64,000 nucleotides of DNA, from positions 1 to 64,000 of the forward strand of contig DXCU01000003.1 of NCBI GenBank assembly GCA_019115845.1, in the 5' to 3' direction. The notes under the pieces are model-generated. The model made no database searches and had not been told where the DNA came from. It saw only the letters and a list, made by a program, of their open reading frames with translations. Both the position numbers and the translations under genes were made by a program. Positions 1-64,000 of this stretch are shown here, piece after piece (the first letter of the stretch is position 1; each line of letters opens with the position of its first letter). The DNA comes from Candidatus Rubneribacter avistercoris (GTDB lineage: Bacteria; Actinomycetota; Coriobacteriia; Coriobacteriales; Eggerthellaceae).

Positions 1-137
1 AGCGACCTGCCCTCGAGCAGGCGCGGGTAGCGCCCGCCCTCCTTGATCATCGCCTTCATGGAGCGGGCCAGCTCCACCATGTCGAGCAGCTCCTCCTTGG
101 TGAAGTCGTTGGTGTCGATGAAGTCTTTCGCGGCCAT
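1..137 (-). CDS. Ornithine/putrescine carbamoyltransferase, N-terminal part (runs off the window)
   Basis: The first 45 residues are visible, starting MAAKDFIDTNDFTKEELLDM and containing the 'YPRLLEGRSL' stretch that precedes the carbamoyl-phosphate site in ornithine and putrescine carbamoyltransferases. The enzyme moves a carbamoyl group between carbamoyl phosphate and ornithine or putrescine in the cytoplasm. AAGGAGG lies at 141-147, just before the ATG. The N-terminus is closer to what I know of putrescine carbamoyltransferases than to biosynthetic ArgF, so a catabolic (arginine deiminase or agmatine) role is likely, but the deciding residues are outside the window. Confidence 0.8.
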   Translation of the reverse strand, partial: MAAKDFIDTNDFTKEELLDMVELARSMKAMIKEGGRYPRLLEGRS

Positions 138-199
138 GCGCTTCCTCCTTTTCGGATCATGCGCGGCCGGCCCATGCCGGTCGCCCTCTTGGCGCACAG

Positions 200-290
200 C
201 ATGCAGACAGATTGCATATCTGTGAAGGAATAATGGAGATTATTTTTTCCTCGGGAAGCCTATAACCAAAATAATCTTGAAGGATTATGC
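200..290. promoter_or_regulatory. Cluster of short palindromes between the divergent carbamoyltransferase and luxR genes
   Basis: Three dyads lie in the 286-bp divergent region: acagat-N5-atctgt (207-223), aataat-N4-attatt (229-244) and ataatc-N6-gattat (271-288). They are the only AT-rich stretch here. Binding sites for an arginine-type repressor or for the adjacent LuxR protein are possible; the match to ARG-box consensus is poor, so the binder is not named. Confidence 0.4.
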
Positions 291-423
291 GAATGAACTG
301 GTGCTTTCCGGTTGCTCGAAATTGCCCGCCCAGCCCCGTCGTATCCCGTTTGCCCCGCAGGATAAAATCGCTGCGAACGGAGGAGAGATCCTGCCAGGCC
401 GACGGGTAGACGAGGGGGCGCCG

Positions 424-1392
424 ATGGAGATCGGATTCTACTTCTACACGATCCTTATCATGCTCGTCTGCATAGCGTCAGGCACCATCTCCCTTTCCGC
501 CTATTTCGTCGCGCGTCGGCGACCCCATCTTCTGGCAGTGTTCTTCTTTCTGTTCTACTTCCTCGACCTGGCCCTCATATTCCAGTACGAGTATCTGGGA
601 CAGAACGTCGATTACTCGCTGGATGCGTTCTACCTTGTCGACAACCCGGCCCTCAAGACGTTCTTCGCCTTGGGCACGCTCGAATCATTGTGGCTCATCG
701 TGTGCGACTACCTGGACGAGAGGCGGCCGATAGCGCTCTTCGCGCCCGCCGCGTGCTTTATCGCCCTCAGCGGCATCGTGGTGACGGCGCTGCCCGAGGG
801 CCCGTTCAAGCAATGGCTGTTCTACAGCCTGCGCCAGCTCTTCTTGTTCTGGTGCCTGTCCTATTCGCTGCATCGCTACCGCACGGCGACGACGGAGGTC
901 GAGAAAATACGCCTGCGCAGGCAAAGGACGCTGTTCCTTGTCACCCTCGGCCTGACGTTCTGCATCCTCGCCGAGGATGTGCTCATGATCTTGATATGGC
1001 AGCCAAACGATTCGACCGACGCCTCGCTGTTCCCTCTGTACATATCGGAGCGGAACTTCTCGGAGAATTTCCTCATGCTGGCCTTCGCCTTTTACAGCCT
1101 GCGCGAATCGGCCACAACGCTGCGGCTGCGCTTCAAAGAGCCGCCGGCCGCGAAAAGCCCGACCGTCCTCCAGCACATCGATGACCTGGCGCCCGCCTAT
1201 TGCGCACGCCACGGTCTGACCATGCGCGAACAGGAGGTGCTCGAGCTGGTGCTGCAGGGCAAGGACAACCAGAACATAGCAAGCGAGCTGCAGCTGGCGC
1301 TGGGAACGGTGAAGGCGCACGTGCACAACATCCTGAAGAAAACCGGCCACCCCGACCGCCAGGCGCTCATTCAGGATTTCTGGCGGGAATGA
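424..1392 (+). CDS. Membrane-bound LuxR-family transcriptional regulator
   Basis: A 322-residue protein. The first ~240 residues hold about seven hydrophobic segments, starting FYFYTILIMLVCIASG and ending ENFLMLAFAFYSL. The last ~65 are a LuxR/GerE helix-turn-helix (LTMREQEVLELVLQGK, then ALGTVKAHVHNILKK). The ATG at 424 is chosen because GAGGGGGC precedes it and the first membrane helix starts at once; an in-frame start at 277 would add a non-hydrophobic tail without a ribosome site. It is likely a membrane sensor that controls nearby genes, perhaps the divergent carbamoyltransferase. The ligand is unknown. Confidence 0.88.
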   Translation: MEIGFYFYTILIMLVCIASGTISLSAYFVARRRPHLLAVFFFLFYFLDLALIFQYEYLGQNVDYSLDAFYLVDNPALKTFFALGTLESLWLIVCDYLDERRPIALFAPAACFIALSGIVVTALPEGPFKQWLFYSLRQLFLFWCLSYSLHRYRTATTEVEKIRLRRQRTLFLVTLGLTFCILAEDVLMILIWQPNDSTDASLFPLYISERNFSENFLMLAFAFYSLRESATTLRLRFKEPPAAKSPTVLQHIDDLAPAYCARHGLTMREQEVLELVLQGKDNQNIASELQLALGTVKAHVHNILKKTGHPDRQALIQDFWRE

Positions 1393-1406
1393 ACCGCCCC
1401 CCGTGC

Positions 1407-1640
1407 GTGACAGGGGGTGACAGGATGATAGGTGATAGAGTGACTGAGATATTGTCACATTCGACGGACCGTGACAGGGGGACGGGGATATTGTCACATT
1501 CCAGGGCACCTTGCAACGTCGTATGACAACCGGAAATGTGACAATATCCCCGTCCCCCTGTCACTGGAATGTGACGATATCCCCGTCCCCCTGTCACGCC
1601 CGTCCCCCTGTCACGCGCGCTGTCACGGTCCCCCTGGTCA
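1407..1640. repeat. Palindromic repeat, copy A (core 1471-1564) with degenerate partial copies
   Basis: The core has a 32-nt arm starting GTGACAGGGGGACGGGGATA (1471-1502), a 29-nt spacer, and the reverse complement of that arm (1532-1564). Partial copies of the same arm lie on both sides (1407-1470 and 1565-1640). A near-identical ~95-bp unit lies at 3422-3516, on the other side of the flavoprotein gene. The form resembles REP/MITE-type repeats of the kind moved by RAYT (IS200-like) transposases; no transposase is present. Confidence 0.8.
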
Positions 1641-1670
1641 CCGCGCCCTTGCCACATCATGCGAAAATCC

Positions 1671-1710
1671 GAGGGCCGGCTGCGTACGTCCACGCATGCA
1701 GCCGGCCCTC
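1671..1710 (-). terminator. Hairpin terminator after the flavoprotein gene
   Basis: A perfect 13-bp stem (gagggccggctgc at 1671-1683, gcagccggccctc at 1698-1710) begins five bases past the stop codon of the minus-strand flavoprotein gene. It has no strong U-run. Confidence 0.6.
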
Positions 1711-1715
1711 AAGCC

Positions 1716-3365
1716 TTACCCCTGATCGCTCAGCAAGGTTCGCACGGCTATCCGCCCGAACGCCAGGCACTCGCTGATGTTGCCGGCGCCCTGGTACTTG
1801 TCGCACCATATGGAGCCGAACTCCCCTGCGGAGCACAGGTGCGGAATGGGATTGCCATCGTAATCGAGGATCCGCCCCTTCTCGTCGCGGCGCGGCCCTC
1901 CGTCGGTGTTGAGGATCTCCGGCACGCATTTGACCGCGTAGAACGGCGGGGTGTCGATGGGGACGAGCGTGTCCGCGGGACGGTGGAACCGGTCGTCCTC
2001 GCCCTTGGCCACTCCCTCGTTCCACACGGCCATGGTCTTCACGAACTCCTCGACCGGCACCCCCATCTGCTCGGCCAGCTCCTCGAAGGTGTCCGCGACG
2101 TACCCGTACCCGTCCGCGACCGGATCGACGTCGTACTCGCTCTCCGTCACCTGCGTCTGCGTCATGAGCGTGTTGCTTGAGGCGTATTGCCCCAGATAAG
2201 CGCTCTTCGCAAGCCCGTTGCTGTCGAACACGAACCACGAGATGCCGGGTTGGCGGATGGTCGCCCAATCCCCTCCCACGTTCTGATGCCCGTGGCGGCA
2301 CCCGTAGTTCAGCGACAAGTCGGTGCCGGTCCAGTCCTTGTACATCGTCGAGCCGTCCCAGTCCATGTAGTAGCGGCGTCCGTTGATGCCCACGCTGATG
2401 CCCTGGTTCTTCTTCAGCATGCGATACGGGGCCATCTCCGACTCGTCAAGCTTGATGGCGTTGTTCCAGCCCCCTGCGAAGCTGTTCATATGCCACATGT
2501 CCGCGCCCAGCTTTCCGCAGATGCGGTGCCCGTCGCCGGAGTTGCACACGGCAGCGGCCGGATGCGAGCGCGGGTACGAGAGGTAGTCCTGCTTCATGAG
2601 GTCGTCGTTCTCGAAGCCGCCGCACGCCATGACGACGCCCTTCGACGCCTTCGCGTACACGCTCTTCCCCTTGTGCTCGTACACGCCCCCCAGGACCTCC
2701 TTCGTGTCGGGATCCTGCACGAGCGCCGTCAGCGGGGCCTCCGTCAGGCGGGTGACGGCGTCGCCGTGCTCCTTGAGGGCCGCGTCGAGGAACTTCACGA
2801 CATGGGTGATGCCGTCGGGGTCCTCCTTGTTGAAGTAGATGGCCTGGGTCGATCCGGCATGTGGCAGCTCGCTCCACTCGGGATCGTTGGTCGGGTAGTC
2901 GATCAGCTGCTCATCGGTGGCGCCAAGCCCGTTGAGCCATTCCCTGTGGTGGACGATCTCGTCAACGAACGCTTGGAGCACCGCGTCGGGAGTGCCGGTG
3001 AACTCGCCACGCAGCTCTTTCATGTACTCGAAAAGGGCCTCTTTGTCCGTGCCGGTGAAGATGACCCCCGAGGAGAAGATGCTGTTGCCGCCGCCCAGCT
3101 CCGAGCTCCCCTTCTCCAGAAGCAGCGCGCGTGCGCCCTCGCCCTCGGTCGCCACGGTCAGCGCGGCCGCCATGCCCGCCGCGCCGGAGCCGACGACGAT
3201 CACGTCGAACTCCTCGTCCCATGCTATCTGGTCTGCCGAGGTTGCCGCGTCGTTTTCCGGGTTCTGCGCCGCGCAGCCCGTCGCGCCTGCCGCCAGCGCG
3301 CCCAGCGCGGCCAGCCCCGCCGCCTTGATGAAGCGCCTTCTTGTCTGCAGCAGCTTCTCGTCCAT
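1716..3365 (-). CDS. Tat-exported FAD-dependent reductase (fumarate reductase flavoprotein-like)
   Basis: A 549-residue protein of the FAD_binding_2 (fumarate/urocanate-reductase-like) family. The N-terminus has a twin-arginine signal (QTRRRFIKAAGLAALGALAA) ending in a lipobox-like GATGC, so it is probably an exported lipoprotein. The FAD Rossmann motif VVGSGAAGMAAAL is near residue 55, and the C-terminal family motif GEFGSIWCDKYQGAGNISEC is present. No haem motif is seen, so electrons must come from a partner. The start at 3365 has GGAGGGAT upstream and puts RRRF in the normal place. In this lineage such enzymes reduce organic acceptors during anaerobic respiration; the substrate is unknown. 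The divergent LuxR gene at 3712 is the likely regulator. The gene lies exactly between two copies of a palindromic repeat. Confidence 0.9.
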   Translation of the reverse strand: MDEKLLQTRRRFIKAAGLAALGALAAGATGCAAQNPENDAATSADQIAWDEEFDVIVVGSGAAGMAAALTVATEGEGARALLLEKGSSELGGGNSIFSSGVIFTGTDKEALFEYMKELRGEFTGTPDAVLQAFVDEIVHHREWLNGLGATDEQLIDYPTNDPEWSELPHAGSTQAIYFNKEDPDGITHVVKFLDAALKEHGDAVTRLTEAPLTALVQDPDTKEVLGGVYEHKGKSVYAKASKGVVMACGGFENDDLMKQDYLSYPRSHPAAAVCNSGDGHRICGKLGADMWHMNSFAGGWNNAIKLDESEMAPYRMLKKNQGISVGINGRRYYMDWDGSTMYKDWTGTDLSLNYGCRHGHQNVGGDWATIRQPGISWFVFDSNGLAKSAYLGQYASSNTLMTQTQVTESEYDVDPVADGYGYVADTFEELAEQMGVPVEEFVKTMAVWNEGVAKGEDDRFHRPADTLVPIDTPPFYAVKCVPEILNTDGGPRRDEKGRILDYDGNPIPHLCSAGEFGSIWCDKYQGAGNISECLAFGRIAVRTLLSDQG

Positions 3366-3412
3366 GTCTATCCCTCCTTGCCTCTTTTCCCTGCCGCTCT
3401 CCCGACCGTGAC

Positions 3413-3540
3413 GGGGGGGGCGTGACAGGGGGGACGGGGATATTGTCACATTCCGGGGTGCCTCGCAACGCCGTATGACAACCGGGAATGTGACAATATC
3501 CCCGTCCCCCTGTCACGCCCCCTGTCACGCCCTGTCACGC
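3413..3540. repeat. Palindromic repeat, copy B (core 3422-3516)
   Basis: A 95-bp unit almost identical to the core at 1471-1564: same arms (GTGACAGGGGGGACGGGGAT and its complement), and the spacer differs at a few bases. Short extra copies of 'cctgtcacgc' follow to 3540. It lies 56 bp upstream of the flavoprotein start, so it is in or near that gene's promoter. Confidence 0.8.
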
Positions 3541-3711
3541 CGCGAACGGCCTTGCACCGCTATCGTAGCCGCCTTTCGCCGGCGACGCGACGTCCCAAAA
3601 GAGGACGATTCCTCACAGCATGTCACCCGAAAAGGGGACTGTTCAATGTGCGGGAGAAGGAGGATATTGTACGCAGGGGGGGTCGCTGTGCAGCGGAGGG
3701 GAGGACATCTC

Positions 3712-5202
3712 ATGGCACCATCTCGGGCGTTCGCCTACGCGAAGGTCTCCATAGGGTTTTGGGGCTGGTACGGCTTCGGTTACTGGGCGAGTTCGCGGAT
3801 CTACCCGGTGTCCGCCGATCTGTGGTGGTTCAACCAGTTCGGTTTCTGCGGAATCCTCAGCCTTGCCATAGCCGCCGCGCTGATCGCCCGGAAAGGGCGC
3901 CCTTCTTGCAAGATGGTCGACTGGGTGTCGCTTGGAGCGGGCCTCACGGCGCTGTTCGCCCTCAACCAAGAGCCCCTTCTGGAAGCGGGGCTTCCCTGGC
4001 TGGTGGCGGCCGCCTTGGCGCTCGGCTTCTCCTTGTCGTGGTCCATCGTGCGATGGTGCTCCCATTACGCGACGCTCGACGCCCGGGAGAACCTGACGCT
4101 CGTCCTCTTCGGCATCATGATCGCCTCGCTCGTGAAGATATTGAGCTTCGCGCTCCCCTCCTTCCTCGTCCCCTGGCTGTTCGGCGCCATCCTCGTGACG
4201 ATGACCATCCTGCGCCGCGAGATACCGCAGAACGCCTGCCCGCAGCCCAAGGCGCAGGACCGCTACACGCTCAGAACCATCCTGCACCTGTGGCAGACCA
4301 TTTTGTCGATCGCCGCGTTCTTCGCCCTATGGTCGTTCCTCAACCAGACGTTCGCGATCAGCCTCGGCCATCTGGCCGGCGGCGACGGAGCCTCCGCCCT
4401 GCTCGCCCTGCCTCCTCAGATCATCGACATCGGGTTCAGCCTTTTCATGCTGTGGTGGACCCTTCGCAAGAAGCGGGCGGTCGACTGGACGTTCTTCTGG
4501 CAGATCGGTTACTTCCTTCTGGCGGTGGGGCTGCTCATCATCTCGTACTTCGGCGCCTCGCGCGCCGTTCAGGTCTTCTTGAGCGCCTCGGCCGAGCTTG
4601 TGTTCATGTTCCTCGTCTACTTCCTCGTGCATATCGGGAGGCGCAGCGTCTACCAGCCTGCCGTGGTCGTCGCAATCGGGTACGCGGCCATATCGCTGCT
4701 CGACTGGGCCGCAAGGGCCTTCGCGATGTACACCAGGATCGGGTTTCTCGACGCCTCCTACGCGCCGGCGTTCCTGTTCGCCATCGTGGCGATGATCGTG
4801 TTCTTCCTGCCCGCGCGCTCCCCCGGCATGCACCTTCTGACCGCCGAGCTGCAGGAGTCCGCGCAACGATCCGGCGGCATCGACGACAAGCGGTGCCGCG
4901 CGCTCGGGAAGGAGCGCGGGTTGACGCCCCGCGAGCTGGAAGTGCTCGTCTTGTTTTGCCGCGGAAGGTCGGCCCCCTACATAGCCGAGACGCTGTACCT
5001 GTCCGAGAACACCGTGAAGACCTACCGCAAGCGCATCTACCAAAAGATCGGCGTTCACGACAAGCAGGAGCTGCTCGACCTCCTTGAGCAGAGGGACGAT
5101 CAAGAGCCAAAGGCGTATCGCGCGGAGGACGCCGCCGAGCGCCGATCGGGCGAGCGGCATGATCGCCAGGACCTAGATGCCCCGGACAGACGCGCGGAGT
5201 GA
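3712..5202 (+). CDS. Membrane-bound LuxR-family transcriptional regulator
   Basis: A 496-residue protein. About 12 hydrophobic segments fill residues ~5-380, in an MFS-like layout, followed by a C-terminal LuxR helix-turn-helix (LTPRELEVLVLFCRGRSAPY, then SENTVKTYRKRIYQKIGV). A ~35-residue charged tail follows the DNA-binding domain. The ATG at 3712 has GGAGGGGAGG upstream and leads straight into the first helix; an in-frame start at 3475 would lie inside the palindromic repeat. It is divergent from the Tat flavoprotein gene, the usual arrangement for these pairs, so control of that reductase is likely. Confidence 0.9.
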   Translation: MAPSRAFAYAKVSIGFWGWYGFGYWASSRIYPVSADLWWFNQFGFCGILSLAIAAALIARKGRPSCKMVDWVSLGAGLTALFALNQEPLLEAGLPWLVAAALALGFSLSWSIVRWCSHYATLDARENLTLVLFGIMIASLVKILSFALPSFLVPWLFGAILVTMTILRREIPQNACPQPKAQDRYTLRTILHLWQTILSIAAFFALWSFLNQTFAISLGHLAGGDGASALLALPPQIIDIGFSLFMLWWTLRKKRAVDWTFFWQIGYFLLAVGLLIISYFGASRAVQVFLSASAELVFMFLVYFLVHIGRRSVYQPAVVVAIGYAAISLLDWAARAFAMYTRIGFLDASYAPAFLFAIVAMIVFFLPARSPGMHLLTAELQESAQRSGGIDDKRCRALGKERGLTPRELEVLVLFCRGRSAPYIAETLYLSENTVKTYRKRIYQKIGVHDKQELLDLLEQRDDQEPKAYRAEDAAERRSGERHDRQDLDAPDRRAE

Positions 5203-5545
5203 AGGGGCGCGGCCATCGTCCGCCAGGCGACCGCGCGCGATCTCCGGAGAAGCGAAAGCCGGCGCGCTGGAAAGGCGGCGCATCGCGCGGCGTCCCAGGT
5301 GAGCAAACCTCGCGCGGGCGCGGGCGCGGGGGCCGGCGCGGCCGGATTGCAGTGCGGCCGCGCCTTGCTGACAGTATCAACCCGGAAAGCGCCCCCGCTC
5401 GACAAGAGCGGCGGTCCGTGCGAGAATCGGAAACGATCCGGAACCGAATCGACGCCCCCGCCTTGCGCGCCATCGCGTGTCGCGCGCCGGGCACCGCGCG
5501 GCGTGCATCGTGCACTGCGCGCCGTGCGCCGCGAAAGGATGCAAC
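5203..5545. other. Intergenic stretch without a recognised gene
   Basis: 343 bases of very GC-rich sequence with short runs such as cgggcgcgggcgcgg at 5316-5330. It should hold the promoter of the acetyltransferase gene, but no convincing -35/-10 pair or terminator is visible. Confidence 0.5.
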
Positions 5546-6229
5546 ATGAACGTTCCCGGCCTCATGACCGTGCAACCCGGGCAAACCGCCCTCCTGGACA
5601 GGCTCGCCGACATGGTGGGGCTTTGCTTTCTTGAGGAGAGGTGGCATATCGCCTGGCTGTCCGCCCTCGACGTTCCCCCAAAGCGGAAACTTGCCATCAC
5701 GCGCGCGGTCATCCGGTCCGACTACCGCGCCACCGCGCCCTACGGATGCGTCCACGCGCTTCCCGACGAGGCGGGCGCGGCGAACGCCTTTTTGCGCAGC
5801 GACTTGGCCGACACGTCGTGGGAGGATGTACAGGCGCGCTCCGCCGCCCTGTTGCAAGAGGAGCTAAGCGAACGGGAGCGGGAGATCCTCAACCGACAGG
5901 CCCGGAAGCTGGAGGCCGCCTCCGACACCGATTGGCCGGCGCGGCGGATTGCAAACGGCGAGGACTACCTCTACTTCTACTCCATCGGCGTGGACCCCGC
6001 CCATCGCGGGACCGGCGCCTTCAATCGGTTGATGACGCCCTTCCTCCTGCTCGCCGACGAGCGCGGCGTGCGCGCCTGCCTGGACTGCTACTCCGACCGG
6101 CTGGAGGGGCTGTACGGCCGTTACGGCTTCAAGGTGGTCGAACGCAAAAGCGCGCCGGGCATCCGCTTGACCGAGCGCTGCATGGTGCGCGAGCCCGGCA
6201 CGCCGCTGCCGCACCGCGCCGAAGGCTAG
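5546..6229 (+). CDS. GNAT-family N-acetyltransferase
   Basis: A 227-residue protein. The C-terminal half carries the acetyl-CoA site: YFYSIGVDPAHRGTGAFNRL, in which HRGTGA is motif A, followed by LYGRYGFKVVERK, a typical motif B. The ATG at 5546 has GAAAGGA upstream. The N-terminal half has no known signature. It probably acetylates a small molecule or an N-terminal amine; the substrate is unknown and its neighbours give no clue. Confidence 0.82.
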   Translation: MNVPGLMTVQPGQTALLDRLADMVGLCFLEERWHIAWLSALDVPPKRKLAITRAVIRSDYRATAPYGCVHALPDEAGAANAFLRSDLADTSWEDVQARSAALLQEELSEREREILNRQARKLEAASDTDWPARRIANGEDYLYFYSIGVDPAHRGTGAFNRLMTPFLLLADERGVRACLDCYSDRLEGLYGRYGFKVVERKSAPGIRLTERCMVREPGTPLPHRAEG

Positions 6230-6314
6230 GCGCCCGAACGCGCCCCGCGACGGCCAAGCGCCCCGCGACGGCCAAGCTCCCGGACGCGCCCCCCGCCCCC
6301 GCCTCCGCCTTCGC

Positions 6315-7073
6315 CTACCGCTGCCAGTCCGTGGAGCCGATCGCGCCCAGCTCGAACGCCTCGCCGTCGAAGCGAAGCTCGGTGACGCTGGCGTTGGGGA
6401 TCTTCACCGGGTCGTTCACGCGCGCCGGATCCACCAGGTAGACGAGCGTCCGCACCACGAAAGAATGCGTGACCACGAGCGCGTTGCCGCCGCCGGCCGC
6501 GCGCAGGGCGGCGGCCGCCTCGCCGAAGAACCCCCGCAGACGCCGCTCTATGGCATCGAAGCGTTCCGCGCGGCCCGACGAATCGGCGGCGGCCAGCACG
6601 TCGGCCACTTCGGGCAGGCGGCGGTTGTGGTCCTCGCGCGAAAGGTCCTCCCCGAACCCCGCCGTGAGCGCCGCATGGAGAAGCTCGCCCGGCTCCCCTT
6701 CAAGGTCCCCGTAGCACCACTCGCGCAAACGCGCGTCGTGCGCGATGGGAAACGGCATGCCGGGGCACGGCGCATCGGATGAAAAGAGAAGGAACGGCTC
6801 CCGGGGCACATACTCCTCGCCGCGCGCGGCGGCGCGGGCGCCCAGAAGCTCGTCGAGCGTCTGCACGGCGCGGCCGCTGTCGCTGGAGAACGCCGCCGCG
6901 AACTCCACGTCGGCCAAGCCTCGGCCCAAGGCACGCGCCGCGCGGACGCCCTCGTCGGTGAGCGGGGTGTCGCACCAGCCCTGCACCTTGCCCATGACGT
7001 TGAACAGCGTCTCGCCGTGGCGAGCCACGTAGAAGGTCACGGAATTCGACGTTGCGCCTTGCGCGCTAGCCAC
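6315..7073 (-). CDS. Histidine phosphatase family protein (phosphoglycerate mutase-like)
   Basis: A 252-residue protein. The phosphohistidine motif FYVARHGETLFN begins near residue 14, and the second catalytic His is in ALVVTHSFVVRTL. The GTG start at 7073 overlaps the end of the ybaK-like gene by 8 bases. GGAGG at 7081-7085 supports it and it gives the usual short lead into RHGE. The family removes phosphate from sugars, cofactor precursors or proteins; its members cannot be told apart here. Overlap implies translational coupling to the upstream deacylase gene. Confidence 0.87.
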   Translation of the reverse strand: MASAQGATSNSVTFYVARHGETLFNVMGKVQGWCDTPLTDEGVRAARALGRGLADVEFAAAFSSDSGRAVQTLDELLGARAAARGEEYVPREPFLLFSSDAPCPGMPFPIAHDARLREWCYGDLEGEPGELLHAALTAGFGEDLSREDHNRRLPEVADVLAAADSSGRAERFDAIERRLRGFFGEAAAALRAAGGGNALVVTHSFVVRTLVYLVDPARVNDPVKIPNASVTELRFDGEAFELGAIGSTDWQR

Positions 7074-7548
7074 GGTCCGCCTCCGGGATTTTGCACACGT
7101 CCACCCACGTGCAAGGTGCAGAGCAGCGAGCAAGCTCGTCGGGAGAGAGCCGCACCGCGCTCGCGGCGCTGCCGGCCGCCGGGTACACCGTGTCGAACCG
7201 CCGCAGCGACTCGTCCAGGCACACCTCCACGCCCTCGTTCACGCCGAACGGGCATACGCCGCCCACGCCATGGCCGACAAGCGGCTCGGCCTCCTCGGCT
7301 TTGAGCATCTTCGCCTTGCAGCCGAAATGCGCCTTGAACTTGGGGTTGTCGATGCGCGCGTCGCCCGCCGCCACCACCAGCGCCACATGCTCGCCCACGT
7401 GGAACGAAAGCGTCTTGGCGATGCGCGCCGGCTCGCAGCCCACCGCGGCCGCCGCCAGCTCCACCGTCGCGCTCGACACCTCGAACTCGAGCACGCGCTC
7501 CTCCATGCCGAGCGCGCGCAGATGCGCCCTCGCCCTGTCGATGGACAT
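7066..7548 (-). CDS. YbaK/EbsC-type aminoacyl-tRNA deacylase
   Basis: A 160-residue protein of normal family length. YbaK-domain signatures are seen in IAKTLSFHVGEHVALVVAAG, in the PKFKAHFGCKAKML region with the key Lys, and in GHGVGGVCPFGV. Relatives clear mischarged tRNA, such as Cys-tRNA(Pro) or Ala-tRNA(Pro), in trans. GGAGG lies before the ATG. The stop overlaps the start of the phosphatase gene, so the two form an operon. Confidence 0.88.
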   Translation of the reverse strand: MSIDRARAHLRALGMEERVLEFEVSSATVELAAAAVGCEPARIAKTLSFHVGEHVALVVAAGDARIDNPKFKAHFGCKAKMLKAEEAEPLVGHGVGGVCPFGVNEGVEVCLDESLRRFDTVYPAAGSAASAVRLSPDELARCSAPCTWVDVCKIPEADRG

Positions 7549-7629
7549 GACGTTCCACCTCCTGCTTTCACCGGAAACCTGCCCAGTATAGCAAACCGGG
7601 CGATTCGGCGGACTCGCCCCGCCGCGAGC

Positions 7630-8406
<777 letters not shown>

Positions 8407-8415
8407 CTTCGGCTC

Positions 8416-9069
8416 CTAATCGTGGTAGTAGTTCAGACGCTTTTCGACGCGAGTGAGGATGATCTCGACAATGAAGTTGAACACCCAGTAGATCACGCCG
8501 GCCACCACATAGGGCACCATGCTCACCTGGGAGGCCGCTATCGCCTTCGCCTGGCTGAACATCTCCATGATGCCGAGCACGAACGCAAGCGACGTATCTT
8601 TGACGAGCGTGATAATCTCGTTGCTCATGGCGGGCAGGATGCGCTTGATCACCTGCGGCAGTACGATCTTCATGAACGTCTGCAGCCGCGAGTAGCCCAG
8701 CACCGCCGCAGCCTCGTACTGGCCGCGCGGGATGGACTGGATGCCGCTTCGGTAGATCTCGCCGAAGTAGGCCGCGTAGTTGACGATGAAGCCCACGCTG
8801 CACGCCACGTACTTCCAGTCGTTGCCCATCTGCAAACCCAGCAGATAGTACGGCCCGAACATGAGCGCCATGAGTTGCAGCATGAGCGGTGTGCCGCGCA
8901 TGACCGAGATGTAGAAGCGCGCAAGGAGCGCGAGCGGCTTGAACCGGCTCATGCGCGCGAGCGCCACCACCACGCCAAGCGGCAGCGCGCCCACGAGCGT
9001 CGTGAGGAAGATCTGCAGCGTGAACACGAATCCCGAGCCCAAAAGCTCCATCATGGTCGCGAATTCCAT
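8416..9069 (-). CDS. Polar amino-acid ABC transporter, permease
   Basis: A 217-residue HisM/GlnP-type permease with about five membrane segments. The family start is LGSGFVFTLQIFLTTLVGAL, and the EAA loop reads YEAAAVLGYSRLQTFMKIVL. The start at 9069 has AAAGGACGGG just upstream and gives the usual length; an upstream in-frame start would add an uncharged-to-basic leader without a ribosome site. It forms the membrane channel with the ATPase encoded next. Confidence 0.93.
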   Translation of the reverse strand: MEFATMMELLGSGFVFTLQIFLTTLVGALPLGVVVALARMSRFKPLALLARFYISVMRGTPLMLQLMALMFGPYYLLGLQMGNDWKYVACSVGFIVNYAAYFGEIYRSGIQSIPRGQYEAAAVLGYSRLQTFMKIVLPQVIKRILPAMSNEIITLVKDTSLAFVLGIMEMFSQAKAIAASQVSMVPYVVAGVIYWVFNFIVEIILTRVEKRLNYYHD

Positions 9070-9460
9070 GCCCGTCCTTTCTTGGAAGCTCAAAAACCTT
9101 GCCGGTTTGCAAAACTTATCGGTCCCGCAAGCCTTCCGGTTGCCAAAATCCCTGGCTCCAGAACCCAAAAACTCGCTAGTCCTCTAAGGCCGTTGGCTCC
9201 ACGGCCCCCGAACTCGCGGCTTCGCGGCCCAAAACTCCACCGGTCCATCCAAGCTCCACCGGCCCACCCAAGTCAGCGAAGGACGCTCCGGTGCCGGAGG
9301 GTGCCCCGTCATGCAGCCGGCAAACAGGCCACTAGCCCGTTTGCTCCCACGCTATGCGCCCGAGCGGGCGCGTTCTGCGCAACTCGTCTGCGCAAGGTCG
9401 CGCGAGGGCAAGCATGAAGGGGGCAAGATCCGGTGCCGGAGCGTCCCGCAACGTCAAGCG
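9070..9460. repeat. Degenerate GC-rich repeats between binding-protein and permease genes
   Basis: The ~390-base gap contains imperfect copies of short units such as 'gctccaccggccca' and 'ccaaaactccaccgg' between 9190 and 9275. No gene is seen. It lies inside a transporter operon, so the repeats would be part of the mRNA between a binding protein needed in excess and its permease. Confidence 0.4.
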
Positions 9461-9488
9461 GTTTCGCCGGCCGATGGGCCGGCGAAAC
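9461..9488 (-). terminator. Intra-operon hairpin after the binding-protein gene
   Basis: A perfect 12-bp stem, gtttcgccggcc/ggccggcgaaac, with a 4-base loop directly abuts the binding-protein stop codon. There is no U-run, so it more likely protects the upstream mRNA 3' end or partly stops transcription, giving more binding protein than permease. Confidence 0.55.
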
Positions 9489-9489
9489 T

Positions 9490-10329
9490 CTAGAGCACCC
9501 AGTTGTCGTACGAGATGCCCTGGTCGGCGTACTTCTCGCACAGCTCCTTCACGGTGCCGTCCTCGTCGAGCTGCTTGAGGGCGTCGGTCACCTGCTGGGC
9601 AAGCTCGGTGTCGCCCTTCTTGAAGCCGACAGCGTAATGCTCGGTGGACAGCGCGTCAAGCTGCACGTACTTGTCGGGGTTGGCGGCCATCTGGTATGCG
9701 GCGATGGACAGATCGCACGCCACGGCGTCCACCATGCCGGACTCAAGCTGCATGAACGCGTTGTTGTAATCGCCGATGGTCTGCGGCGCGCCGCCTGCGA
9801 AGGTGGCGGCCAGGTCGGCCTGGGAGTCCTCCAGCACGTCGAGCGCTGCGGAGTCAACCTGCGTCATGACCGTCTTGCCGGCCAGATCGTCCAGCGACGC
9901 GATGTCGCTGTCGGCGCGCACGACCACCACCTGCTCGTTGAGCATGTAGGGATCGGAGAACGTGTAGCCATCCTCGCGGCCCTCCATGGTAAATCCGTTC
10001 CAAATGCAGTTGATGGTGCCGCTGCCGATGAGCGCGTCCTTCGCATCCCAATCGATGGCCTCAAGCTTCAGATCCCAGCCCATCTTCTCGCACACGGCCT
10101 GAGCCAGATCCAGGTCGAAGCCCGTGAACTCGCCGTCGTCGCCCACGTAGCCGTAAGGCGGGTAGCCCTGGTCGAACCCGACGGCCAGCGTGAACGCGCC
10201 GTCGCCGGACGCGTTGTCCGTGTTCGCGCTCTGCTGCGCATCGCCGCCGCCCGAGCAGCCCGCCAGCAGCACCGCCGAGAGCGCAAGCGTCGCGCACGCC
10301 GCGACCAGCGCCAAAAGCCTCTTCTTCAT
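9490..10329 (-). CDS. Amino-acid ABC transporter substrate-binding lipoprotein
   Basis: A 279-residue SBP_bac_3 protein. The lipoprotein signal MKKRLLALVAACATLALSAV ends in lipobox LAGC. Family signatures follow: VGFDQGYPPYGYVGDDGEFT, GFDLDLAQAVCEKMG and a central WNGFTMEGREDGYTFSDPYM. It captures an amino acid outside the membrane and delivers it to the permease and ATPase encoded downstream. The start at 10329 gives a normal signal peptide. The exact amino acid is not readable from sequence. Confidence 0.93.
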   Translation of the reverse strand: MKKRLLALVAACATLALSAVLLAGCSGGGDAQQSANTDNASGDGAFTLAVGFDQGYPPYGYVGDDGEFTGFDLDLAQAVCEKMGWDLKLEAIDWDAKDALIGSGTINCIWNGFTMEGREDGYTFSDPYMLNEQVVVVRADSDIASLDDLAGKTVMTQVDSAALDVLEDSQADLAATFAGGAPQTIGDYNNAFMQLESGMVDAVACDLSIAAYQMAANPDKYVQLDALSTEHYAVGFKKGDTELAQQVTDALKQLDEDGTVKELCEKYADQGISYDNWVL

Positions 10330-10572
10330 CGGTGTCTCCCATCCCTTCGGGAAGGCGGAGGTCCCTCCCTCCATGCCGAGGGTCAGCCCGGCGCCCTTCC
10401 ACTCCTTCACTCTATTGCGCTAAAGCGCACGGGTCAGTATAGCACACTCAAAAGAGCGAGGTGCAGAACGTCCGGTCGATACGGCAGACGAGCGAAGGAA
10501 TGCCCTCGCTCGTAAGGTATGATGTAACGAAATCATGCATACTGAGCAACAGAGGCGAAAGAAGGAGCGCGC

Positions 10573-11256
10573 ATGGACATCGAGTTGCACTGCGAGGAGG
10601 CCGGCGAAGGCGAGCCGCTTGTCCTGCTGCATGGCAACGGCGAGGACGGCACCTACTTCGCGCACCAGATCAAGCACTTCTCGCAGCGCTTCCGCGTCCT
10701 TGCGCTCGACACGCGCGGACACGGGCGCTCGCCGCGCGGGGAGGCGCCCTTCACCATCCGCCAGTTCGCCTGCGACCTGCTGTCGTTTTTGGACGCGCGC
10801 GGCATCGAGCGCACGCACCTGCTGGGGTTCTCCGACGGCGGCAACATCGCGCTCGTGTTCGCGCTTGCCCACCCCGAGCGCGTGGGCAAGCTCGTCCTCA
10901 ACGGCGCGAACCTCAACGCCCGCGGCGTGAAGCGATCCGTGCAGGCGCCCATCGAACTGGGCTACCGCATAGCGCGCCTGTTCGCCCGCTTCAGCGCGAA
11001 GGCCCGCACAAACGCCGAGATGCTGGGGCTTATGGTCAATGACCCGAACGTCGCGCCAAAGGAGCTGGTCGCGCTCGCCGCGCCCACGCTCGTCATCGCA
11101 GGCGAAAACGACATGATCCGCGAGGACCACACCCGCCTCATCGCACGAAGCATCCCGAACGCGCGCCTGGCCCTCGTCCCCGGCGACCACTTCGTGGCCG
11201 CCAAAAACCCCGAAGCCTTCAACCGCGAGGTGGAGCGGTTTTTGCTGGAAGCATAA
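10573..11256 (+). CDS. Alpha/beta hydrolase
   Basis: A 227-residue protein. The oxyanion motif HGNGEDGTYF is near residue 20. The nucleophile elbow is GFSDGGN, the catalytic Asp is in VIAGENDMI and the His is in VPGDHFVAA. AAGGAG precedes the ATG at 10573. It probably hydrolyses a small ester or lactone; the lid region is too variable to predict the substrate. The gene stands alone, convergent with the next luxR gene. Confidence 0.88.
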   Translation: MDIELHCEEAGEGEPLVLLHGNGEDGTYFAHQIKHFSQRFRVLALDTRGHGRSPRGEAPFTIRQFACDLLSFLDARGIERTHLLGFSDGGNIALVFALAHPERVGKLVLNGANLNARGVKRSVQAPIELGYRIARLFARFSAKARTNAEMLGLMVNDPNVAPKELVALAAPTLVIAGENDMIREDHTRLIARSIPNARLALVPGDHFVAAKNPEAFNREVERFLLEA

Positions 11257-11286
11257 GGGGCGCCCCGCCCCATCGCCCGCTTTCGG

Positions 11287-12768
11287 TCAGCCCGCACGCT
11301 CCACCAGATCGATCAGCTCCTGCTGCGAATGGACGCCCAACTTCGCGTAAATATGCTTGACGTGGCTTTTCACGGTGTTGCGCGAGATGACGTAGTGCTC
11401 CATGACGAAGCGGCCGTTGCGGCCGCGGGCCAGCATCCCGAATATCTCCACCTCGCGCTCGGTCAGGCCGCATTCGGACCCGATGCGCGCGCAGCGCTCC
11501 TCGATGGAGGAGGCCGCGTCCGACGCGTCCCGATCCCCGCCCTCCTTGACCGCCTGCCCGTCGCCCGGCTTTCCGAAGGCGATCTGCGGCCCCACCCCGA
11601 CGATCCCCTGGATGGTTCCGCTGAAGCTGAACCTGCGGAACCCCAGCCACAGGAAAGCCACGAACGCGAACAGCACCACCTCGGCGATGAGCATGGCCGC
11701 CTCGCCGTTCGTGCCCACCAGGTCGTTGGTGGTGTGGCCCGCCACAGCGCCCACGTCGGTGCCGAGCGCGCTCATGCAGCGCACGAGCGCGAACGTCGGC
11801 AGCAGCGCGTACAGGTTGCGCCCGCCCACCGCCAGCACCACCAGCCACGCCAGCATGTCGAAGCAGCGCACGCCGATGCGCAACAAGGCGTTGGCCGACG
11901 GCAAATCCGTCGAAAACGTGAACGGCGCGATGATGAACCCGGCCACCACCAAAAGCATCGCGAACGAGAACAGCGAGTCCTCCTTGTCGCGGCCCCTCGA
12001 GAGCAGCATCCAAAGCGCCACGCCCGCCAGAACCGCCGCCGACGCGTCCACGGCAACGGGCGCATGCGCCACCTCATTCAACGTCAGCCCGTACCCGGTG
12101 GCCACGCTGAACAAGCCCACGCACAAAAAGAGCGCATGTGCTGGCTGCAAGAACGATTCGGGGTTGGAAAGCTCCAAGCTGGCGGGCCGCTCCCCCTGGG
12201 CAACCTTGTCGAGCACCGGACCGCTGCGACGGTAGAGCAGCATGATGACCAGCGCGAACAAGCCCATCATCTCAATGACGCCCAGCTCGAACGGAACAGG
12301 CGGATGGACCGCATTCGCCACCTCTCCCAGCGCCATGCCGCACGCCACGCCGACCAGCCTCGCATTCGGCGATTCCAAGGACGAAAGCCCGCAGACCAAC
12401 ATCACGGAGGCCCATGCCGAGGCGGCGCTGGAAAAGAGGAACCCCGCCACCGACAGCGGGCCGTTCCCAGCCGCCAGCGCGAACTCGAGCACGAACGCCG
12501 CCGTGAGCGCGCAGCCAAGCGCCGCCATCGTCAGCAGCCGTCGATCAAGCAGCGACGGACGACGCGTCGCAACCAGGAACACGACCAAGAACAAAACGCC
12601 CAAAGAGAGCGTGGAAAGCTCGCGCGCGATGCCGAAGTACTCGGCCACGCGCGCGTAAAGGCTCGCGTTCATGACGTTGCCGGCGCCTCCCAGGCAAGCC
12701 AGACCGAGCACGCACAGAAGCGTGCCGCCGCTTGCGGCCTCGCGCAGACGCGTTCCGATCAGTTGCAA
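11287..12768 (-). CDS. Membrane-bound LuxR-family transcriptional regulator
   Basis: A 493-residue protein with ~12 hydrophobic segments, then a C-terminal LuxR helix-turn-helix (LTEREVEIFGMLARGR, then SRNTVKSHVKHIYAKLGV). The TTG at 12768 is chosen because GGGAGGGAG sits four bases before it. The two upstream in-frame ATGs (12795, 12813) lack ribosome sites and overlap a TACAAT that looks like a -10 box. It is divergent from the Tat flavoprotein gene at 13039, its likely target. Confidence 0.88.
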   Translation of the reverse strand: MQLIGTRLREAASGGTLLCVLGLACLGGAGNVMNASLYARVAEYFGIARELSTLSLGVLFLVVFLVATRRPSLLDRRLLTMAALGCALTAAFVLEFALAAGNGPLSVAGFLFSSAASAWASVMLVCGLSSLESPNARLVGVACGMALGEVANAVHPPVPFELGVIEMMGLFALVIMLLYRRSGPVLDKVAQGERPASLELSNPESFLQPAHALFLCVGLFSVATGYGLTLNEVAHAPVAVDASAAVLAGVALWMLLSRGRDKEDSLFSFAMLLVVAGFIIAPFTFSTDLPSANALLRIGVRCFDMLAWLVVLAVGGRNLYALLPTFALVRCMSALGTDVGAVAGHTTNDLVGTNGEAAMLIAEVVLFAFVAFLWLGFRRFSFSGTIQGIVGVGPQIAFGKPGDGQAVKEGGDRDASDAASSIEERCARIGSECGLTEREVEIFGMLARGRNGRFVMEHYVISRNTVKSHVKHIYAKLGVHSQQELIDLVERAG

Positions 12769-13038
12769 AGGCTCCCTCCCCTTTCGTGATCGCATCTTGC
12801 CATTGTAGGGCATTGCGGTGAGAGAATCGAGGGCAATTCACGCAAAGGCGTCCCCATCGGCCAAAACGCGCATGCTCACCCCAGCGGGGGGAGCGCGCTC
12901 GCCCCGCTCCGACCGGCGAAAACGCCCCGGGCGGGGTGGTGCGGGAGCTGCGGTGGCGGCATAGGATGCACAGCGAGGGAAACGGCCCGCCCCGGCAAGG
13001 CGGCAGGCCGTTCAGAAAACGCTCAGAAGGAGGAGCCC

Positions 13039-14835
13039 ATGAAGGACATGCAGACTCGCGGCATCTCGCGCCGCAGCTTCATCGGAGGCGCGGCGGGCGC
13101 CGGCGCGCTGGCCGCGCTCGGTCTGGCCGGATGCGCGCCGAAGGCCGCGGGCACGGCCGAGGCCGAGAAGGCATCCGGCGCGCAAGGCGCCGCCGGCGCG
13201 GCCGACAACAGCGTGGTGGCCGTGGACGACGGCAGCGCCGCCATCACGGTTGACTGGCTGGGCGCGCCGCCGGAGATCGCCGAGGGCGACATCACCGAGA
13301 CGAAGGACACGGACCTGCTCATCGTGGGCGCGGGCAACGCCGGCATGATCGCCGGCGCGTACGCCTCCGAGCAGAAGATGGACTTCATCCTGTGCGAGAA
13401 AAGCTCCGAGGTGGGCGCCACGCGCCACTGGTTCAACGCCGTGGACACCAAGCCCTTCACCGACCAGGGCCACTACACCGACCGCGCCCGTCTGCACGGC
13501 GAGTGGGCCCGCTACTCCAGCGGCACGTGCGACCACAACCTCATCAACATGTGGATGAACGAGAGCAACGCCATGTTCGAGTTCGTGGACAAGCACATGA
13601 GCGCGGCCGGCGCCGTGGTCATCGCCGACGAGTTCGAGATGCCGGGCGGCATGGGCGCCACCGAGTTCTACACCCCCTGCGGCGAGCATCACTACGGCAA
13701 CGCCGAGGGAGGCCGCGACGGCGTGCCCGAGCGCAACAAGCTGTTCGAAGAGGTCATGAACGACAACGGCTACGAGGTGTCCTACAAGCACGAGCTGGCG
13801 AAGCTCGTCACCGACGACTCCGGCCGCGTGACGGGCGCCATCTTCAAGACCGACGGCGGCTACACGCAGATCAACGCGCGCAAGGGCGTGATGCTGGCGA
13901 CGGGCGGCTACTCCGCCAACCCGGCCATGCTCTCGGCGCTCTCGCCCATCACCACCGCATCTGTGACCGCGCTCGGCTACAACCAGAACAACACCGGCGA
14001 CGGCATCAAGGCCGCCCTGTGGGCGGGTGCGGTGAAGGACATCACCAGCGCCACGATGATCTTCGACCGCGGCCTGGTGGCCCCCGGCACCACGGCGGGC
14101 TACACGCAGGAGTCCATCGAGGCGGGCAACCCGCAGTGGCCCGGCAACGGCCAGTTCAACGCCGGCACGCAGCCCTTCCTCAAGGTGAACCTGCGCGGCG
14201 AGCGCTTCGCGCTGGAATCGGCGGACTACGACTACCTGCCGCACGCGGCGGCGCAGCAGCCCGGCGGCGTGTACGTGAGCGTGTGGGACGGCAACTTCGG
14301 CGACGACGTGCAGCGCTTCCACACGCTGGGCTGCTCGGCCGGCACGCGCATGGGCGTTCTGGCCTTCAAGAAAGAGGACGGCAGCTACGACCTGGACGGC
14401 TACTTCGAGAAGGAGCTGGCCGACGGCCGCCTGCAGAAGGCCGACACGCTGGAGGAGCTGGCTGACAAGCTGGGCTTCGAGGGCGATGCCAAAGAGACGT
14501 TCCTTGCCACCTGCGAGCGCTACAACGAGCTGTACGACATGCAGCAGGACGTCGACTTCGGCAAGGAGGCCTACCGTCTGTCCGAGCTGCGCACCCCGCC
14601 GTTCTTCGGCGCCACGCTGGGCGGCACGCTGCTCACCACCATCGACGGCGTGCGCATCAACGCCGACTGCCAGGCGCTCGGCACCGACTTCGAGCCCATC
14701 GAGGGCCTGTACTGCGTCGGCGACTGCTCGGGATCGCTGTTCAGCGGCAACTACCCCGACCAGATGCACGGCGTGGCCTGCGGCCGCACGATGACCGAGG
14801 CGCTTCACGTGGTGAAGCTCGTGGCCGAGCAGTAA
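13039..14835 (+). CDS. Tat-exported FAD-dependent reductase (fumarate/urocanate reductase-like)
   Basis: A 598-residue FAD_binding_2 protein. It has a twin-arginine signal (RGISRRSFIGGAAGAG) with lipobox LAGC, a Rossmann motif LLIVGAGNAGMIAGAYA near residue 95, and the C-terminal motif GLYCVGDCSGSLFSGNYPDQ. GAAGGAGGAG lies before the ATG. No haem or FMN-attachment domain is present, so it needs an external electron donor. Codons end in G or C almost throughout, more than its neighbours, which suggests strong expression. The divergent LuxR gene is its probable regulator. Substrate unknown. Confidence 0.92.
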   Translation: MKDMQTRGISRRSFIGGAAGAGALAALGLAGCAPKAAGTAEAEKASGAQGAAGAADNSVVAVDDGSAAITVDWLGAPPEIAEGDITETKDTDLLIVGAGNAGMIAGAYASEQKMDFILCEKSSEVGATRHWFNAVDTKPFTDQGHYTDRARLHGEWARYSSGTCDHNLINMWMNESNAMFEFVDKHMSAAGAVVIADEFEMPGGMGATEFYTPCGEHHYGNAEGGRDGVPERNKLFEEVMNDNGYEVSYKHELAKLVTDDSGRVTGAIFKTDGGYTQINARKGVMLATGGYSANPAMLSALSPITTASVTALGYNQNNTGDGIKAALWAGAVKDITSATMIFDRGLVAPGTTAGYTQESIEAGNPQWPGNGQFNAGTQPFLKVNLRGERFALESADYDYLPHAAAQQPGGVYVSVWDGNFGDDVQRFHTLGCSAGTRMGVLAFKKEDGSYDLDGYFEKELADGRLQKADTLEELADKLGFEGDAKETFLATCERYNELYDMQQDVDFGKEAYRLSELRTPPFFGATLGGTLLTTIDGVRINADCQALGTDFEPIEGLYCVGDCSGSLFSGNYPDQMHGVACGRTMTEALHVVKLVAEQ

Positions 14836-14910
14836 GCTGAAACCCGACCACCCATCCTCTCTCTTGGCCGGGCGCGCCCCCTCCCTCCACAGCGCGCCCG
14901 GCCCCCTGCT

Positions 14911-14951
14911 GCGGGGCGCCCTCCGACCGAACGGAGGGCGCCCCGCGCTTT
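14911..14951 (+). terminator. Rho-independent terminator after the flavoprotein gene
   Basis: A perfect 15-bp stem (14911-14925 with 14932-14946) and a 6-base loop are followed by gctttt. It lies 75 bases past the stop codon. Confidence 0.8.
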
Positions 14952-15079
14952 TCCGCCTCCCGCCCGCCTTGGCCGAACCGCGCTGACACCCCCCCCCTTT
15001 GCCGAACCACCGGCGGCGGGGCGTGTCAGCGGCGGCTTCGCAGAGAGGGCGTTTTTCCGCTTGCGCGGGGCGCTCCCGG

Positions 15080-16414
15080 CTACTTTTTCACGCCCGCCAT
15101 CGTCTGATCGACGATGCTGTCCATGGTGTCGGCCGTGAGCATGCCCGCCACGTAGCCGAACACGTTGCCCTTGGCGTCGATCATGAACGTGGTGGGAAAC
15201 GCCGTCACCCCGTAGGCGGAGAACAGCTGGCCCGTCGTGTCCATGAGCACGGGGTAGGTGATGCCGTGCTCGTCGATGAACGCGCGCAGCTCCGGCTCGC
15301 TCACGTCGCTGTTTTGGGGATGCTCGTCGGTCTTGGGGTTGGCGACGCCCAGCACCACCAGATCGCCCTCGTTTCCGCCTCGCTCATGGTAGAGCGCCTC
15401 GATGTCGGGGATCTCGCGCTGGCACGGCCCGCACCAGGTGGCCCAGAAGTTGAGGAAGACGGTCTTGCCGCGGTAGTCGGACAGCTTGTGCTCGACGCCG
15501 TTCTGGTCGATAAGCGCAAGGTCGGCAAGCGGCGCGGCCACGGCCTCCGACGACCCACCGGCACCTTCGTCGGCTGGACCCTGGCCGGCCGCATCCGCGT
15601 TCTGGCCTTCCTTGCCGTCCGCATCCTTGCCGCTGTCAGCGCCCTCCGCGTCCGCCGGCTGCTCCTGCGCGGCCGGCGCCGCGCCGAACGACGACAGATA
15701 GCTCGTCACGCCGTTCATCCAGCCCGTCGCGGTCATGACGCCCATGACGATGAGCAGCGCGCCGCCCACCTTCACCGTGTACCGCACCACGTTGCCGTGC
15801 GTGCGGAAGAAGCGCAGCACCTCGCCCGTGAACAGGCCCACCGCCAAAAACGGCAGCACGAAGCCCAGCGTGTACACGCCCACGAGCGCAAACCCCGCCG
15901 CCGCAGAAGCGCTCGACGACGCCATGAGCAGCACGCTCGCCAGCACCGGACCCACGCACGGCGTCCACGCGAAGCTGAACGTGAAGCCCAACGCCAGCGC
16001 CACCAGCGGGTTCATGGCGAACTTGTTCAGGTTGAACGGCAGCCGCCGCTCGGTCTCCACCGCGCGCGCCTTGCCGAACGCGCCCAGCATGTACAGGCCG
16101 AACAGCGCCATGATGACGCCCGCCGCCACCGAGAACGCGCGCTGGTTGCCCGTGAAGAACTGCCCGAGCGCCGTGAACCCAAACCCCAGCAGGAAGAACG
16201 CAAAGCTCACGCCCACCACGAAGAACACGGTGTTCGCAAGCACCTTCGCGCGCGGGTACTCCACGGTGCCGTCATCCGCCACCTTCCCCGCGCCGCCGGC
16301 CAGATAGCCCACGTACAGCGGGATGAGCGGCAGCACGCACGGCGAGAAGAAGCTCAAAAGCCCCTGCGCGAACACGGTGAGCGCCGGAACGCTCGTCTCT
16401 AAGGAAAAGCCCAT
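15080..16414 (-). CDS. CcdA-thioredoxin fusion (thiol-disulfide carrier, DsbD/TlpA-like)
   Basis: A 444-residue fusion. Residues ~1-225 are a CcdA/DsbD membrane domain with its two functional cysteines in FFSPCVLPLIPLYVG and WTPCVGPVL. An Ala/Gly/Asp-rich linker (~235-295) leads to a TlpA/ResA-type thioredoxin domain with active site ATWCGPCQREIPDIE. It would carry reducing power from cytoplasmic thioredoxin to extracytoplasmic thiols, for instance in cytochrome or exported redox-enzyme maturation. AAGGAGG precedes the ATG. The polyferredoxin and Mob genes upstream suggest a block that supports respiratory enzymes. Confidence 0.92.
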   Translation of the reverse strand: MGFSLETSVPALTVFAQGLLSFFSPCVLPLIPLYVGYLAGGAGKVADDGTVEYPRAKVLANTVFFVVGVSFAFFLLGFGFTALGQFFTGNQRAFSVAAGVIMALFGLYMLGAFGKARAVETERRLPFNLNKFAMNPLVALALGFTFSFAWTPCVGPVLASVLLMASSSASAAAGFALVGVYTLGFVLPFLAVGLFTGEVLRFFRTHGNVVRYTVKVGGALLIVMGVMTATGWMNGVTSYLSSFGAAPAAQEQPADAEGADSGKDADGKEGQNADAAGQGPADEGAGGSSEAVAAPLADLALIDQNGVEHKLSDYRGKTVFLNFWATWCGPCQREIPDIEALYHERGGNEGDLVVLGVANPKTDEHPQNSDVSEPELRAFIDEHGITYPVLMDTTGQLFSAYGVTAFPTTFMIDAKGNVFGYVAGMLTADTMDSIVDQTMAGVKK

Positions 16415-16688
16415 GCGGTCCTCCTTGGGCGGGTCGATGCAAAACGCGTTGCCCTCTTATACAGCACTTCGCCCGCCGAAGGAAGGGCGCATCGCCGATT
16501 CGACCGCATGCCCACATGCATGGGCGGGCGCACGCCCCGAAGCGCGCCCTCGGACACCCGCCTTGCAGCCGCCGCGCCCGCCCCGCGACCGGTGCGCGCA
16601 GCCGAAGCGCCTCTTGGCGCCCGCCTCACAGCCGACGTCCCTTCCGCAGCCGCCGCACCCGCTCGCAACGCCCCCGAGGGCGGCCGCC

Positions 16689-17837
16689 CTACCGCTTGAG
16701 GCTGCTCAGGATGCCGGCGCGCTTGGGCGGGTCGGGCAGATGGATCATCCGCGGTTCGAAGTCGAACAGCTCGGCGGTGCTCACCACCGAATCCACTTCG
16801 AGGCATTTTTTCAGGCACGCGTCGGCGCACAGGTTGCACTGCACGCAATCGGCCACCGAGAACTCCAGGTAGCTGCCCACGCCGTCTTCGGGAACGACCT
16901 CGCTTTTCACAAGCGCGCCCGTGGGGCAGAACACCGTGCACATGCCGCACACCGAGCAGCGCTGCGCATCGATGCGCACGCTGCCGAACAGCCGCGTGTC
17001 TATCTCGGGCGCCACAGAGGCGCCCAGCGAATCTATCGCGTCGAGCACGCGCATGCGCCGTTCGGGGTTGAACTGGGGAAGCGTGCCCGCATCCGACATG
17101 CGCAACCGCTCGCGCAAAGACGGCGCGCCGGCGGCGTCGTTCTTGAACACCATCACCTCGGCCGCCGTGCCCGCCGCGTCCTTGGCGCGCGAGCGGGCGC
17201 TCGTGAAGAAGCCGCGGCGCGACTCGCCCAGAAGCTTGCGCTTGTCCTCCAAAAGCGCCTCCTCGGGAAACGCCGAGGCGCGCGTTACCCGGATGTCCGA
17301 ACCCTGCGCCGCCATGAGGTCGTTCGCCGAGGCCACCACCGCGTCGATGCCGGGGACGTTGCCGCGGAACCGGCATGTGGCGCACGTGCCGTCCACCAGC
17401 ACGATGTCGCGCACGCCGCGCGCGGCCAAGCCCAGAAGCACGCTCTCCTCCATGCGCGCCAGGCACGGCACCTCGGCGTACTTCGTCGGGTCGCCCACGT
17501 GCTTCGACGCGATGCGCGCGCACGCGAACACGGCGGTGCCGCCCGTGTTCGCCACGCCGGCGACCACCGCGGACGCCAGGTCCTCGTCTAAGGGCCGCAG
17601 CGGGATGAGCGCCTCGGTGGGGCACGCCGTGGTGCACGCCCCGCAGGCCACGCAGGTCTCGGCATCGAGCGAGAGCACGTTGTCGGCGGCGAACACCGCG
17701 CCGGTCGGGCACGCGTCGGCGCACTTCGCGCACGACGAATGCCGGTTTCGCACGGCCACGCAGCGGTCGGAGGCCAGATACACCGCCTTGCTCTCCAGAG
17801 CCTCGGCCACTTCCACGATGTCTACGAGATTGGGCAT
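16689..17837 (-). CDS. 4Fe-4S polyferredoxin
   Basis: A 382-residue protein with four ferredoxin-type motifs: CAKCADACP and CVACGACTTACP near the N-terminus, CSVCGMCTVFCP and CVQCNLCADACLKKC near the C-terminus. The middle ~200 residues contain VDGTCATCRFRGN and cysteines in ACARIA and VPCLAR, reminiscent of the MvhD/HdrA electron-transfer domain. There is no signal peptide, so it is cytoplasmic. It probably moves electrons to a membrane or maturation enzyme. Its start is one base from the mobBA stop, so it is translationally coupled to molybdenum-cofactor synthesis. Confidence 0.88.
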   Translation of the reverse strand: MPNLVDIVEVAEALESKAVYLASDRCVAVRNRHSSCAKCADACPTGAVFAADNVLSLDAETCVACGACTTACPTEALIPLRPLDEDLASAVVAGVANTGGTAVFACARIASKHVGDPTKYAEVPCLARMEESVLLGLAARGVRDIVLVDGTCATCRFRGNVPGIDAVVASANDLMAAQGSDIRVTRASAFPEEALLEDKRKLLGESRRGFFTSARSRAKDAAGTAAEVMVFKNDAAGAPSLRERLRMSDAGTLPQFNPERRMRVLDAIDSLGASVAPEIDTRLFGSVRIDAQRCSVCGMCTVFCPTGALVKSEVVPEDGVGSYLEFSVADCVQCNLCADACLKKCLEVDSVVSTAELFDFEPRMIHLPDPPKRAGILSSLKR

Positions 17838-17838
17838 G

Positions 17839-19176
17839 TCACTTCTCCAAAAACGACTCTTCTATGCCGCGCAGCTCCTCGGGCGTGTTGGCGTTGATGA
17901 AGCAGCCGCCCATGGGCTCGGCCTCCAGCACGCGGCTCTGCGGGAACTCGAACACCTCCACGTTCGGAAGGAACGACTGAGCGCTGCGCTCCCCCCGGTC
18001 GAGCGCGGCCCGCACGGCCAGCAGGCACGCATCGCGACGGTACAGGGCGTGGAACGGCTCGTAGCCGTGCTTGTTCACCGGCACCACCGCGTCGGCGCCA
18101 GACTCGTTCATGGCCAGCGCCTCGGCCACCACCAACGACGGGGACGCGAACACCATGTCGCAGGCCACCACGGCAACGTAGGGGTTGCGCGCCGCGCGCA
18201 GCGCCGTGTACAGGCCGGGCAGCGCGCCGCGGAAGTCCAGCTCGTCGCGCACCAGCTGGATGCCCAAGCCCGGGAACTCCTCGTGCAGAAACGCCAGGTT
18301 CTCAGGCTCGTTGGTGGTGATGACCAGGTCGTCGGCGGCCGGAGCCAAGCGCTCGACCAGCCGGCAGATGAGCGGACGACCGGCGAAAGGCACCGTCGCC
18401 TTGCTGCGCCCCATGCGACGGCTCTCGCCCCCCGCTTGGATGACCACCGTCACGCGCGGCCGCGCGTAGTGGCCTTGGATGAAATCCGCCAGCGCGGCCA
18501 CATCGTCCAAATCGAACGCGGGAATGCCGTAGATCGATGCGGCCTCGCGCGCCTCGGCGATATCGGTGACGACGGCCACGGTCCGCGCGCCGGGCATTTT
18601 GTTCGAGACGTCCCCATGGTCGGGGCGTTGCACGGCAAAGCGATCCCCGACCCCCGCAGAACACGCATGCGAAGCGCCCTGCGAAACCTCGCCGGCAGAA
18701 GGACCCTCGCTCAACGGCGCGTCCTCACGCGCGAGTTGCGTGAAGTCGGCGCCCAAAGGCCAGCCCCGGCGCGCGCCCTCGGCGAACACGGCGGCCACGC
18801 GGGAATCGGCCTCGCTGCCTGCGCGCATGATCTCGATGGTGGGCAGCCCGCTTTTGCGGTACCCCTCCACCACCACCACGTCGTGCCCCGGCATGCCGCG
18901 CACGATGTCGGCGCACTCCAACTCGCCTTCCACCGTCTTGATGCACGCCATCTGACCCGGCGCCGCTATCACCGTCTCGCTTGCGCCGGCGGCGCGGTGA
19001 CGGTAGGAATCCTTGCCGGGAATGTCGATGTCGAAGCCCACATGGCTGTGGTGCTTCACGCTGCCCACGTCCAAACCCCGGCTCACCAGCTCGGCGATCA
19101 GCTTCTCTATAAGCGTGGTCTTTCCTGAGTTGTGCCGCCCGACCACCGACACGGCCGGGCTGGGAATATTCACCAT
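17839..19176 (-). CDS. MobB-MobA fusion, molybdopterin-guanine dinucleotide synthesis
   Basis: A 445-residue fusion. MobB comes first, with Walker A GRHNSGKT at 13-20 and the KHHSHVGFDIDIPGKDS region. A variable linker (~150-240) leads to MobA, with its nucleotidyltransferase motif QAGGESRRMGRSK at 247-259 and a conserved CDMVFASP. MobA joins GMP to molybdopterin, giving the cofactor needed by DMSO-reductase-family enzymes such as the operon at 39-46 kb. MobB is the GTP-binding accessory. The order MobB-MobA in one chain is unusual compared with the separate E. coli genes. Confidence 0.93.
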   Translation of the reverse strand: MVNIPSPAVSVVGRHNSGKTTLIEKLIAELVSRGLDVGSVKHHSHVGFDIDIPGKDSYRHRAAGASETVIAAPGQMACIKTVEGELECADIVRGMPGHDVVVVEGYRKSGLPTIEIMRAGSEADSRVAAVFAEGARRGWPLGADFTQLAREDAPLSEGPSAGEVSQGASHACSAGVGDRFAVQRPDHGDVSNKMPGARTVAVVTDIAEAREAASIYGIPAFDLDDVAALADFIQGHYARPRVTVVIQAGGESRRMGRSKATVPFAGRPLICRLVERLAPAADDLVITTNEPENLAFLHEEFPGLGIQLVRDELDFRGALPGLYTALRAARNPYVAVVACDMVFASPSLVVAEALAMNESGADAVVPVNKHGYEPFHALYRRDACLLAVRAALDRGERSAQSFLPNVEVFEFPQSRVLEAEPMGGCFINANTPEELRGIEESFLEK

Positions 19177-19257
19177 GCGCGCCCCCTCTTTGCTCGGCGC
19201 CCAGTATAGCAGAAGCCGCGCGCGACACGGGCGCGCCGCACGGCCCCCTTCCCCAGC

Positions 19258-19495
19258 GGCCCATGCGAGATGTTTCCCGAAAAACGGCCAAGTTCCCCAG
19301 TTATGAGTCTTTTTTCGACGCCATGCCCGGTTTCTCTCACGAAACGCGCAAAACGCCGTTTGCGAACCACCTGGTCAGAAATTCTAAGTTGCAAAATATC
19401 TGATGCTGGCGTCGGAGAAAGGACTCATAACTTGGGAACTTGGGACTCATAACTGGGGAACTTGGCCATTTTTCGGGAAACATCTTGCACGAGCC
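19258..19495. repeat. Inverted-repeat element 1 (MITE-like)
   Basis: The left arm 19258-19309 and right arm 19444-19495 are reverse complements with about five mismatches. The inner 41 bases (19269-19309 with 19444-19484) differ at one base. The ~134-base centre carries a partial direct copy of the arm end (gactcataact, 19422-19454). There is no protein. It lies just upstream of mobBA and before a small RNA promoter. Confidence 0.8.
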
Positions 19496-19713
19496 TGCTC
19501 AACGCGCGCCTCAAGCCGGATCTTGGACCGCGCACCACCGAAGCTAAGCCGACCGCCCCGAACGCGGCAACCGCAGCAGGCCCACAGCTTGCGGCCCGTG
19601 GCGGGTTCGTAGCTCGCAGCTCGCGGCTCACGGCGGATCCGCGGCGAACTCGCGGCGGGCGGGGCGAAGGCAAAGGCAGGTTTTCGCCGTAGGAGCTTCG
19701 CCGAAAAAATATG

Positions 19714-19743
19714 TTGATATTTCATGGAGGGCGGTGCTATACT
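19714..19743 (+). promoter_or_regulatory. Sigma-70 type promoter of the orphan small RNA
   Basis: TTGATA (19714-19719), an 18-base spacer and TATACT (19738-19743). The predicted start is about 19750. No protein-coding gene follows on this strand. Confidence 0.7.
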
Positions 19744-19749
19744 GGACCT

Positions 19750-19854
19750 CGCTTTACAAAGGCTTGATGCTTTCGTAAAGAAAAGGGTTCTGCTTTTGGA
19801 GGGGAGCGGAACCCTTCTTCTTGCTTTCGGGACGGCGACGTCCCGATTTTTTTT
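19750..19854 (+). ncRNA. Orphan structured small RNA (unassigned)
   Basis: A ~105-nt transcript is predicted between a good promoter and a strong terminator. Three hairpins are visible: ctttac/gtaaag (19752-19780) with an inner aaag/cttt; aagggttc/gaaccctt (19783-19816) with a purine-rich loop ttttggagggg; and the terminator stem cgggacg/cgtcccg followed by eight U. The purine-rich loop could pair with pyrimidine-rich targets or mimic a ribosome site. It does not match the SRP, 6S, tmRNA or RNase P layout as I know them. It sits convergent to recR. Confidence 0.6.
19827..19854 (+). terminator. Rho-independent terminator of the small RNA
   Basis: An 8-bp stem (tcgggacg/cgtcccga) with loop gcga and an uninterrupted run of eight T at 19847-19854. 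The U-run is on the plus strand only, so it serves the small RNA and not recR. Confidence 0.9.
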
Positions 19855-19884
19855 GCCCGCACCCGGCTATCCCCGCAAACGCTC

Positions 19885-20481
19885 CTACACCTCGCGACGG
19901 CCCTCGAGGGCGCGGCCGAGCGTCACCTCGTCAGCGAACTCGAGGTCGCCGCCTACGGGCAGGCCGCTCGCGGGACGGGTGACGCGGATGCCGAGCGGCT
20001 TGATGAGGCGGGCCAGGTAGGCGGCCGTCGTCTCGCCCTCCACATTGGGGTTCGTGGCCAGCACCACTTCGCGCACCTCCTCGGAGGCAAGGCGCTTCAT
20101 GAGCTCGGCGATGCGCAGGTTGTCCGGCCCGATGCCCTCCAAGGGCGAGAGCGCCCCGCCCAGCACGTGGTACACGCCGTCGTAGACGGCGGTGCGCTCG
20201 ATGGGAGGGATGTCGCGCGGCTCGCTGACCACGCAGATGACGCCCGCGTCGCGCTTTGGCGACCGGCAGATCTCGCACAGGTCGTCCTCGGCGTAGTTGA
20301 AGCAGCGCTCGCAGAAGCGCACCTGGTCCTTCACCTCCGCAATGGCCTCCGCCAAGCGCAGCGCCGTCGCCTTGTCGGCGTTGAGGATCCAATAGGCTAT
20401 CCGCTGGGCGGACTTCGGCCCTACGCCGGGAAGACGCTCCAGCTCGTCGAGCAGCTTCTGGATGGACGGTGCCGCGTACAT
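19885..20481 (-). CDS. recR: Recombination protein RecR
   Basis: A 198-residue protein of normal length. It has the helix-hairpin-helix LERLPGVGPKSAQRIAYW, the zinc finger CERCFNYAEDDLCEIC and a Toprim domain containing CVVSEPRDI and LATNPNVEGETTA. RecR loads RecA at gaps with RecF/RecO. It follows the ybaB-like gene after 18 bases in the classic dnaX-ybaB-recR order. Confidence 0.97.
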   Translation of the reverse strand: MYAAPSIQKLLDELERLPGVGPKSAQRIAYWILNADKATALRLAEAIAEVKDQVRFCERCFNYAEDDLCEICRSPKRDAGVICVVSEPRDIPPIERTAVYDGVYHVLGGALSPLEGIGPDNLRIAELMKRLASEEVREVVLATNPNVEGETTAAYLARLIKPLGIRVTRPASGLPVGGDLEFADEVTLGRALEGRREV

Positions 20482-20499
20482 GAAAACCCCGCCTCCGGC

Positions 20500-20844
20500 C
20501 TACATGAGGCCCGGGATGTTGAGACCGCCCGTGGCGGCGTTCAGACGCTGGGAGCTCAGCTCGGACACGCCGCGCAGCGCCTCGTTCACAGCCGCGGTCA
20601 CCATGTCCTGCAGCATCTCCACGTCCTCGGGATCCACAGCCTCCGGATCAATGACGATGCTGGTCACGGACATATCGCCCGACGCGACCACCTTGACCAT
20701 GCCGCCTCCGGCGGTGGCCTCGAACGTCATGTCCTTGATCTCCTCCTGGGCCTTGGCCAGCTCGAGCTGCATCTTCTGCGCCTGCTTCATCATGGCGCCC
20801 ATGTTGCCCATGCCGCCTCCGGGGAACCCGCCTCGTTTCGCCAT
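20500..20844 (-). CDS. YbaB/EbfC-family nucleoid-associated protein
   Basis: A 114-residue protein with the family core MKQAQKMQLELAKAQEEIKD, then MVKVVASGDMSVTSIVIDPE. A Gly/Met-rich N-terminus precedes it. The start at 20844 is preferred over an ATG six bases earlier because GGAG lies six bases before it. It binds DNA as a dimer. The gene is between dnaX and recR, its usual place. Confidence 0.94.
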   Translation of the reverse strand: MAKRGGFPGGGMGNMGAMMKQAQKMQLELAKAQEEIKDMTFEATAGGGMVKVVASGDMSVTSIVIDPEAVDPEDVEMLQDMVTAAVNEALRGVSELSSQRLNAATGGLNIPGLM

Positions 20845-20921
20845 CGTCATCTCCTATCTGTCGTCGTCTCCTGCGCCGCGCGCATGCGACGGCGGCTTTC
20901 GCAGCGGTTTTCGCGCGAAGG

Positions 20922-23420
20922 TCATTCTCTCACTTCTTCGACAACTACGCCATCGCCGAATCCTGCGGCCAGGATGGCCTGCAGGTCGGCGGAGTCGGCC
21001 GGACCGGCAGGCGAAGGGGCCGCGCCCGGAGCCGCAGGCGCCTGGGGGACGGCCGCAGGCGGAGTCGCAGGGGCCGGCGCGGGTGCGGGAGCTGGCGCGG
21101 GCGGAGCCGCAGACGCCGTCGGAACGGGCGTGGCTGCCGGGGCGGACGCCGAGGCAGGGGCGGACGAGGCAACCGGAGCGGACGCCGATGCCGAGGCGGC
21201 AGAACGCTCCGACGGGGCCGAAACGGTTGCCGGAACCGAAGCAGACGCGGACCCCGATGTCGGGGCCGGAGCGAGCGCAACCGCAGGCGACGGAACAGGC
21301 GCGGACGGGGCCGGGACGCCGTAATCCGATTCGTCCGGAACGGGCGCGTCCGCATCGTCGTAGGGAACCTGATCGTCTGAGAAGGGCGGAACCTCGCGCG
21401 AAGCGGCGGGGGCTGCGGCTTGAACCTCGGGGGCCGGCGCGGGGGCGGAAGCGGGCGGCACGAGCTGGGTCGTCGCAGGGGCGGCGGGGGCCGGCGCGGG
21501 ATCCGAACGGCGTTCGGGCGCAACGGACGAGGGGGCCGACACCGGCTGAGCGGTCGGCTCGGGGGCCGGCGCCGTCGGCACCGGCGCAGCGGAGGCGCCG
21601 CCGGCCTGCACGTAGGCGAACGGAATCGCCTCGCCGCACGCTTGCGCGAGGGCGGCGGACACGGCCTGCTGCACGTCGGGCTTTTGCACGGCTTTGTACG
21701 CGAACGCGTTCTCGGCCGGGAACTCTATCGAAAGCACGCGCTTGCCGGCGTCGTAGGCGGCCTTCGCATTGAGGAAGAGCACCCCGTAGGCGGCCTTCTC
21801 CTTCTTGAGGGCCGACAGCGCGGCCTGCCAGATGCGCTGGAGCGCTGCGGGATTCTGCAGGCTCTCGCCCAACTCCGGGGAAACCCCTCCGCCGCCAGCT
21901 GGAGCTGCGGCGGGAGACGGCGACGAGGCGGGAACGGCTGAGGCCGGGACGGAAGCCACGTCCGAGGCCGCGGGAGCGGGCGCTGTCGGAACGGGCGCTT
22001 GCGGGGCGGGAGCGGATGCCGGAGGAGCGGCCTGGGTTCGATCTTGCGAAACCGGCTGCGGAGCAGCTGCGGACACAGCGGCAGCGGACTGCGCGGCAGC
22101 CGCGGCGGACTGCGGGATGAACCCGGCCGCAGCGGGCTGCGGGGCGGGCACGGCCGCAGCGGGCTCCGACGGCGCCGACGGCGCCACCGCAGGCGCCATC
22201 CCCGCCGCCGCAGGGACAGGCGCGGCCCCCGCCGTTGCAACGTTCGCCGCTCCCGCGCTCGTCACGTGCGCCACCGCCGAGTAGCCGCTCTCCAACGCCT
22301 CCACGCGCTCGGCCAGCGCCTCCAGCGTGAGGTCGGAATCCGGCCGCACCATGCGCGTGAGCGCTATCTCGAACGACAGGCGCGGGTTCGTGGACGTTTT
22401 CAGCTCCGCGGACAAATCGCCCAGCACCCCCAGCAGCCGCGAGAGGCGGTCGGGTCCAAACAGCGGCAGCTCGCTCGCCAGCTCGCGCCGCTCCGTATCC
22501 CCCACCTCCAGCGCCACGTCGGCGTCGGTGAGCGCCATAACGTACAGGTTGCGCACGTGCTCGGCCAGATCGCGTGCAAACTGAGCGAGGTCGGCGCCCG
22601 TCTCCACGAACTCAGCCGTCCAGCGGAAGCACCCCGCCACGTCCCGCGTGCCAATGGCTCGCACGATCTCGGCGAGATCGTTGGTGTCCACGCCGCCCAG
22701 CATGCGCTCGGCCACTTCCAGCGTGACCTTCCCCTCGCCAAACGCGATGAGCTGCTCGAGCGAGGTGAGCGCGTTGCGCATGCCGCCCTCGGCCCGGTGC
22801 GCCACAAGGTCGAGCGCCTCGCCTTCGAACTCCACGCCCTCGGACACGCACACCGCGCCCAGACGCGACACGAGCGCCTCCTGCGAGATGCGCCGAAAAT
22901 CGAAGCGCTGGCAGCGCGAATGAATCGTCTCGGGAACCTTCTGCGGGTCGGTGGTGGCCAAGACGAACACCACATGGCTTGGCGGCTCCTCAAGCGTCTT
23001 CAGCAGCGCGTTGAACGCCGCCGTGGACAGCATGTGCACCTCGTCGATGATGTATATCTTGTAGCGCCCGCGCGTGGGGGCGAACTGCACGCGGCCGATG
23101 ATCTCCTCGCGCACGTTCTCCACGCCGGTGCGGCTGGCGGCGTCCAGCTCGTAGACATCCGGGTGCTCGCCGTTGGCGATCATCTCGCAGTCCTCGCACG
23201 TGCCGTCGGGCTCGGGCGTGGGCCCGTGCTCGCACAGAAGCGCCTTGGCCAGCAGGCGCGCCGTGGTGGTCTTGCCCGTGCCGCGCGGGCCGGTGAACAG
23301 GTAGGCGTGGCTCACCTTGTCCTGCTCGATGGCGTTTTTGATGGTGCGCTCGATGTGCTCCTGGCCGACCACGTCCTCGAAGATCTGCGGCCGGTACTTC
23401 CTGTATAGTGCTTCCGACAT
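20922..23420 (-). CDS. dnaX: DNA polymerase III subunit gamma/tau
   Basis: An 832-residue protein. The AAA+ clamp-loader domain has Walker A GPRGTGKT at 44-51, zinc-site cysteines in CEHG and CEDC, Walker B IIDEVHML and sensor 1 LATTDPQKVP. Residues from ~390 on hold two long Ala/Pro-rich linkers around a conserved segment (~520-620, LQRIWQAALSALKKEKAAYG). The length is toward the upper end for the family because of the linkers. No slippery A-run is present for a gamma frameshift. Confidence 0.96.
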   Translation of the reverse strand: MSEALYRKYRPQIFEDVVGQEHIERTIKNAIEQDKVSHAYLFTGPRGTGKTTTARLLAKALLCEHGPTPEPDGTCEDCEMIANGEHPDVYELDAASRTGVENVREEIIGRVQFAPTRGRYKIYIIDEVHMLSTAAFNALLKTLEEPPSHVVFVLATTDPQKVPETIHSRCQRFDFRRISQEALVSRLGAVCVSEGVEFEGEALDLVAHRAEGGMRNALTSLEQLIAFGEGKVTLEVAERMLGGVDTNDLAEIVRAIGTRDVAGCFRWTAEFVETGADLAQFARDLAEHVRNLYVMALTDADVALEVGDTERRELASELPLFGPDRLSRLLGVLGDLSAELKTSTNPRLSFEIALTRMVRPDSDLTLEALAERVEALESGYSAVAHVTSAGAANVATAGAAPVPAAAGMAPAVAPSAPSEPAAAVPAPQPAAAGFIPQSAAAAAQSAAAVSAAAPQPVSQDRTQAAPPASAPAPQAPVPTAPAPAASDVASVPASAVPASSPSPAAAPAGGGGVSPELGESLQNPAALQRIWQAALSALKKEKAAYGVLFLNAKAAYDAGKRVLSIEFPAENAFAYKAVQKPDVQQAVSAALAQACGEAIPFAYVQAGGASAAPVPTAPAPEPTAQPVSAPSSVAPERRSDPAPAPAAPATTQLVPPASAPAPAPEVQAAAPAASREVPPFSDDQVPYDDADAPVPDESDYGVPAPSAPVPSPAVALAPAPTSGSASASVPATVSAPSERSAASASASAPVASSAPASASAPAATPVPTASAAPPAPAPAPAPAPATPPAAVPQAPAAPGAAPSPAGPADSADLQAILAAGFGDGVVVEEVRE

Positions 23421-23597
23421 GGGAAAATCGCCCTCCACGCGCATGCTGTCGGGCAGCGGGCGCGCCCCCTGCCCAAATCATCGGTCCTCCCTATTATATC
23501 GGCAACCGCGCACGACCGCGGAGGGCGCCGTCAAGCACACAGCATCAGCAGCCCGCGCCCGGCAACCCCGCCCCGCCGCCTGTCCGGCCGCACCACG

Positions 23598-23630
23598 AAA
23601 AACGGGCGGAGCCTCCGCCCCGCCCGTTTT
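23598..23630 (-). terminator. Rho-independent terminator of the DedA gene
   Basis: The stem ccgcccgttttt/aaaacgggcgg (23598-23609 with 23620-23630) reads into a T-run on the minus strand, 33 bases after the DedA stop codon. Confidence 0.8.
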
Positions 23631-23662
23631 CGACCCAGCTTGCCGCGCCGCGCGACCGCATG

Positions 23663-24346
23663 CTACTCGGCCTCGGCGTCCGTCCCGGCCCGTTTCGCCT
23701 TGCGCGAGCCCATGGCCGCCTTGATCGCGCCGATGATGGCGGGAGCCACCGACACGGCCACAATGCCCAGCACGATCACCTCGAAGTGCTCCTGCACAAG
23801 CGGAATGCCGCCGAAGAAGTACCCCACCAGCACGAACAAGCTCACCCACGTGATGCCGCCGATGCAGTTGAACAGCGTGAACTTTCCGAAGTTCATATGC
23901 CCCGTGCCCGCGATGAACGGAGCGAACGTGCGGAAAAACGGCATGAAGCGCGTGATGACGATGGTGAGGCCGCCGTACCTCTCGAAAAAGTGGTCGAGTT
24001 TCGCCATGCGCTCGGGCGTGAGCGCCTTCACCTTGCCGGAGTCGATGATGCGCTTGCCGAAGAAGCGCGCTATCCAGTAGTTCGAGGTGTTGCCCAAAAT
24101 AGCCGCCACGTAGAACACGATGAGCGTCGCCCAAATGTTGAGCCCTCCCCCGTCGGCCGAGAACACGCCCGCCGCGAACAGCAGCGAGTCGCCGGGGAGG
24201 AACGGGAAGAACACCAAGCCCGTTTCCACGAACACGATGAGGAACAGCGGCGTGTACACCCACACCGCGCCCAGCGCCACAATCCAGCCGGCGATGGCGC
24301 CACGCGGATCGGATAGCAGGTTGACGAAGAAGTCGATGATTTCCAT
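23663..24346 (-). CDS. DedA-family membrane protein (SNARE-associated domain)
   Basis: A 227-residue protein with about five membrane segments. Family motifs are LVFFPFLPGDSLLFAAG, GNTSNYWIARFFGKRI, the conserved FERYGGLTIVITRFMPFFRT and NFGKFTLFNCIGGITW. DedA proteins are polytopic transporters; some relatives flip undecaprenyl phosphate or phospholipids. It has its own terminator and stands alone between dnaX and the SRP RNA gene. Confidence 0.93.
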   Translation of the reverse strand: MEIIDFFVNLLSDPRGAIAGWIVALGAVWVYTPLFLIVFVETGLVFFPFLPGDSLLFAAGVFSADGGGLNIWATLIVFYVAAILGNTSNYWIARFFGKRIIDSGKVKALTPERMAKLDHFFERYGGLTIVITRFMPFFRTFAPFIAGTGHMNFGKFTLFNCIGGITWVSLFVLVGYFFGGIPLVQEHFEVIVLGIVAVSVAPAIIGAIKAAMGSRKAKRAGTDAEAE

Positions 24347-24430
24347 GAGCGCCTTTCAGCTCCAAGACGCGCGATGCGCGCCGCATCCGGCGCGCGGCGG
24401 CGTTGTTGCCGCAAGCGTCCTCGTACGCAG

Positions 24431-24545
24431 AAGTATCCCGGATGGGCGGGAGCGCTCGTCAGCGGTCCCTTATGGCTGCTTCCTCCCGGACCTGACCAGG
24501 TTCGGAACATGGCGCCGCCCCGGCCCATCCGGGATACTCCCGTGC
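24431..24545 (-). ncRNA. ffs: Signal recognition particle RNA, small bacterial type
   Basis: The minus strand carries the conserved apical domain: GAACCTGGTCAGGTCCGGGA followed by GGAAGCAGCC. Its ends pair over 16 bases (agtatcccggatgggc with gcccatccgggatact), closing the rod of a ~110-nt 4.5S-type RNA. It binds Ffh for membrane protein targeting. TATACT at 24568-24573 (minus) is a likely -10 box about 20-30 bases upstream. Confidence 0.95.
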
Positions 24546-24654
24546 ATGCCACGCATGCGAGGTCCCAGTATAGCCGATGCGCGCAAGCCCCGTTCGGCCT
24601 CCGCCGCCGAAGCGACCAAAAGCACATAGTCCCCAAGCGGATTTTACACCGGCT

Positions 24655-25449
24655 TTACACGGTGCGCTGCGCATCGCGCAGAAGGCCCTCCACGCCCGAC
24701 GCCACGGCCACGCTCGCCATGCGCGCCAGCTCCTCAAGCGGCGTCTCCGAATCGTCGGCCAGCCAGTGCCGCATAACCGACAGCAGCCCCGCGCTGAAAA
24801 ACGACACCGCGTACGGAAGGCGCGGACCCAGCGCAGCGGCCATGCCCAGTGCGTCGTCGGCGATGATGGCCTCGGTGAGCGGGCGCTCTATCTTGCGCAA
24901 AAGCAGGTCGGAGGACAGATGCGCAAACGTCAGCCCGCTCGCCTCGAACTGCTCCATGAGCGCCACGCTCACACGCGAGAAGAGATCGGCCACATCCATA
25001 CGCTCCCCGAGCGCGAACGCCTCTTCACGCACGATGGCCACGCGCCACTCGGCCTCCTCGCGGACGATCTCGTCCACCACGTCGTCCACCGAAGCGTAGT
25101 GCAGGTAGAACGTCTTGCGGTCGATGTCGGCCTCGCGCGCCACGGCAGCCACGGTCACCTTGTCGAAGGCACGCTCCTGCACCAGTTTGAGGACCGCAGC
25201 ATGAACGGCCGCCTTAGTGCGGGCGACCCGCCGATCCTGCGCGCGCCCGCCGCGTTTCGCCGCCGGTCCGCGCTCGCCGCGCCGCGTCGCCTGCGCGCAA
25301 CCGTTGCGGCGCGTCGCGCCCGCCGCTGCGCCCGGCCGCCCGTCCGGCCCGTCCCCCGCTGCGCCCGATTGTCCGTCCGACCCGTCCCCCGCTGCGCCCG
25401 GCTGCCTTTTCAGCGCATCCTCCGCCGCCGAGTCTTCAGAGCCTTCCAT
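24655..25449 (-). CDS. TetR-family transcriptional regulator with a long low-complexity N-terminus
   Basis: A 264-residue protein. The TetR helix-turn-helix is at ~75-125 (RTKAAVHAAVLKLVQERAFD, then AREADIDRKTFYLHY). A helical ligand domain follows. The first ~75 residues are repeats rich in Gly, Asp, Ala and Arg, such as GDGSDGQSGAAGDGPDGRPG, which is unusual for TetR proteins; the true start could be later. It is divergent from the radical SAM gene at 25600, with ~150 bases between, so it probably controls that gene and itself. Confidence 0.85.
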   Translation of the reverse strand: MEGSEDSAAEDALKRQPGAAGDGSDGQSGAAGDGPDGRPGAAAGATRRNGCAQATRRGERGPAAKRGGRAQDRRVARTKAAVHAAVLKLVQERAFDKVTVAAVAREADIDRKTFYLHYASVDDVVDEIVREEAEWRVAIVREEAFALGERMDVADLFSRVSVALMEQFEASGLTFAHLSSDLLLRKIERPLTEAIIADDALGMAAALGPRLPYAVSFFSAGLLSVMRHWLADDSETPLEELARMASVAVASGVEGLLRDAQRTV

Positions 25450-25510
25450 CGTTGCGCCCCACTTTCCGCCGGATCTGGGGAATAACCCCCATCCGAATCG
25501 AAACTGGCAA

Positions 25511-25538
25511 TTGCCCGTCACCTCCCCGTCACTATAAT
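25511..25538 (+). promoter_or_regulatory. Promoter of the radical SAM gene
   Basis: TTGCCC (25511-25516), a 16-base spacer and TATAAT (25533-25538). An AT-rich stretch with partial dyad symmetry follows (25533-25565), a plausible TetR operator. Confidence 0.6.
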
Positions 25539-25599
25539 CGTCATAAGATGAATAATCAACATTTGTGGAAAATATAGAAGCACGAAAGGAGCGATGAGC

Positions 25600-27039
25600 A
25601 TGAAAGCGACCGACCAGATCAAACGCGCCGCGCTCGACAAGACGCTCGACTACTTCCTGAAGGACCCCGAGGCCAACACCGTCAAGATCATGGACCTACT
25701 GGACAAAGTGGCGCCCGCCGACCTGTTCCCCAGCCAGCGCGCGGCGTTCCGCAACGCCATCGACCAGAAAAACAACTGGTACCAGCTCATCATGAAGATC
25801 ATGGATTTGAATCCCGTCGTGCGCGATAACCTGGTGAAGACCTTCGTCATCGACGGCAACCTGATGGCCTGGCCCAAGCAGGAGGCCATGCGCGAGAAGT
25901 ACCAGTGCAACATCCCCTGGGCCGTGCTCATGGACCCCACAAGCGCCTGCAACCTGCACTGCACCGGCTGCTGGGCCGCCGAGTACGGCCACAAGGAGAA
26001 CCTGACCCTGGAAGAGCTTGACTCCATCATCCGCCAGGGCAAAGAGCTGGGCACCTACGTGTACATCTACACCGGAGGCGAGCCCTTGGTGCGCAAGCGC
26101 GACCTCATCGCGCTGTGCGAGCAGCACGCTGACTGCACCTTCCTCTCGTTCACCAACGCCACGCTCATCGACGAGGACTTCTGCCAGGACATGCTGCGCG
26201 TGAAAAACTTCATTCCCGCCATCAGCGTTGAAGGCTTCGAGGAGGCCACCGACGGACGGCGCGGCCAGGGCACCTACGCCAAGGTGGCTGCAGCCATGGG
26301 GCTTCTGCGCGAACACGGGCTGCCCTTCGGCGTGTCGTGCTGCTACACCTCGGCCAACGCCGAGTCCATCGCGTCGGAGGAGTTCTTCGACTGGCTCATC
26401 GACCAGGGCGCGCTGTTCTGCTGGATCTTCTCTTACTTCCCCGTGGGGGTGGATTCGCCAGCCGAGCTCATGGCCACTGCCGCCCAGCGCGAGCACCTGT
26501 ACCGTTTCGTGCGAAAGATGCGCGACACCAAGCCGCTCTTCACGCTCGACTTCCAAAACGACGGCGAGTTCGTGGGCGGCTGCATAGCCGGCGGGCGGCG
26601 CTACCTGCACATCAACGCCGCCGGCGACGTGGAGCCCTGCGTATTCGCCCACTACTCCAACGCGAACATCCGAGAGGTGAGCCTCCTCGACGCGCTGCGC
26701 TCGCCCATCTTCATGGAGTACTACGAGGGCCAGCCTTTCAACGACAACCTGCTGCGTCCCTGCCCCATCTACGAGAACAGCGGCTGTTTGACCGAGATGG
26801 TAAAGCGCAGCGGTGCGCACTCCACCGACCTGCAGCATGAGGAGACCGCCGCCGACCTGTGCGCCAAAACGGAAAAGGCGTGCGAGGAATGGAAGCCGGT
26901 GGCCGAGCGCCTGTGGGGCGATCCGGACGATCCGCAGTTCGCCAAACGCCACGACCCCGGCCAGGGCATGGCCGACACCGACAAGGCAAAGTTCGCACGC
27001 ATGGGCCGCACGCGCAAGCCTTTGGAGGACGGCGAATAG
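25600..27039 (+). CDS. Radical SAM/SPASM domain protein
   Basis: A 479-residue protein. The radical SAM cluster motif is CNLHCTGC (Cys117, Cys121, Cys124), followed by an AdoMet-site YTGGEPLVRK. A C-terminal region rich in cysteines (PCVFAHYSNANIREVSLLDA, CPIYENSGC) looks like a SPASM-type auxiliary cluster site. The ATG at 25600 lies 8 bases after GGAG, better than the ATG at 25594. Relatives modify peptides or cofactors; no peptide precursor gene is next to it. It stands alone under the divergent TetR gene. Confidence 0.9.
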   Translation: MKATDQIKRAALDKTLDYFLKDPEANTVKIMDLLDKVAPADLFPSQRAAFRNAIDQKNNWYQLIMKIMDLNPVVRDNLVKTFVIDGNLMAWPKQEAMREKYQCNIPWAVLMDPTSACNLHCTGCWAAEYGHKENLTLEELDSIIRQGKELGTYVYIYTGGEPLVRKRDLIALCEQHADCTFLSFTNATLIDEDFCQDMLRVKNFIPAISVEGFEEATDGRRGQGTYAKVAAAMGLLREHGLPFGVSCCYTSANAESIASEEFFDWLIDQGALFCWIFSYFPVGVDSPAELMATAAQREHLYRFVRKMRDTKPLFTLDFQNDGEFVGGCIAGGRRYLHINAAGDVEPCVFAHYSNANIREVSLLDALRSPIFMEYYEGQPFNDNLLRPCPIYENSGCLTEMVKRSGAHSTDLQHEETAADLCAKTEKACEEWKPVAERLWGDPDDPQFAKRHDPGQGMADTDKAKFARMGRTRKPLEDGE

Positions 27040-27099
27040 GAGCAACCGGCCGACGAGCCATGCCCTCCGCCCCGCAGCAAGAAACGGACACGGCATGGG

Positions 27100-27310
27100 G
27101 CCATGGGGGGGCAGTCCCCGGAATTTTGACGGAGCGCGGGCGCTGCCTCAGCCCGGCATGGCAAGGGGTCATGAGCGCAACCTCCGCAACTCGACAAGGC
27201 GCGAACGCTGCCTCGACTTGGCATGGCGAAGGACCACGGGGCAAACTCCGAGTCTCGACAAGGCACGGGTGCCGCCTTGACCCAGCACGGCGGGATTTGC
27301 GCGCAGAGCC
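27100..27310. repeat. Three degenerate ~64-bp tandem repeats
   Basis: Units begin near 27131, 27195 and 27259, each with a form of 'gacaaggcgcgaacgctgcctcgac' followed by 'ttggcatggcga'. Identity between units is partial. No open frame is conserved across the units. They lie directly after the radical SAM gene. Confidence 0.6.
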
Positions 27311-27331
27311 TTCAAAATGCACGTTTTCAGG

Positions 27332-27473
27332 CTCGAGTGGTCAAAAACGGCGTAAGTCGGGGATTTTTGAGGCTTTCGCTCCGCAGCGGCTCACGACGAC
27401 CTGGGCTTTTACGGAGACATACATGGCAACAACCCGAAATATCCCCCGACTTACGCTGTTTTTGACCACGCGA
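27332..27473. repeat. Inverted-repeat element 2 (MITE-like)
   Basis: The left arm 27332-27364 (ctcgagtggtcaaaaacggc, then gtaagtcggggat) and right arm 27440-27473 are reverse complements with two mismatches and one extra base. The unique centre is 75 bases. Like element 1, it has no gene and the arm contains AAAAACGGC followed by AAGT. Confidence 0.75.
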
Positions 27474-27589
27474 GGGGATTTTGCGCGTTTTTCCCTCTCC
27501 GGAGGGCACGAGCAGGAAGCAAACGCCGCCCGCAGCAAAGCGGGGTCCGCCTCACAACGTGCGACAGACGAAAGATGATCGGACGAAAG

Positions 27590-27800
27590 CGCAAATGGGA
27601 TGTGCAGGCAGATGGGGTGTGAGAGCAGGCGAAAGCGCAGGCGAAATGCGCGAGCAAACGGAGGCGCAGGCGGGATGTGCAGGCAGATGGAATGTGCGAG
27701 CAAACGGAGGCGCAGATGGGAGGTGCAAGCAGATAGGATGCACAAGCAGATAAGACGCGCGAGCAGGCGAAAGCAACGGCATGACGCGCACGCAGGCGAA
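27590..27800. repeat. Short tandem repeats, units of ~24 and ~48 bp
   Basis: Variants of 'gggatgtgcaggcagatgg' and 'tgcgagcaaacggaggcgca' alternate at least five times between 27597 and 27760. The spacing is too irregular, and the units too degenerate, for a CRISPR array. No convincing gene is present in either strand; a minus-strand frame through it gives only low-complexity protein. Confidence 0.6.
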
Positions 27801-27822
27801 GGCGCGAGGCGGCTGCGCACGA

Positions 27823-27860
27823 AGGGGCCGACCTTCGCGCGAAAACGCAGGTCGGCCCCT
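27823..27860 (-). terminator. Hairpin after the small 82-residue gene
   Basis: A 12-bp perfect stem, aggggccgacct/aggtcggcccct, with a 14-base loop, 12 bases past the stop codon at 27873 on the minus strand. Confidence 0.6.
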
Positions 27861-27872
27861 AGCAGCGCGCCG

Positions 27873-28121
27873 TCACTCGACGCCGTGCGACTCGAACAAG
27901 ACGAGCACCGCTTTCGCGCTCATCTTCTGGGCGATAAGCTGGTTGCTCGTCGAACCGCGCAGCCGACCCTCGGCACGACGGCTCTCGATCAGCGCCGCCA
28001 CTCGATCGTATTCGGCTTGCGTGGCCTCGTGGGCATCCTCGTACGCCGCCAACTTGGCGAGCGCGGCGCCCACGTCGTCCACCTCCACATCCCCCGACTC
28101 CGTTACGCGTGTCAGCCTCAT
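27873..28121 (-). CDS. Small uncharacterised protein with LAAYED motif
   Basis: An 82-residue, mostly helical, charged protein with a strong AGGAGGA ribosome site. The N-terminal MRLTRVTESGDVEVDDVG then LAKLAAYEDAHE recalls small phage-encoded proteins that carry 'LAAYED', a weak likeness. It sits between two terminator hairpins just after aspS, so it is its own short transcript or a tail of the aspS one. Function unknown. Confidence 0.7.
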   Translation of the reverse strand: MRLTRVTESGDVEVDDVGAALAKLAAYEDAHEATQAEYDRVAALIESRRAEGRLRGSTSNQLIAQKMSAKAVLVLFESHGVE

Positions 28122-28139
28122 ACGCTCCTCCTTTCCCGC

Positions 28140-28170
28140 AAGGCGGCCGCCTTGGAAACGCGGCCGCCTT
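28140..28170 (-). terminator. Hairpin between the small gene and aspS
   Basis: A perfect 11-bp stem, aaggcggccgc/gcggccgcctt, 9 bases past the aspS stop. On the minus strand aspS transcription would meet it first. No long U-run. Confidence 0.55.
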
Positions 28171-28178
28171 GTTGCAGC

Positions 28179-29957
28179 CTACAAGGTGCGGAGGCTCACC
28201 TCTTTGAGCTGGCGGCCGGAAACGGCGCTCGGCGCGCCGGTCATGGGATCGCTTGCGGAGCTGGTCTTGGGGAACGCGATGACGTCGCGGATGGAGTCCT
28301 TCCCCGCCAGCAGCATGACCAAACGGTCGAGGCCCAGCGCGATGCCGCCGTGCGGCGGGGCGCCCAGCTCGAGCGCGCGGATAAGGTGGCCGAACTTCTC
28401 GTCAATCTCCTCGTCGGACAAGCCGCACACGCGCAGCACGCGGCGCTGCTCCTCGGCGCTGTGGATACGGATGGTGCCGCCACCCACCTCGAAGCCGTCC
28501 ATGACCAGGTCGTAGCTGTAGCTGCCGCAGGCCAGCGGGTCGCTTTCGATCTTGTCCAGGTCCTCGTCCAACACGTGCGTGAACGGATGGTGCTCGGCGG
28601 CGTACTTCTTCTCGTCCTCGTCGTACTTGAACATGGGGAAGTTCACCACCCACAAAAGCGCATGGCCCTCGCGCGGAACGTTCAGCAGATCGGCCATGCG
28701 CAGGCGCAGTGCGGAAAGGACCGCGCACGCCACCTCGTAGGTGTCGGCCGCGAACAGCAGCAAATCGCCCGGCTCCACGTCCATGGCTTGCTTGAGCGCC
28801 GCCCACTCCTCGTCGGAGAAGAACTTCTTGATGGGGCTTTTCTCCTGGCCGTCAGTGGTGAAGGCCACCCAGGCCATGCCCTTCGCGCCGTTTTCGGCGG
28901 CGATGTCGGCCAACTTCTCCACCTCGCCGCGGCTCCAGTCGCCCGCGCCCTTGGCGTTGATGGCCTTCACCACGCCACCGGAGTTCGCCACGCTCGAGAA
29001 CACTTTGAAGCCCGTGTCCTTCACGATGTCGGTGAGGTCCTTGAGCTCCATGCCGAAACGCGTGTCCGGGCGGTCGTTGCCGAAGCGCTCCATGGCCTCG
29101 GCGTAGGGCATGCGCTCAAGCGGGAACGCATGCTCCACACCCACCGCGCGCAAGGTTTCGGCCATGACGTCCTCCATGAGGTTCATCACGTCCTCGCCCT
29201 GCACGAAGGACATCTCTATGTCCACCTGCGTGAACTCGGGCTGGCGGTCGGCTCGCAGGTCCTCGTCGCGAAAGCACCGCGCAATCTGGTAGTAGCGCTC
29301 GATGCCGGCGCACATGAGCATCTGCTTGAACTGCTGGGGGCTTTGCGGCAGCGCATAGAACTTGCCCGGGTTCGGGCGGCTCGGCACGATGTAGTCGCGC
29401 GCGCCCTCGGGCGTGGAGTTGGCCAGGATGGGGGTTTCCACCTCCAGGAAGCCGCGCTCGTTGAGCGCGCCGCGCATGGCCTGGGCCACCGTGTGACGCA
29501 GGTGCAGGGCCCGATACATCTCGGGACGGCGCAGGTCCAGGTAGCGCCACTTCATGCGGGTGGTTTCGTCGGTCTCGATGCCGTCTTCGATGGAGAAGTG
29601 CGGCGTGACCGATGTGTTCAGCACCTCAAGCGCGCTGGCAAGCACCTCGATTTCGCCGGTGGCCATGTTCGGGTTCACCGCGTCGACGGCACGCTCGCGC
29701 ACCGTGCCCGTCACCTTCAGCACGTACTCGCGGCCGAGGTGCTCGGCTTTGGCGAAGTCTTCCGCGCTCACGCAATCGGGGTCGACCACCACCTGCGTGT
29801 AGCCCTCGCGGTCGCGCAGGTCGCAGAAGATGAGGCCGCCGTGGTCGCGGTTGTGCCACGCCCAGCCCGTGAGCACGACCTCGCGGCCGACGTCGGTTTT
29901 GCGCAGCTCGCCGCAGGTGGCGGTGTGCATGCAGTATTCGTTCTTCAAATCTGCCAT
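28179..29957 (-). CDS. aspS: Aspartyl-tRNA synthetase
   Basis: A 592-residue bacterial-type enzyme. It has an N-terminal OB-fold anticodon domain ([20 protein letters not shown]), class II motif 2 ([20 protein letters not shown]) with a GAD insertion, and motif 3 ([16 protein letters not shown]). It charges tRNA-Asp, perhaps also tRNA-Asn. The start at 29957 places [19 protein letters not shown] at the usual N-terminus. hisS, commonly its direct neighbour, is here 2.9 kb upstream, beyond a toxin-antitoxin island. Confidence 0.97.
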
Positions 29958-30151
29958 GATGCTTTTCTCTTCTCCTTGCAAACTATGTTGGCGCCCCGCC
30001 CACGCGATGCGCGCGTTGCGCAGGCGGAAAACGTTGCCTCAAACTGCGTTATTGTACGACACCGACCGCAAGCGCGCAGGTCGCATTCGCCATTTCATGC
30101 AAAATGCGCGGGGCGGGAAGGCAAGCGCGTCCGGCGCCGCGCCGACGGACG

Positions 30152-30574
30152 CTATGCGTCCTGACCGAACTCAGCGTCAAGGTACACGCAGTTCACACCG
30201 TTGTTCGCGCACAACGCTTGCAGCTTTTTATCCAACGTGAACAATGTGGCGCCCAGCCGTCGCGCAAGAACGAAATAGAACAAGTCGTACGTCGAGTGCT
30301 GTAGCCTGTTCGATTCTCCCGACACTTCCACCCACGAGCCTTTATCGTCGACGAATTCGTCAACGGAGGCAAACGCGCGCATGCCGCACCGAATTGCCTG
30401 CTCCTGCGAAAGATATCCACCGCGCACGTACTTCGACAAGACGTGCGTCACCTCGTAACAGAACAACTCAGGCGCATATGTTTTTTCACCCTTCAAAAGC
30501 AGCATCTTCAACCCTGCGCCGTCTTGGGTGCCCATCGCCATTTCAAGGGCGGCGTTGCAGTCCAGAACAATCAC
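30152..30574 (-). CDS. VapC-like PIN-domain toxin
   Basis: A 140-residue PIN-domain protein. The acidic residues expected for metal binding are in VLDCNAALEMA, CYEVTHVL and TYDLFYFVLARRLGATLFTLD. PIN toxins cut RNA, often tRNA. The GTG start overlaps the antitoxin stop by four bases (GTGA), the normal coupling of antitoxin-toxin pairs. Confidence 0.87.
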   Translation of the reverse strand: MIVLDCNAALEMAMGTQDGAGLKMLLLKGEKTYAPELFCYEVTHVLSKYVRGGYLSQEQAIRCGMRAFASVDEFVDDKGSWVEVSGESNRLQHSTYDLFYFVLARRLGATLFTLDKKLQALCANNGVNCVYLDAEFGQDA

Positions 30575-30972
30575 GCTTTCACCGCCCCTCCCGACATCAC
30601 CGAAGAGAGGGCCTCGAACGCAACGTCACGCTCGTCGCGCACCTGCCGCAGCATCTCAACGGCACTGGGCAAATCCTTGGGAAGATCAGCGCGCTCTTCT
30701 TCCGCCTGCCGGAACAGCTCCTCGCGGCGTTTGGCGCGGGCGGCTCGCTCGGCTTCGGTGTCCACCGTTGCCGCAAACGGCGGCGACGCATAACGCAGCG
30801 CGCCCGCCGCGCACGTGCGCGGCTCGCCCGCCTGCGCTCCCTCGTCACACGCAAGCATCTGCTCAACCGCCACGATGACCTGCTGCGCCATGCTGCGGTG
30901 CTGCGATGCCGCATACTCTTTCAGCTCGTCGTACAGCTCGTCGGGAAATTCCCGCACCTGCAAAGCCGGCAT
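30571..30972 (-). CDS. Antitoxin of the VapC-like toxin (ribbon-helix-helix)
   Basis: A 133-residue protein. The first ~45 residues (MPALQVREFPDELYDELKEY, then SMAQQVIVAVEQML) fit a FitA-type ribbon-helix-helix fold that binds DNA. The long C-terminal helix region (ERAARAKRREELFRQAEEER) would wrap the toxin. GGAGG precedes the ATG at 30972, and a promoter lies at 31006-31033. Confidence 0.83.
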   Translation of the reverse strand: MPALQVREFPDELYDELKEYAASQHRSMAQQVIVAVEQMLACDEGAQAGEPRTCAAGALRYASPPFAATVDTEAERAARAKRREELFRQAEEERADLPKDLPSAVEMLRQVRDERDVAFEALSSVMSGGAVKA

Positions 30973-31005
30973 GCCGCCTCCTTCCACCCAAATCTTTGAT
31001 TATGC

Positions 31006-31033
31006 ATTATACATGATTTTTGCATGTTCTCAA
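31006..31033 (-). promoter_or_regulatory. Promoter of the VapBC-like operon
   Basis: On the minus strand, TTGAGA (31028-31033), a 16-base spacer and TATAAT (31006-31011). The AT-rich surroundings (tatgcattatacatg) have partial dyad symmetry, suited to autorepression by the antitoxin. Confidence 0.65.
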
Positions 31034-31165
31034 AGGCAAAAGGAGAGGATGCGTGCAGTCGTCAGCATGCGGGCGCCCCGCGCAGGAAGCGCACAAGGTC
31101 GCAAAGAGAGCTGAAACAGCGAACGCGCATTGGCGCGCGGCGCGGCTGGATGCTTGGCGCAAAAA

Positions 31166-31265
31166 ACCGCGACCGCCGACGCCCGTACACGGCCACCATC
31201 CGAAAACCCCGCTTCGCATACATGCGATTTAGCGAGGCAAGCTCGCTGTTGAGCTCGACAAACAT
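31166..31265 (-). pseudogene. Remnant of an AAA+ (DUF234/DUF4143-type) ATPase gene, first ~30 codons
   Basis: The frame starts MFVELNSELASLNRMYAKRG and continues FRMVAVYGRRR, matching the N-terminus of the common 'ATP-binding protein' family, where VVYGRRRVGKT is the Walker A. Here the frame leaves the family right after GRRR, so the P-loop and the rest are gone. GGGGACG lies before the ATG. Confidence 0.55.
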
Positions 31266-31288
31266 AAACGTCCCCGTTTCAGTATGCA

Positions 31289-31337
31289 GCAAAATAACGT
31301 GTTTATGAGTACGGTACTCGTAAGCACGTTATTTTGC
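31289..31337. repeat. Near-perfect palindrome upstream of the ATPase remnant
   Basis: The arms gcaaaataacgtgtttatga/gtac and its complement (ending gcacgttattttgc) have two mismatches in 24 bp and meet almost without a loop. It sits 24 bases upstream of the remnant's start codon, so it is probably the old promoter/operator of that gene. Confidence 0.6.
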
Positions 31338-31386
31338 CAAAAGATGCTTTTTTGCGCGCCGGGCGCGGGCGGCGCACACGAAAACG

Positions 31387-31411
31387 ACCCCGCGTAGAGG
31401 TCGCGGGGTCA
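31387..31411 (-). terminator. Hairpin, probable end of the BrnTA-like transcript
   Basis: A perfect 9-bp stem, gaccccgcg/cgcggggtc, followed on the minus strand by gttttcg. It lies ~275 bases past the antitoxin stop; the bases between (31412-31686) show no gene. Confidence 0.55.
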
Positions 31412-31686
31412 TTGGAGGGGACAGTAGCCTCCGACGAGCGGAGGGCACCGAAGTGCGCCAGGGACGCCAGAGCATCGGCACCTCGAACGCGGCGCCAGGG
31501 ACGCCTATACGTCAGGGCGCGACGCCATCGCCCCTGCGCCTTAAAAATATGTTGTTAACACATGAACGCATGCCAAAGCGAATACTGCGCCAGTTCGAAC
31601 GCGTTTTTTACAATCCGCAACACCGCAACGCAGTTCCGGGGGAGCGGCGCGTCGGCGCTGCGACGCGCTCTGGCTTTGATTTTTAC

Positions 31687-31968
31687 CTACGCAATCGTCA
31701 TCAGAGAATCCGCAAGCACGCCGCGAACGTACGCGCTCGTCGTTTTCCCTTCGCTCTTCGCCTCGGCCTCGATGACCCTTTTCATCGGAGCGGGGAGCTT
31801 AACGGAAAGCGTCACCAAATCGGATGTCGCCGGAAGCCGCCCCTCAACGACTTCACCAACATTCTCCCATCCGCTCGGCCACTCGTCGCGCTCCAACGCG
31901 TCCTCCCAACCGGCAATCATTTCGTCGGTGACAACAACACCGTTCTCGGCGGTAATCCCGTTCGGCAT
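31687..31968 (-). CDS. Ribbon-helix-helix antitoxin (BrnA-like)
   Basis: A 93-residue protein. An acidic N-terminus (VVTDEMIAGWEDALERDEWP) is followed by a C-terminal ribbon-helix-helix region (LVTLSVKLPAPMKRVIEAEA, then TTSAYVRGVLADSL). The start at 31968 is chosen because GGAGG from the end of the toxin gene lies five bases before it. It comes after the toxin gene, the order seen in brnTA systems. Confidence 0.7.
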   Translation of the reverse strand: MPNGITAENGVVVTDEMIAGWEDALERDEWPSGWENVGEVVEGRLPATSDLVTLSVKLPAPMKRVIEAEAKSEGKTTSAYVRGVLADSLMTIA

Positions 31969-31970
31969 TT

Positions 31971-32225
31971 CTACCTCCATCCCAGTTCACGCTTGAACTT
32001 CTTCGTCGGTGGCACGAAAGCGTGAAACACGCACCACACACCATCAATATCCAAAAACCCAATCAGCTCAGCAAACCTGCCGTCTGGCAACGCTCCGACA
32101 GAAATCCAAAGCGGCGGATCATCCGTGCCGTGCCGCTGACGGCACCTTATGGGATTCTCCCAGGCATACGCCACTTCTTCCTTGGTAAGCCCGTGTTTCA
32201 GAGCGTTCCCGTGAACCCTTACCAT
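31971..32225 (-). CDS. BrnT-like toxin candidate
   Basis: An 84-residue basic protein, starting MVRVHGNALKHGLTKEEVAY and ending in VFHAFVPPTKKFKRELG. The 'HGLT-EE' opening, central beta strands and basic C-terminus resemble RelE/BrnT-fold toxins. Identity to classic BrnT is low, so this rests on size, the paired RHH gene and gene order. A ribosome site (GGGGCGAGG) and symmetric promoter region lie upstream. Confidence 0.65.
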   Translation of the reverse strand: MVRVHGNALKHGLTKEEVAYAWENPIRCRQRHGTDDPPLWISVGALPDGRFAELIGFLDIDGVWCVFHAFVPPTKKFKRELGWR

Positions 32226-32241
32226 CCTCGCCCCTTTCTGT

Positions 32242-32267
32242 CATACTTAAAAGTATACCATATGGTA
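32242..32267 (-). promoter_or_regulatory. Promoter/operator dyads of the BrnTA-like pair
   Basis: Two dyads are adjacent: atactt-aa-aagtat (32243-32256) and the perfect palindrome taccatatggta (32256-32267). On the minus strand TATACT forms a likely -10 box within them. This fits autorepression by the ribbon-helix-helix antitoxin. Confidence 0.6.
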
Positions 32268-32517
32268 GTACCTTCTTTCACGTTAAGCTCGCACGCAAAT
32301 CAAACAACCCTCTGGCAACCCGCCAAGCGCGAAATGCCAAGCGAAATTGAAAGGTATAGCTGTCATTTCGTTGATTTGAAGTAGGATTGCAAGGTATAAC
32401 TTGCAACTGAACGGCTGGAGAAACAATGGTAACGTCCGAGTCCATTCGAATGCGAACGCGTTCCGCTCCCGCACTAGGCGGCACACATCTTCTCCGAGAT
32501 TTCTTCCACAACCAACT

Positions 32518-32574
32518 TCGCAGTTAGGGGGGTATTCGGGGAAAAATTGACGCGAATACCCCTTAACTCTGCGA
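32518..32574. repeat. Imperfect inverted repeat in gene debris
   Basis: cgcagttaggggggtattcg pairs with cgaataccccttaactctgcg, apart from small indels, around a 14-base loop. The region 32280-32590 around it holds no gene. Two near-copies of 'aaggtata-N-ct' lie at 32349-32360 and 32392-32402, and a possible plus-strand -10 (TATAAC) is at 32396. Confidence 0.5.
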
Positions 32575-32590
32575 TTTTCAGGGGGATTAA

Positions 32591-32790
32591 AAGAACCGTT
32601 GCGCACAACTTGTGTCGTTACAGGAAACGCGCGGGTTCACCCAGAAGTCGCTTGCCGAAGCAAGCGGCTTGCACCGCACCCACATAGGCGGCATCGGGCA
32701 GGGGCGCATCAACGCGTCCATCAACAACATGGAGAAAATGGCGCGTGCGCTCGACATCGGCCCTTTACCGCTGTTCGTGGACGGCGAGCC
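32591..32790 (+). pseudogene. Degenerate XRE-type helix-turn-helix fragment
   Basis: The frame reads LVSLQETRGFTQKSLAEASG, then LHRTHIGGIGQGRINASINN and MEKMARALDIGPLPLF, a clear XRE (Cro/CI) fold of ~55 residues. The expected first helix is cut short by a stop at 32588. The frame does not end after the domain but runs on into sequence antisense to hisS. No ribosome site is present. It looks like the remains of a regulator, perhaps once part of another toxin-antitoxin pair. Confidence 0.65.
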
Positions 32791-32886
32791 GTGCCAAACG
32801 GCGGGCGAACAGAAGAAAACAGCATGTTGCGAATGGTCGCTTAGTTGGAATAGGGGCGAATTCGTGCCGCCAGCACCACGACCGCC

Positions 32887-34263
32887 CTACTCTTCGCCGA
32901 CGTCGAAAACCTCTTCGATGCGCGCAGGGGCCGTCCCGCCGCCAACCGCCTCGCCGCCGAAGCGCGCGAGTAGGGTGCGCACGGCCGCCAGATCAACCAA
33001 CCGCTCGGCATGCGTGCGCATGTTGCGCGCCTTCACCTGGCCAGACGCCAGCTCGTCGGGCCCGAGCACGGCAACCACCGCCGCCCCCAGCTTGTCCGCA
33101 AGCTTGAACTGGCTCTTCAGGCTGCGATGCTGGTGGTCCATCTCGGCGGCCAGGCCCGCGTCGCGAAACGCCTGCACGAGCGAGAACGCCTCGGACCGCA
33201 CGGAGTCGTCCACGCACGCCACGAACAAATCGCACCGACGCGCCGGCGGGAACGCGTGCCCCGCAGCCTGCAGCGCCAGCACGCAGCGCTCGTAGCCGAG
33301 CGCCCAGCCGAACCCCGGGGTGGGCCGGCCGCCCACCTCCTCCATCAGCTTGTCGTAGCGTCCGCCGCCGCCGATGGCGTTCTGGCTGCCCATGCCCTCG
33401 GTCACCTGCACCTCGAACACGGTGCGCGTGTAGTAGTCCAGCCCGCGCACGAGCGTAGGATCCTCCACGTAGGAGACGCCCGCGCCGTCCAGGTACCCCT
33501 TCACCGCCCCGTAGTGCTCGCGGCATTCGTCGCACAGATGGTCGGTGATCTTCGGCGCGCCCTCCATGACGGCGGCGCAACCGGGGTTTTTGCAGTCGAA
33601 CGCGCGCAGCGGGTTGATCTCGGCGCGGCGGTTGCACTCGTCGCAAAGCTCGCTTGCGTGCTCGGCCATATAGGCGCGCACGGCCTCGCGGTAGGCCGGA
33701 CGGCACTTCTCGCAGCCCATCGAGTTCACCAGCAGGCGCGTGGCCTCAGAAGGGATGCCGATGGCAGCGTAGAAGCGCATGAGCATGATGATGCCCTCGG
33801 CGTCCACGCTGGGCTCCTCCGCACCCAAACACTCGATGCCCACCTGGTTGAACTGGCGTTGACGGCCCTTCTGCGGGCGCTCGGCGCGAAACATGGGGCC
33901 CGCGTACATGAGTTTGGCGGGCGCGGCCCCCTGCGGCACCAGGTCGTGCTGAGCCACGGCGCGCACGACGCCGGCCGTGCCCTCGGGGCGCAGGCTCAGG
34001 CGGCTTTTCGCCTTCACGGTTCCGCCGTCAAGAAGCGTGGCCAGGTTCTGGCCGGATATGGCCGTGAACATCTCCTTCGACACCACGTCGGTGGCCTCGC
34101 CGATGCCCCGCACGAACAGCTCGGTCTGCTCGAACAGCGGCGTTTCGATGGGCGCGTAGCCGTAGCGGCCGAACACGTCCGCAGCCGTCGCCTTGAAATG
34201 CGCCCAGAACTTCGCCTCGTCGGGCAAGAGGTCGCGCGTTCCTTCGGGAGCTTGGATGGCCAT
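32887..34263 (-). CDS. hisS: Histidyl-tRNA synthetase
   Basis: A 458-residue class II synthetase. It opens MAIQAPEGTRDLLPDEAKFW; motif 2 contains MFRAERPQKGRQRQFNQVGI, the histidine-binding stretch is LVRGLDYYTRTVFEV, and motif 3 is in TPGFGWALGYERC. An insert with four CxxC-like pairs (CEKC, CDEC, CKNPGC, CDEC) suggests a zinc-binding knob as in some actinobacterial enzymes. A TACAAT on the minus strand near 34314 is the likely -10 box. Confidence 0.97.
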   Translation of the reverse strand: MAIQAPEGTRDLLPDEAKFWAHFKATAADVFGRYGYAPIETPLFEQTELFVRGIGEATDVVSKEMFTAISGQNLATLLDGGTVKAKSRLSLRPEGTAGVVRAVAQHDLVPQGAAPAKLMYAGPMFRAERPQKGRQRQFNQVGIECLGAEEPSVDAEGIIMLMRFYAAIGIPSEATRLLVNSMGCEKCRPAYREAVRAYMAEHASELCDECNRRAEINPLRAFDCKNPGCAAVMEGAPKITDHLCDECREHYGAVKGYLDGAGVSYVEDPTLVRGLDYYTRTVFEVQVTEGMGSQNAIGGGGRYDKLMEEVGGRPTPGFGWALGYERCVLALQAAGHAFPPARRCDLFVACVDDSVRSEAFSLVQAFRDAGLAAEMDHQHRSLKSQFKLADKLGAAVVAVLGPDELASGQVKARNMRTHAERLVDLAAVRTLLARFGGEAVGGGTAPARIEEVFDVGEE

Positions 34264-34392
34264 GATGCAGTCCTTCGTGTCGTGGGGCCTATGGGATCAG
34301 GTTATTGTAGCGCAGATCGCGCGGCGGGCGGCACGTAGCTCGAAAACAAGGCGGACCGCCCGCGCGAAGCACGGTCAAGCGGAAAGCGCTGC

Positions 34393-37131
34393 CTACCCGT
34401 CCAGCGAGCGAAGCACGTTCGCCAGGGCGTCGTCGGGCCGGTAATGGAGCCGGATGTTCAACAGGTTGTGCGCGACGGGGAACAGGTTCGCGTCCGTTGC
34501 CGCGACGGCCGCCTCGTCAAGCGTGTCCAGCACCTCGGACGTCGGCGCCACGGGCACGCCCGCGCGCGCAAGCTCCTCGTCCACCTGCTCGCGCGGCACC
34601 AGCTGCGCACCCGTCTCGTCCACAAGCTCGCGCAGCTCGGCCGCAGCCTGCACGGCCGCCACGGAAGAGGCGGCCATCGACTTGAGGTAGCACGCAGCCC
34701 CGGCTTGCGCCCGGCCCGCCTTCCACAGCACATAGGCAAGCTGGTAGTAGGCCATGGCGATGTCGCTTGGCCGCACGGCCACCCGCAGCCCCTCCTGCAA
34801 GACGCGCGCCGCGTTGTCCATGTCCCCCACCAGCATGTAGACACGCCCCAGCTGGCGATACCCCGCCAAGGTGGCCGGCGCCAGCTCCACGGCGCGCTGG
34901 CCGTAGCGGATGGCCTCGTCGGTGCGGTCGAACGACTGCTCCAGCAGGCGCACGATCTCGAGGTGGCACAGGTAGAACGAGTCGGGGACCAGCTCCACGC
35001 GTTTGCCCGCGTCGGCGGCGGCGCGCTCCGGGCACCCAGCGCCCGCCCGCGCGCGGTTGTACAGCACGCGCGAACTGTAGGAATCGAACGCGCGGAACAC
35101 CATCTGCGCGCCGTCCACGAACCCGTCGAGGGCCGACGCCTCCCTCACGCCGTCGATCAGGGCGGCCACCGCCGCGCTCGGATCCTGATCGACAAGGGAC
35201 TTCGCACGGCCGAGCGCCACCAGGCAGCGGTCCTCCCCCAAATAGCGGCTGACCACCGCGTTCTGATCGCCCATGTCCACGTCGCCCTCGGCCAGCGCGG
35301 CCATCAGGCGCGTGCAGGACGAGAAAGCGCGGTCGTCGCCTGCGCTCGACGCCTGCTCCTGGGCGGAACGGACGATCCTGATGGCCTCGGCGGCGCTGTC
35401 CGCGCCCGCGATGAGGTCCGCCAGGCTCTCGGCCATGCGACGACGCGCCGCGTCGAAGCTGATCCTCACCCCTCGGCTGTCGTCGGAGCCCAGCGCAAGG
35501 CGCGCGCGGTCGGCAAGCAGCATCTCGCGCGTCTCCGGCAGCTCCTTGCGCAGCGTCGCCGTGGGCAGCGCGTCCACGTAGGCGAACGCGTCGGCCGCCT
35601 CGATGTCGAACACCGCTCCGCAGGATCGGTACAAGGGAAACGGATCGGCGGCGCGCGCGCCCTCGAACCGGCCGAAGCCCTCGTACGCCGCACGGTCGAA
35701 CGAGACCTGGGCATACGCCGGAACGCGCGACTCGACGGGGAACTCCCCCGCCTCCTCGCCCTCCTTCGAAGTCGCTTCGTCGGCAAACGGCCTGAGGGCC
35801 AGATCGACGCGCAGCACCGACGGAGACGCCTCGAAAGCCGCAGCTGCCAGGACAAGGCCCACGTGCAGCGCGTAGCGCCGCGCCTGGGCGCCGCGCTCCT
35901 GCAAGGCGGCCTCGACCCGCGCGCCCGCGTGGCCCCCCGCGCCCTCGCGCCACGCCCATCGCGGCATGAGGCCCTCGTCGGGCACCGTCACGTTGAGGGC
36001 GAGCGCTCCTGCGGACGCGTCGAATTGCAACGCCGCCGCTATGCGCACCGGCAGCCGCAGTCGTTCGATGACCGCAGACACCGCGCAACGCACGTCCCAC
36101 TCCCCTCCGGGAGCGCCCTCCAAAGCGCCAACGGGCCGATCGAGGTCGGGATGCTGCAGGGCCACCGTCTCCATCAGGTACGCGTCCCACCGCAGGCAGT
36201 CAGCCTCGCTCGCCAGCGTGGCGCTCTCGCCAAGCGCCTCCGCCACCAAGCGGTAGCGGTTGAGCGCCGCCTCCAAGGCCCACACCGTCCGCTCCGGCAT
36301 GACCGAGCGATCGCCTTCGACGCCCACGTAGTAGGTGTTGGCGTAGCGCACCGTGCTCACCAGGCGTAAAGAGACCTGGTCGTCGTTGAGGTCGGAGAGG
36401 GTCTCCAGCCCGGCGTCGATCAGCCATCCGGCCAGGCAGCGCACAAGGGCGGGAGGCTCAAGCACGGGGTCGGCGTCGGCGGCGCGCACGTCGGCCACGA
36501 TGCCGCGCATGCTCTCCAGCGGGCCCTCGTTGTGCAAGTGGGCGGACAGCAAGTGGGCGGACACGCTCAGCATCCCGCGCGCAGGCACCGCGGGGGCGCC
36601 GAGCGAGGCGCGATGGACGAAGGCCAGGTACGCGCGCGCCAGAGCCTCGTTGTAGGGGATGCCGCTTTCCCGCGCCCCGAAGCGGTACCAGGAGTCATAG
36701 AGCGTGTAACCGCCCCGATCCCTTCGGAACCGCGCCATCTCGCGCGCTTCCCCGTTCTCGTAGACGAACACGAACCCGCACTTTGCGCCCTCGGCGGCCG
36801 ACCGCTCCTCGTCAAGCTCGAACGTCAGGCTGGGCTCGTGCGCCGGCGGGGCCGTCAGCGCGTCGTCGACCGTGAAAGCCCGCCCGTACGGGTCGAGGTA
36901 GGCCACCACGCGCACCGTGTCGCCGTCCAGACGCTCCACCACGTACGAACCGCCCGTGCCGGGCATCGGCAGGCCCTTGAGCGCCATGCCGACTATGCCG
37001 AATGCGTGCTCCTCGCCCTCGTGCCCGGGGATTGGAGGCATCGCGCCCTCAAGCGCTTGGCCTGTGGTCCTGAACGCCTTGTCCAACACCTCCAAACGGT
37101 ACACGCCTTTTCGTCCTGCTACTTGCCGCAC
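34393..37131 (-). CDS. Large TPR-repeat protein of unknown function
   Basis: A 912-residue protein with no signal or membrane segment. The C-terminal ~200 residues contain tetratricopeptide-like helices (AIRYGQRAVELAPATLAGYR, then QLGRVYMLVGDMDNAARVLQ). The N-terminal two thirds are mixed alpha/beta with no family I can name. The GTG at 37131 has AGGAAGG four bases before it; an in-frame start at 37212 has none. It is followed after 129 bases by hisS. Likely a cytoplasmic scaffold; I do not recognise the N-terminal domains. Confidence 0.8.
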   Translation of the reverse strand: MRQVAGRKGVYRLEVLDKAFRTTGQALEGAMPPIPGHEGEEHAFGIVGMALKGLPMPGTGGSYVVERLDGDTVRVVAYLDPYGRAFTVDDALTAPPAHEPSLTFELDEERSAAEGAKCGFVFVYENGEAREMARFRRDRGGYTLYDSWYRFGARESGIPYNEALARAYLAFVHRASLGAPAVPARGMLSVSAHLLSAHLHNEGPLESMRGIVADVRAADADPVLEPPALVRCLAGWLIDAGLETLSDLNDDQVSLRLVSTVRYANTYYVGVEGDRSVMPERTVWALEAALNRYRLVAEALGESATLASEADCLRWDAYLMETVALQHPDLDRPVGALEGAPGGEWDVRCAVSAVIERLRLPVRIAAALQFDASAGALALNVTVPDEGLMPRWAWREGAGGHAGARVEAALQERGAQARRYALHVGLVLAAAAFEASPSVLRVDLALRPFADEATSKEGEEAGEFPVESRVPAYAQVSFDRAAYEGFGRFEGARAADPFPLYRSCGAVFDIEAADAFAYVDALPTATLRKELPETREMLLADRARLALGSDDSRGVRISFDAARRRMAESLADLIAGADSAAEAIRIVRSAQEQASSAGDDRAFSSCTRLMAALAEGDVDMGDQNAVVSRYLGEDRCLVALGRAKSLVDQDPSAAVAALIDGVREASALDGFVDGAQMVFRAFDSYSSRVLYNRARAGAGCPERAAADAGKRVELVPDSFYLCHLEIVRLLEQSFDRTDEAIRYGQRAVELAPATLAGYRQLGRVYMLVGDMDNAARVLQEGLRVAVRPSDIAMAYYQLAYVLWKAGRAQAGAACYLKSMAASSVAAVQAAAELRELVDETGAQLVPREQVDEELARAGVPVAPTSEVLDTLDEAAVAATDANLFPVAHNLLNIRLHYRPDDALANVLRSLDG

Positions 37132-37280
37132 AACCCTTCCTTCCCGATGGTACGCACACAGCTTAGCACGACCGAATGCGCCGATGACGTGCGGCGCCCC
37201 CGCATCGCACAAGCAACACGGGGGCGCCGGCGGATCTTGTCATGCGCGGTGTCTGCGGCGTTGACGCTTCGCGCTTTTCC

Positions 37281-37661
37281 TCAGTGATGGTGGTTGCAGG
37301 CTTGGTCCGCGCCCATGACAGGCGCCTGGCCGGCCGCCACGATGCGCGCCGCATCGCCCACGATAGCGTGCTCGTTGTCGAAGTACACGGTGATGCCCAC
37401 CTGGTTGAAGCCCATGAGCGGGCGCATGCCCATGCCGGCCGCCACGATGGCGTCCACGCCCGCGTCGGCCAGGATGCCCACCGGGCGCAGGCAGCCGCCT
37501 TCCTCATGCGGCGGGTTCGCCACCTCGGTTGCGCCCTTGACCTCTCCGTTTTCAATTTCGACCACCGTGAAGCAATCGCAGTGGCCGAAATGCCCGGCCC
37601 GTTGGGCCTCAAGCCCCGCCGCGCCCATCGTGGGAACCGCCAGCTTCATCGTCTCGCTCAT
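37281..37661 (-). CDS. NifX/NifB-type dinitrogenase iron-molybdenum cofactor family protein
   Basis: A 126-residue protein. It has the family pattern MKLAVPTMGAAGLEAQRAGH, then FGHCDCFTVVEIENGEV and a Gly-rich VAAGMGMRPLMGFNQVGI. The C-terminal ACNHHH and the cysteines C28 and C30 could hold a metal or Fe-S cluster. Outside nitrogen fixers this fold (MTH1175-like) is of uncertain role, probably Fe-S or metal cluster handling. Its start lies 53 bases inside the padR gene, so the two are made together. Confidence 0.85.
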   Translation of the reverse strand: MSETMKLAVPTMGAAGLEAQRAGHFGHCDCFTVVEIENGEVKGATEVANPPHEEGGCLRPVGILADAGVDAIVAAGMGMRPLMGFNQVGITVYFDNEHAIVGDAARIVAAGQAPVMGADQACNHHH

Positions 37662-38322
37662 CTTCGCCTTCCTTCCCCGGAGCCTTCGCGCCCCGGCCCG
37701 ATTCCTGCAGGCCCCCTTCAAGAAGCCCGACGAGCAATTCGTCGAGGCGCCGCCGGTCGCGCAGGACGTCGAGCCACTGCTCGGCCAGCTCCACCCCCTG
37801 CTGCGTGAGCTCGTACTCGCGACGGCGCGGACCCGCCTCGTCGTCGCACCAGCGCGAGACAACCGCGCCCTCCTCCTCAAGCCGCCGCAGCGACCGGTAC
37901 AGCCCGCCCACGTCCACGTCGACCGCGCCACCCGTCCGCTCCAAGATGGTCTTGCGCATGTCGTAGCCGTAGCCGTCCGCGAACAGAAGCGCCGCCAGCG
38001 CGGCCGGCTCCACGAGCGCGCCGCCCCCGCCGCCCCGCCGCCGGCAGCACGGCTTGCGCGGGCCGGGTGCGGGGGTGCCGCCGGGCATGGGGGCGTCGGG
38101 CATGAGGGTGCCGCCGGGCGCAGGAGCGTTGCCGGGTGCTGGGATGCCGCCGGATGCGGGGACGTTGCCGGGTGCGGGGGCGTTGCCGGACATGGAAGCG
38201 CTACCGGATGAGAGGTCGCCGGACACGGAGGCACCGCCAGACGCGGAGTCATCGCCGGGCGCGGAAGCGCCGCCCGCGGCAAAGCCGTCGCTGGGCGCAG
38301 GAGTACGCTCTCCGTTCGACAT
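37609..38322 (-). CDS. PadR-family regulator with a repetitive Pro/Gly/Ala N-terminus
   Basis: A 237-residue protein. The PadR winged helix is at ~100-200 (VEPAALAALLFADGYGYDMR, then GLYRSLRRLEEEGAVVSR). The first ~85 residues are imperfect repeats of the type APGNxPASGG, ending in the basic, cysteine-bearing KPCCRRRGGGGG. PadR proteins normally begin with the winged helix, so this extension is unusual. The ATG at 38322 has AAGGGGGT upstream. It overlaps the NifX-like gene by 53 bases, and a symmetric site at 38383 suggests self-control. Confidence 0.85.
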   Translation of the reverse strand: MSNGERTPAPSDGFAAGGASAPGDDSASGGASVSGDLSSGSASMSGNAPAPGNVPASGGIPAPGNAPAPGGTLMPDAPMPGGTPAPGPRKPCCRRRGGGGGALVEPAALAALLFADGYGYDMRKTILERTGGAVDVDVGGLYRSLRRLEEEGAVVSRWCDDEAGPRRREYELTQQGVELAEQWLDVLRDRRRLDELLVGLLEGGLQESGRGAKAPGKEGEDERDDEAGGSHDGRGGA

Positions 38323-38382
38323 GAGTCCCGACCCCCTTTCCGTTCCGCACGGCATGCGCCGGTCGTGCATGCGCTTCGCAGC

Positions 38383-38401
38383 TATATGACATAAACATAT
38401 A
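38383..38401 (-). promoter_or_regulatory. Candidate PadR operator
   Basis: The dyad TATATG-N7-CATATA lies 61 bases upstream of the padR start in otherwise GC-rich DNA and overlaps AT-rich -10-like sequence. Known PadR sites are AT-rich dyads of this size. Confidence 0.5.
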
Positions 38402-38517
38402 TACTACTGCAACATGCACGCTGTCAACAGGCATTCGGAAAACGGGCATCCGGAAAGAGGAGATCCGGATTCGGGCGGATCGCGGACGCAAGCGCAAGCG
38501 GTCGGCAAGTCGCCCCC

Positions 38518-38662
38518 GATGGCGAGAAATCACCGAAATCGGAAGGATTCGCTCGTGCGCTTTCTCCTCCTGCTGGAAAAACGCCTGATCGTCGATCACA
38601 TGTCATCTTCTCAGAGTCCGAAAGGGACGCGCAGGCTTCCGACTTCGGTGATTTCTCGCCAT
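38518..38662. repeat. Inverted-repeat element 3 (MITE-like)
   Basis: Arms of 28 bp (gatggcgagaaatcaccgaa at 38518, complement at 38635-38662) have one mismatch, around an 89-base centre. No gene. A separate GC hairpin, ccgcccg/cgggcgg, follows at about 38745-38760. Confidence 0.75.
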
Positions 38663-39019
38663 CCGGAGCCCCTCTCTGTTAGCGTCGACATAGGCCGGCC
38701 GCTCCCGCCGAGCAAAGCCCTGCCGGCACCTCGGAAGGCCCCGCCCGTCGGGCGGGAGCTTTCCGAAACGTCCGACCAAGGAAGGCTCGGCTCGGGATTC
38801 GGCAAGCGCGGGTCCACGCCGACGGGAGATTGACAGAGAGAAACCCTTTCATCCTGCAAAACCTTGCGCGCTGGCAACAGCAACATCCCGCGCGCACGCG
38901 ACATCGCACGAGTCGCGGCAACGCGCGGGCTGCCGCAGCGCGCGTGATACAACAAGCTCGCGCGGGCCGCCATGCCAACCCTCCTGCCCCCGCAGCGCGA
39001 GTGCGAGAAAACCGCCGAT

Positions 39020-39165
39020 CATGGCAGGTTTTGACGGAAAATAGCCATCGCCCCCGAAAGCCCTCGGAGATGAGCGACACCGACCAGGGGATATGCGGGG
39101 GACAAGGCGAAAGAGGGTCCGTTGGGTCGGTTCGTACGATCATCTTCCGTCAAAACCCGCCACGA
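39020..39165. repeat. Inverted-repeat element 4 (MITE-like)
   Basis: The arms atggcaggttttgacggaaa (from 39020) and ttccgtcaaaacccgccac (to ~39165) are reverse complements with one or two mismatches, over ~110 bases of unique centre. It lies ~100 bases past the end of the DMSO-reductase operon and may stop or stabilise that transcript. The rest of 38663-39262 shows nothing recognisable. Confidence 0.65.
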
Positions 39166-39262
39166 AACCCAATTTCCGCTGCGCGGCACCGTTAGCATGG
39201 GCAGGCAGGGGCCGCGCGAGGCCCTGCGCACGCAGGCCCGCGCGCCGCAGCCCCTTGCGCCA

Positions 39263-40339
39263 TCAGGCAAGCTCTTTGCCGACTTCGCTCTCGCTTGGAG
39301 AATCGCCAGACGGTACAGCGTTGCAGCCCCGCGTCCTCCTGCCGGGCAGCAGGGACAGAGAGATCGCTTCGCTCGGACACACGTCGGCGCACAACCCGCA
39401 CTTCGTGCACTCCGGAATACGCCGGGAATGAGGGTCGACCTGTTCCGGGCACACCTCGACGCACGCACGACAATCCGTTCCATGCGCACGCAGGCAGCGC
39501 CCCTCGTCCACGCGGGGCCTGAACGTGACGTTCGCCGACGACACGAGGGACGTGAGAGCCGCCACCGGGCACAACGTGCGACACCATCTGCGCAGCACCG
39601 TCACCTCCAACACGAGCACGACGGGAAACACGAGAAGCCCCCACGTCGTCTCGCCGAATTGAAACAGATGCCACAGCCCCACCAACGTGGCCACCGAAAG
39701 CCCCACCGGGCACACCAGGCAGAACACAGGGAACCCGAACACAGCCGCCGATGCAAGCGCGCCCGCCAGAACCGCATGCCGCCCATCAATCCGCACGCCA
39801 TCGCGCTTGCCGCCCACAGGTGCGAGCGCGCAACCATCGCCGCACGAGCCGCGCCCGCGATCGCAGCGCCGACCCGCATCGGAACCCGGAGCGCTAGCGC
39901 AGGATGCAAGCTGCGCACACGCCGCCTCCCCGCCGGACTCGGGCGCCCCGGCATCGGTGACACGTGCTGCGACGTTCGAGTCCGCTCGCTCGGCGCCTGC
40001 GTCAAGATCGCCGGCCCGAGGCTTCCTCCGGAAGAACCGTTGCAGATAGGGCGTGGGGCACACCCACGAACAGAACGCCTTGCCGAACACCGCCACCAAC
40101 GCCAGCGTCAGAGCAAGCAGCAAGAGGGGGTGCAGCATGACCTCCTTCGCGCCGAGCATTGTTTCAAGCGCACCCAAAGGGCAGATAGCCGCGATGAATT
40201 CCACCCCCATCGCCGAATAAGCGCCACTGCCGATGGGGATGAGCAATCCCGCCACAATGACGAGCAGCACGACGCCGGCCACCGCATGACGCTTTCTTTC
40301 CCATGTCCACGATCTCCGCTTATTCTGTCGCTCAGCCAC
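39263..40339 (-). CDS. NapH-like membrane 4Fe-4S protein
   Basis: A 358-residue protein with about five membrane segments and the NapH/NosR-type cysteines: FCSWVCPTPYLQRFF, CLVCPVGLSVATLVGL and LCPVAALTS. A C-terminal two-cluster ferredoxin domain follows (CRACVEVCP, CTKCGLCADVCP). It probably takes electrons from menaquinol. An insertion near residues 110-190 is rich in Ala, Asp and Gly with five cysteines and is not typical of the family. The GTG start overlaps the napG-like gene by 8 bases. Confidence 0.85.
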   Translation of the reverse strand: MAERQNKRRSWTWERKRHAVAGVVLLVIVAGLLIPIGSGAYSAMGVEFIAAICPLGALETMLGAKEVMLHPLLLLALTLALVAVFGKAFCSWVCPTPYLQRFFRRKPRAGDLDAGAERADSNVAARVTDAGAPESGGEAACAQLASCASAPGSDAGRRCDRGRGSCGDGCALAPVGGKRDGVRIDGRHAVLAGALASAAVFGFPVFCLVCPVGLSVATLVGLWHLFQFGETTWGLLVFPVVLVLEVTVLRRWCRTLCPVAALTSLVSSANVTFRPRVDEGRCLRAHGTDCRACVEVCPEQVDPHSRRIPECTKCGLCADVCPSEAISLSLLPGRRTRGCNAVPSGDSPSESEVGKELA

Positions 40340-40937
40340 GGCGCACCTCCTCTGTGGACGAGGCCGCCCGCACGTTGACGCCGCGCATCTTCGACCCCGA
40401 ATACGACCTCAGCGACGCGGATGGGCACACGTGCTCGCATTTCCCGCACCCGTTGCACAATCCTTCGTTCACCACGGGCCTGCGCATGTCATCCAAAGAG
40501 ATGGCTCCGTATTCGCACGCCTCGGCGCACTTCTCGCATCCACCGTCGCCCCATGCCAAACACTCGCCCTCGTCAACAACGGCCACTCCCACGCGCTCTA
40601 CAGACGGATCGAACGGCACGAGCGCGCCGGTGGGGCACACCTCGATGCAACGGTTGCAGAACGTGCAGAACCCCTTGCGGAAGTTCAAATACGGGGTGCG
40701 CACGTTCACCAACCCTTGCTCGATGCGGGCAAGACCGATGCAGTCCGGCTCGCAAACGCTTTGGCACCGGTCGCATTTCAGGCACTTTGCCACGAATGCC
40801 GTCTCATCCTGCCCTCCGGGCGGACGCAGCAGATCGGAGGGACTGCCGAGGGCGCGCGACAGGCCGCCAAGAGCCGCCACGCCCACCGCGCCCGCCGCGC
40901 CCGCAACAAGCGAGCGGCGGTCAAGCGACACAGGCAT
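40332..40937 (-). CDS. NapG-like exported 4Fe-4S ferredoxin
   Basis: A 201-residue protein. A Tat-like signal (SLDRRSLVAGAAGAVGVAAL) leads into four ferredoxin motifs: CLKCDRCQSVCEPDC, CTFCNRCIEVCP, CEKCAEACE and CNGCGKCEHVCP. With the NapH-like protein it would form a quinol-to-reductase electron path outside the membrane. GGAG lies upstream, and the start is within the end of the TorD gene. Confidence 0.87.
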   Translation of the reverse strand: MPVSLDRRSLVAGAAGAVGVAALGGLSRALGSPSDLLRPPGGQDETAFVAKCLKCDRCQSVCEPDCIGLARIEQGLVNVRTPYLNFRKGFCTFCNRCIEVCPTGALVPFDPSVERVGVAVVDEGECLAWGDGGCEKCAEACEYGAISLDDMRRPVVNEGLCNGCGKCEHVCPSASLRSYSGSKMRGVNVRAASSTEEVRRG

Positions 40938-41673
40938 GTCCGCACGCTCCACACAATGCCGTATCCGCATTCGCGCACGGCGCCTCCAGCCCCTCCGCAA
41001 CTTCAACCAAGCTCGCGATAGTCTGCGCATCGTCATGGACGAACGCGCGCGTCACCTGGCTCAATCCACGATAGAACGACGTGCGCGCCACCGCCTCCAC
41101 CGTGTCGCACAGCTTGGCTATCCAATTCAGCTGGTGATCGGTCGAAAAATCGCGCTGCACGCGCAACGCGCGCGCAGCTTCGGCGACATCCCCGCGCGCA
41201 AGCGCGTCGTTGGCTTTGTCGCACATGAGGGCCATGAACTCGAACTCGAACGAGAGGTGGTCTTCCGGAACGAACGCCTCGGCAGTGTCCACGGCCAAGC
41301 CCTCTTCGCAAAAACGGCGGTACACGTCGTCGCGCGCGTCCTGCATGAGCAGGCCCTCGGCACTCGTGAACACCGACTCATACGGCGTCGCACGCCGCTC
41401 GTCGTAGGTGTCGGCGGCCAGAAACGTGCGCGCGTAATCGCTCGCAAGCTCCTGACGCGCGCCGAAGCGCTTACCGCGCAGGTATCGCTGCATGGCCTTC
41501 AGGCCGTCGCGCAGCGGTCCCTCCCCAACGCCCGCAAGCAAATCGCGAGCACGCAGCGCCTCTAGGTCGTCCTCTTTCAGCTCTTGATAGAAATAGCCGG
41601 CGAGCACCCGGTAAAACGCCGCCCGCCCGGCGTTGGCGTCGCACAGCGCGCGCATCGCATCGTCGCGGTCCAT
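40921..41673 (-). CDS. TorD/DmsD-family molybdoenzyme chaperone
   Basis: A 250-residue all-helical protein. Family features are FYRVLAGYFYQELKEDD, the TPYESVFTSAEGLLMQD region and EDHLSFEFEFMALMCDKAN. It binds the Tat signal of the molybdoenzyme and helps cofactor insertion before export. A perfect AAAGGAGG lies before the ATG. A C-terminal tail with three Cys/His (CGACGHACVA) is an oddity. It sits between the membrane anchor and the NapG-like genes. Confidence 0.9.
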   Translation of the reverse strand: MDRDDAMRALCDANAGRAAFYRVLAGYFYQELKEDDLEALRARDLLAGVGEGPLRDGLKAMQRYLRGKRFGARQELASDYARTFLAADTYDERRATPYESVFTSAEGLLMQDARDDVYRRFCEEGLAVDTAEAFVPEDHLSFEFEFMALMCDKANDALARGDVAEAARALRVQRDFSTDHQLNWIAKLCDTVEAVARTSFYRGLSQVTRAFVHDDAQTIASLVEVAEGLEAPCANADTALCGACGHACVA

Positions 41674-41770
41674 ACGACCGCACCTCCTTTCGCGGCGGGG
41701 CTCACCGCGCTTGCGCTCGGCAAGCCCCGCATCTTTGGCCGTCGTCGTGCAGCTTTCGACGGTCAAGCGC

Positions 41771-42574
41771 CTACAGAACCGTCCCCAGATAATCGGCGAC
41801 GGGAACGGAGATCATCCACATGGCGCAACGGTACGCCACCGACCCGGCGACAGCGCACACAAGCGCCGTCGCCGCAAGAGCGCCCGACGCCTCCTCCCGC
41901 GCCCGCGCAGCGGCAAACCCGCACACGATAGGCGCAATACCGGAGCCAGCCAGGCATACCACCGCAGGCAAAGTCGCCGCGGAAAACGCTCCTGCGAACA
42001 CGAGGTACGCGCCGCCCAGCACGAAACCGGCAATACCCGCAACGCCCAAGGCAGTCATCGCACGGCGGGAGGGCTCGGCCTTCATGCCGCATGCGAGCGC
42101 CAGGTACGCCGCAATGCCCGACGGAGCGGCCGTGCCCAGGTAGCCGAGCGGCAGCAAGACGGTGTCCCACACAGGACGTGCCGCCATGATGTAGGAGTAC
42201 CCCGCCATGAACGAGAGCGCCACGCCGAAAACCGCGCCCAAAACGGCGAACGCTTTGCGAGCAGAGGCAGATGCGTCACGCGCGAGTAATACCAGATAAA
42301 CGATCACGCACGCGCCCATAAGCCCCACCAGCACCGCTTCGACGAAGATGCCGCTCGTCGGATGGTTGAGCGCCTCCATCATGCGCTCGGGATGCGACAG
42401 ATGCGCGACCGAGGCGATGCCGCCCACGGCCGCGCACACGAGCGCGACCAGAGCGCCGGCGAAACGGGCGCGAGAAGCCTTGCCCGTGAACTCGCTCGCA
42501 GCCACTGCGGCGAGCATCCAACCGCCCAAGCCGGTCAGAACGGTGAACAGGACCAACGACCACTGGATAGCCAT
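41771..42574 (-). CDS. DmsC-type membrane anchor of a DMSO-reductase-family enzyme
   Basis: A 267-residue protein with about eight membrane segments. It starts MAIQWSLVLFTVLTGLGGWM, close to DmsC proteins, and contains SVAHLSHPERMMEALNHPTS, a family hallmark. It ties the catalytic and Fe-S subunits to the membrane and oxidises menaquinol. The start lies 3 bases past the dmsB stop, with AAGGAGG inside the end of that gene. Confidence 0.92.
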   Translation of the reverse strand: MAIQWSLVLFTVLTGLGGWMLAAVAASEFTGKASRARFAGALVALVCAAVGGIASVAHLSHPERMMEALNHPTSGIFVEAVLVGLMGACVIVYLVLLARDASASARKAFAVLGAVFGVALSFMAGYSYIMAARPVWDTVLLPLGYLGTAAPSGIAAYLALACGMKAEPSRRAMTALGVAGIAGFVLGGAYLVFAGAFSAATLPAVVCLAGSGIAPIVCGFAAARAREEASGALAATALVCAVAGSVAYRCAMWMISVPVADYLGTVL

Positions 42575-42576
42575 GG

Positions 42577-43149
42577 TTACTCGTCCTCCTTCCAGGTGGC
42601 GTACTTCGAGGAGAGGATGTAGCACGTCGCAGGGTTGTTCCCCACGTTCTTCAGATGGTGCACGTCCGCCGGATCGGCAGCGGCAACCGCTTTCGCGGCG
42701 TCGCTGTCCGGATCGTCCAAATCCCCATAAAACCGCGCACCCACGGCGCAGTTCGTAACGCAGTACGGTTCGTCAAGCTGCTGGCACAGCGTGCATTTCT
42801 CCACGCACGCCTCGGCCGTGTTCCATGCGCGCACACCATAGGGGCAGGCCATCATGCAGTACTTGCAGCCAATGCACTTCTCTTTGTCCACCAGCACGAT
42901 GTTCGTGTCGGGGTCGCGGTAGCTCGCGCCCGTGGGGCACACGTGCACGCAGGGAGCGTCTTCGCACTGCTGGCACATCACCGGCAAGAAGTACTGCTCG
43001 ATGTCCGGAAACGTCCCCGTCGGACCCACCTGCACCACCTTGTTCCAGTTCTCGCCCAAGGCGATGCCGTTCTCGTTTTTACATCCGATCATGCACCCGT
43101 AGCACCCGGTGCAGCGGTTCAGATTGACAACTATGGCATAGCGGCTCAT
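42577..43149 (-). CDS. DmsB-type 4Fe-4S electron transfer subunit
   Basis: A 190-residue protein with four cluster motifs: CTGCYGCMIGC, CQQCEDAPCVHVCP, CIGCKYCMMACPYG and CTLCQQLDEPYCVTNC. It passes electrons from the anchor to the catalytic subunit. It lacks its own signal and should ride out with the Tat-exported catalytic subunit. Its ATG overlaps the catalytic gene's TGA (ATGA). Confidence 0.95.
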   Translation of the reverse strand: MSRYAIVVNLNRCTGCYGCMIGCKNENGIALGENWNKVVQVGPTGTFPDIEQYFLPVMCQQCEDAPCVHVCPTGASYRDPDTNIVLVDKEKCIGCKYCMMACPYGVRAWNTAEACVEKCTLCQQLDEPYCVTNCAVGARFYGDLDDPDSDAAKAVAAADPADVHHLKNVGNNPATCYILSSKYATWKEDE

Positions 43150-45844
43150 GCGAACACCATCTCCGTTTCATCGCTTGGCTGGGGCATCCACGGCTGGAAG
43201 TCCTCCGGCCTGTACCACACGCCCTCCGGTGGCGCGTCCGTTTTCTCGATCTTGACCGTGTATCCGCGCAGCGTGTAGGAGCCGAACACGCGGTCGTAGC
43301 GGCTCTCGCCGTTGGAGAGCATGTTGACGTTCATGGCCTTCCAGCTCTGGCTGATGTCGCCGCCGTTCTCCAAAAACTCCGGGTTCCAGAAGCGCTCCAT
43401 GTACACCTCCCGGGGATTGACGCCAAGCGTCACCTTCGCCCGAGCGGTGATGGTCGCCCGCCTCGACGACACGTGCACCCAGTCGCCATCCTCGATACCT
43501 AGGGGACCGGCCGAATCAGGGTTGATCCACACTTCCGGAACCGGATACAGCTCGCGCAGGTAGGGATTGTTGCGCAGCGTGCCATGATGGTAGATAGGCA
43601 GGCGCCCGTTGCTCAGCACGAAGGGGTACTCTTCGTCTGTAAGCGGCGACTCGTCCGGTTCAATGTAGTAGGGCACGGCCGGATAGTCCTCCGACGCGGG
43701 GTCCAACCGATATTCCTGCGAGTACGGCGGCGCCGTCCAGGGAAAGCCCGTGCGACCCAACGTCACCTGCGACTCAGCGTACAGCTCCACCTTGCCGGTA
43801 GACGTATCGAAACCCTTGGGAAGTCCCGTCTCGGGGTCTATCTGCTTGTACACCTCGTACTGGCGGTACTCCTCCTCGGGCATGACCTCCATCCAACCCT
43901 TTTCGCACAACTCCTCGTAGCCCTCACGGTCAAGACCCACGGTTGCCACGTACCAATCCATGAAGTCGTCGAAGTCCTTCCAGTAATGATCGCCCGTCGC
44001 GCCGTCGTCGCCCGCCATGGCCCGTTGCGCCATGGGGTTGCCCAGATCGGCGCACTTTTTGATGATCATCGAAGGTAGGTACTGTCCCGGCACGCCCTCG
44101 AACAGATGCGTGACCGGCTGGCGCACGAACACGTAGTTCAGCGTGTTCTGCAGCATGTAGGATTCCAGCCATTCCACCTCGGGAAGGAAGATGTCGGCGC
44201 ACTCGGCCGTGAACGACGTCGGGTAGATGTAGGTGTGCACCACAAGATCCATCTTGCGGGCCGCATCGCGCCACCGCTCGGGATTGGCCAGCATGGCCAA
44301 CTTGTTACCCGAGCCCTCTATCCAGATGTGGGGCTGATAAGGCTCGCCTGTCTCGATGGCCTTCAGGCAGCTGGGGATATGGCAATGGAAGTTGAGGTTC
44401 AAACCCTTGTACTCCACCGACGACCCGAACGCCTTGCGAGCCGACTCCTCGGTGCGCAGCATGCGGAAGGGCATCGCCTCGCTGTTGGGGCCCATGCCAA
44501 ACGACTGCAAAAGGCAGCCCGGTTTGCCCACGTAGCCCATGATGAGGTTGAGCATGCAGGCGCACATAGCGCACACCGATGAAGAAGGATGCTGGTCGGT
44601 GGCCACACCCAGCGAGATGCCGCCTGGACCGTCCACGTAAATCTTGATGGCCTCCTCTATCTTGTCTGCGTCAAGCCAGCAGATCTCCGCAGCCTTCTCA
44701 AGCGTGAATTCCTCCACCGACTCCCACAGCGCCTGCAAGCCCGTGGGGCACTGCATGCCAGCCACCTCGTAGGTGCCCATGAGCGCGGGCTCAAGATCGT
44801 CATCCCAGGGGTAAGGCAGGGGCTTCACGCTGTTTGTCTTGGTGTCCCAGCACATGAACAGGTTCTCGTCGCCGCCCTCTTCCAGATCGCTCTGGCGCAG
44901 CAAGAGCTTCGTCTCCGGGTTCACCAGAAGCGGCGCGTTGGACCACCTCATGATGAACTCCTCATCGTAAGCTCGTTGTCGATAATGTAGCGCAGCCACG
45001 ACATGAGCAGCGCCGGATCGGTGCCCGCGCGCACCGGCAACCACACGTCGGCGCGGGATGCGTCAGGGGTGAAGCGCGGGTCAACCACCACGGTTTTCAC
45101 GCCGCGCTCACGCAGATTCACCACCGTTTTGCCTTGCAGCGAGGGTCCGTGGTAGGAGGGGCAGGTGCCCCATATGACGTAGTTTTTGACGGGCGAGTCC
45201 TCGAAGTACAGCTCATGGCAGTTGCCGTCGGCGATGGAGGTGTCTGCATTCATGCCGTCAAGCAGCCAAAACGTGGTGAGACGCGGAATGTAGCACTGCG
45301 CCGCGCCCGGCTCGAACGAATTGCCGCCGCCGAACGCGGTGTTGAACCGCATCGCCGTGTAGAACTGCGGATGTCCGCCGCCGCCCGTCGTGTAGATGAG
45401 CGCGTCGGGGCCGTACTCCTTGCGCATCTCCTCCAACTTCTCGGCAATGTAGTCCACCGCCTCGGTCCACGATATGCGCTCCCACTGGTTCGAGCCGCGC
45501 TCCCCCACGCGCTTCAAGGGGTACTTCCCGCGGTTGGGATGGTAGAGCGCCTGAATGCCCGAAAGCCCCTTGGCGCACAAGCCCACGCCAGAGCGCGGCT
45601 CCTCGGGATTCTTCTCGATGCGCACCACACGCCCGTTGCGCACCGTCGCAATGACCGCGCACTCCGTTATGCAGCCGCGGCACAGCGTTTTGACCTTCCG
45701 CTCCTCATCGGCCGCGTAGGCCACCTCGGCATGGACAAGGTGATCTGCTGCCGCACTCGTCCCAAGCGCGGCAGCCACGCCGGTCAGGGCGGCAGCTTGC
45801 ACGAACCCGCGCCGCGTCAGCACGGCGCCTTTTGCCTGCTCCAT
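43146..45844 (-). pseudogene. Molybdopterin oxidoreductase catalytic subunit (DMSO reductase family), split by a one-base frameshift
   Basis: Two frames make one ~899-residue protein. The first (44948-45844) has a Tat signal (LTRRGFVQAAALTGVAAALG), the cluster motif CRGCITECAVIAT and the cofactor region, and fails at RYIIDNELTMRSSS. The second (43146-44969) resumes YDEEFIMRWSNAPLLVNPET and carries the molybdopterin C-terminal domain. One extra T in gagctt/acgatg (at ~44969) would restore IDNELYDEEFIMRW. The site is not a known slippery sequence, so it is a mutation or an assembly error. The family includes DMSO reductases and catechol dehydroxylases; the substrate is unknown. GAAAGGAG precedes the start. 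Confidence 0.88.
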
Positions 45845-45879
45845 TGATTCTCCTTTCTCGCGCCCGCGCTTGGCGGGCA

Positions 45880-46539
45880 TCAGCGTTGCGCGCTCTCCGC
45901 CGCGCGCCACGCAGCAACAGCCCGCAAGCCCTCCTCGGTGCTCCTCCAGCCGCCTTTCCACACAAGCGCGCCTGCGGCCTTGAGCTTTTCCAGGAAATAC
46001 GAGGGGTACACCCGCCCCTCGCTGCGGTGGATGGTGGCCACGCGGTCGTCCTCTTCAAGCAGCGCGCTCACCTCGTCAAGCGACCGGGGTTCAGCACAGA
46101 ACTCGAGCGTTGCGCAGAACAAGTCCGCACGCTCGGGCGCACACGACAGCAGATCGCGCACTCGCGCTGCGGGGTCCATGATCGCAAGTGCCTCCCGTCC
46201 GACATCGGTGACCGAGCAGCGCACCTCCACTTCATCGGCGCGCTCGAACTCCCCCATGCGAAACCTTTCGGCCTCGTCGTCTGTCAAACGGACCCCGTCG
46301 AGCAACTCCTCGCACGCCAAAGCCCCGCATGACGCAAGCCTGTCCACCAGATCGCTTGGATCGAACAGCACCGCGTCGCCGGCCGTCAACTCGCGCGCGA
46401 AACGCTCCGCATCCTCGCGCGGACAAGGCTTTCGGCAAAAGTCGAGCGTGCGAAACAGCACTTCGCGACAGGCTGGCTCTCGATCCATGACGGCCGCCGC
46501 CATAATCGCCTGATCAGCGATCTCCCGATCATCCTCCAT
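45880..46539 (-). CDS. Uncharacterised protein leading the DMSO-reductase operon
   Basis: A 219-residue protein with GAGGAGG before the ATG. It appears internally duplicated: ACREVLFRTLDFCRKP...LVDRLASCGALACEEL in the first half and RADLFCATLEFCAEP...FLEKLKAAGALVWKG in the second, each looking like a winged-helix unit. There is no membrane segment or signal. As the first gene of the operon, 35 bases before the catalytic subunit, it may be a chaperone or regulator. I know no family name for it. Confidence 0.75.
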   Translation of the reverse strand: MEDDREIADQAIMAAAVMDREPACREVLFRTLDFCRKPCPREDAERFARELTAGDAVLFDPSDLVDRLASCGALACEELLDGVRLTDDEAERFRMGEFERADEVEVRCSVTDVGREALAIMDPAARVRDLLSCAPERADLFCATLEFCAEPRSLDEVSALLEEDDRVATIHRSEGRVYPSYFLEKLKAAGALVWKGGWRSTEEGLRAVAAWRAAESAQR

Positions 46540-46630
46540 TCGTCTCTCACCTCCTCGTCTCAGAATGGCGAGAGCATACGAAAGACGGCGGGACGCCGGG
46601 AATCGTCCTTTGGGTTCTTTTTGGGATTTT

Positions 46631-46654
46631 TCCCTCATCCAAAAGGATGAGGGA
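46631..46654. promoter_or_regulatory. Perfect palindrome upstream of the DMSO-reductase operon
   Basis: tccctcatcc-aaaa-ggatgaggga is a perfect 24-bp dyad 92 bases upstream of the first operon gene and 71 bases past the stop of the luxR gene. There is no U-run after it on the minus strand, so an operator is more likely than a terminator. The adjacent membrane LuxR protein is the best candidate binder. Confidence 0.55.
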
Positions 46655-46725
46655 AGGTGAAATACCTGTTCAGATAGGAAGGTGCAGGGAGAGCGGAGCG
46701 GATGGACCCGTCCGGTTCGCCCGGC

Positions 46726-48255
46726 TTACTTGGCGGGCGGGATCCGCTTCACACGCTCATCCAAAGCGTCGAGCAGCTCGCCCTTCGAGCGCACGCCCGC
46801 TTTCGCGTAGATACCGCGCACGTGCGTCTTGACGGTGGGCACGGACACGCACAGCGTCTCCGCGATAAACGATGCCGACCTCCCCCTGACCAAGTAGGCG
46901 TACACTTCGCGCTCCCGCGCAGTCAGGCATAGCTCGTCGGCGAACGCGTCGGTGGCCACATCCTTTGCCGAAACGCCGAGGGCACGAGCCTGGCGCCGTT
47001 CCTTGTCCTCTTGGTCGCGCTGCACCACCAGATCGGCCAGCACGCCAAAGTCGCCCGGCCGAAACACAACGAACACGCCCACAATCAAAGCGAGCGTCAT
47101 AACCACCACGGCTACATCGCCTGCCGCGCCATCCGGAAAAGCGACGAATAGCACATAGCTTACCGCCCATGCGCCGAGCGTCCCTGCAGAGAACGCGAAG
47201 CGCCCCCAACCCGCCAGAAGCGGAACGGACACGCCGTACGCGAACATGAGCCCGGCAAACAGACACCACAACAGCAGATCGACAAGGGAGTACACCACTT
47301 GCGACACCACCTGCAGCCAAGCGGCCTCTATGGCAAAGGGAGACAAGAGCATTGCCGCGATAAGCGCCATACCCACCGCGTAGAGCACTTTGGCATACGA
47401 CGCGAACGAACGCATAAGCGGAAGATTCGCGGCCGCAGCGAACGCAAGAGCCGCAGCGAACGCGCCCATTTGAACGATCACGTTCTGGCTCAAAAACAAC
47501 GACAGATCTTGAACGGCCAAACTCTGCCCATGGGTGAACGATGCCGTGAAGGACAGCACACCCGACACCGCCACCAACTTGACGACGGCAACGCGCTGGC
47601 GCTTCGAGAACGCCTGACGAAGCCCCTGCGACGCATCGCCTTCCGTCCTCGGCGGGCCGAAGGCTTCCGGCGCCCCAAACGCCCCCAAGCTCAAACATGC
47701 CGCGCTCGCGAACGGCATCGCAACGAGGACGGCCGTCTGCGCGGCAGGCGGCACGCTTGCCGTCGCCAAGAACATGAGGGAGGCGAGCGCCTTTGATAGC
47801 GCAGCGTACGTAAACGCGCGACGAGGATACGCTCCGGCATAGGGCACCATCGCCGCCAGGAACAACCATGACGTGCCCAGCCCCGTGAGCACCGCCGCGC
47901 CATTGAACAAGACCAGCAACTCGCTCCATGCGAACACGCGCACACCCGCCGTGCCCAGCGCCGCCGCGCAAGCGGCCAACGCAAGCAGACGCCCATTGAG
48001 AAAGAGCGCACCCGCCTCTATACGCCGCCACAAAAGCGCCGCCACCAAGGGAACCGCAACGAACCCTACCGTCGAGAGCACCGCCATGTCGCTGATCACG
48101 AGCGTGTGCACGCCCGTCGAACCCACGCTCGCTCCGGTATTGAACATGAGGTCGGCCCATAACGTGCAAAACGCGAACGGTAAGAACCTCAGCTGCGGAA
48201 ACGCACGCGACAAAGGCCGCACCACCTGCGCCGCCACCGCTTCCCTCGCCGCCAT
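46726..48255 (-). CDS. Membrane-bound LuxR-family transcriptional regulator
   Basis: A 509-residue protein. About 12 hydrophobic segments come first, then a C-terminal LuxR helix-turn-helix (LTAREREVYAYLVRGRSASF, then SVPTVKTHVRGIYAKAGV). The ATG at 48255 has GGGAGG upstream and opens just before the first helix; a longer frame from 48429 would run through the intergenic hairpins. It lies just upstream of, and on the same strand as, the DMSO-reductase operon, its probable target. A perfect cactatagtg palindrome lies ~25 bases before the start. Confidence 0.9.
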   Translation of the reverse strand: MAAREAVAAQVVRPLSRAFPQLRFLPFAFCTLWADLMFNTGASVGSTGVHTLVISDMAVLSTVGFVAVPLVAALLWRRIEAGALFLNGRLLALAACAAALGTAGVRVFAWSELLVLFNGAAVLTGLGTSWLFLAAMVPYAGAYPRRAFTYAALSKALASLMFLATASVPPAAQTAVLVAMPFASAACLSLGAFGAPEAFGPPRTEGDASQGLRQAFSKRQRVAVVKLVAVSGVLSFTASFTHGQSLAVQDLSLFLSQNVIVQMGAFAAALAFAAAANLPLMRSFASYAKVLYAVGMALIAAMLLSPFAIEAAWLQVVSQVVYSLVDLLLWCLFAGLMFAYGVSVPLLAGWGRFAFSAGTLGAWAVSYVLFVAFPDGAAGDVAVVVMTLALIVGVFVVFRPGDFGVLADLVVQRDQEDKERRQARALGVSAKDVATDAFADELCLTAREREVYAYLVRGRSASFIAETLCVSVPTVKTHVRGIYAKAGVRSKGELLDALDERVKRIPPAK

Positions 48256-48355
48256 CGAAAACCTCCCTGCCTTCAGCGTCGCACTATAGTGTATCGCAAA
48301 AGGCGATGCCGACGTGCGCCATGCGCAAACGGAAGAGGCCGCGAGCGCGAAACCC

Positions 48356-48416
48356 AAGGCGGCGACCTCCGTCGAGTCGCCGCCTTGGGAAGCCGTCGCA
48401 AGGAGGCTTCCCAAGG
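48356..48416 (-). terminator. Double hairpin after the third flavoprotein gene
   Basis: Two adjacent stems: aaggcggcgac/gtcgccgcctt (48356-48386) and ccttgggaagcc/ggcttcccaagg (48383-48416). They share four bases and so exclude each other in part. They lie between the flavoprotein stop and the luxR start, both on the minus strand. Confidence 0.65.
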
Positions 48417-48441
48417 CGCGGCAACCCAAACGGAGCCTCGC

Positions 48442-50067
48442 CTACAGAACGCAGGCCGCTATCTCCTCGGCGGCGAGCACGCCCGAGGTGTGCGCCCAGC
48501 CCACCGTCTGCCCGAGGGCCCAGTAGTAGTCGTTGTGCATGGTTCCCACCGTCTCGGTGCCCACGGCGTACAGTCCCTTGACGGTCAAACCGGGTTCGGT
48601 GCCGCGGACTTCCATCTTGGGCGTCACGCTCAAATCGCCGCATGTGCCAAACGGGGTGGGCGCCATGCGCACGGCGTAGTACGGACCGTCACCGTACGGA
48701 ACAAGGTGCTTGGCGCCCTTGAAGAACACCGGATCCTCGCCCGCCGCGCACAGCTCCCCGTAGCGGGAGAACTCCTCGGCAAACGTCTCCGGATCCCAAC
48801 CGGCGGCCTCGGCCAGCTTTTCCGGGGTGTCGCCCTTGAACAGAACGCCGAGATCCTCCATGGACGACAGGTACGCCTCGTCGACGGTCTCGTCCCCGGC
48901 CCGCAGCCCGTCGATGGCCGCCTGGTCGGCGATGACGAACAGCCACGGCTCGTCGTACGCCACGCCGTTCGCGCCGCCGTACGTGGGCACCCAGCAAAAC
49001 GCGTCCTCGGAATGGAAGCGCTTTCCCAGCTGGTTCACGTGCATGCGCGCCTTCGCCGGATCCTGCATGACGTTGCCGAGCGCCTGGACGCCGCCCGGAT
49101 ACGAAACGTAGTCCGCATCGATGGGATAGAGCGTGTCGACGCACAGGATGCCGAGGTTCCACGGCTGCGCCGCGCCGGCCGCCCACGCCATCTGCGCGCC
49201 CTCGCCGTTGTTGAGCACGGGATCGCGCCCGAGCAGGGGAACTTTCGCATACCGCTTGATCATGTCGTTGTTCGCGCCATACCCTCCCGTCGCGATGACC
49301 ACGGCCTTGCCCATGAAGTCCACAACGCTGCCGCCGCGCTGGGCCCTCAGGCCCACAACCGCGCCCTCGTCGTCCACGATGAGCTCTTGCCCCGTGCAGT
49401 TCGTGTGCAACGCACCGCCCGCCGCTGTCACGACCTCGATCATCGCACCGTACGTCTCCTCGCGGTTGCCGCTGTCCTTGGGCGGCTGCGAGATGCGGTA
49501 GGCGCTGCCCGACAGCCCGTTGGTGGCCGGCGTCTCCTTCATATTGAAGCCGAATCCGTACCCCATGAGCCAATCCACCACGCGTCCGCAGTTTCTCAGA
49601 TACGTGCTCAGGACCTCGTGATCGCAGTGATAGTGAACCGCCTCGAGCCACTCCTTGTAAAACGCGGGGATGTCGGCCTCAAGCCCTTGGTCCACCTGGT
49701 AGCGGCTGTTGAGGGAGATGTAGCAGTTGCCCGACGCCACCATGCCCGTGCCCCCGACGTTGGCCGTCTTCTCCACGACGAGCACGCGGGCGCCCTCCTC
49801 CGCAAGGCGCGTCGCGCAGGCGATGCCGCCCGGGCCGCAGCCGAGCACCACGACGTCGCCTTCGAACGTCTCTTCCGCCGGCTCCATCGAACCCGTCCGC
49901 TGCACCGGATACTCCGACGCCTGAGGCTGCGATGCGGTCGCCGCAGCGTTCGAAGCGCCCGCGTCGCCCGAAGCCTGCGGCGAGCACCCCGCGATCAACC
50001 CCGTCGACGCCGCCGCGCCCACGCCGAGCGCCGCGCCCTTGATGAAGCTCCTCCGTGAGAGATTCAT
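48442..50067 (-). CDS. Tat-exported FAD-dependent reductase (fumarate reductase flavoprotein-like)
   Basis: A 541-residue FAD_binding_2 protein. It has the Tat signal MNLSRRSFIKGAALGVGAAA with lipobox IAGC, a Rossmann motif VVVLGCGPGGIACATRLAEE near residue 72, then NVGGTGMVASGNCYIS, and the C-terminal GLYAVGTETVGTMHNDYYWA. AAGGGGATGAT precedes the ATG. The glycine-rich motif has Cys at GCGPGG, and the C-terminal motif differs from the other two reductases here, so a different substrate is likely. It is divergent from the luxR gene at 50265. Confidence 0.92.
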   Translation of the reverse strand: MNLSRRSFIKGAALGVGAAASTGLIAGCSPQASGDAGASNAAATASQPQASEYPVQRTGSMEPAEETFEGDVVVLGCGPGGIACATRLAEEGARVLVVEKTANVGGTGMVASGNCYISLNSRYQVDQGLEADIPAFYKEWLEAVHYHCDHEVLSTYLRNCGRVVDWLMGYGFGFNMKETPATNGLSGSAYRISQPPKDSGNREETYGAMIEVVTAAGGALHTNCTGQELIVDDEGAVVGLRAQRGGSVVDFMGKAVVIATGGYGANNDMIKRYAKVPLLGRDPVLNNGEGAQMAWAAGAAQPWNLGILCVDTLYPIDADYVSYPGGVQALGNVMQDPAKARMHVNQLGKRFHSEDAFCWVPTYGGANGVAYDEPWLFVIADQAAIDGLRAGDETVDEAYLSSMEDLGVLFKGDTPEKLAEAAGWDPETFAEEFSRYGELCAAGEDPVFFKGAKHLVPYGDGPYYAVRMAPTPFGTCGDLSVTPKMEVRGTEPGLTVKGLYAVGTETVGTMHNDYYWALGQTVGWAHTSGVLAAEEIAACVL

Positions 50068-50156
50068 GGTATCATCCCCTTCTGACGAACGATTCCTTCC
50101 TGTCCGCACGCTCCCCGATGCAGCTTCTTCGCCCTTGGCGGCATCCGCTTCGACGA

Positions 50157-50168
50157 GCCTTGCAAGGC
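50157..50168. promoter_or_regulatory. Palindrome in a divergent reductase/luxR promoter region
   Basis: gccttgcaaggc is a perfect 12-bp palindrome near the middle of the 197-bp gap between the flavoprotein gene and its divergent luxR gene. Possible LuxR operator. Confidence 0.4.
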
Positions 50169-50264
50169 GGGAGTATGGCGGATCGAGCGCATCCGCGAAC
50201 CGTCCCGATAGGCCGGTTTTTCGGATGCGACCCAAGGACCGACACCGGCCGAAAGGGGTGGAAT

Positions 50265-51710
50265 GTGGGACGTGAACTGAGGAAATACGGTACAGAACCG
50301 TTTTCGCTCCTTTTCGGCTGCCAGCTTGCCACGCTTGGCCTTCTGCGCCAAACGCCGTCGTACTCTTTCCAGGAGGCCGATATCCTCGCCTATCCGCAGC
50401 TCAGCCTCTGGCTCGCCCGCGCGCTTTCGGTCGCCGTCCTTTTCGCCGCGTCCGTCGCAATCGGCCGCGGAGCGAGCCTCCTTGCACATCGCAGGCTGCT
50501 CGCCCTCAACGGGGCGGCGCTTGTCGCCGGCAGCGCCGTCACGCTGTTTTTCGCTTCGACGCTGCCGCTGTACCTGATCGGGCAAACGCTCATCGGAATC
50601 TCCCACGCGTGGGTGCTGATCTGCTGGGCCGAGTTCCTCGCGTCGCTTGCGACAACGGACCGCACCCGCTGCATCGCACGATCAGCCCTCATCGCGGTTG
50701 CACTGTTCGCCCTTGTCGGCCTTGCGCCCTCGCCCGCGAAAGCAGCGCTGTTCATGGTGGCGGCCTGCGGCAGCATCGTCGGCGTGCTCCCCTTCTCGCG
50801 CCCGCCCGCAGCGCCGGCGCTTGTTGGACCCGTCGATGCGGGGAAGGACGGCGACGGGGAGACGCTGCGCGGCGCCCTCTCCCGCCTGCCCGTCGAGCTG
50901 TTCGTGCTCATGGCCAGCTACGCCATGCTGTTCCGCATGCTCGTGTTCTTCGACTTCCCCGTCCACGACGAGGCGCTGTTCTTCGCCTGCGCATCGCTTT
51001 TGCGCATCGGCGGCATGACGCTGCTTTTGGCTTACCTCTCCCGCATGCGCTTCACGCCCAGCGCCCGGCAGATCATCATGCCGCTTCTGTTCCTCACCGT
51101 CGTCGGCGTGGCGCTCCTGCCCGTGTCGGGCGAGCCCCTGTCGTCGTTTTCGGTGGCCATCGTCGAATCAAGCTGGACCTTCTTCTACACCATCATGTGG
51201 CTTGTGCTGTTCGAATTGGGATCGAATCGCAAACGGGGCCCTTTGCTCTCGTTTCTGGGCGGGTGGACCGTCATGAACGCGCTCCTGCTGGCGGCCGCGC
51301 CGCTCGCCGCGCTGTTCAAAGAGCAGGTGAGCGCGGGGACGCTGTCGCTTGCGGCGCTTGCGCTCGTCATCGCCTACATGCTCTCGGTGGCCCTGCTCAT
51401 GCTCCGCAAGAAACCGGCCGGGCAGGAAGCGGCCGCCCCGCCCAACCCTGCAGGCGGACCTTCGTGGAAGGCGGGGCAGGAGGAGTTCCATCGCGCGATT
51501 GCGGAGCGTTTCGGATTGACCAGGCGAGAGACCGATGTGTTCGAACTGCTTGTGCAGGGCTACAGCCTGCCCGCTATCGAGGAGAGGCTCGTGCTCTCGC
51601 ACAGCACGGTCAAAGGGCACGCGCGCAGCATCTACCGCAAGTTCGAAGTGGACGGGAAGCAGAGCCTTATCGAGAAGGCGGCCGCCCTGCGGCCGAAGGC
51701 CGACGGCTGA
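50265..51710 (+). CDS. Membrane-bound LuxR-family transcriptional regulator
   Basis: A 481-residue protein. About 12 hydrophobic segments begin at once (FSLLFGCQLATLGLL), followed by a C-terminal LuxR domain (LTRRETDVFELLVQGYSLPA, then SHSTVKGHARSIYRKFEV). The GTG at 50265 is chosen for GAAAGGGGTGG six bases upstream and for giving the shortest lead into helix one; an ATG at 50175 with a fair ribosome site is the alternative. It probably controls the divergent Tat flavoprotein. Confidence 0.87.
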   Translation: MGRELRKYGTEPFSLLFGCQLATLGLLRQTPSYSFQEADILAYPQLSLWLARALSVAVLFAASVAIGRGASLLAHRRLLALNGAALVAGSAVTLFFASTLPLYLIGQTLIGISHAWVLICWAEFLASLATTDRTRCIARSALIAVALFALVGLAPSPAKAALFMVAACGSIVGVLPFSRPPAAPALVGPVDAGKDGDGETLRGALSRLPVELFVLMASYAMLFRMLVFFDFPVHDEALFFACASLLRIGGMTLLLAYLSRMRFTPSARQIIMPLLFLTVVGVALLPVSGEPLSSFSVAIVESSWTFFYTIMWLVLFELGSNRKRGPLLSFLGGWTVMNALLLAAAPLAALFKEQVSAGTLSLAALALVIAYMLSVALLMLRKKPAGQEAAAPPNPAGGPSWKAGQEEFHRAIAERFGLTRRETDVFELLVQGYSLPAIEERLVLSHSTVKGHARSIYRKFEVDGKQSLIEKAAALRPKADG

Positions 51711-51965
51711 CGGCGGGCAGCAGGCGGCGGGCGCGCGACACAGCGCGCGGGCAACGGGCGCGCAACAGGAAGCGGGAAGCGGGCGACGCACCCCTCCCCT
51801 TCGTTTACAAAGCACCAGATCAAACCCAAAAGTTACCCTAAAGTGCCCACCGCACTTGAAGGTGGCTACTTACCAAGCGGCGCCCGCAAGCCTATCATCG
51901 GGGCAGACACCGACACGGGACGGCGCCTTCCAGGCGGAGCCGCCCGCAACCGAAAGGGGCAGACG

Positions 51966-52712
51966 ATGGGCTGGCGAAGAGACGACCCGAACGCCGACGC
52001 GCCGCAAGAGGCGGCAGAAGGCCTCGCGGCAAGCGCGAATATCCCGGTTGCAGACGCGAGCCAAGTGAACGCCGCGTACTGCCTGCGGTTCCTCCGGCAG
52101 ATCCGCGACGTCTCATTCGCCACCGTGGATGCGGACGGGCTGCCAAGCGTGCGCATCGTCGACATCATGCATGCGGAGGACGACAGGCTCTACTTCCTGG
52201 TGCCTCGCGGGAAAGCCCTCCATGCAGAGCTGACGCGAATGCCCACCGTGGCCATCGTCGGCCAAACCACCGACTTCCGCTCCTGCAGGCTGCGCGGGTG
52301 CGCGGTGCGTCCCGAGGGCGCGGAAGAGCAGAGGCGGCTTGTCGATTGGATGTTCGAACTGAATCCGGCGATGAACGAGCTCTACCCCGGCGATTCCCGC
52401 TACATATGCGACGTGTTCCTCATCGAAAACGGCAGCGGCGATTATTTCGACCTGGGGCAAAAACCAATCATGCGCGTCGCGTTCGATCTGGGCCAAAACG
52501 AGAATGCGAGCGAGGGCCCAAACGGAGGCTTCCGGATAACCGACGCCTGCGTCCGCTGCGGATCATGCGCCAAGGCGTGTCCGCAAGGCTGCGTGACGCG
52601 CACCGAGGAGGGCCCGTTCCTCATCGAGCAGAAGGCGTGCCCACGCTGCGGGCTCTGCTTCGAGACATGCCGCCACGGGGCTATCGAACGTGGCACGGTC
52701 AAGGGAAGGTGA
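51966..52712 (+). CDS. Flavin-binding split-barrel protein fused to a two-cluster ferredoxin
   Basis: A 248-residue protein. Residues ~30-165 are a pyridoxamine-5'-phosphate-oxidase-like FMN barrel (FLRQIRDVSFATVDADGLPS, then YFLVPRGKALHAEL). Residues ~195-240 are a 2[4Fe-4S] ferredoxin (CVRCGSCAKACPQGC, CPRCGLCFETCRHG). It would be a cytoplasmic flavin-iron-sulfur reductase with an unknown electron acceptor. GAAAGGGGC precedes the ATG. The sirtuin gene follows after 10 bases, so they form an operon. Confidence 0.9.
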   Translation: MGWRRDDPNADAPQEAAEGLAASANIPVADASQVNAAYCLRFLRQIRDVSFATVDADGLPSVRIVDIMHAEDDRLYFLVPRGKALHAELTRMPTVAIVGQTTDFRSCRLRGCAVRPEGAEEQRRLVDWMFELNPAMNELYPGDSRYICDVFLIENGSGDYFDLGQKPIMRVAFDLGQNENASEGPNGGFRITDACVRCGSCAKACPQGCVTRTEEGPFLIEQKACPRCGLCFETCRHGAIERGTVKGR

Positions 52713-52722
52713 GGGATCTGCC

Positions 52723-53658
52723 ATGGGAATCTTCGCAGCCGACGCGTTTTTGGGCGGCGGGTACGGACGGGTCGAACGCGGCGGAGCGCTCGTGCGCGGC
52801 AGAACCGCCGACATCGCTGCGGCGACGGGCGCCCTGGCCGAGGAGCTTGACGCGTGCGACGCCGTGCTCGTCGGCGCGGGCGCGGGGCTTTCGACCGCCG
52901 CCGGCCTCTCCTATTCGGGCGCGCGCTTCCACGAGCACTTCGCCGACTTCCGCGACGCCTACGGGATAACCGACATGTACTCGGGCGGCTTCCACCCCTT
53001 CCCGGACGCGCAGGTCTACTGGGCCTGGTGGAGCCGTCACATCCTCCTGAACCGCTACGACGTGCCGCCCGGAAAGCCCTACCTCGACCTGCTGGCGCTC
53101 GTTGCGGACAAGGACTTCTTCGTGATCACCACCAACGTGGACCACCAGTTCCAGCTGGCGGGATTTGACAAGCGACGGCTGTTCTACACGCAGGGCGACT
53201 ACGGGCTGTTCCAGTGCGCGCGCAACTGCTCGGACGAGACCTTCGACAACGAGAGCGCGATCCGCGAGATGGCGGCGCGGCAAAAGGACATGCGCGTGCC
53301 GGCGAAGCTGATTCCCACGTGCCCGCGCTGCGGAGCCCCCTTGGTGCCCAACCTGCGGGTTGACGGGAGGTTCTGCGAGGACCGGGGATGGCACGAGGCC
53401 GCCGCGCGCTATCGGGAGTTCAGGCGGATCCACGCGAAGGACCGCGTGCTGTACCTTGAACTTGGCGTCGGCAACAACACGCCGGTCATCGTAAAGTACC
53501 CGTTCTGGGAGGCCGCGCAGACGAACGACAACGCAACGTACGCCTGCGTGAACAGGGGCGAAGCATACGCGCCAACAGCCATTCTGGACCGCAGCATCCT
53601 TGCGGACGAGGATCTTGGAGAGGCGTTGCAAGCCTTGCGAATCGCAAGGAGCGCGTGA
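52723..53658 (+). CDS. Sirtuin resembling class M (macrodomain-linked, SirTM) with Gln at the catalytic His position
   Basis: A 311-residue SIR2-fold protein. The NAD motif is GAGAGLSTAAGLSYSG at 51-66, then the SirTM-like DMYSGGFHPFPDAQVYWAWW, and TTNVDHQFQLAGF at 136-148. Where deacetylases have His-Gly it has Gln157 in TQGDYG. Zinc cysteines are C165, C169, C200 and C203. Known SirTM enzymes are protein ADP-ribosyltransferases acting on a lipoylated GcvH-like protein, but no macrodomain, GcvH-L or lipoate ligase gene is here. Instead it is paired with the FMN/ferredoxin gene 10 bases upstream. Confidence 0.87.
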   Translation: MGIFAADAFLGGGYGRVERGGALVRGRTADIAAATGALAEELDACDAVLVGAGAGLSTAAGLSYSGARFHEHFADFRDAYGITDMYSGGFHPFPDAQVYWAWWSRHILLNRYDVPPGKPYLDLLALVADKDFFVITTNVDHQFQLAGFDKRRLFYTQGDYGLFQCARNCSDETFDNESAIREMAARQKDMRVPAKLIPTCPRCGAPLVPNLRVDGRFCEDRGWHEAAARYREFRRIHAKDRVLYLELGVGNNTPVIVKYPFWEAAQTNDNATYACVNRGEAYAPTAILDRSILADEDLGEALQALRIARSA

Positions 53659-53691
53659 GGGCCGCATGGGGGCACCGCCGACAAAAAGGGC

Positions 53692-53720
53692 TTGAAACAA
53701 GAACATACGTACTATATAAT
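53692..53720 (+). promoter_or_regulatory. Strong sigma-70 type promoter before the Panacea locus
   Basis: TTGAAA (53692-53697), a 17-base spacer and TATAAT (53715-53720), close to consensus. The start would be about 53727, 287 bases before the Panacea GTG codon. Confidence 0.75.
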
Positions 53721-53726
53721 GCAAGA

Positions 53727-53869
53727 AGGGTTCAAGCGTGCAGTATGCTGGGCGTAACGCAATTTGGAGCCGATGGAGGCGTTGCGGAGAAGTCCAGTCC
53801 CGAAGGGAACCGGGCATGCACGCAAATCCTCCAATTGAGCGCGCTATTCCATCAACAAGGAGGATCCGT
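53727..53869 (+). other. Structured leader with alternative pairings, ending in AAGGAGG-ATG
   Basis: Within the leader, cgtaacgc (53750s) can pair with gcgttgcg (~53780), or the latter's ttgcg can pair with cgcaa (~53822) around a gtccc-gaag-ggaac hairpin. The two folds exclude each other. AAGGAGGATCCGT then leads to an ATG at 53870 whose frame (MPETIASSPKAHRAASESPL) runs directly into the Panacea gene. It may be a regulatory leader or an N-terminal extension. It matches no riboswitch I know. Confidence 0.45.
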
Positions 53870-54013
53870 ATGCCTGAAACAATCGCGTCATCGCCAAAAG
53901 CCCATCGCGCGGCATCCGAAAGCCCTTTGAAGCGACCTTTCTCCGACAAACGAACGCCTCGCCGGCATTCGACGCAAGCCTTTATAATAGGTTCCGGAAG
54001 AAAGGAGACTGCC

Positions 54014-54448
54014 GTGGCGAAGTATACCGCTCGAGAAATAGCACACTACGTCATCGACACCTGCACGCGAGACGGGCGCGCCATCAGCAACCTCCAGCTT
54101 CAGAAAATCCTCTACTTCGTTCAACTGGAATACTGCAAACAGGCAGGCAGCCTTTTATTTGCAGACGAATTCGAAGCATGGCAATACGGCCCTGTTCTAC
54201 CAGACGTATATGACGAGTACTCCTTTTTCGGCGGTATGAGAGTTGAGAAAACATATGCCAGCGTTGCACAACCCGCCCCCGAAGACAAGCTGATCATAGA
54301 CAAGGTCGTGGTGGACAAACGGGAGAAATACCCTTGGGATCTTGTGCGAATCGCCCACGCATCGGGTTCCCCTTGGGATCGCGCTTTCCGAAAAGGGAAC
54401 GGAACGGTCATTCCGAATTCCTCGCTCCTCGCATTTTGCAAGGAGTAG
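54014..54448 (+). CDS. Panacea-domain (DUF4065, SocA-like) protein, probable antitoxin
   Basis: A 144-residue protein starting AKYTAREIAHYVIDTC, with NLQLQKILYFVQLEYCKQAG and ADEFEAWQYGPVLPDVYDEY, the clear core of DUF4065/Panacea. This domain is known as an antitoxin partnered with many unrelated toxins. The GTG at 54014 has AAAGGAG and a TATAAT 30 bases upstream, and gives the normal domain start. The ATG at 53870 with AAGGAGG would add 48 unconserved residues. The next gene starts 3 bases later, as expected for a toxin pair. Confidence 0.85.
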   Translation: MAKYTAREIAHYVIDTCTRDGRAISNLQLQKILYFVQLEYCKQAGSLLFADEFEAWQYGPVLPDVYDEYSFFGGMRVEKTYASVAQPAPEDKLIIDKVVVDKREKYPWDLVRIAHASGSPWDRAFRKGNGTVIPNSSLLAFCKE

Positions 54449-54451
54449 CCC

Positions 54452-55095
54452 ATGAGCGACACCGATCCTGAAGCGCCCCGCAATAAAAGGGAGCCTTTGG
54501 CTATCCCCGCCATCGAACCTTCTTCCCCGTTAATCGAGAAACAAGCCGCCCTCGATACCTTTTTGCGCAACCTTTCCATGAACCAGACCATGGACGAAGA
54601 GGACGCGCGGCGTGCCATCGATTTTTTGAGGATGATCTACGGCGGCGAGTCCGGAAGCGAAAACGAATTCCGCCATAGCCATGCCTCCATTTTCGAGATC
54701 ATGGTGGGCGATTACGACCCCGACGCAAAACGCCCTGACCACCAACCGAACTTCACCACGACCCAGCTTGCCAACAACATAGGGCTTTTGCAAGCCGTCA
54801 TCGAAGACGAGGGAGACGAAGCCCTCATGCGAAAGTTTCGCAAGCTGAAAGACCATGTGGAGCTTGAACACAAACGAATCAACTACATTGTCAGGCAAAA
54901 CACCTCCTCTTTGCGCTGTTCACCTTCATCTACCGCATGGTGCGCCAAAACGGATCGTATTGGGGAATCCTGAGCAAAAACGCTTTCATTCGAGTTAACA
55001 AGTGGATCATAAGCATACTAGCTGCGCTCTTCATAACATCCAGCCTCGTCTTTTGCTGGGAGAGCGGAGGTTGGCCCTTCGGGCCAAAAACCTGA
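54452..55095 (+). pseudogene. Probable toxin partner of the Panacea protein: two-membrane-segment protein with a one-base frameshift
   Basis: The frame from 54452 gives a charged soluble region (DTFLRNLSMNQTMDEEDARR, then PNFTTTQLANNIGLLQAVIE) and then turns to nonsense at RQNTSSLRCS. The frame from 54895 gives AKHLLFALFTFIYRMVRQNG, then KWIISILAALFITSSLVFCW, two membrane helices ending at 55095. One extra G in 'tcaggcaaaa' (54891-54900) would join them as YIVRAKHLLFALF, ~214 residues. The intact protein would be membrane-anchored at its C-terminus. I recognise no named toxin family. Confidence 0.7.
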
Positions 55096-55186
55096 TGCTT
55101 ACGGCGGCGGGGCCGCGTCAACGTTGGCTTGATAGAGAGTCGCGCAGCGCAGGCCCCTCCCCTGCGACCGCAACGCCCCTTCCCAC

Positions 55187-55226
55187 GCGAAACGGCCTCC
55201 CCGACGATTCGGGGAGGCCGTTTCGC
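55187..55226. terminator. Strong hairpin between the Panacea locus and leuB
   Basis: A perfect 16-bp stem, gcgaaacggcctcccc/ggggaggccgtttcgc, with an 8-base loop. It lies between convergent genes and probably ends both transcripts. Confidence 0.75.
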
Positions 55227-55246
55227 CCACGGGCGCATGCCGGTTG

Positions 55247-56356
55247 CTACAGGTGCTCCACCACAAGGTCGCCCATCTGAGAGGTGCCGACCAGCTTGTC
55301 GGCGGGCGTGTCGGCGTCTTTGATGTCGCCGGTGCGCCAACCCTCGTCCAGCACGGCGGTCACGGCGCGGCGGACGTCGTCGGCGGCCTCCTGCATACCG
55401 AAACTGTAGCGCAGCATCATCTCCACCGAAAGGATTTGCGCAAGCGGGTTCGCGATGCCCCGGCCCGCGATGTCGGGGGCGCTTCCGTGGCTCGGCTCGT
55501 AGAGCGCCACGCCGTCGCCGAGGCTCGCGCTGGCGAGCATGCCGAGCGAACCTGTGATCTGAGCGGCCTCGTCAGAGAGGATGTCGCCGAACATGTTCTC
55601 CGTCACCACCACGTCGAAGTCGGCCGGGCGGTTGATGAGCTGCATGGCGGTGTTGTCCACCAGCAGGTCCTCAAGCTCCACGTCCGGATACTCCTCGTCG
55701 TGGATGCGGTGCACGATCTCGCGCCACATGCGGCTTGTCTCCAGCACGTTCGCCTTGTCCACGCTCGTCACCTTGTTGCGACGCTTGCGCGCGGCCTCAA
55801 ACGCCTGACGGGCGATGCGCTCCACCTCGTACTCGCGGTATTCCAGCGTGTCGTAGGCGCGCTGGCCCGCGGCGCCGCCCGTGCCGCAGCCCTCCTCATC
55901 GTAGAAACGCTCGCGCCGACCGAAGTACAAACCGCCCGTCAGCTCGCGCACGATCATCAAATCCACGCCGTCCACGATCTCGGGCTTCAACGTGGACGCA
56001 CCCGCCAGCGCGCCGAAGATCTGCACGGGGCGTAGGTTGGTGTACAGGCCAAGCGCCTTGCGGATGCCAAGCAAACCCTGCTCAGGACGCGGTTTCTCCG
56101 GATCGGTGGTATCCCACTTCGGACCGCCGACGGCCGCCAGCAAAACGGCGTCGGACGCCTCGGCCACACGCAGCGTCTCGTCCGGCAGCGCCGTGCCCGC
56201 CGCGTCGATGGCGCAGCCGCCGATGAGCGCTTCGGTGTAGGAGAACGCCGCGCCGTGCTTCTCGCCCACCGCGTTGAGCACCTTCACGCCCTCGGCGATG
56301 ATCTCCGGCCCGATGCCGTCTCCGGGCAGCAGGCAGATGTGGTACGTCTGGGTCAT
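55247..56356 (-). CDS. leuB: 3-isopropylmalate dehydrogenase
   Basis: A 369-residue enzyme of normal length. It opens [20 protein letters not shown], has the substrate loop [13 protein letters not shown] and [13 protein letters not shown], and the NAD-site [20 protein letters not shown] with [14 protein letters not shown]. It oxidises and decarboxylates 3-isopropylmalate in leucine synthesis. leuC and leuD lie upstream on the same strand, but a small-RNA/peptide module separates leuD from leuB by 451 bases. Confidence 0.97.
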
Positions 56357-56396
56357 GCGCAGCCTCCTTTATATGTTCGCGCGCCGCCGCGCGCTC

Positions 56397-56424
56397 TGGA
56401 CAATCGTGCGATGCTTGTTATAAT
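56397..56424 (+). promoter_or_regulatory. Promoter of the small RNA between leuB and leuD
   Basis: TGGACA (56397-56402), a 16-base spacer and TATAAT (56419-56424). It faces away from leuB, and no protein gene follows on the plus strand. Confidence 0.7.
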
Positions 56425-56430
56425 GTGGGT

Positions 56431-56515
56431 GCCGGCGAAGCCCGCGGTCATTAGCTGGGCGGGCGGCGCAGGTACTTAGTTGGGGCGGTAGCTGCTACTA
56501 CCGCCTTTTTCTTTT
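56431..56515 (+). ncRNA. Small RNA convergent with a small membrane-peptide gene
   Basis: An ~85-nt transcript is predicted from the TATAAT at 56419 to a terminator with stem ggcggtag/ctaccgcc (56484-56491 with 56498-56505) and tail tttttctttt. The last part (56498-56515) is antisense to the 3' end of the peptide gene. An 18-codon frame (starting MWVPAKPAV) begins inside the -10 box and has no ribosome site, so it is judged non-coding. It may be the antitoxin RNA of a type I system. Confidence 0.6.
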
Positions 56516-56617
56516 CCCTCCGTCATCCTTTCGCGCTTTCCATTCCCTCCATACCTCAAGGAAGAACCCCAAGATAGCGGCCACGGCAGCCGCGGCAGTG
56601 AGAATTTTCTCCACCAT
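56498..56617 (-). CDS. Small membrane peptide, candidate type I toxin
   Basis: A 39-residue peptide. A short charged start (MVEK) is followed by a hydrophobic segment (ILTAAAAVAAILGFFLEVW) and a strongly basic tail (KARKDDGGKRKRR). GAGAGGAG lies before the ATG, and a TTGAAT-N18-TAGAAT promoter lies at 56677-56706. Size and layout resemble Fst/Ldr-type toxins that damage membranes; there is no clear sequence identity. Its 3' end overlaps the terminator of the convergent small RNA, an arrangement known from some type I toxin-antitoxin loci. It lies between leuD and leuB. Confidence 0.65.
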   Translation of the reverse strand: MVEKILTAAAAVAAILGFFLEVWREWKARKDDGGKRKRR

Positions 56618-56676
56618 GGCGATCGCTCCTCTCTTAAAAGAAGCGCCGCCCGCGATCGGACTTCACCGACTTCGCC

Positions 56677-56706
56677 ATTCTATCTGTACAACGTCGTACC
56701 ATTCAA
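56677..56706 (-). promoter_or_regulatory. Promoter of the small membrane-peptide gene
   Basis: On the minus strand, TTGAAT (56701-56706), an 18-base spacer and TAGAAT (56677-56682). The spacer holds an imperfect dyad, gtacgacgttgtac. The predicted leader is ~53 bases. Confidence 0.55.
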
Positions 56707-56807
56707 GGGCGAAATCGGAAGGAGAAGGAGAAACGGAGCCGCCCGATTGCAGCGCGTCGATCGCCGCAGCCTTAGACGGCCCCGTCGCCTGGAAAACGGC
56801 GGGGCGC

Positions 56808-57302
56808 CTACTTCCCCAACCTCTCCTTCGTGCGGTTGATAAGCCCGCCGGCCTCGATGATCTCGCGGATGAACGGCGGGAACGGCTGGGCCTGGAAGGT
56901 CTGGCCCGTCGTCTCGTCCACGATGGTGCCGGAATCGGCGTCCACGCTCACCACATCGCCGGCCGAGATGGCGTCTACGGCTTCCGGACACTCCATGATG
57001 GCAAGCCCGGTGTTGATGGAGTTGCGGTAGAAGATGCGCGCGAAGCTCTTCGCAATGACCACGTCCACCCCCGCCGCCTTGATGGCGATGGGAGCGTGCT
57101 CGCGCGAGCTGCCGCAGCCGAAGTTCTCGTCGGCCACGATGACGTCGCCCGGGCGCACCTTCCGAACGAACTCGGTGTCGAGGTCCTCCAGGCAATGCTT
57201 GGCCAGCTCCGCCGGATCGGAGGTGTTCAGATAGCGGGCCGGGATGATGACGTCGGTGTCTATGTCGCGCCCGTAACGATGCGCGGTTCCCTTGAAGTGC
57301 AT
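56808..57302 (-). CDS. leuD: 3-isopropylmalate dehydratase small subunit
   Basis: A 164-residue protein: GTAHRYGRDIDTDVIIPARY, then the family loop ENFGCGSSREHAPIAIKAAG and IFYRNSINTGLAIMEC. The length and motifs fit the short archaeal/clostridial LeuD type. With LeuC it isomerises 2- to 3-isopropylmalate. The start at 57302 lies 16 bases after the leuC stop, with GGAAGGGG upstream. Confidence 0.96.
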   Translation of the reverse strand: MHFKGTAHRYGRDIDTDVIIPARYLNTSDPAELAKHCLEDLDTEFVRKVRPGDVIVADENFGCGSSREHAPIAIKAAGVDVVIAKSFARIFYRNSINTGLAIMECPEAVDAISAGDVVSVDADSGTIVDETTGQTFQAQPFPPFIREIIEAGGLINRTKERLGK

Positions 57303-57318
57303 AACGGCGACCCCTTCC

Positions 57319-58617
57319 CTATTCCGCGTCCGTCGCGTCGGCGGCGACGGGCTCCAAATCGTTCGGCAGGCCGATATGCCCAAGCACGGCGCTCGCCGCG
57401 GCCACGGCCGGCGAGGACAGGTACACCTCGCTCGTCGGGTCGCCCATGCGGCCGACGAAGTTGCGGTTCGTAGTGGCGATGGCGCGCTCGCCTGCGGCGA
57501 GGATGCCCATGTAGCCGCCCAGGCACGGGCCGCACGTGGGCGTGGACACGGCGCAGTTCGCGTCCATGAACACGTCCATAAGGCCCTCCTCCATGCACTG
57601 CCGGTACACCTGCTGCGTGGCGGGGATGACGATGCAGCGCACGTCAGGGTGCACTTTGCGGCCGCGCAGCACCTCGGCTGCCTGGCGCATGTCGGCGATG
57701 CGGCCGTTGGTGCACGAACCGATGACGGCTTGGTCGATCTTCACATCGCGCGCCTCGGCCACCGGGCGCGTGTTTGAGGGCAGGTGCGGGAACGCCACCG
57801 TCGGCTGGATGGCGGCGGCGTCGATCTCGTACACCTTCGCGTACCGCGCATCCGGGTCGGAATGGTACTCGGTGTAGGGGCGCTCCACGCGGCCGTCCAG
57901 GTAGGCGCGCGTCACGTCGTCCACCTCGATGAGGCCGGCCTTGCCGCCCGCCTCGATGGCCATGTTGGAAATGCTCATGCGCTCGTCCATGCCCATGTTC
58001 CGGATGGCGCTGCCGGTGAACTCCATGGCCTGGTACAGCGCGCCGTCCACGCCGATCATGCCGATGATGTGCAGGATGACGTCCTTGCCGGTGACGCCGG
58101 GAGCCAGCTCGCCTTCGATCTTGAACAAAAGCGACTCGGGCACCTTGAACCACGCACGCCCGGTGGCGTACCCCACGCCGGCGTCGGTGGAGCCCACGCC
58201 CGTGGCGAACGCCCCGAGCGCGCCGTAGGTGCAGGTGTGGCTGTCCGCGCCGATGATGAGGTCGCCCGCGCCCACAACGCCCTGCTCGGGCAGAAGCGCG
58301 TGCTCAACGCCCATGCAACCCACCTCGTAGTAGTGGGTGATGCCCTGCTCGCGCGCGAAGTCACGCACGATCTTGGCCTGCTCGGCGCTCTTGATGTCCT
58401 TGTTGGGCACGTAATGGTCGGGCACGAGCGCAATCTTCGCGGGGTCGAACACGCGCTCGACGCCGATCTTGCGGAACTCCTTGATGGCGATGGGGGCGGT
58501 GACGTCGTTGGAAAGCACGAGGTCAAGATCGCATTCGATCAGCTGGCCCGGCTCCACTTCGTCTAGCCCCGCATGGGCGGCGAGAATCTTTTCCGCCATG
58601 GTCATGGGACGTGGCAT
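57319..58617 (-). CDS. leuC: 3-isopropylmalate dehydratase large subunit
   Basis: A 432-residue aconitase-family protein. The cluster cysteines are in [11 protein letters not shown] and in [33 protein letters not shown] is the substrate motif. The 430-residue length is that of the LeuC type paired with short LeuD. AAGGAGC precedes the ATG at 58617, and a TACAAT (minus, 58689-58694) is a likely -10 box. First gene of the leucine block. Confidence 0.96.
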
Positions 58618-58719
58618 GCGTTGCTCCTTCATATGCGATGGGTCTCGTCTGGTCCGCGCAGAGAGCGCCGGCCGTGGAAAACGACGCCCATTGTACCACT
58701 GCGATTCGCCGACAAAGAA

Positions 58720-58742
58720 GAGGGGCCCGCGCAGGGCCCCTC
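58720..58742 (-). terminator. Rho-independent terminator of the Pro/Ala-rich membrane protein gene
   Basis: A perfect 9-bp stem, gaggggccc/gggcccctc, with a 5-base loop, followed on the minus strand by ttctttg. It separates this gene from leuC. Confidence 0.75.
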
Positions 58743-58783
58743 CATGTGAAGCGATTTCCAGATTTGCGAGTCCAGCCGGCCGC

Positions 58784-59389
58784 CTACCACGAGCCGTGGT
58801 AACCGTACCCGGAATAGCCAAGAGATCCCGCCGCGCTGAACATCGCCGCGGTGACCATGCCGCCGATCACCAGGCTGATGACGATCCCCAGCACCACCCA
58901 TACGGCGAACCCGATGATGGAGAACTTGATGGCGTCGTTTTTCACCTGCGGCATCTTGTCGACATTCGCAAGCCACGCGACCACGATGCCGCCGATGCCC
59001 AAAAGAGCGCCCACGACGAACCAGCCGAACTTCATGCCGCCGGTCAGCTGCATGAGCGGCGCGGGCGGATAGACGGGCTGGGGCGCGTAGTGCGTCGGAG
59101 CCGCGGATTGGGCCGGCTGGGGCTGGGGTTGCGCCTGGGGCGGAACATGCGCGCCGGCAGGCGGCTGCTGCTGGGGCGGGACCGGAGCGGCCGCGGGCGG
59201 TTGGGGCTGCGACGCCTCGGGCGCCGGCGTCGGCTGGGCGGCTTCGGGCGCCGGCGTCGGCTGGGCGGCCTCGGGGGCCGGCTGCTGGGCCGCGGCCTCG
59301 GGGGCCGGAGCGGCGGAGGGAGCCTGCGAGGATTCGGAGGGCTGCGACGCCTCGGGCGCCGGCTGGTTGTTCTTCTGCTCTTCGGTCAT
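58784..59389 (-). CDS. Membrane protein with a Pro/Ala/Gln-rich N-terminal tail
   Basis: A 201-residue protein. The first ~110 residues are low complexity, with repeats of APEAAQPTP and PQAQPQPQP. Two membrane helices follow ([20 protein letters not shown] and [20 protein letters not shown]), then a short Gly/Tyr-rich end ([11 protein letters not shown]). The layout recalls small actinobacterial proteins with a proline-rich cytoplasmic tail ahead of two TM helices. Function unknown. It has its own terminator. Confidence 0.8.
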
Positions 59390-59715
59390 GAGAAGCACCT
59401 GCTTTCGTGTCGATAGACGTCGTTCGCGTTCAGGCGACGCGCCTTGTTCGGGCGGTTCGCCTGGACGCAACGGCTGCGGCATTGCGCCGCCGAACAGCGC
59501 AAGTATACAACGGGAACGAACGACGGAGAGGCACCGTCATCGAACCGAAAAGCAAATACATCAGGCGGTGTAGGCGATATGCGAGGCGCGCACATCAGAC
59601 GGCGTAGGGGGCGCAGGCGCTGTAAGCGGCGGAGGAGACGCGTGCGGCACGTGTGGACCGCACGCATCGCACGCGGACCGCACGAGCCGCAACGCGAGGC
59701 CCCTTTCAAACAAGG

Positions 59716-59749
59716 CCGCTCGCCGCATCTTGCGGAGAGCGGCCGCTTC
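59716..59749 (-). terminator. Terminator of the polyprenyl synthase/peptidoglycan-binding operon
   Basis: The stem aggccgctc/gagcggccg around a 15-base loop, which itself has gccgca/tgcgg symmetry, directly follows the stop at 59750. On the minus strand it reads into ccttgtttg. Confidence 0.65.
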
Positions 59750-60643
59750 CTACGAGAGCGCCACGCACAAGGCGTCGAGCAGCGTGATGGCGAAGTGCTG
59801 AGCGGACCGCCCGATGCCGGCGTCCTCCCACATGGTGCCCGGAAGCTCGATGGCGATGCGAGCCGGCACCGCGGCGTCGGACACCCCGATGGCCGTCTCC
59901 AACCGCAGGGGCAAAGATCCTTCGTCCTCGAAGCTCACGCGCGGGACGCTTCCCGTGGCCTCTTCGGGCAAGACGATGTGCACAAGCAGCATGTTTTCGT
60001 CGGGCGCGACCAAAAGCGAGTCGGCGCTCATGATCTTGGAGGCGGGGTTGGTGGCCAGCGCCAGATTCGACATGCGCGAGGCCACGCTGCGCGTGAACTC
60101 CTGCGTGCCGAACAGGCAAAGCGCGTTGCTCTCAAGCACGTCGGCCGCGCGGGCGAACCCCAGATGGTTCGAGCCGTGCACAGCCTCCTTGCCCTCCCAC
60201 GAGTGATGGAGGTTGCGGATGGCGGCGTAAGTGTACGCCCCGGCGATGCCGTCCGAGGGAAGGCCCATGTTCAGCTGGAACTTGCGCAGCGCCAGCTCGG
60301 TGAAGGCCCCGAAGATGCCGTCCGTCTCGCCGCAGGCGAATCCCAAAGCGCCCAGCGCATGCTGCAATTCCAAAACGTCGTGTCCGTGAAAATGGGGCAT
60401 CCTCAAGTAGAGCGTGCGATCGCCCAGCGTGAACGAGGCGTCCACGAGCGCAGCCCATACGCGGTCGTCCACCTGGTCCGTCGCGGGAAGGCCCTGCCTT
60501 TCGCAGAATGCCCGAACCGCAGCGGCGGTGGCCTCCCCGAACGCGCCGTCCACGCCCGCAGGCGCCAGAAGGCCGATCGTCGCCAGGCGCTGCTGCACGT
60601 CCTCGACGGCCGGGCCGGTATCGTGTCGTTTGATGGTGTCCAT
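59750..60643 (-). CDS. Peptidoglycan-binding-domain protein
   Basis: A 297-residue protein with two PG_binding_1 repeats: VEDVQQRLATIGLLAPAGVD...AVRAFCERQG and VLELQHALGALGFACGETDG...LALRKFQLNMG. The C-terminal ~150 residues occupy the place of an amidase domain in CwlM-like proteins, but I see no zinc-ligand pattern. There is no signal peptide, as in cytoplasmic CwlM. GAGGTAG precedes the ATG at 60643, five bases after the polyprenyl synthase stop, so it is co-transcribed with lipid-carrier synthesis. Confidence 0.82.
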   Translation of the reverse strand: MDTIKRHDTGPAVEDVQQRLATIGLLAPAGVDGAFGEATAAAVRAFCERQGLPATDQVDDRVWAALVDASFTLGDRTLYLRMPHFHGHDVLELQHALGALGFACGETDGIFGAFTELALRKFQLNMGLPSDGIAGAYTYAAIRNLHHSWEGKEAVHGSNHLGFARAADVLESNALCLFGTQEFTRSVASRMSNLALATNPASKIMSADSLLVAPDENMLLVHIVLPEEATGSVPRVSFEDEGSLPLRLETAIGVSDAAVPARIAIELPGTMWEDAGIGRSAQHFAITLLDALCVALS

Positions 60644-60648
60644 GGCTG

Positions 60649-61740
60649 CTACCTCAGTCTGTTCACGAACCAATCCGCCATACCCACCAGCAGGTCCCGA
60701 GAATCCGAGGGACGCACCATGTCGATCAGGCGGTTCTTCGCGATGCTCGTCAGATTCTCCGCGTAGTTGCGCGCGTACTCGATGCTGCCCGACGCTTCCA
60801 TGATGGCCACGGCCTCGGCGAGCACGGCCGGGTCCTTCTCCTTCGAGGAGAGGATCTCGATGAGGCGGTCGCGGTCGGCGGAGCGCTGCAGCGCGTGCAC
60901 CACCATGAGCGTGCGCTTGCCTTCCGTGATGTCGTTGCGGAAGTCCTTCTTCGTGCTCTCCTCGGAGCCGATGAGGTTCAGCAGGTCGTCTTGGATCTGG
61001 AACGCAAGGCCCGTGTCCAGGCCGTAGTTGCGCAGCGCCTCTATCTCGGCTTCGGTGCCGCCGCCGATGATGGCGCCGATGGCCAGCGGCACGGCACCGG
61101 AGTAATGCGCCGTCTTGTGCGTGGCCATGACCAGGTAATCTTCCGGCGTGATGTCGTAGCGGCCGTCGCGCGCCCAACCGATGTCGAGCGCCTGGCCCTC
61201 GATGGTGCGGCGCGTCATTTCGATGAGCTCGGTGATCACGCGCACCTTGCAGGCGTCATCGAGGCTTGGATCGGACACCACCGTGCCGTTCACCAGGGAA
61301 AGCGCAAGATCGCCCGCGTTGATGGCCAGCCCTATGCCCTCGGTGAGGTGCATGCACGGCTCGCCACGGCGCAGCTCGGCCTCGTCGGCGATGTCGTCGT
61401 GGATGAGCGCCGCCGTGTGGAAGTGCTCGATAGCGGCAGCCGCGCTGGTGGCCCGACTCATGTCGCCCCCGACCGCGCGGCATGCGGCGAAGCAGATGAG
61501 CGGCCGATGGCGCTTGCCGCCGTTTCTGCTGTAGGCGATGAGCGGATCGTACAGGTACCGGTCCATGTCGGCATGCGAGCCCTTCGGGATGTAGGCGTTG
61601 ACCAGGTCGCCCACACGGTCGGCGTAAACGGTCAGGTACTCTTCGAACGAATCGGAGGGCTCTTGCACTGCGGAGATGATATCGTTGATGTTGTCCATAG
61701 CGCTTTCTCGGTAGGCCTCGGCATAATTTGGAAACTTCAT
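60649..61740 (-). CDS. Polyprenyl diphosphate synthase
   Basis: A 363-residue isoprenyl synthase. The first Asp-rich motif is in ALIHDDIADEAELRRGEPC (DDIAD, where the family usually has DDxxD with two to four spacers), the second in FQIQDDLLNLIG, and GGKRHRPLICFAAC binds diphosphate. It extends isoprenoids for menaquinone or carotenoid-type chains. The ATG at 61740 has no ribosome site; an ATG at 61698 (MDNINDIISAVQ) with a weak GAGAAAG is a real alternative. Confidence 0.9.
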   Translation of the reverse strand: MKFPNYAEAYRESAMDNINDIISAVQEPSDSFEEYLTVYADRVGDLVNAYIPKGSHADMDRYLYDPLIAYSRNGGKRHRPLICFAACRAVGGDMSRATSAAAAIEHFHTAALIHDDIADEAELRRGEPCMHLTEGIGLAINAGDLALSLVNGTVVSDPSLDDACKVRVITELIEMTRRTIEGQALDIGWARDGRYDITPEDYLVMATHKTAHYSGAVPLAIGAIIGGGTEAEIEALRNYGLDTGLAFQIQDDLLNLIGSEESTKKDFRNDITEGKRTLMVVHALQRSADRDRLIEILSSKEKDPAVLAEAVAIMEASGSIEYARNYAENLTSIAKNRLIDMVRPSDSRDLLVGMADWFVNRLR

Positions 61741-62088
61741 GGTAGCACAAGAATCGAGGGCGACTTCCCCCTGCCGGGCGAGCAGCCCATTTTTCCGGTT
61801 TTCTCCGCATATCCGGCAGGTCTTGCGCCTGCGCGCGGCGGCGTGGCGGGCTGCGGGAGGCGGCGGCTACGCGGCAGACTGCGGCGCGGCGGCGGGCGGC
61901 GTGGCGGGCGGCGAGCTGCGGGAGGCGCGACGGACTTCCCGTGCGGCGGCGCTCTGGCGAGCGGTCTGGCGAATCGCCCTCCCAACACGCCCGAATCGGA
62001 GAGCCTCTGAGCCAATGACAGCGCTTCGCCACTACAACGGTAATGGATTCAGGAAAAGGGGCCCCGGACATTTTTCAGACTGGGGGCC
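61741..62088. repeat. GC-rich intergenic region with a ~30-bp direct repeat
   Basis: Two imperfect copies of 'ggcggcgtggcgggc' followed by 'ctgcgggaggcg' lie at 61836-61862 and 61893-61927. No gene is seen. The last ~60 bases before the tRNA gene are mixed and may hold its terminator (ggggccccgg with a nearby ttttt at 62071). Confidence 0.45.
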
Positions 62089-62173
62089 TGGTAGGGGCGG
62101 TGGGACTCGAACCCACAAGGCCGAAGCCGGCAGATTTTAAGTCTGCTGCGTATGCCAATTCCGCCACGCCCCC
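62089..62173 (-). tRNA. tRNA-Leu (anticodon UAA), CCA encoded
   Basis: An 85-base class II tRNA. The acceptor GGGGGCG pairs with CGCCCCT, followed by A-CCA. The D-arm is TGGCGGAATTGGCATACGC, the anticodon loop CTTAAAA (UAA), there is a long variable arm CGGCTTCGGCC, and the T-arm is GTGGGTTCGAGTCCCAC. The anticodon and long variable arm identify leucine. Confidence 0.96.
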
Positions 62174-62311
62174 GCTGCCTGATCGATCGAAGCCGCGCCG
62201 CATGCGGCGCGACCGGCAAGATCCTATGGTAGCAAAACTTCGGCCTTGGAGGGAGCGGCGCGCAAGCGAACGCCTCCCCCAAAAGCCCGCTTCTCGGACA
62301 ACGGCATCGGG

Positions 62312-63286
62312 TCAGGCCGTCGCCGCGTCGAGGATCATCCCGTGCAGGATATCCGACTCGCTCACCGTGAACGAATCCGCCCGCGCCAGGTCGAGCACGC
62401 CCCGCAAGATAACCATGCCCGCCACGATAACCGGCGCGCGGCCCGGGTCAAGCCCGGCGATCCGCTCGCGACGCGCAAGCGGAACGCTCCTGAGCAGGTC
62501 GTGCACGCCTTCAAGCTCCGCACGGCTCACCTGCGCGCCGTGCACGCGCGCCGAGTCGTAGACTTCCATGCGCTCTCGGACGGAGACGACCGTGGTCGCC
62601 GTGCCCGCAACCGCCACCAGCCGATCGGCCGAAAACCCCGAGCCGCGCAGCTCGTCGAAGAACGGACCCATCTCCTGAAGCACCCAGTCGCGCGCGCCGT
62701 CCAGCTCGGCCGCGCTCGGCGGATCGGCGGCGAAGAAGCGCTCGGTCACACGCCGGCATCCGATGTTGAACGAGCGGGAGCGCACAGGCTCGCCACCCGC
62801 CGGACCTGCCACCACCTCGGTTGAGCCGCCGCCTATGTCCACGACGAAGAGCCTCTCCCCGGGAAAGTCGCTCGACGCGCCCTTGAACGAGAGCGCCGCC
62901 TCCTTCTGACCGGGTATGACCGCCAGCTCAACGCCCAAGCGCGCCAGCAGCGCCGCGAACTCGTCTGCGTTGCCCGCGTCCCGCGCGGCGGACGTCGCCA
63001 TGGCCGTGACCTGGATGGGCGGCGATCCCGCAGGCGAAAGGGAGTCAAGGACGCGCCGGTAACGCCCGACGGCTGCGGCGACGCGCTCCATGGCCCGGGG
63101 GTCGAGCATGCCCGTTGCGTCCACGCCTTCGCCCAGATTGGTTATCTCGTACTCGCGGTCAAGCTCGCGCAGGCGTCCTTGGCCGTCGATGTCGGCCACC
63201 AGCATGCGGCACGTCACCGTCCCGATGTCGATGGCGGCGTAGCGGCCGGCGCGCACGGGGCGCGAATCCGACGGACCCTGACCCAT
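62312..63286 (-). CDS. Ppx/GppA-family exopolyphosphatase / pppGpp phosphohydrolase
   Basis: A 324-residue single-module Ppx/GppA protein: phosphate-1 motif YAAIDIGTVTCRMLVADID, phosphate-2 motif FVVDIGGGSTEVV, and the AVAGTATTVVSV loop. Its length fits the short actinobacterial type without the HD domain. It splits polyphosphate or the 5' phosphate of pppGpp. AGGAGGGTG precedes the ATG. The FtsB-like gene ends 9 bases upstream, the common FtsB-Ppx order in actinobacteria. Confidence 0.92.
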   Translation of the reverse strand: MGQGPSDSRPVRAGRYAAIDIGTVTCRMLVADIDGQGRLRELDREYEITNLGEGVDATGMLDPRAMERVAAAVGRYRRVLDSLSPAGSPPIQVTAMATSAARDAGNADEFAALLARLGVELAVIPGQKEAALSFKGASSDFPGERLFVVDIGGGSTEVVAGPAGGEPVRSRSFNIGCRRVTERFFAADPPSAAELDGARDWVLQEMGPFFDELRGSGFSADRLVAVAGTATTVVSVRERMEVYDSARVHGAQVSRAELEGVHDLLRSVPLARRERIAGLDPGRAPVIVAGMVILRGVLDLARADSFTVSESDILHGMILDAATA

Positions 63287-63295
63287 AACACCCTC

Positions 63296-64000
63296 CTATT
63301 CGACGCCGAACAGCGCATCGAGCAGCGGCGAGTACCACGTCTCGGGCGCCTCGACGCTGCCGGGAACGATGTTGGCCCGGAACGTGCCGGCCTCGTCGTC
63401 CTCCAGGTCCAGTCCGCTGACCGTGGCCGTCTCCTCGCCCTTCTTCACCCATCCGAACTGCTCGTGGGCACGGCTCTCCACGCCCGCGTCCGTTTGAAGC
63501 GAGGCGACGTCCGCCGCGAGCGCCGCGTTGCGCTCCTCAAGCGCCGCGTACTCGGCCTCCAGGCGGTCGTTCTCGCGAAGCGCTTGGTAGTACTGCTGCG
63601 CCGCCGGATACAGGAACAGGCACGAGAGCACAAGGCACGCCGCCACCGCCGCCGCGGTGATGAGCTTGGGGGACGCCTTCACCGAGAACCGGGACGACGG
63701 CATGGAGAAGCGGCCGCCCTCCGCGCGGCTCTGCATGCGGGCGGCTTGGCGATGCTTCGACCCCATCCGCCCCTCGTAGACGGCCGCGCGAGGGGCGTCC
63801 GGCGAAGGCTCGGCGCTCTGCCCTCCGTCGCCGAACTGCTTGGAGAACGCACGCTCGGCCTTGCGCTTGGCGCGGGATCTCCGCCGCTCCTGCGCACGGG
63901 ACGCCCGTCCGCTCCTGCGGGCGTCCTCGGGGTCGGCCCCCTCCCCCGCTCCATCGGAGGTTGAAAAGCGGCGCGACGACGGGCGCGATCCCGCCGCATC
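63296..64000 (-). CDS. FtsB/DivIC-like septum formation initiator, incomplete at the window end
   Basis: The frame is open from the stop at 63296 to the window edge, so the start is outside. The C-terminal ~125 residues hold one membrane helix (ITAAAVAACLVLSCLFLYPA), then a coiled coil (ENDRLEAEYAALEERNAALA) and the family end REHEQFG-like RAHEQFGWVKKGE. This is the DivIC/FtsB layout of the divisome FtsQLB complex. The preceding ~110 residues are basic and disordered (AKRKAERAFSKQFGDGG, AAVYEGRMGSKHRQ). Starting at the first ATG (63766) would drop this tail. Confidence 0.87.
   Translation of the reverse strand, partial: DAAGSRPSSRRFSTSDGAGEGADPEDARRSGRASRAQERRRSRAKRKAERAFSKQFGDGGQSAEPSPDAPRAAVYEGRMGSKHRQAARMQSRAEGGRFSMPSSRFSVKASPKLITAAAVAACLVLSCLFLYPAAQQYYQALRENDRLEAEYAALEERNAALAADVASLQTDAGVESRAHEQFGWVKKGEETATVSGLDLEDDEAGTFRANIVPGSVEAPETWYSPLLDALFGVE

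Follow-up and report, generated by a model that had tools for sequence, protein, structure and literature searches.

A previously uncatalogued small RNA family with a GGAGGGG hairpin loop in Eggerthella-related gut bacteria

The window analysed here is a stretch of 64,000 nucleotides from Candidatus Rubneribacter avistercoris (contig DXCU01000003.1, positions 1 to 64,000). On its plus strand lies a -35 hexamer, TTGATA (19714-19719), followed after an 18-nt spacer by a -10 hexamer, TATACT (19738-19743), which is preceded by TG. When both strands of 19000-21000 were scanned for promoter-like sites, this was the sole match (shuffles give 0.3). In close relatives the -35 hexamer is aligned as TTGATA or TTGTGA, and the -10 is conserved among the copies described below. 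A small RNA of about 105 nt is predicted at 19750-19854 of the plus strand, its start being placed from the -10 hexamer and its end from the terminator. It comprises hairpin H1 (19752-19780, of the GARGC ... GCTTC type), hairpin H2 (19783-19816), which is the conserved core of the family, and hairpin H3 (19827-19846). H3 has an 8-bp stem and a tetraloop, is followed directly by a T8 tract (19847-19854), and forms with it an intrinsic terminator (19827-19854). Behind the terminator, the nearest gene is recR (minus strand, 19885-20481), which runs toward the small RNA; plus-strand open reading frames behind the RNA were judged to be mechanical. A preliminary description of this DNA had named the promoter, the three hairpins, a terminator with eight U and the absence of a downstream plus-strand gene, and had placed the whole between an inverted-repeat element and recR; each of these points was confirmed.

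The inverted repeat (19258-19495) is a nested structure of about 240 bp with 52-nt arms that are 92% complementary. It recurs partly at at least eight places in the genome (contigs C91, C52, C67, C97, C18, C54, C26 and C80); here it forms a MITE-like insertion that separates mobAB from the small RNA. It is a separate, multi-copy element of the genome and no part of the small RNA, of which the window genome holds one copy.

The plus strand of 19744-19857 was computed to fold at -48.6 kcal/mol into the three hairpins. The z-score of this fold was -4.25, and none of 200 shuffled sequences folded equally well. No Rfam 15 family reached its gathering threshold at this locus of the window or in 15 copies of the RNA, and a known Rfam RNA was rejected on this ground; the preliminary description had stated that the layout matches no known housekeeping RNA and had named a hit to a known family as a refuting outcome, which the search did not yield. 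All matches in or overlapping the RNA stayed below threshold; they included ctRNA_p42d (28.4 bits, threshold 50), Leu_leader (31.4 bits, threshold 50) and microRNA families. The only Rfam 15 hit within 10 kb was a bacterial small SRP RNA at 24436-24531 (minus strand, 54.8 bits), near the dnaX-ybaB-recR cluster.

Clear relatives were found by blastn in other genomes of the same bacterial family. A covariance model built from 11 relatives (R1) matched 74 of 138 family genomes at E <= 0.1, and a second model built from 61 copies (R2) matched 76 of the 138 at E <= 0.05. The R2 matches covered 57 of 92 good-quality genomes and 26 of 48 genera. All but one of the 76 genomes had a single match, and a copy was present in a genus-mate of the window genome (G002). 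When the order was searched with R1, 52 of 297 genomes matched; two of these matches were weak and lay in another family, one having a GGAGGGG loop on a poor stem and the other lacking the core. With R2, 68 of 396 genomes matched in the class sample and 10 of 396 in the phylum sample, all within the family; no match fell outside it, though it is not evident that these samples included the two genomes with the weak matches. An exact pattern search among named genomes returned 16 records from Eggerthella, Paraeggerthella, Gordonibacter (including Gordonibacter sp. An230), Adlercreutzia, Enterorhabdus and Enteroscipio, all of which we take to be Eggerthellaceae. A virus-borne element was rejected, the pattern having no exact match in viral contigs. 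The RNA had been labelled an orphan; this stands as far as its single copy in its own genome and the lack of an Rfam family are concerned, but not with respect to relatives, which occur in at least 76 of the 138 family genomes. The small RNA is a previously uncatalogued family common to dozens of Eggerthella-related gut bacteria. In one genome (G001; L014 and L116, the latter at about 1170-1253), H2 occurs as an inverted duplicate that lacks H1 and the promoter, which reflects either a chimeric assembly or a recombination event.

The stems covary strongly, so that this check, proposed in the preliminary description, did not refute its reading. Covariation was examined on the complete set of 75 R1 matches, of which 70 are distinct, without removal of false matches. 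In this alignment 89.5% of cells were paired, and both-sided changes were seen at 18 of 20 pairs; cells with both-sided changes numbered 145, compared with 39 after shuffling and 24-40 after sliding. Because the alignment was made by fitting copies to the model, it favours the structure. Helices 1 and 2 of H1 were paired in 72% and 86% of cells. For the H2 helix the figure was 96.4%, and all ten pairs were altered on both sides. H2 was confirmed on a sequence-only MAFFT alignment of 57 copies, where 64 both-sided cells were counted against 27.5 shuffled and 21-39 slid, again with both-sided changes at 10 of 10 pairs, although this alignment places the AAUA-loop and AUA-loop copies in a shifted register. 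A register test on H2 agreed, but weakly (9.68 of 10 pairs, as against 8.72 when partners were exchanged).

In five of 55 copies (L072, L074, L075, L076 and L078) the 3' strand of H1 is able to pair with a segment beyond H2, where shuffling expects 0.02; all but one of these copies are closely related to each other. In this arrangement H2 caps a single long hairpin, and some copies have a T-rich tract behind it. In these lineages the long hairpin and H1 would be mutually exclusive, and the alternative pairing could possibly represent a switch or a replaced terminator.

Transcription signals were then counted over 63 copies (the 68 retained copies minus two with short flanks and three duplicates). 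A -10 hexamer matching at least five of six positions was present upstream of H1 in all 63, base shuffling expecting 12.25. A full promoter (at least 9 of 12) was found in 44 (5.45 expected), and 29 copies had a terminator by strict criteria, compared with 0.9 expected. The small RNA is probably transcribed from a sigma-70-type promoter of its own and ended by an intrinsic terminator, as we infer from these predicted signals. A small reading frame, ATG-CTT-CGG-TAA, in some Eggerthella copies was rejected as coding, being not kept elsewhere when inspected by eye.

The surroundings of the RNA were compared across the 68 copies. In 34 copies recR lay downstream of the RNA and pointed toward it, and in 13 it lay upstream with the same orientation as the RNA. 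The other 21 had no recR in the fetched flank, though some of these flanks are cut by contig ends. Where present (47 of 68) it adjoined the RNA by its 3' end. mobAB was found in 25 flanks, divergent and upstream in 23 and otherwise placed in two. Neither recR nor mobAB occurred in four (L120, L126, L130, L132) of the 16 named loci, which extend up to 8 kb; in L120 and L126 the small RNA lies less than 160 bases from the locus end. Such variation in placement and orientation means that the neighbourhood of recR is a favoured site, but that the RNA is untied to one gene or orientation; as the contexts differ in this way, the RNA is also unlike the cis leader of a fixed gene. It could be argued from the frequent contact with the recR 3' end, and from a diverged hairpin behind recR in two of 16 model-negative genomes, that the element acts in cis as an antisense or terminator of the recR 3' region, or as a hairpin at the DNA level. 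We consider this very improbable, given the flipped orientation in 13 of 47 copies, the flanks that lack recR, the -10 box in every distinct copy, and the named loci that have neither gene. The small RNA is an independent unit that usually adjoins the recR 3' end, whichever way it is oriented, but in some genomes lies at other sites. By prediction it has its own promoter and terminator and is independent of its neighbours, as is characteristic of trans-acting sRNAs.

The loop of H2 reads TTTTGGAGGGG in the window (19794-19804), with the core GGAGGGG at 19798-19804. Across homologues the H2 stem swaps to unrelated sequences (for example AGGGTTCTG, GGGACGCCG, GTCTCGC and AAAGCCTTG) while the loop core stays. 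The loop is mostly 11 nt long, and this 11-nt loop is the conserved unit. Among 59 distinct copies, four bases followed by GGAGGGG flush with the 3' arm was the commonest arrangement (31 copies), and TTTTTT-GGAGGGG-G the second (12); three had no clean stem under the counting rule. The core was present in 68 of 68 retained copies, an invariance that is partly by construction, the core having been used as a filter and required for the loop count. GGAGGGG was also present in each of the 67 R1 matches that scored E below 2e-4, but a match to the loop raises the model score. Three matches without the core (L104, L105, L107) had E-values of 9e-4 or worse, and one match (L069, E = 0.025) was antisense. 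The two diverged copies in model-negative genomes, found only by their position behind recR, have GGAGGGA (L164) and GGGAGGGGG (L176); therefore, the last G of the core is not absolutely fixed. The base preceding the core varies (U, A or G). The loop had been described as accessible; in the minimum-energy fold of the window copy GGAG is indeed free, but part of the loop is closed by U-G wobbles. In another genome (G130), locus L106 has at about 2081-2153 a second hairpin with a long stem and GGGAGGGG in its loop but no clear promoter, perhaps a paralogue or a chance occurrence.

A constant loop on a freely changing stem of about ten pairs is as expected of a recognition loop, and hints at a specific partner to which the loop binds. 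Our preferred reading, to which we assign a probability of roughly one half, is that this is a free-standing regulatory RNA of the Eggerthellaceae that would act in trans through pairing of its loop with C-rich RNA. The transcript would run from the sigma-70-type promoter to the intrinsic terminator, and H2 would be its working part, in which the variable stem supports the loop, mostly 11 nt long and of the form UUUU (or AAUA)-GGAGGGG. The purine core abuts the 3' arm, like loops that are preorganised for pairing. It would pair with sites resembling CCCCUCC in at least one other RNA, whose translation or stability would be altered as a result. The computed duplex of the core with its full complement, CCCCUCC, has an energy of -13.6 kcal/mol.

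Candidate targets were searched for in several ways. The 11-mer CCCCTCCAAAA, the target expected for the extended loop, gave 29 non-self matches in 20 genomes compared with 21 for the reversed control, and in seven of the 20 it was confined to the RNA itself; an extended-loop target was rejected, none being found in these genomes. CCCCTCC occurred three times at -40 to +20 of 330 crude gene starts of the window genome, while its six permutations gave 0, 1, 0, 1, 3 and 1, so that no clear enrichment was seen. No conserved complementary site was found near the small RNA. These tests are low-powered for a 7-nt seed, and a seed with few targets would escape them. The outcome also fits a different reading, in which the GGAGGGG loop binds an RNA-binding protein other than CsrA and the RNA sequesters or guides that protein; hairpins bound by proteins just as typically combine a short, invariant loop with a stem that varies. 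On the other hand, CsrA, the best-known binder of GGA loops, is found in none of the 138 family genomes (the same search was positive in E. coli, B. subtilis and T. maritima), so that CsrA titration was rejected, and none of the neighbouring protein genes accompanies the RNA in every copy. Binding of another protein appears to us somewhat unlikely.

The loop could, alternatively, mimic a Shine-Dalgarno (SD) sequence, its GGAGG pairing with the 3' end of 16S rRNA so that the RNA parks on the 30S subunit or tunes translation. GGAGG is an SD core, and in the window genome GGAGGG and GAGGGG are found upstream of 22 and 18 of the 330 crude gene starts. The duplex of GGAGG with the 16S tail was computed at -9.8 to -10.7 kcal/mol. 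However, only five to six loop bases would pair, leaving out the last two G, which are nearly as conserved, and a mimic should favour AGGAGG, whereas the base before the core varies. Mimicry of this kind is, in our judgement, distinctly unlikely.

This mostly single-copy RNA, with its loop fixed over about 26 genera, would offer a defined entry point to post-transcriptional regulation in the group. Gut bacteria of the Eggerthellaceae metabolise drugs and plant compounds. No covariance-supported sRNA family of the Eggerthellaceae emerged from the Rfam scans of the locus or from literature searches, and the covariance model enables others to annotate the small RNA. At the level of titles and abstract beginnings, searches of the literature on small or structured RNAs of Eggerthella and Coriobacteriia gave no report of it. 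Passages of an E. lenta RNA-seq study describe depletion probes for rRNA, ssrA and rnpB, and those passages make no mention of the small RNA (PMC10234575).

Several known systems may be compared with this RNA. The CsrB/RsmZ-type RNAs, which titrate CsrA, likewise present GGA in hairpin loops. They carry several such loops, whereas here the motif is in the loop of H2 alone, the core is longer (GGAGGGG) and CsrA is absent. ANTAR-target RNAs resemble it in having two adjacent hairpins, but theirs bear hexanucleotide loops, in contrast to the mostly 11-nt loop of H2. The 6C RNA of Actinobacteria is a small intergenic RNA with C-rich hairpin loops, and the likeness lies in the intergenic location and in loops with a conserved, homopolymer-like core, which is C-rich there and G-rich here. 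The 6C model (RF01066) had no match in the window region or in the 15 copies. Its cut-off was reached in none of 21 genomes (the window's own and relatives), and 6C was rejected both as the family and as a C-rich partner; the test is a weak one, none of 14 control genomes having reached the cut-off and Corynebacterium glutamicum giving a match only below it. The UCCC-loop sRNAs of Firmicutes (RsaE/RoxS, LhrC) are C-rich and block SD sequences. They too are stem-loop sRNAs that expose a short conserved seed, but the loop described here has the polarity of the SD itself. An SD-like loop that is presented to C-rich RNAs or ribosomes, as a lineage-wide sponge or ribosome-parking RNA, would have a polarity opposite to that of the known C-rich anti-SD sRNAs; we regard such a role as unlikely. 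We regard the small RNA as a new family within the established class of bacterial intergenic sRNAs, with a mode of action that is possibly more unusual.

Follow-up and report, generated by a model that had tools for sequence, protein, structure and literature searches.

In the window, the 64,000-nucleotide stretch of Candidatus Rubneribacter avistercoris DNA analysed here, the gap between leuD and leuB contains a cassette that is likely to be a type I toxin–antitoxin-like module with a two-state mRNA; its toxicity, transcripts and repression are inferred. What speaks for a module is that the convergent pair is conserved, the peptide is selected, the terminator is one-sided, the ribosome site is predicted to be buried, and solo RNAs are kept where the peptide has been lost. 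The gene pair, the pairings and their covariation, the strand on which selection acts and a predicted change in ribosome-site exposure all have computed support.

Layout of the cassette and its peptide

The cassette spans about 300 bases within a gap of about 451–454 bp (Table 1). Along the mRNA, its elements run in the order A, B, ribosome-site hairpin, ORF, C′, T hairpin, B′, loop and A′, and the small RNA overlaps the final 18 bases of the ORF. The interval has two promoter-like sites where shuffles gave an expectation of 0.2; the −10 box nearer consensus is that of the small RNA in 24 of 52 cassettes and that of the mRNA in 5. At the level of sequence, the transcripts not having been observed, the cassette meets the type I criterion of a cis-encoded complementary RNA with its own promoter and terminator. 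An initial annotation of this stretch had described two facing promoters, a 39-residue minus-strand peptide with a hydrophobic helix and a basic tail behind a good ribosome site (AGAGGAG), and a plus-strand RNA of ~85 nt ending in a terminator with ~18 bases antisense to the 3′ end of the ORF, all in a 451-bp gap; each of these claims held.

Table 1 Elements of the leuD–leuB cassette, in positions of the window
Feature	Position	Strand	Remark
Small RNA promoter, TGGACA-16-TATAAT	56397–56424	+	11/12 consensus, extended −10
Toxin mRNA promoter, TTGAAT-18-TAGAAT	56677–56706	−	−10 conserved in cassette alignment
Toxin mRNA start (putative)	near 56670	−	predicted
39-codon ORF, putative toxin peptide MVEKILTAAAAVAAILGFFLEVWREWKARKDDGGKRKRR	56498–56617	−	behind AGAGGAG
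Leader block A GTCGGTGAAGTCCG	56657–56670	−	partners A′ and, via GUCCG, C′
Leader block B CGGGCGGCGC	56643–56652	−	partner is B′ or ribosome-site strand
Shine–Dalgarno hairpin, covers AGAGGAG up to ATG	56618–56650	−	−20.0 kcal/mol
C′ element, AGGAU (CGGAU in most relatives)	56525–56529	−	alternative partner of leader GUCCG
T hairpin, small RNA terminator	56484–56505 (terminator 56482–56507)	+	U-rich tail on + side
B′ in mRNA read-through tail	56460–56469	−	same DNA as small RNA block B
A′ in mRNA read-through tail	56431–56444	−	same DNA as small RNA block A
Small RNA, putative antitoxin, ~85 nt, two hairpins	56431–56515	+	RF01700 homologue, just under cut-off

Hydropathy averages 2.1 over a 19-residue stretch of the window peptide, whose net charge is +5; AlphaFold predicts a single helix over residues 2–35 (pLDDT 81). 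The consensus of the Eggerthellaceae family is M-E--L---AA-ATIAGF-LEVWRE-K-R-DD-G, in which L6, A10 and W23 are invariant. Pairs of close relatives differ by 49, 31 and 123 changes at codon positions 1, 2 and 3 (summed; the pairs are not independent), which places the frame under purifying selection, and the type I criterion of a hydrophobic peptide of <60 aa conserved as a protein is met. The nearest relative keeps the frame at 95% identity; loss of the frame from close relatives, which the initial annotation had named as grounds for refutation, was not seen. Searches of the peptides against Pfam, NCBIfam and PHROGs returned no credible family, and no known toxin family was matched. Collinsella and Atopobiaceae keep the RNA parts around quite different small hydrophobic peptides with basic tails; judged from sequence alone, these are too different for a function common to peptides beyond Eggerthellaceae to be shown.

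When relatives were searched for the frame together with the convergent RNA, the whole cassette was found to recur at unrelated loci in many genomes, which far exceeds what a chance origin of the observed cassette would give. BLASTN of the interval against 60 relatives placed it at unrelated positions, with a copy 90% identical in a sister species and a second copy (C52) elsewhere in the window's own genome. Among 138 genomes of the family, 36 contain the peptide, spread over 18 of 48 genera and with up to five copies each; named loci come from Gordonibacter, Adlercreutzia, Enterorhabdus, Senegalimassilia, Slackia, Collinsella and Atopobiaceae MAGs. An RNA model built on the 3′ part of the cassette alone (R1) matched 84 of 298 Coriobacteriia genomes and 31 of 125 genera, with up to six copies per genome; in a phylum-wide sample of 198 genomes it matched four, all of the same order, and none outside that order. 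The cassette is multi-copy and, in the genomes sampled, confined to Coriobacteriia.

Without a cassette, the leuD–leuB gap measures 5–215 bp in relatives (184 bp in a genome of the same genus), and it is also filled in the sister species and two other genera; being empty in some relatives and filled in others, it marks the cassette as accessory. Across three genera this gap (56357–56807 in the window; L077/L080, L081 and L101) holds two different peptide subtypes, and leuD–leuB may have been used repeatedly as one insertion site. Neighbouring genes vary at other cassette sites: a solo small RNA lies directly 3′ of an apparent moaA (L287), and a complete but truncated module lies 5′ of an apparent moaC (L093), both genes named by eye. 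Modules in tandem, with a few hundred bases between copies, occur in an Atopobiaceae MAG and Collinsella (L281, L194 and L107), and L101 and L093 have intact RNA parts although a frameshift or premature stop breaks the peptide frame.

Two other roles for the peptide can be weighed against this distribution. It could be a leader peptide or attenuator for leuB, with which the ORF shares its direction, 75 nt upstream, and which the cassette precedes in several other genomes; however, the same cassette stands at many unrelated genes, the peptide is not leucine-rich and the one-sided terminator faces away from leuB. On these grounds we rejected this reading, for which almost no room is left. Alternatively, the peptide could be regulatory rather than toxic, such as a modulator of membrane stress or transport, paired with a cis-antisense RNA. 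Copies share sites such as leuD–leuB in several genera, toxicity is inferred only, and the lack of a match to a known toxin family also favours this view; against it, the many scattered and tandem copies, the frameshifted or truncated peptides and the solo RNAs are typical of toxin–antitoxin turnover, and we consider it unlikely.

Competing partners of the mRNA leader

The initial annotation had seen no long complementarity to the 5′ leader of the peptide mRNA. This part failed: the leader (56643–56670) pairs with the tail of its own mRNA (56431–56469), block A with A′ and block B with B′. Its statement that the two RNA leaders have gcgggcggcgc in common in the same sense held, and its proposal that regulation works through the 3′ overlap or read-through is supported by comparative evidence. 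Across 52 cassettes, 98.7% of the cells of A:A′ and B:B′ are paired, falling to 35–44% when the pairing register is slid; 63 cells show double changes against 18 in shuffles, with 0 of 500 shuffles reaching 63. The most trustworthy statistic is that from the 30 distinct cassettes found via the peptide, 19 sequences added by pattern search having been picked by their arms. In these 30, Watson–Crick pairs make up 629 cells, G·U 74, A·C 5 and other combinations 10, with 2 cells gapped. Because RNA alone tolerates a G·U pair, which becomes A·C on the opposite strand, the ratio of 74 to 5 means that what is selected is base pairing in the strand of the toxin mRNA.

These counts bear on a further rival, a mobile element in which the inverted arms serve a transposase as terminal repeats and the peptide and RNA are passengers. 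The arms are indeed inverted repeats, copies are scattered and the leuD–leuB gap is empty in relatives. Against this, conserved −10 boxes lie outside the arms, and recognition of DNA would not prefer G·U to A·C changes; a search of plasmid and phage records for the cassette gave no matches, and of the viral contigs with a match to the arm pattern, six in all, none has the leader. A mobile element is thus very unlikely, and transposon terminal repeats were rejected on the strand asymmetry of the arm changes.

The inverted DNA arms give the small RNA a 5′ half that reads A–loop–B in the sense of the mRNA leader. Since these arms share their DNA with the mRNA tail, the small RNA is antisense to the tail and, as inferred from its sequence, able to displace the leader. 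The T hairpin covaries strongly, with 13–21 double changes at 7 of its 8 pairs, and is a one-sided terminator, with a U-rich tail on the small RNA side and none on the mRNA side; in the cassettes compared, no conserved mRNA terminator was found within 260 nt.

GUCCG in the leader can also pair with C′, mostly CGGAU, which lies just upstream or just downstream of the stop codon. Compensatory changes in this C helix appear in close relatives (GUCUG/CAGAU in L067 and GUUCG/CGAAU in L071), alongside further variants (GUCUGC/GCAGAU in L100 and GUCCC/GGGAU in L095), and its covariation was matched by 1 of 500 shuffles; the helix is short, at 4–5 pairs, and weak or missing in some members. In Atopobiaceae C′ falls after the stop codon, which argues that it is kept as RNA. 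In 28 of 30 cassettes the U of GUCCG meets a G of A′ in a wobble pair, and with C′ it forms a U–A pair; the pairing with C′ would explain why this leader base stays U. Block B likewise has a second partner, the strand from the Shine–Dalgarno sequence to the ATG, and the two leader folds exclude each other in part. The segment at 56506–56530 of the window, GGATGACGnnGGG, is kept as RNA even where the frame has shifted or ended; for the portion beyond C′, GACGnnGGG, no partner is known.

In predicted folds of 52 cassettes, the full-length mRNA closes, with an A:A′ probability of 1.0 and a median of 0.99 for B:B′, and removal of the tail lets the C helix form (median 0.97). The ribosome site is predicted to be unpaired at a median of 0.27 with B:B′ and 0.008 without the tail, a difference in the same direction in 48 of 52 cassettes (p 2e-8); the values for the window mRNA are 0.22 and 0.00. 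The Shine–Dalgarno hairpin, for which Table 1 gives the energy in the window, lies between −11 and −24 kcal/mol in relatives, and the type I criterion of a ribosome site sequestered in the primary mRNA is met by the predicted fold. These exposures are thermodynamic model estimates, low in both states and with a small effect in some members.

In the mechanism we propose, the minus-strand mRNA would encode a short membrane-helix peptide that is inferred to be probably toxic when overproduced. In state 1, B would pair with the ribosome-site strand and GUCCG with C′, hiding the ribosome site; in state 2, transcription of the tail past the T hairpin would allow A:A′ and B:B′ to form, stripping the lower stem of the ribosome-site hairpin. 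By occupying A′–B′ in the tail the small RNA would restore state 1 of the mRNA, and RNase III would probably cut the long duplex that the two RNAs form. Toxicity, the identity of the translated state, the small RNA's action as repressor and the role of RNase III are all inference only.

For the exact polarity of the switch, which rests on model prediction, we judge the case nearly, but not quite, evenly balanced. No conserved mRNA terminator follows A′, leaving formation of the tail's 3′ end unexplained, and the direction could be reversed because hok and AapA use 5′–3′ closure as the OFF state. A fully opposite, hok/AapA-like version of the module would have the closed full-length mRNA dormant and activated by 3′ trimming, with the small RNA acting mainly through RNase III decay at the 3′ end. 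In its favour, 5′–3′ closure keeps hok and AapA mRNAs inert (PMC6733600), and the absence of a defined mRNA terminator fits 3′ processing; however, the tail does not hide the ribosome site, its removal is predicted to bury the site further, and the small RNA matches the 3′ end rather than the 5′ leader as in hok and AapA. We regard this version as improbable, although it is the chief rival to the mechanism proposed.

Collinsella-1 and solo copies of the small RNA

Collinsella-1 (RF01700) was described in 2010 as a probable RNA, not cis-regulatory and without a function (PMC2864571). The small RNA strand of relatives scored 125.1, 48.8, 37.8 and 35.5 bits against this Rfam model, above the cut-off, and across relatives with a cassette the range was 35–222 bits, on the strand opposite the peptide. 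The window itself falls just short, at 33.0 bits where 35 are required (E 6e-7 when 431 bases were searched); the match covers the small RNA. RF01700 did not come up when 3 kb were scanned. At E ≤ 1e-4, RF01700 matched 44 of 296 Coriobacteriia genomes and 0 of 14 control genomes. The small RNA aligns hairpin by hairpin to the 3′ half of the model; the 5′ half corresponds to promoter and upstream DNA.

Among the 17 top Collinsella loci, five are full modules with a 30-residue peptide (MNLFLEILRLSMYVTGIARNLYSIWREYKQ in four of the five) whose B/B′ arms covary (GGGCAACGC/GCGTTGCCC), and twelve lack leader and peptide. For one of the twelve (L320) the search motif was not found and its status comes from reading the sequence; leaders were detected by a pairing-based scan, and a few short or edge loci may be miscalled leaderless. 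At one shared Collinsella locus, a complete copy (L319) can be set against solo copies (L313, L314 and L318), homology starting at the 3′ end of the small RNA. The small RNA thus outlives the peptide, as would be expected of an antitoxin if related toxins remain. Most of the high-scoring Collinsella-1 loci (L313–L329) are solo RNAs, with sister species keeping the peptide at the same locus. The window's genome also holds a solo small RNA without leader or peptide (G000:C82:10517-10626; L083, L273), beside what was identified by eye as the gene of a RelE-like type II toxin; on paper, this solo RNA can pair with the window mRNA.

A bolder reading, towards which we lean slightly more sceptical than convinced, is antitoxin action by leader mimicry, in which the small RNA, with its same-sense copy of the leader, would win the competition for the mRNA tail and force the toxin leader closed. 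This scaffold would be common to many unrelated-looking peptides across the class, and solo copies, Collinsella-1 proper, would be free-standing antidotes against related modules.

Relation to known type I systems

The type I toxin–antitoxin reading of the initial annotation is supported by anatomy and evolution, short of proof, toxicity and transcription being undemonstrated. A 2025 paper states that, until its own case from cyanobacteria, the known type I systems came from Proteobacteria, Firmicutes and Tenericutes alone (PMC12390103), and we found none from Coriobacteriia in the open-access literature searched. If true, the module would be the first type I system in Actinomycetota, in common gut bacteria; it would give Collinsella-1, functionless since 2010, a testable role and its first proposed function, and would add a switch built on a single leader segment with two covarying partners, for which the mutants to make are clear.

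In the fst/RNAII system (par of pAD1) the toxin mRNA and the small RNA also converge, and a terminator hairpin lies where they overlap; its repeats are direct and its RNA leaders complementary. Unlike in fst/RNAII, the arms here are inverted, the leaders are identical in sense rather than complementary, and the terminator is not bidirectional, with a U tail on the small RNA side only; membership of fst/par was rejected on these points.

The systems bsrG/SR4, txpA/RatA and bsrE/SR5 of Bacillus subtilis likewise combine a small hydrophobic toxin with a convergent antitoxin RNA antisense to the 3′ end, a criterion that the small RNA meets here. In bsrG/SR4, binding at the 3′ end extends Shine–Dalgarno base pairing from 4 to 8 bp (PMC6562991); a comparable strengthening of ribosome-site pairing rests here on the predicted fold only. 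The module differs from this group in its Actinomycetota host, in the absence of any sequence relation found or mRNA terminator seen, in its conserved leader–tail helix as a switch, and in a small RNA that repeats the toxin leader in the same sense.

With hok/Sok and aapA/IsoA the module shares long-distance 5′–3′ pairing in the toxin mRNA, the criterion typical of that group, and competing folds (PMC6733600). The antitoxins of those systems target the 5′ part of the toxin mRNA. That mode was rejected here, since the small RNA is complementary to the tail and to the last part of the ORF and has the sense of the leader; and whereas their closed form hides the ribosome site, the closed form of the present mRNA is predicted to expose it.
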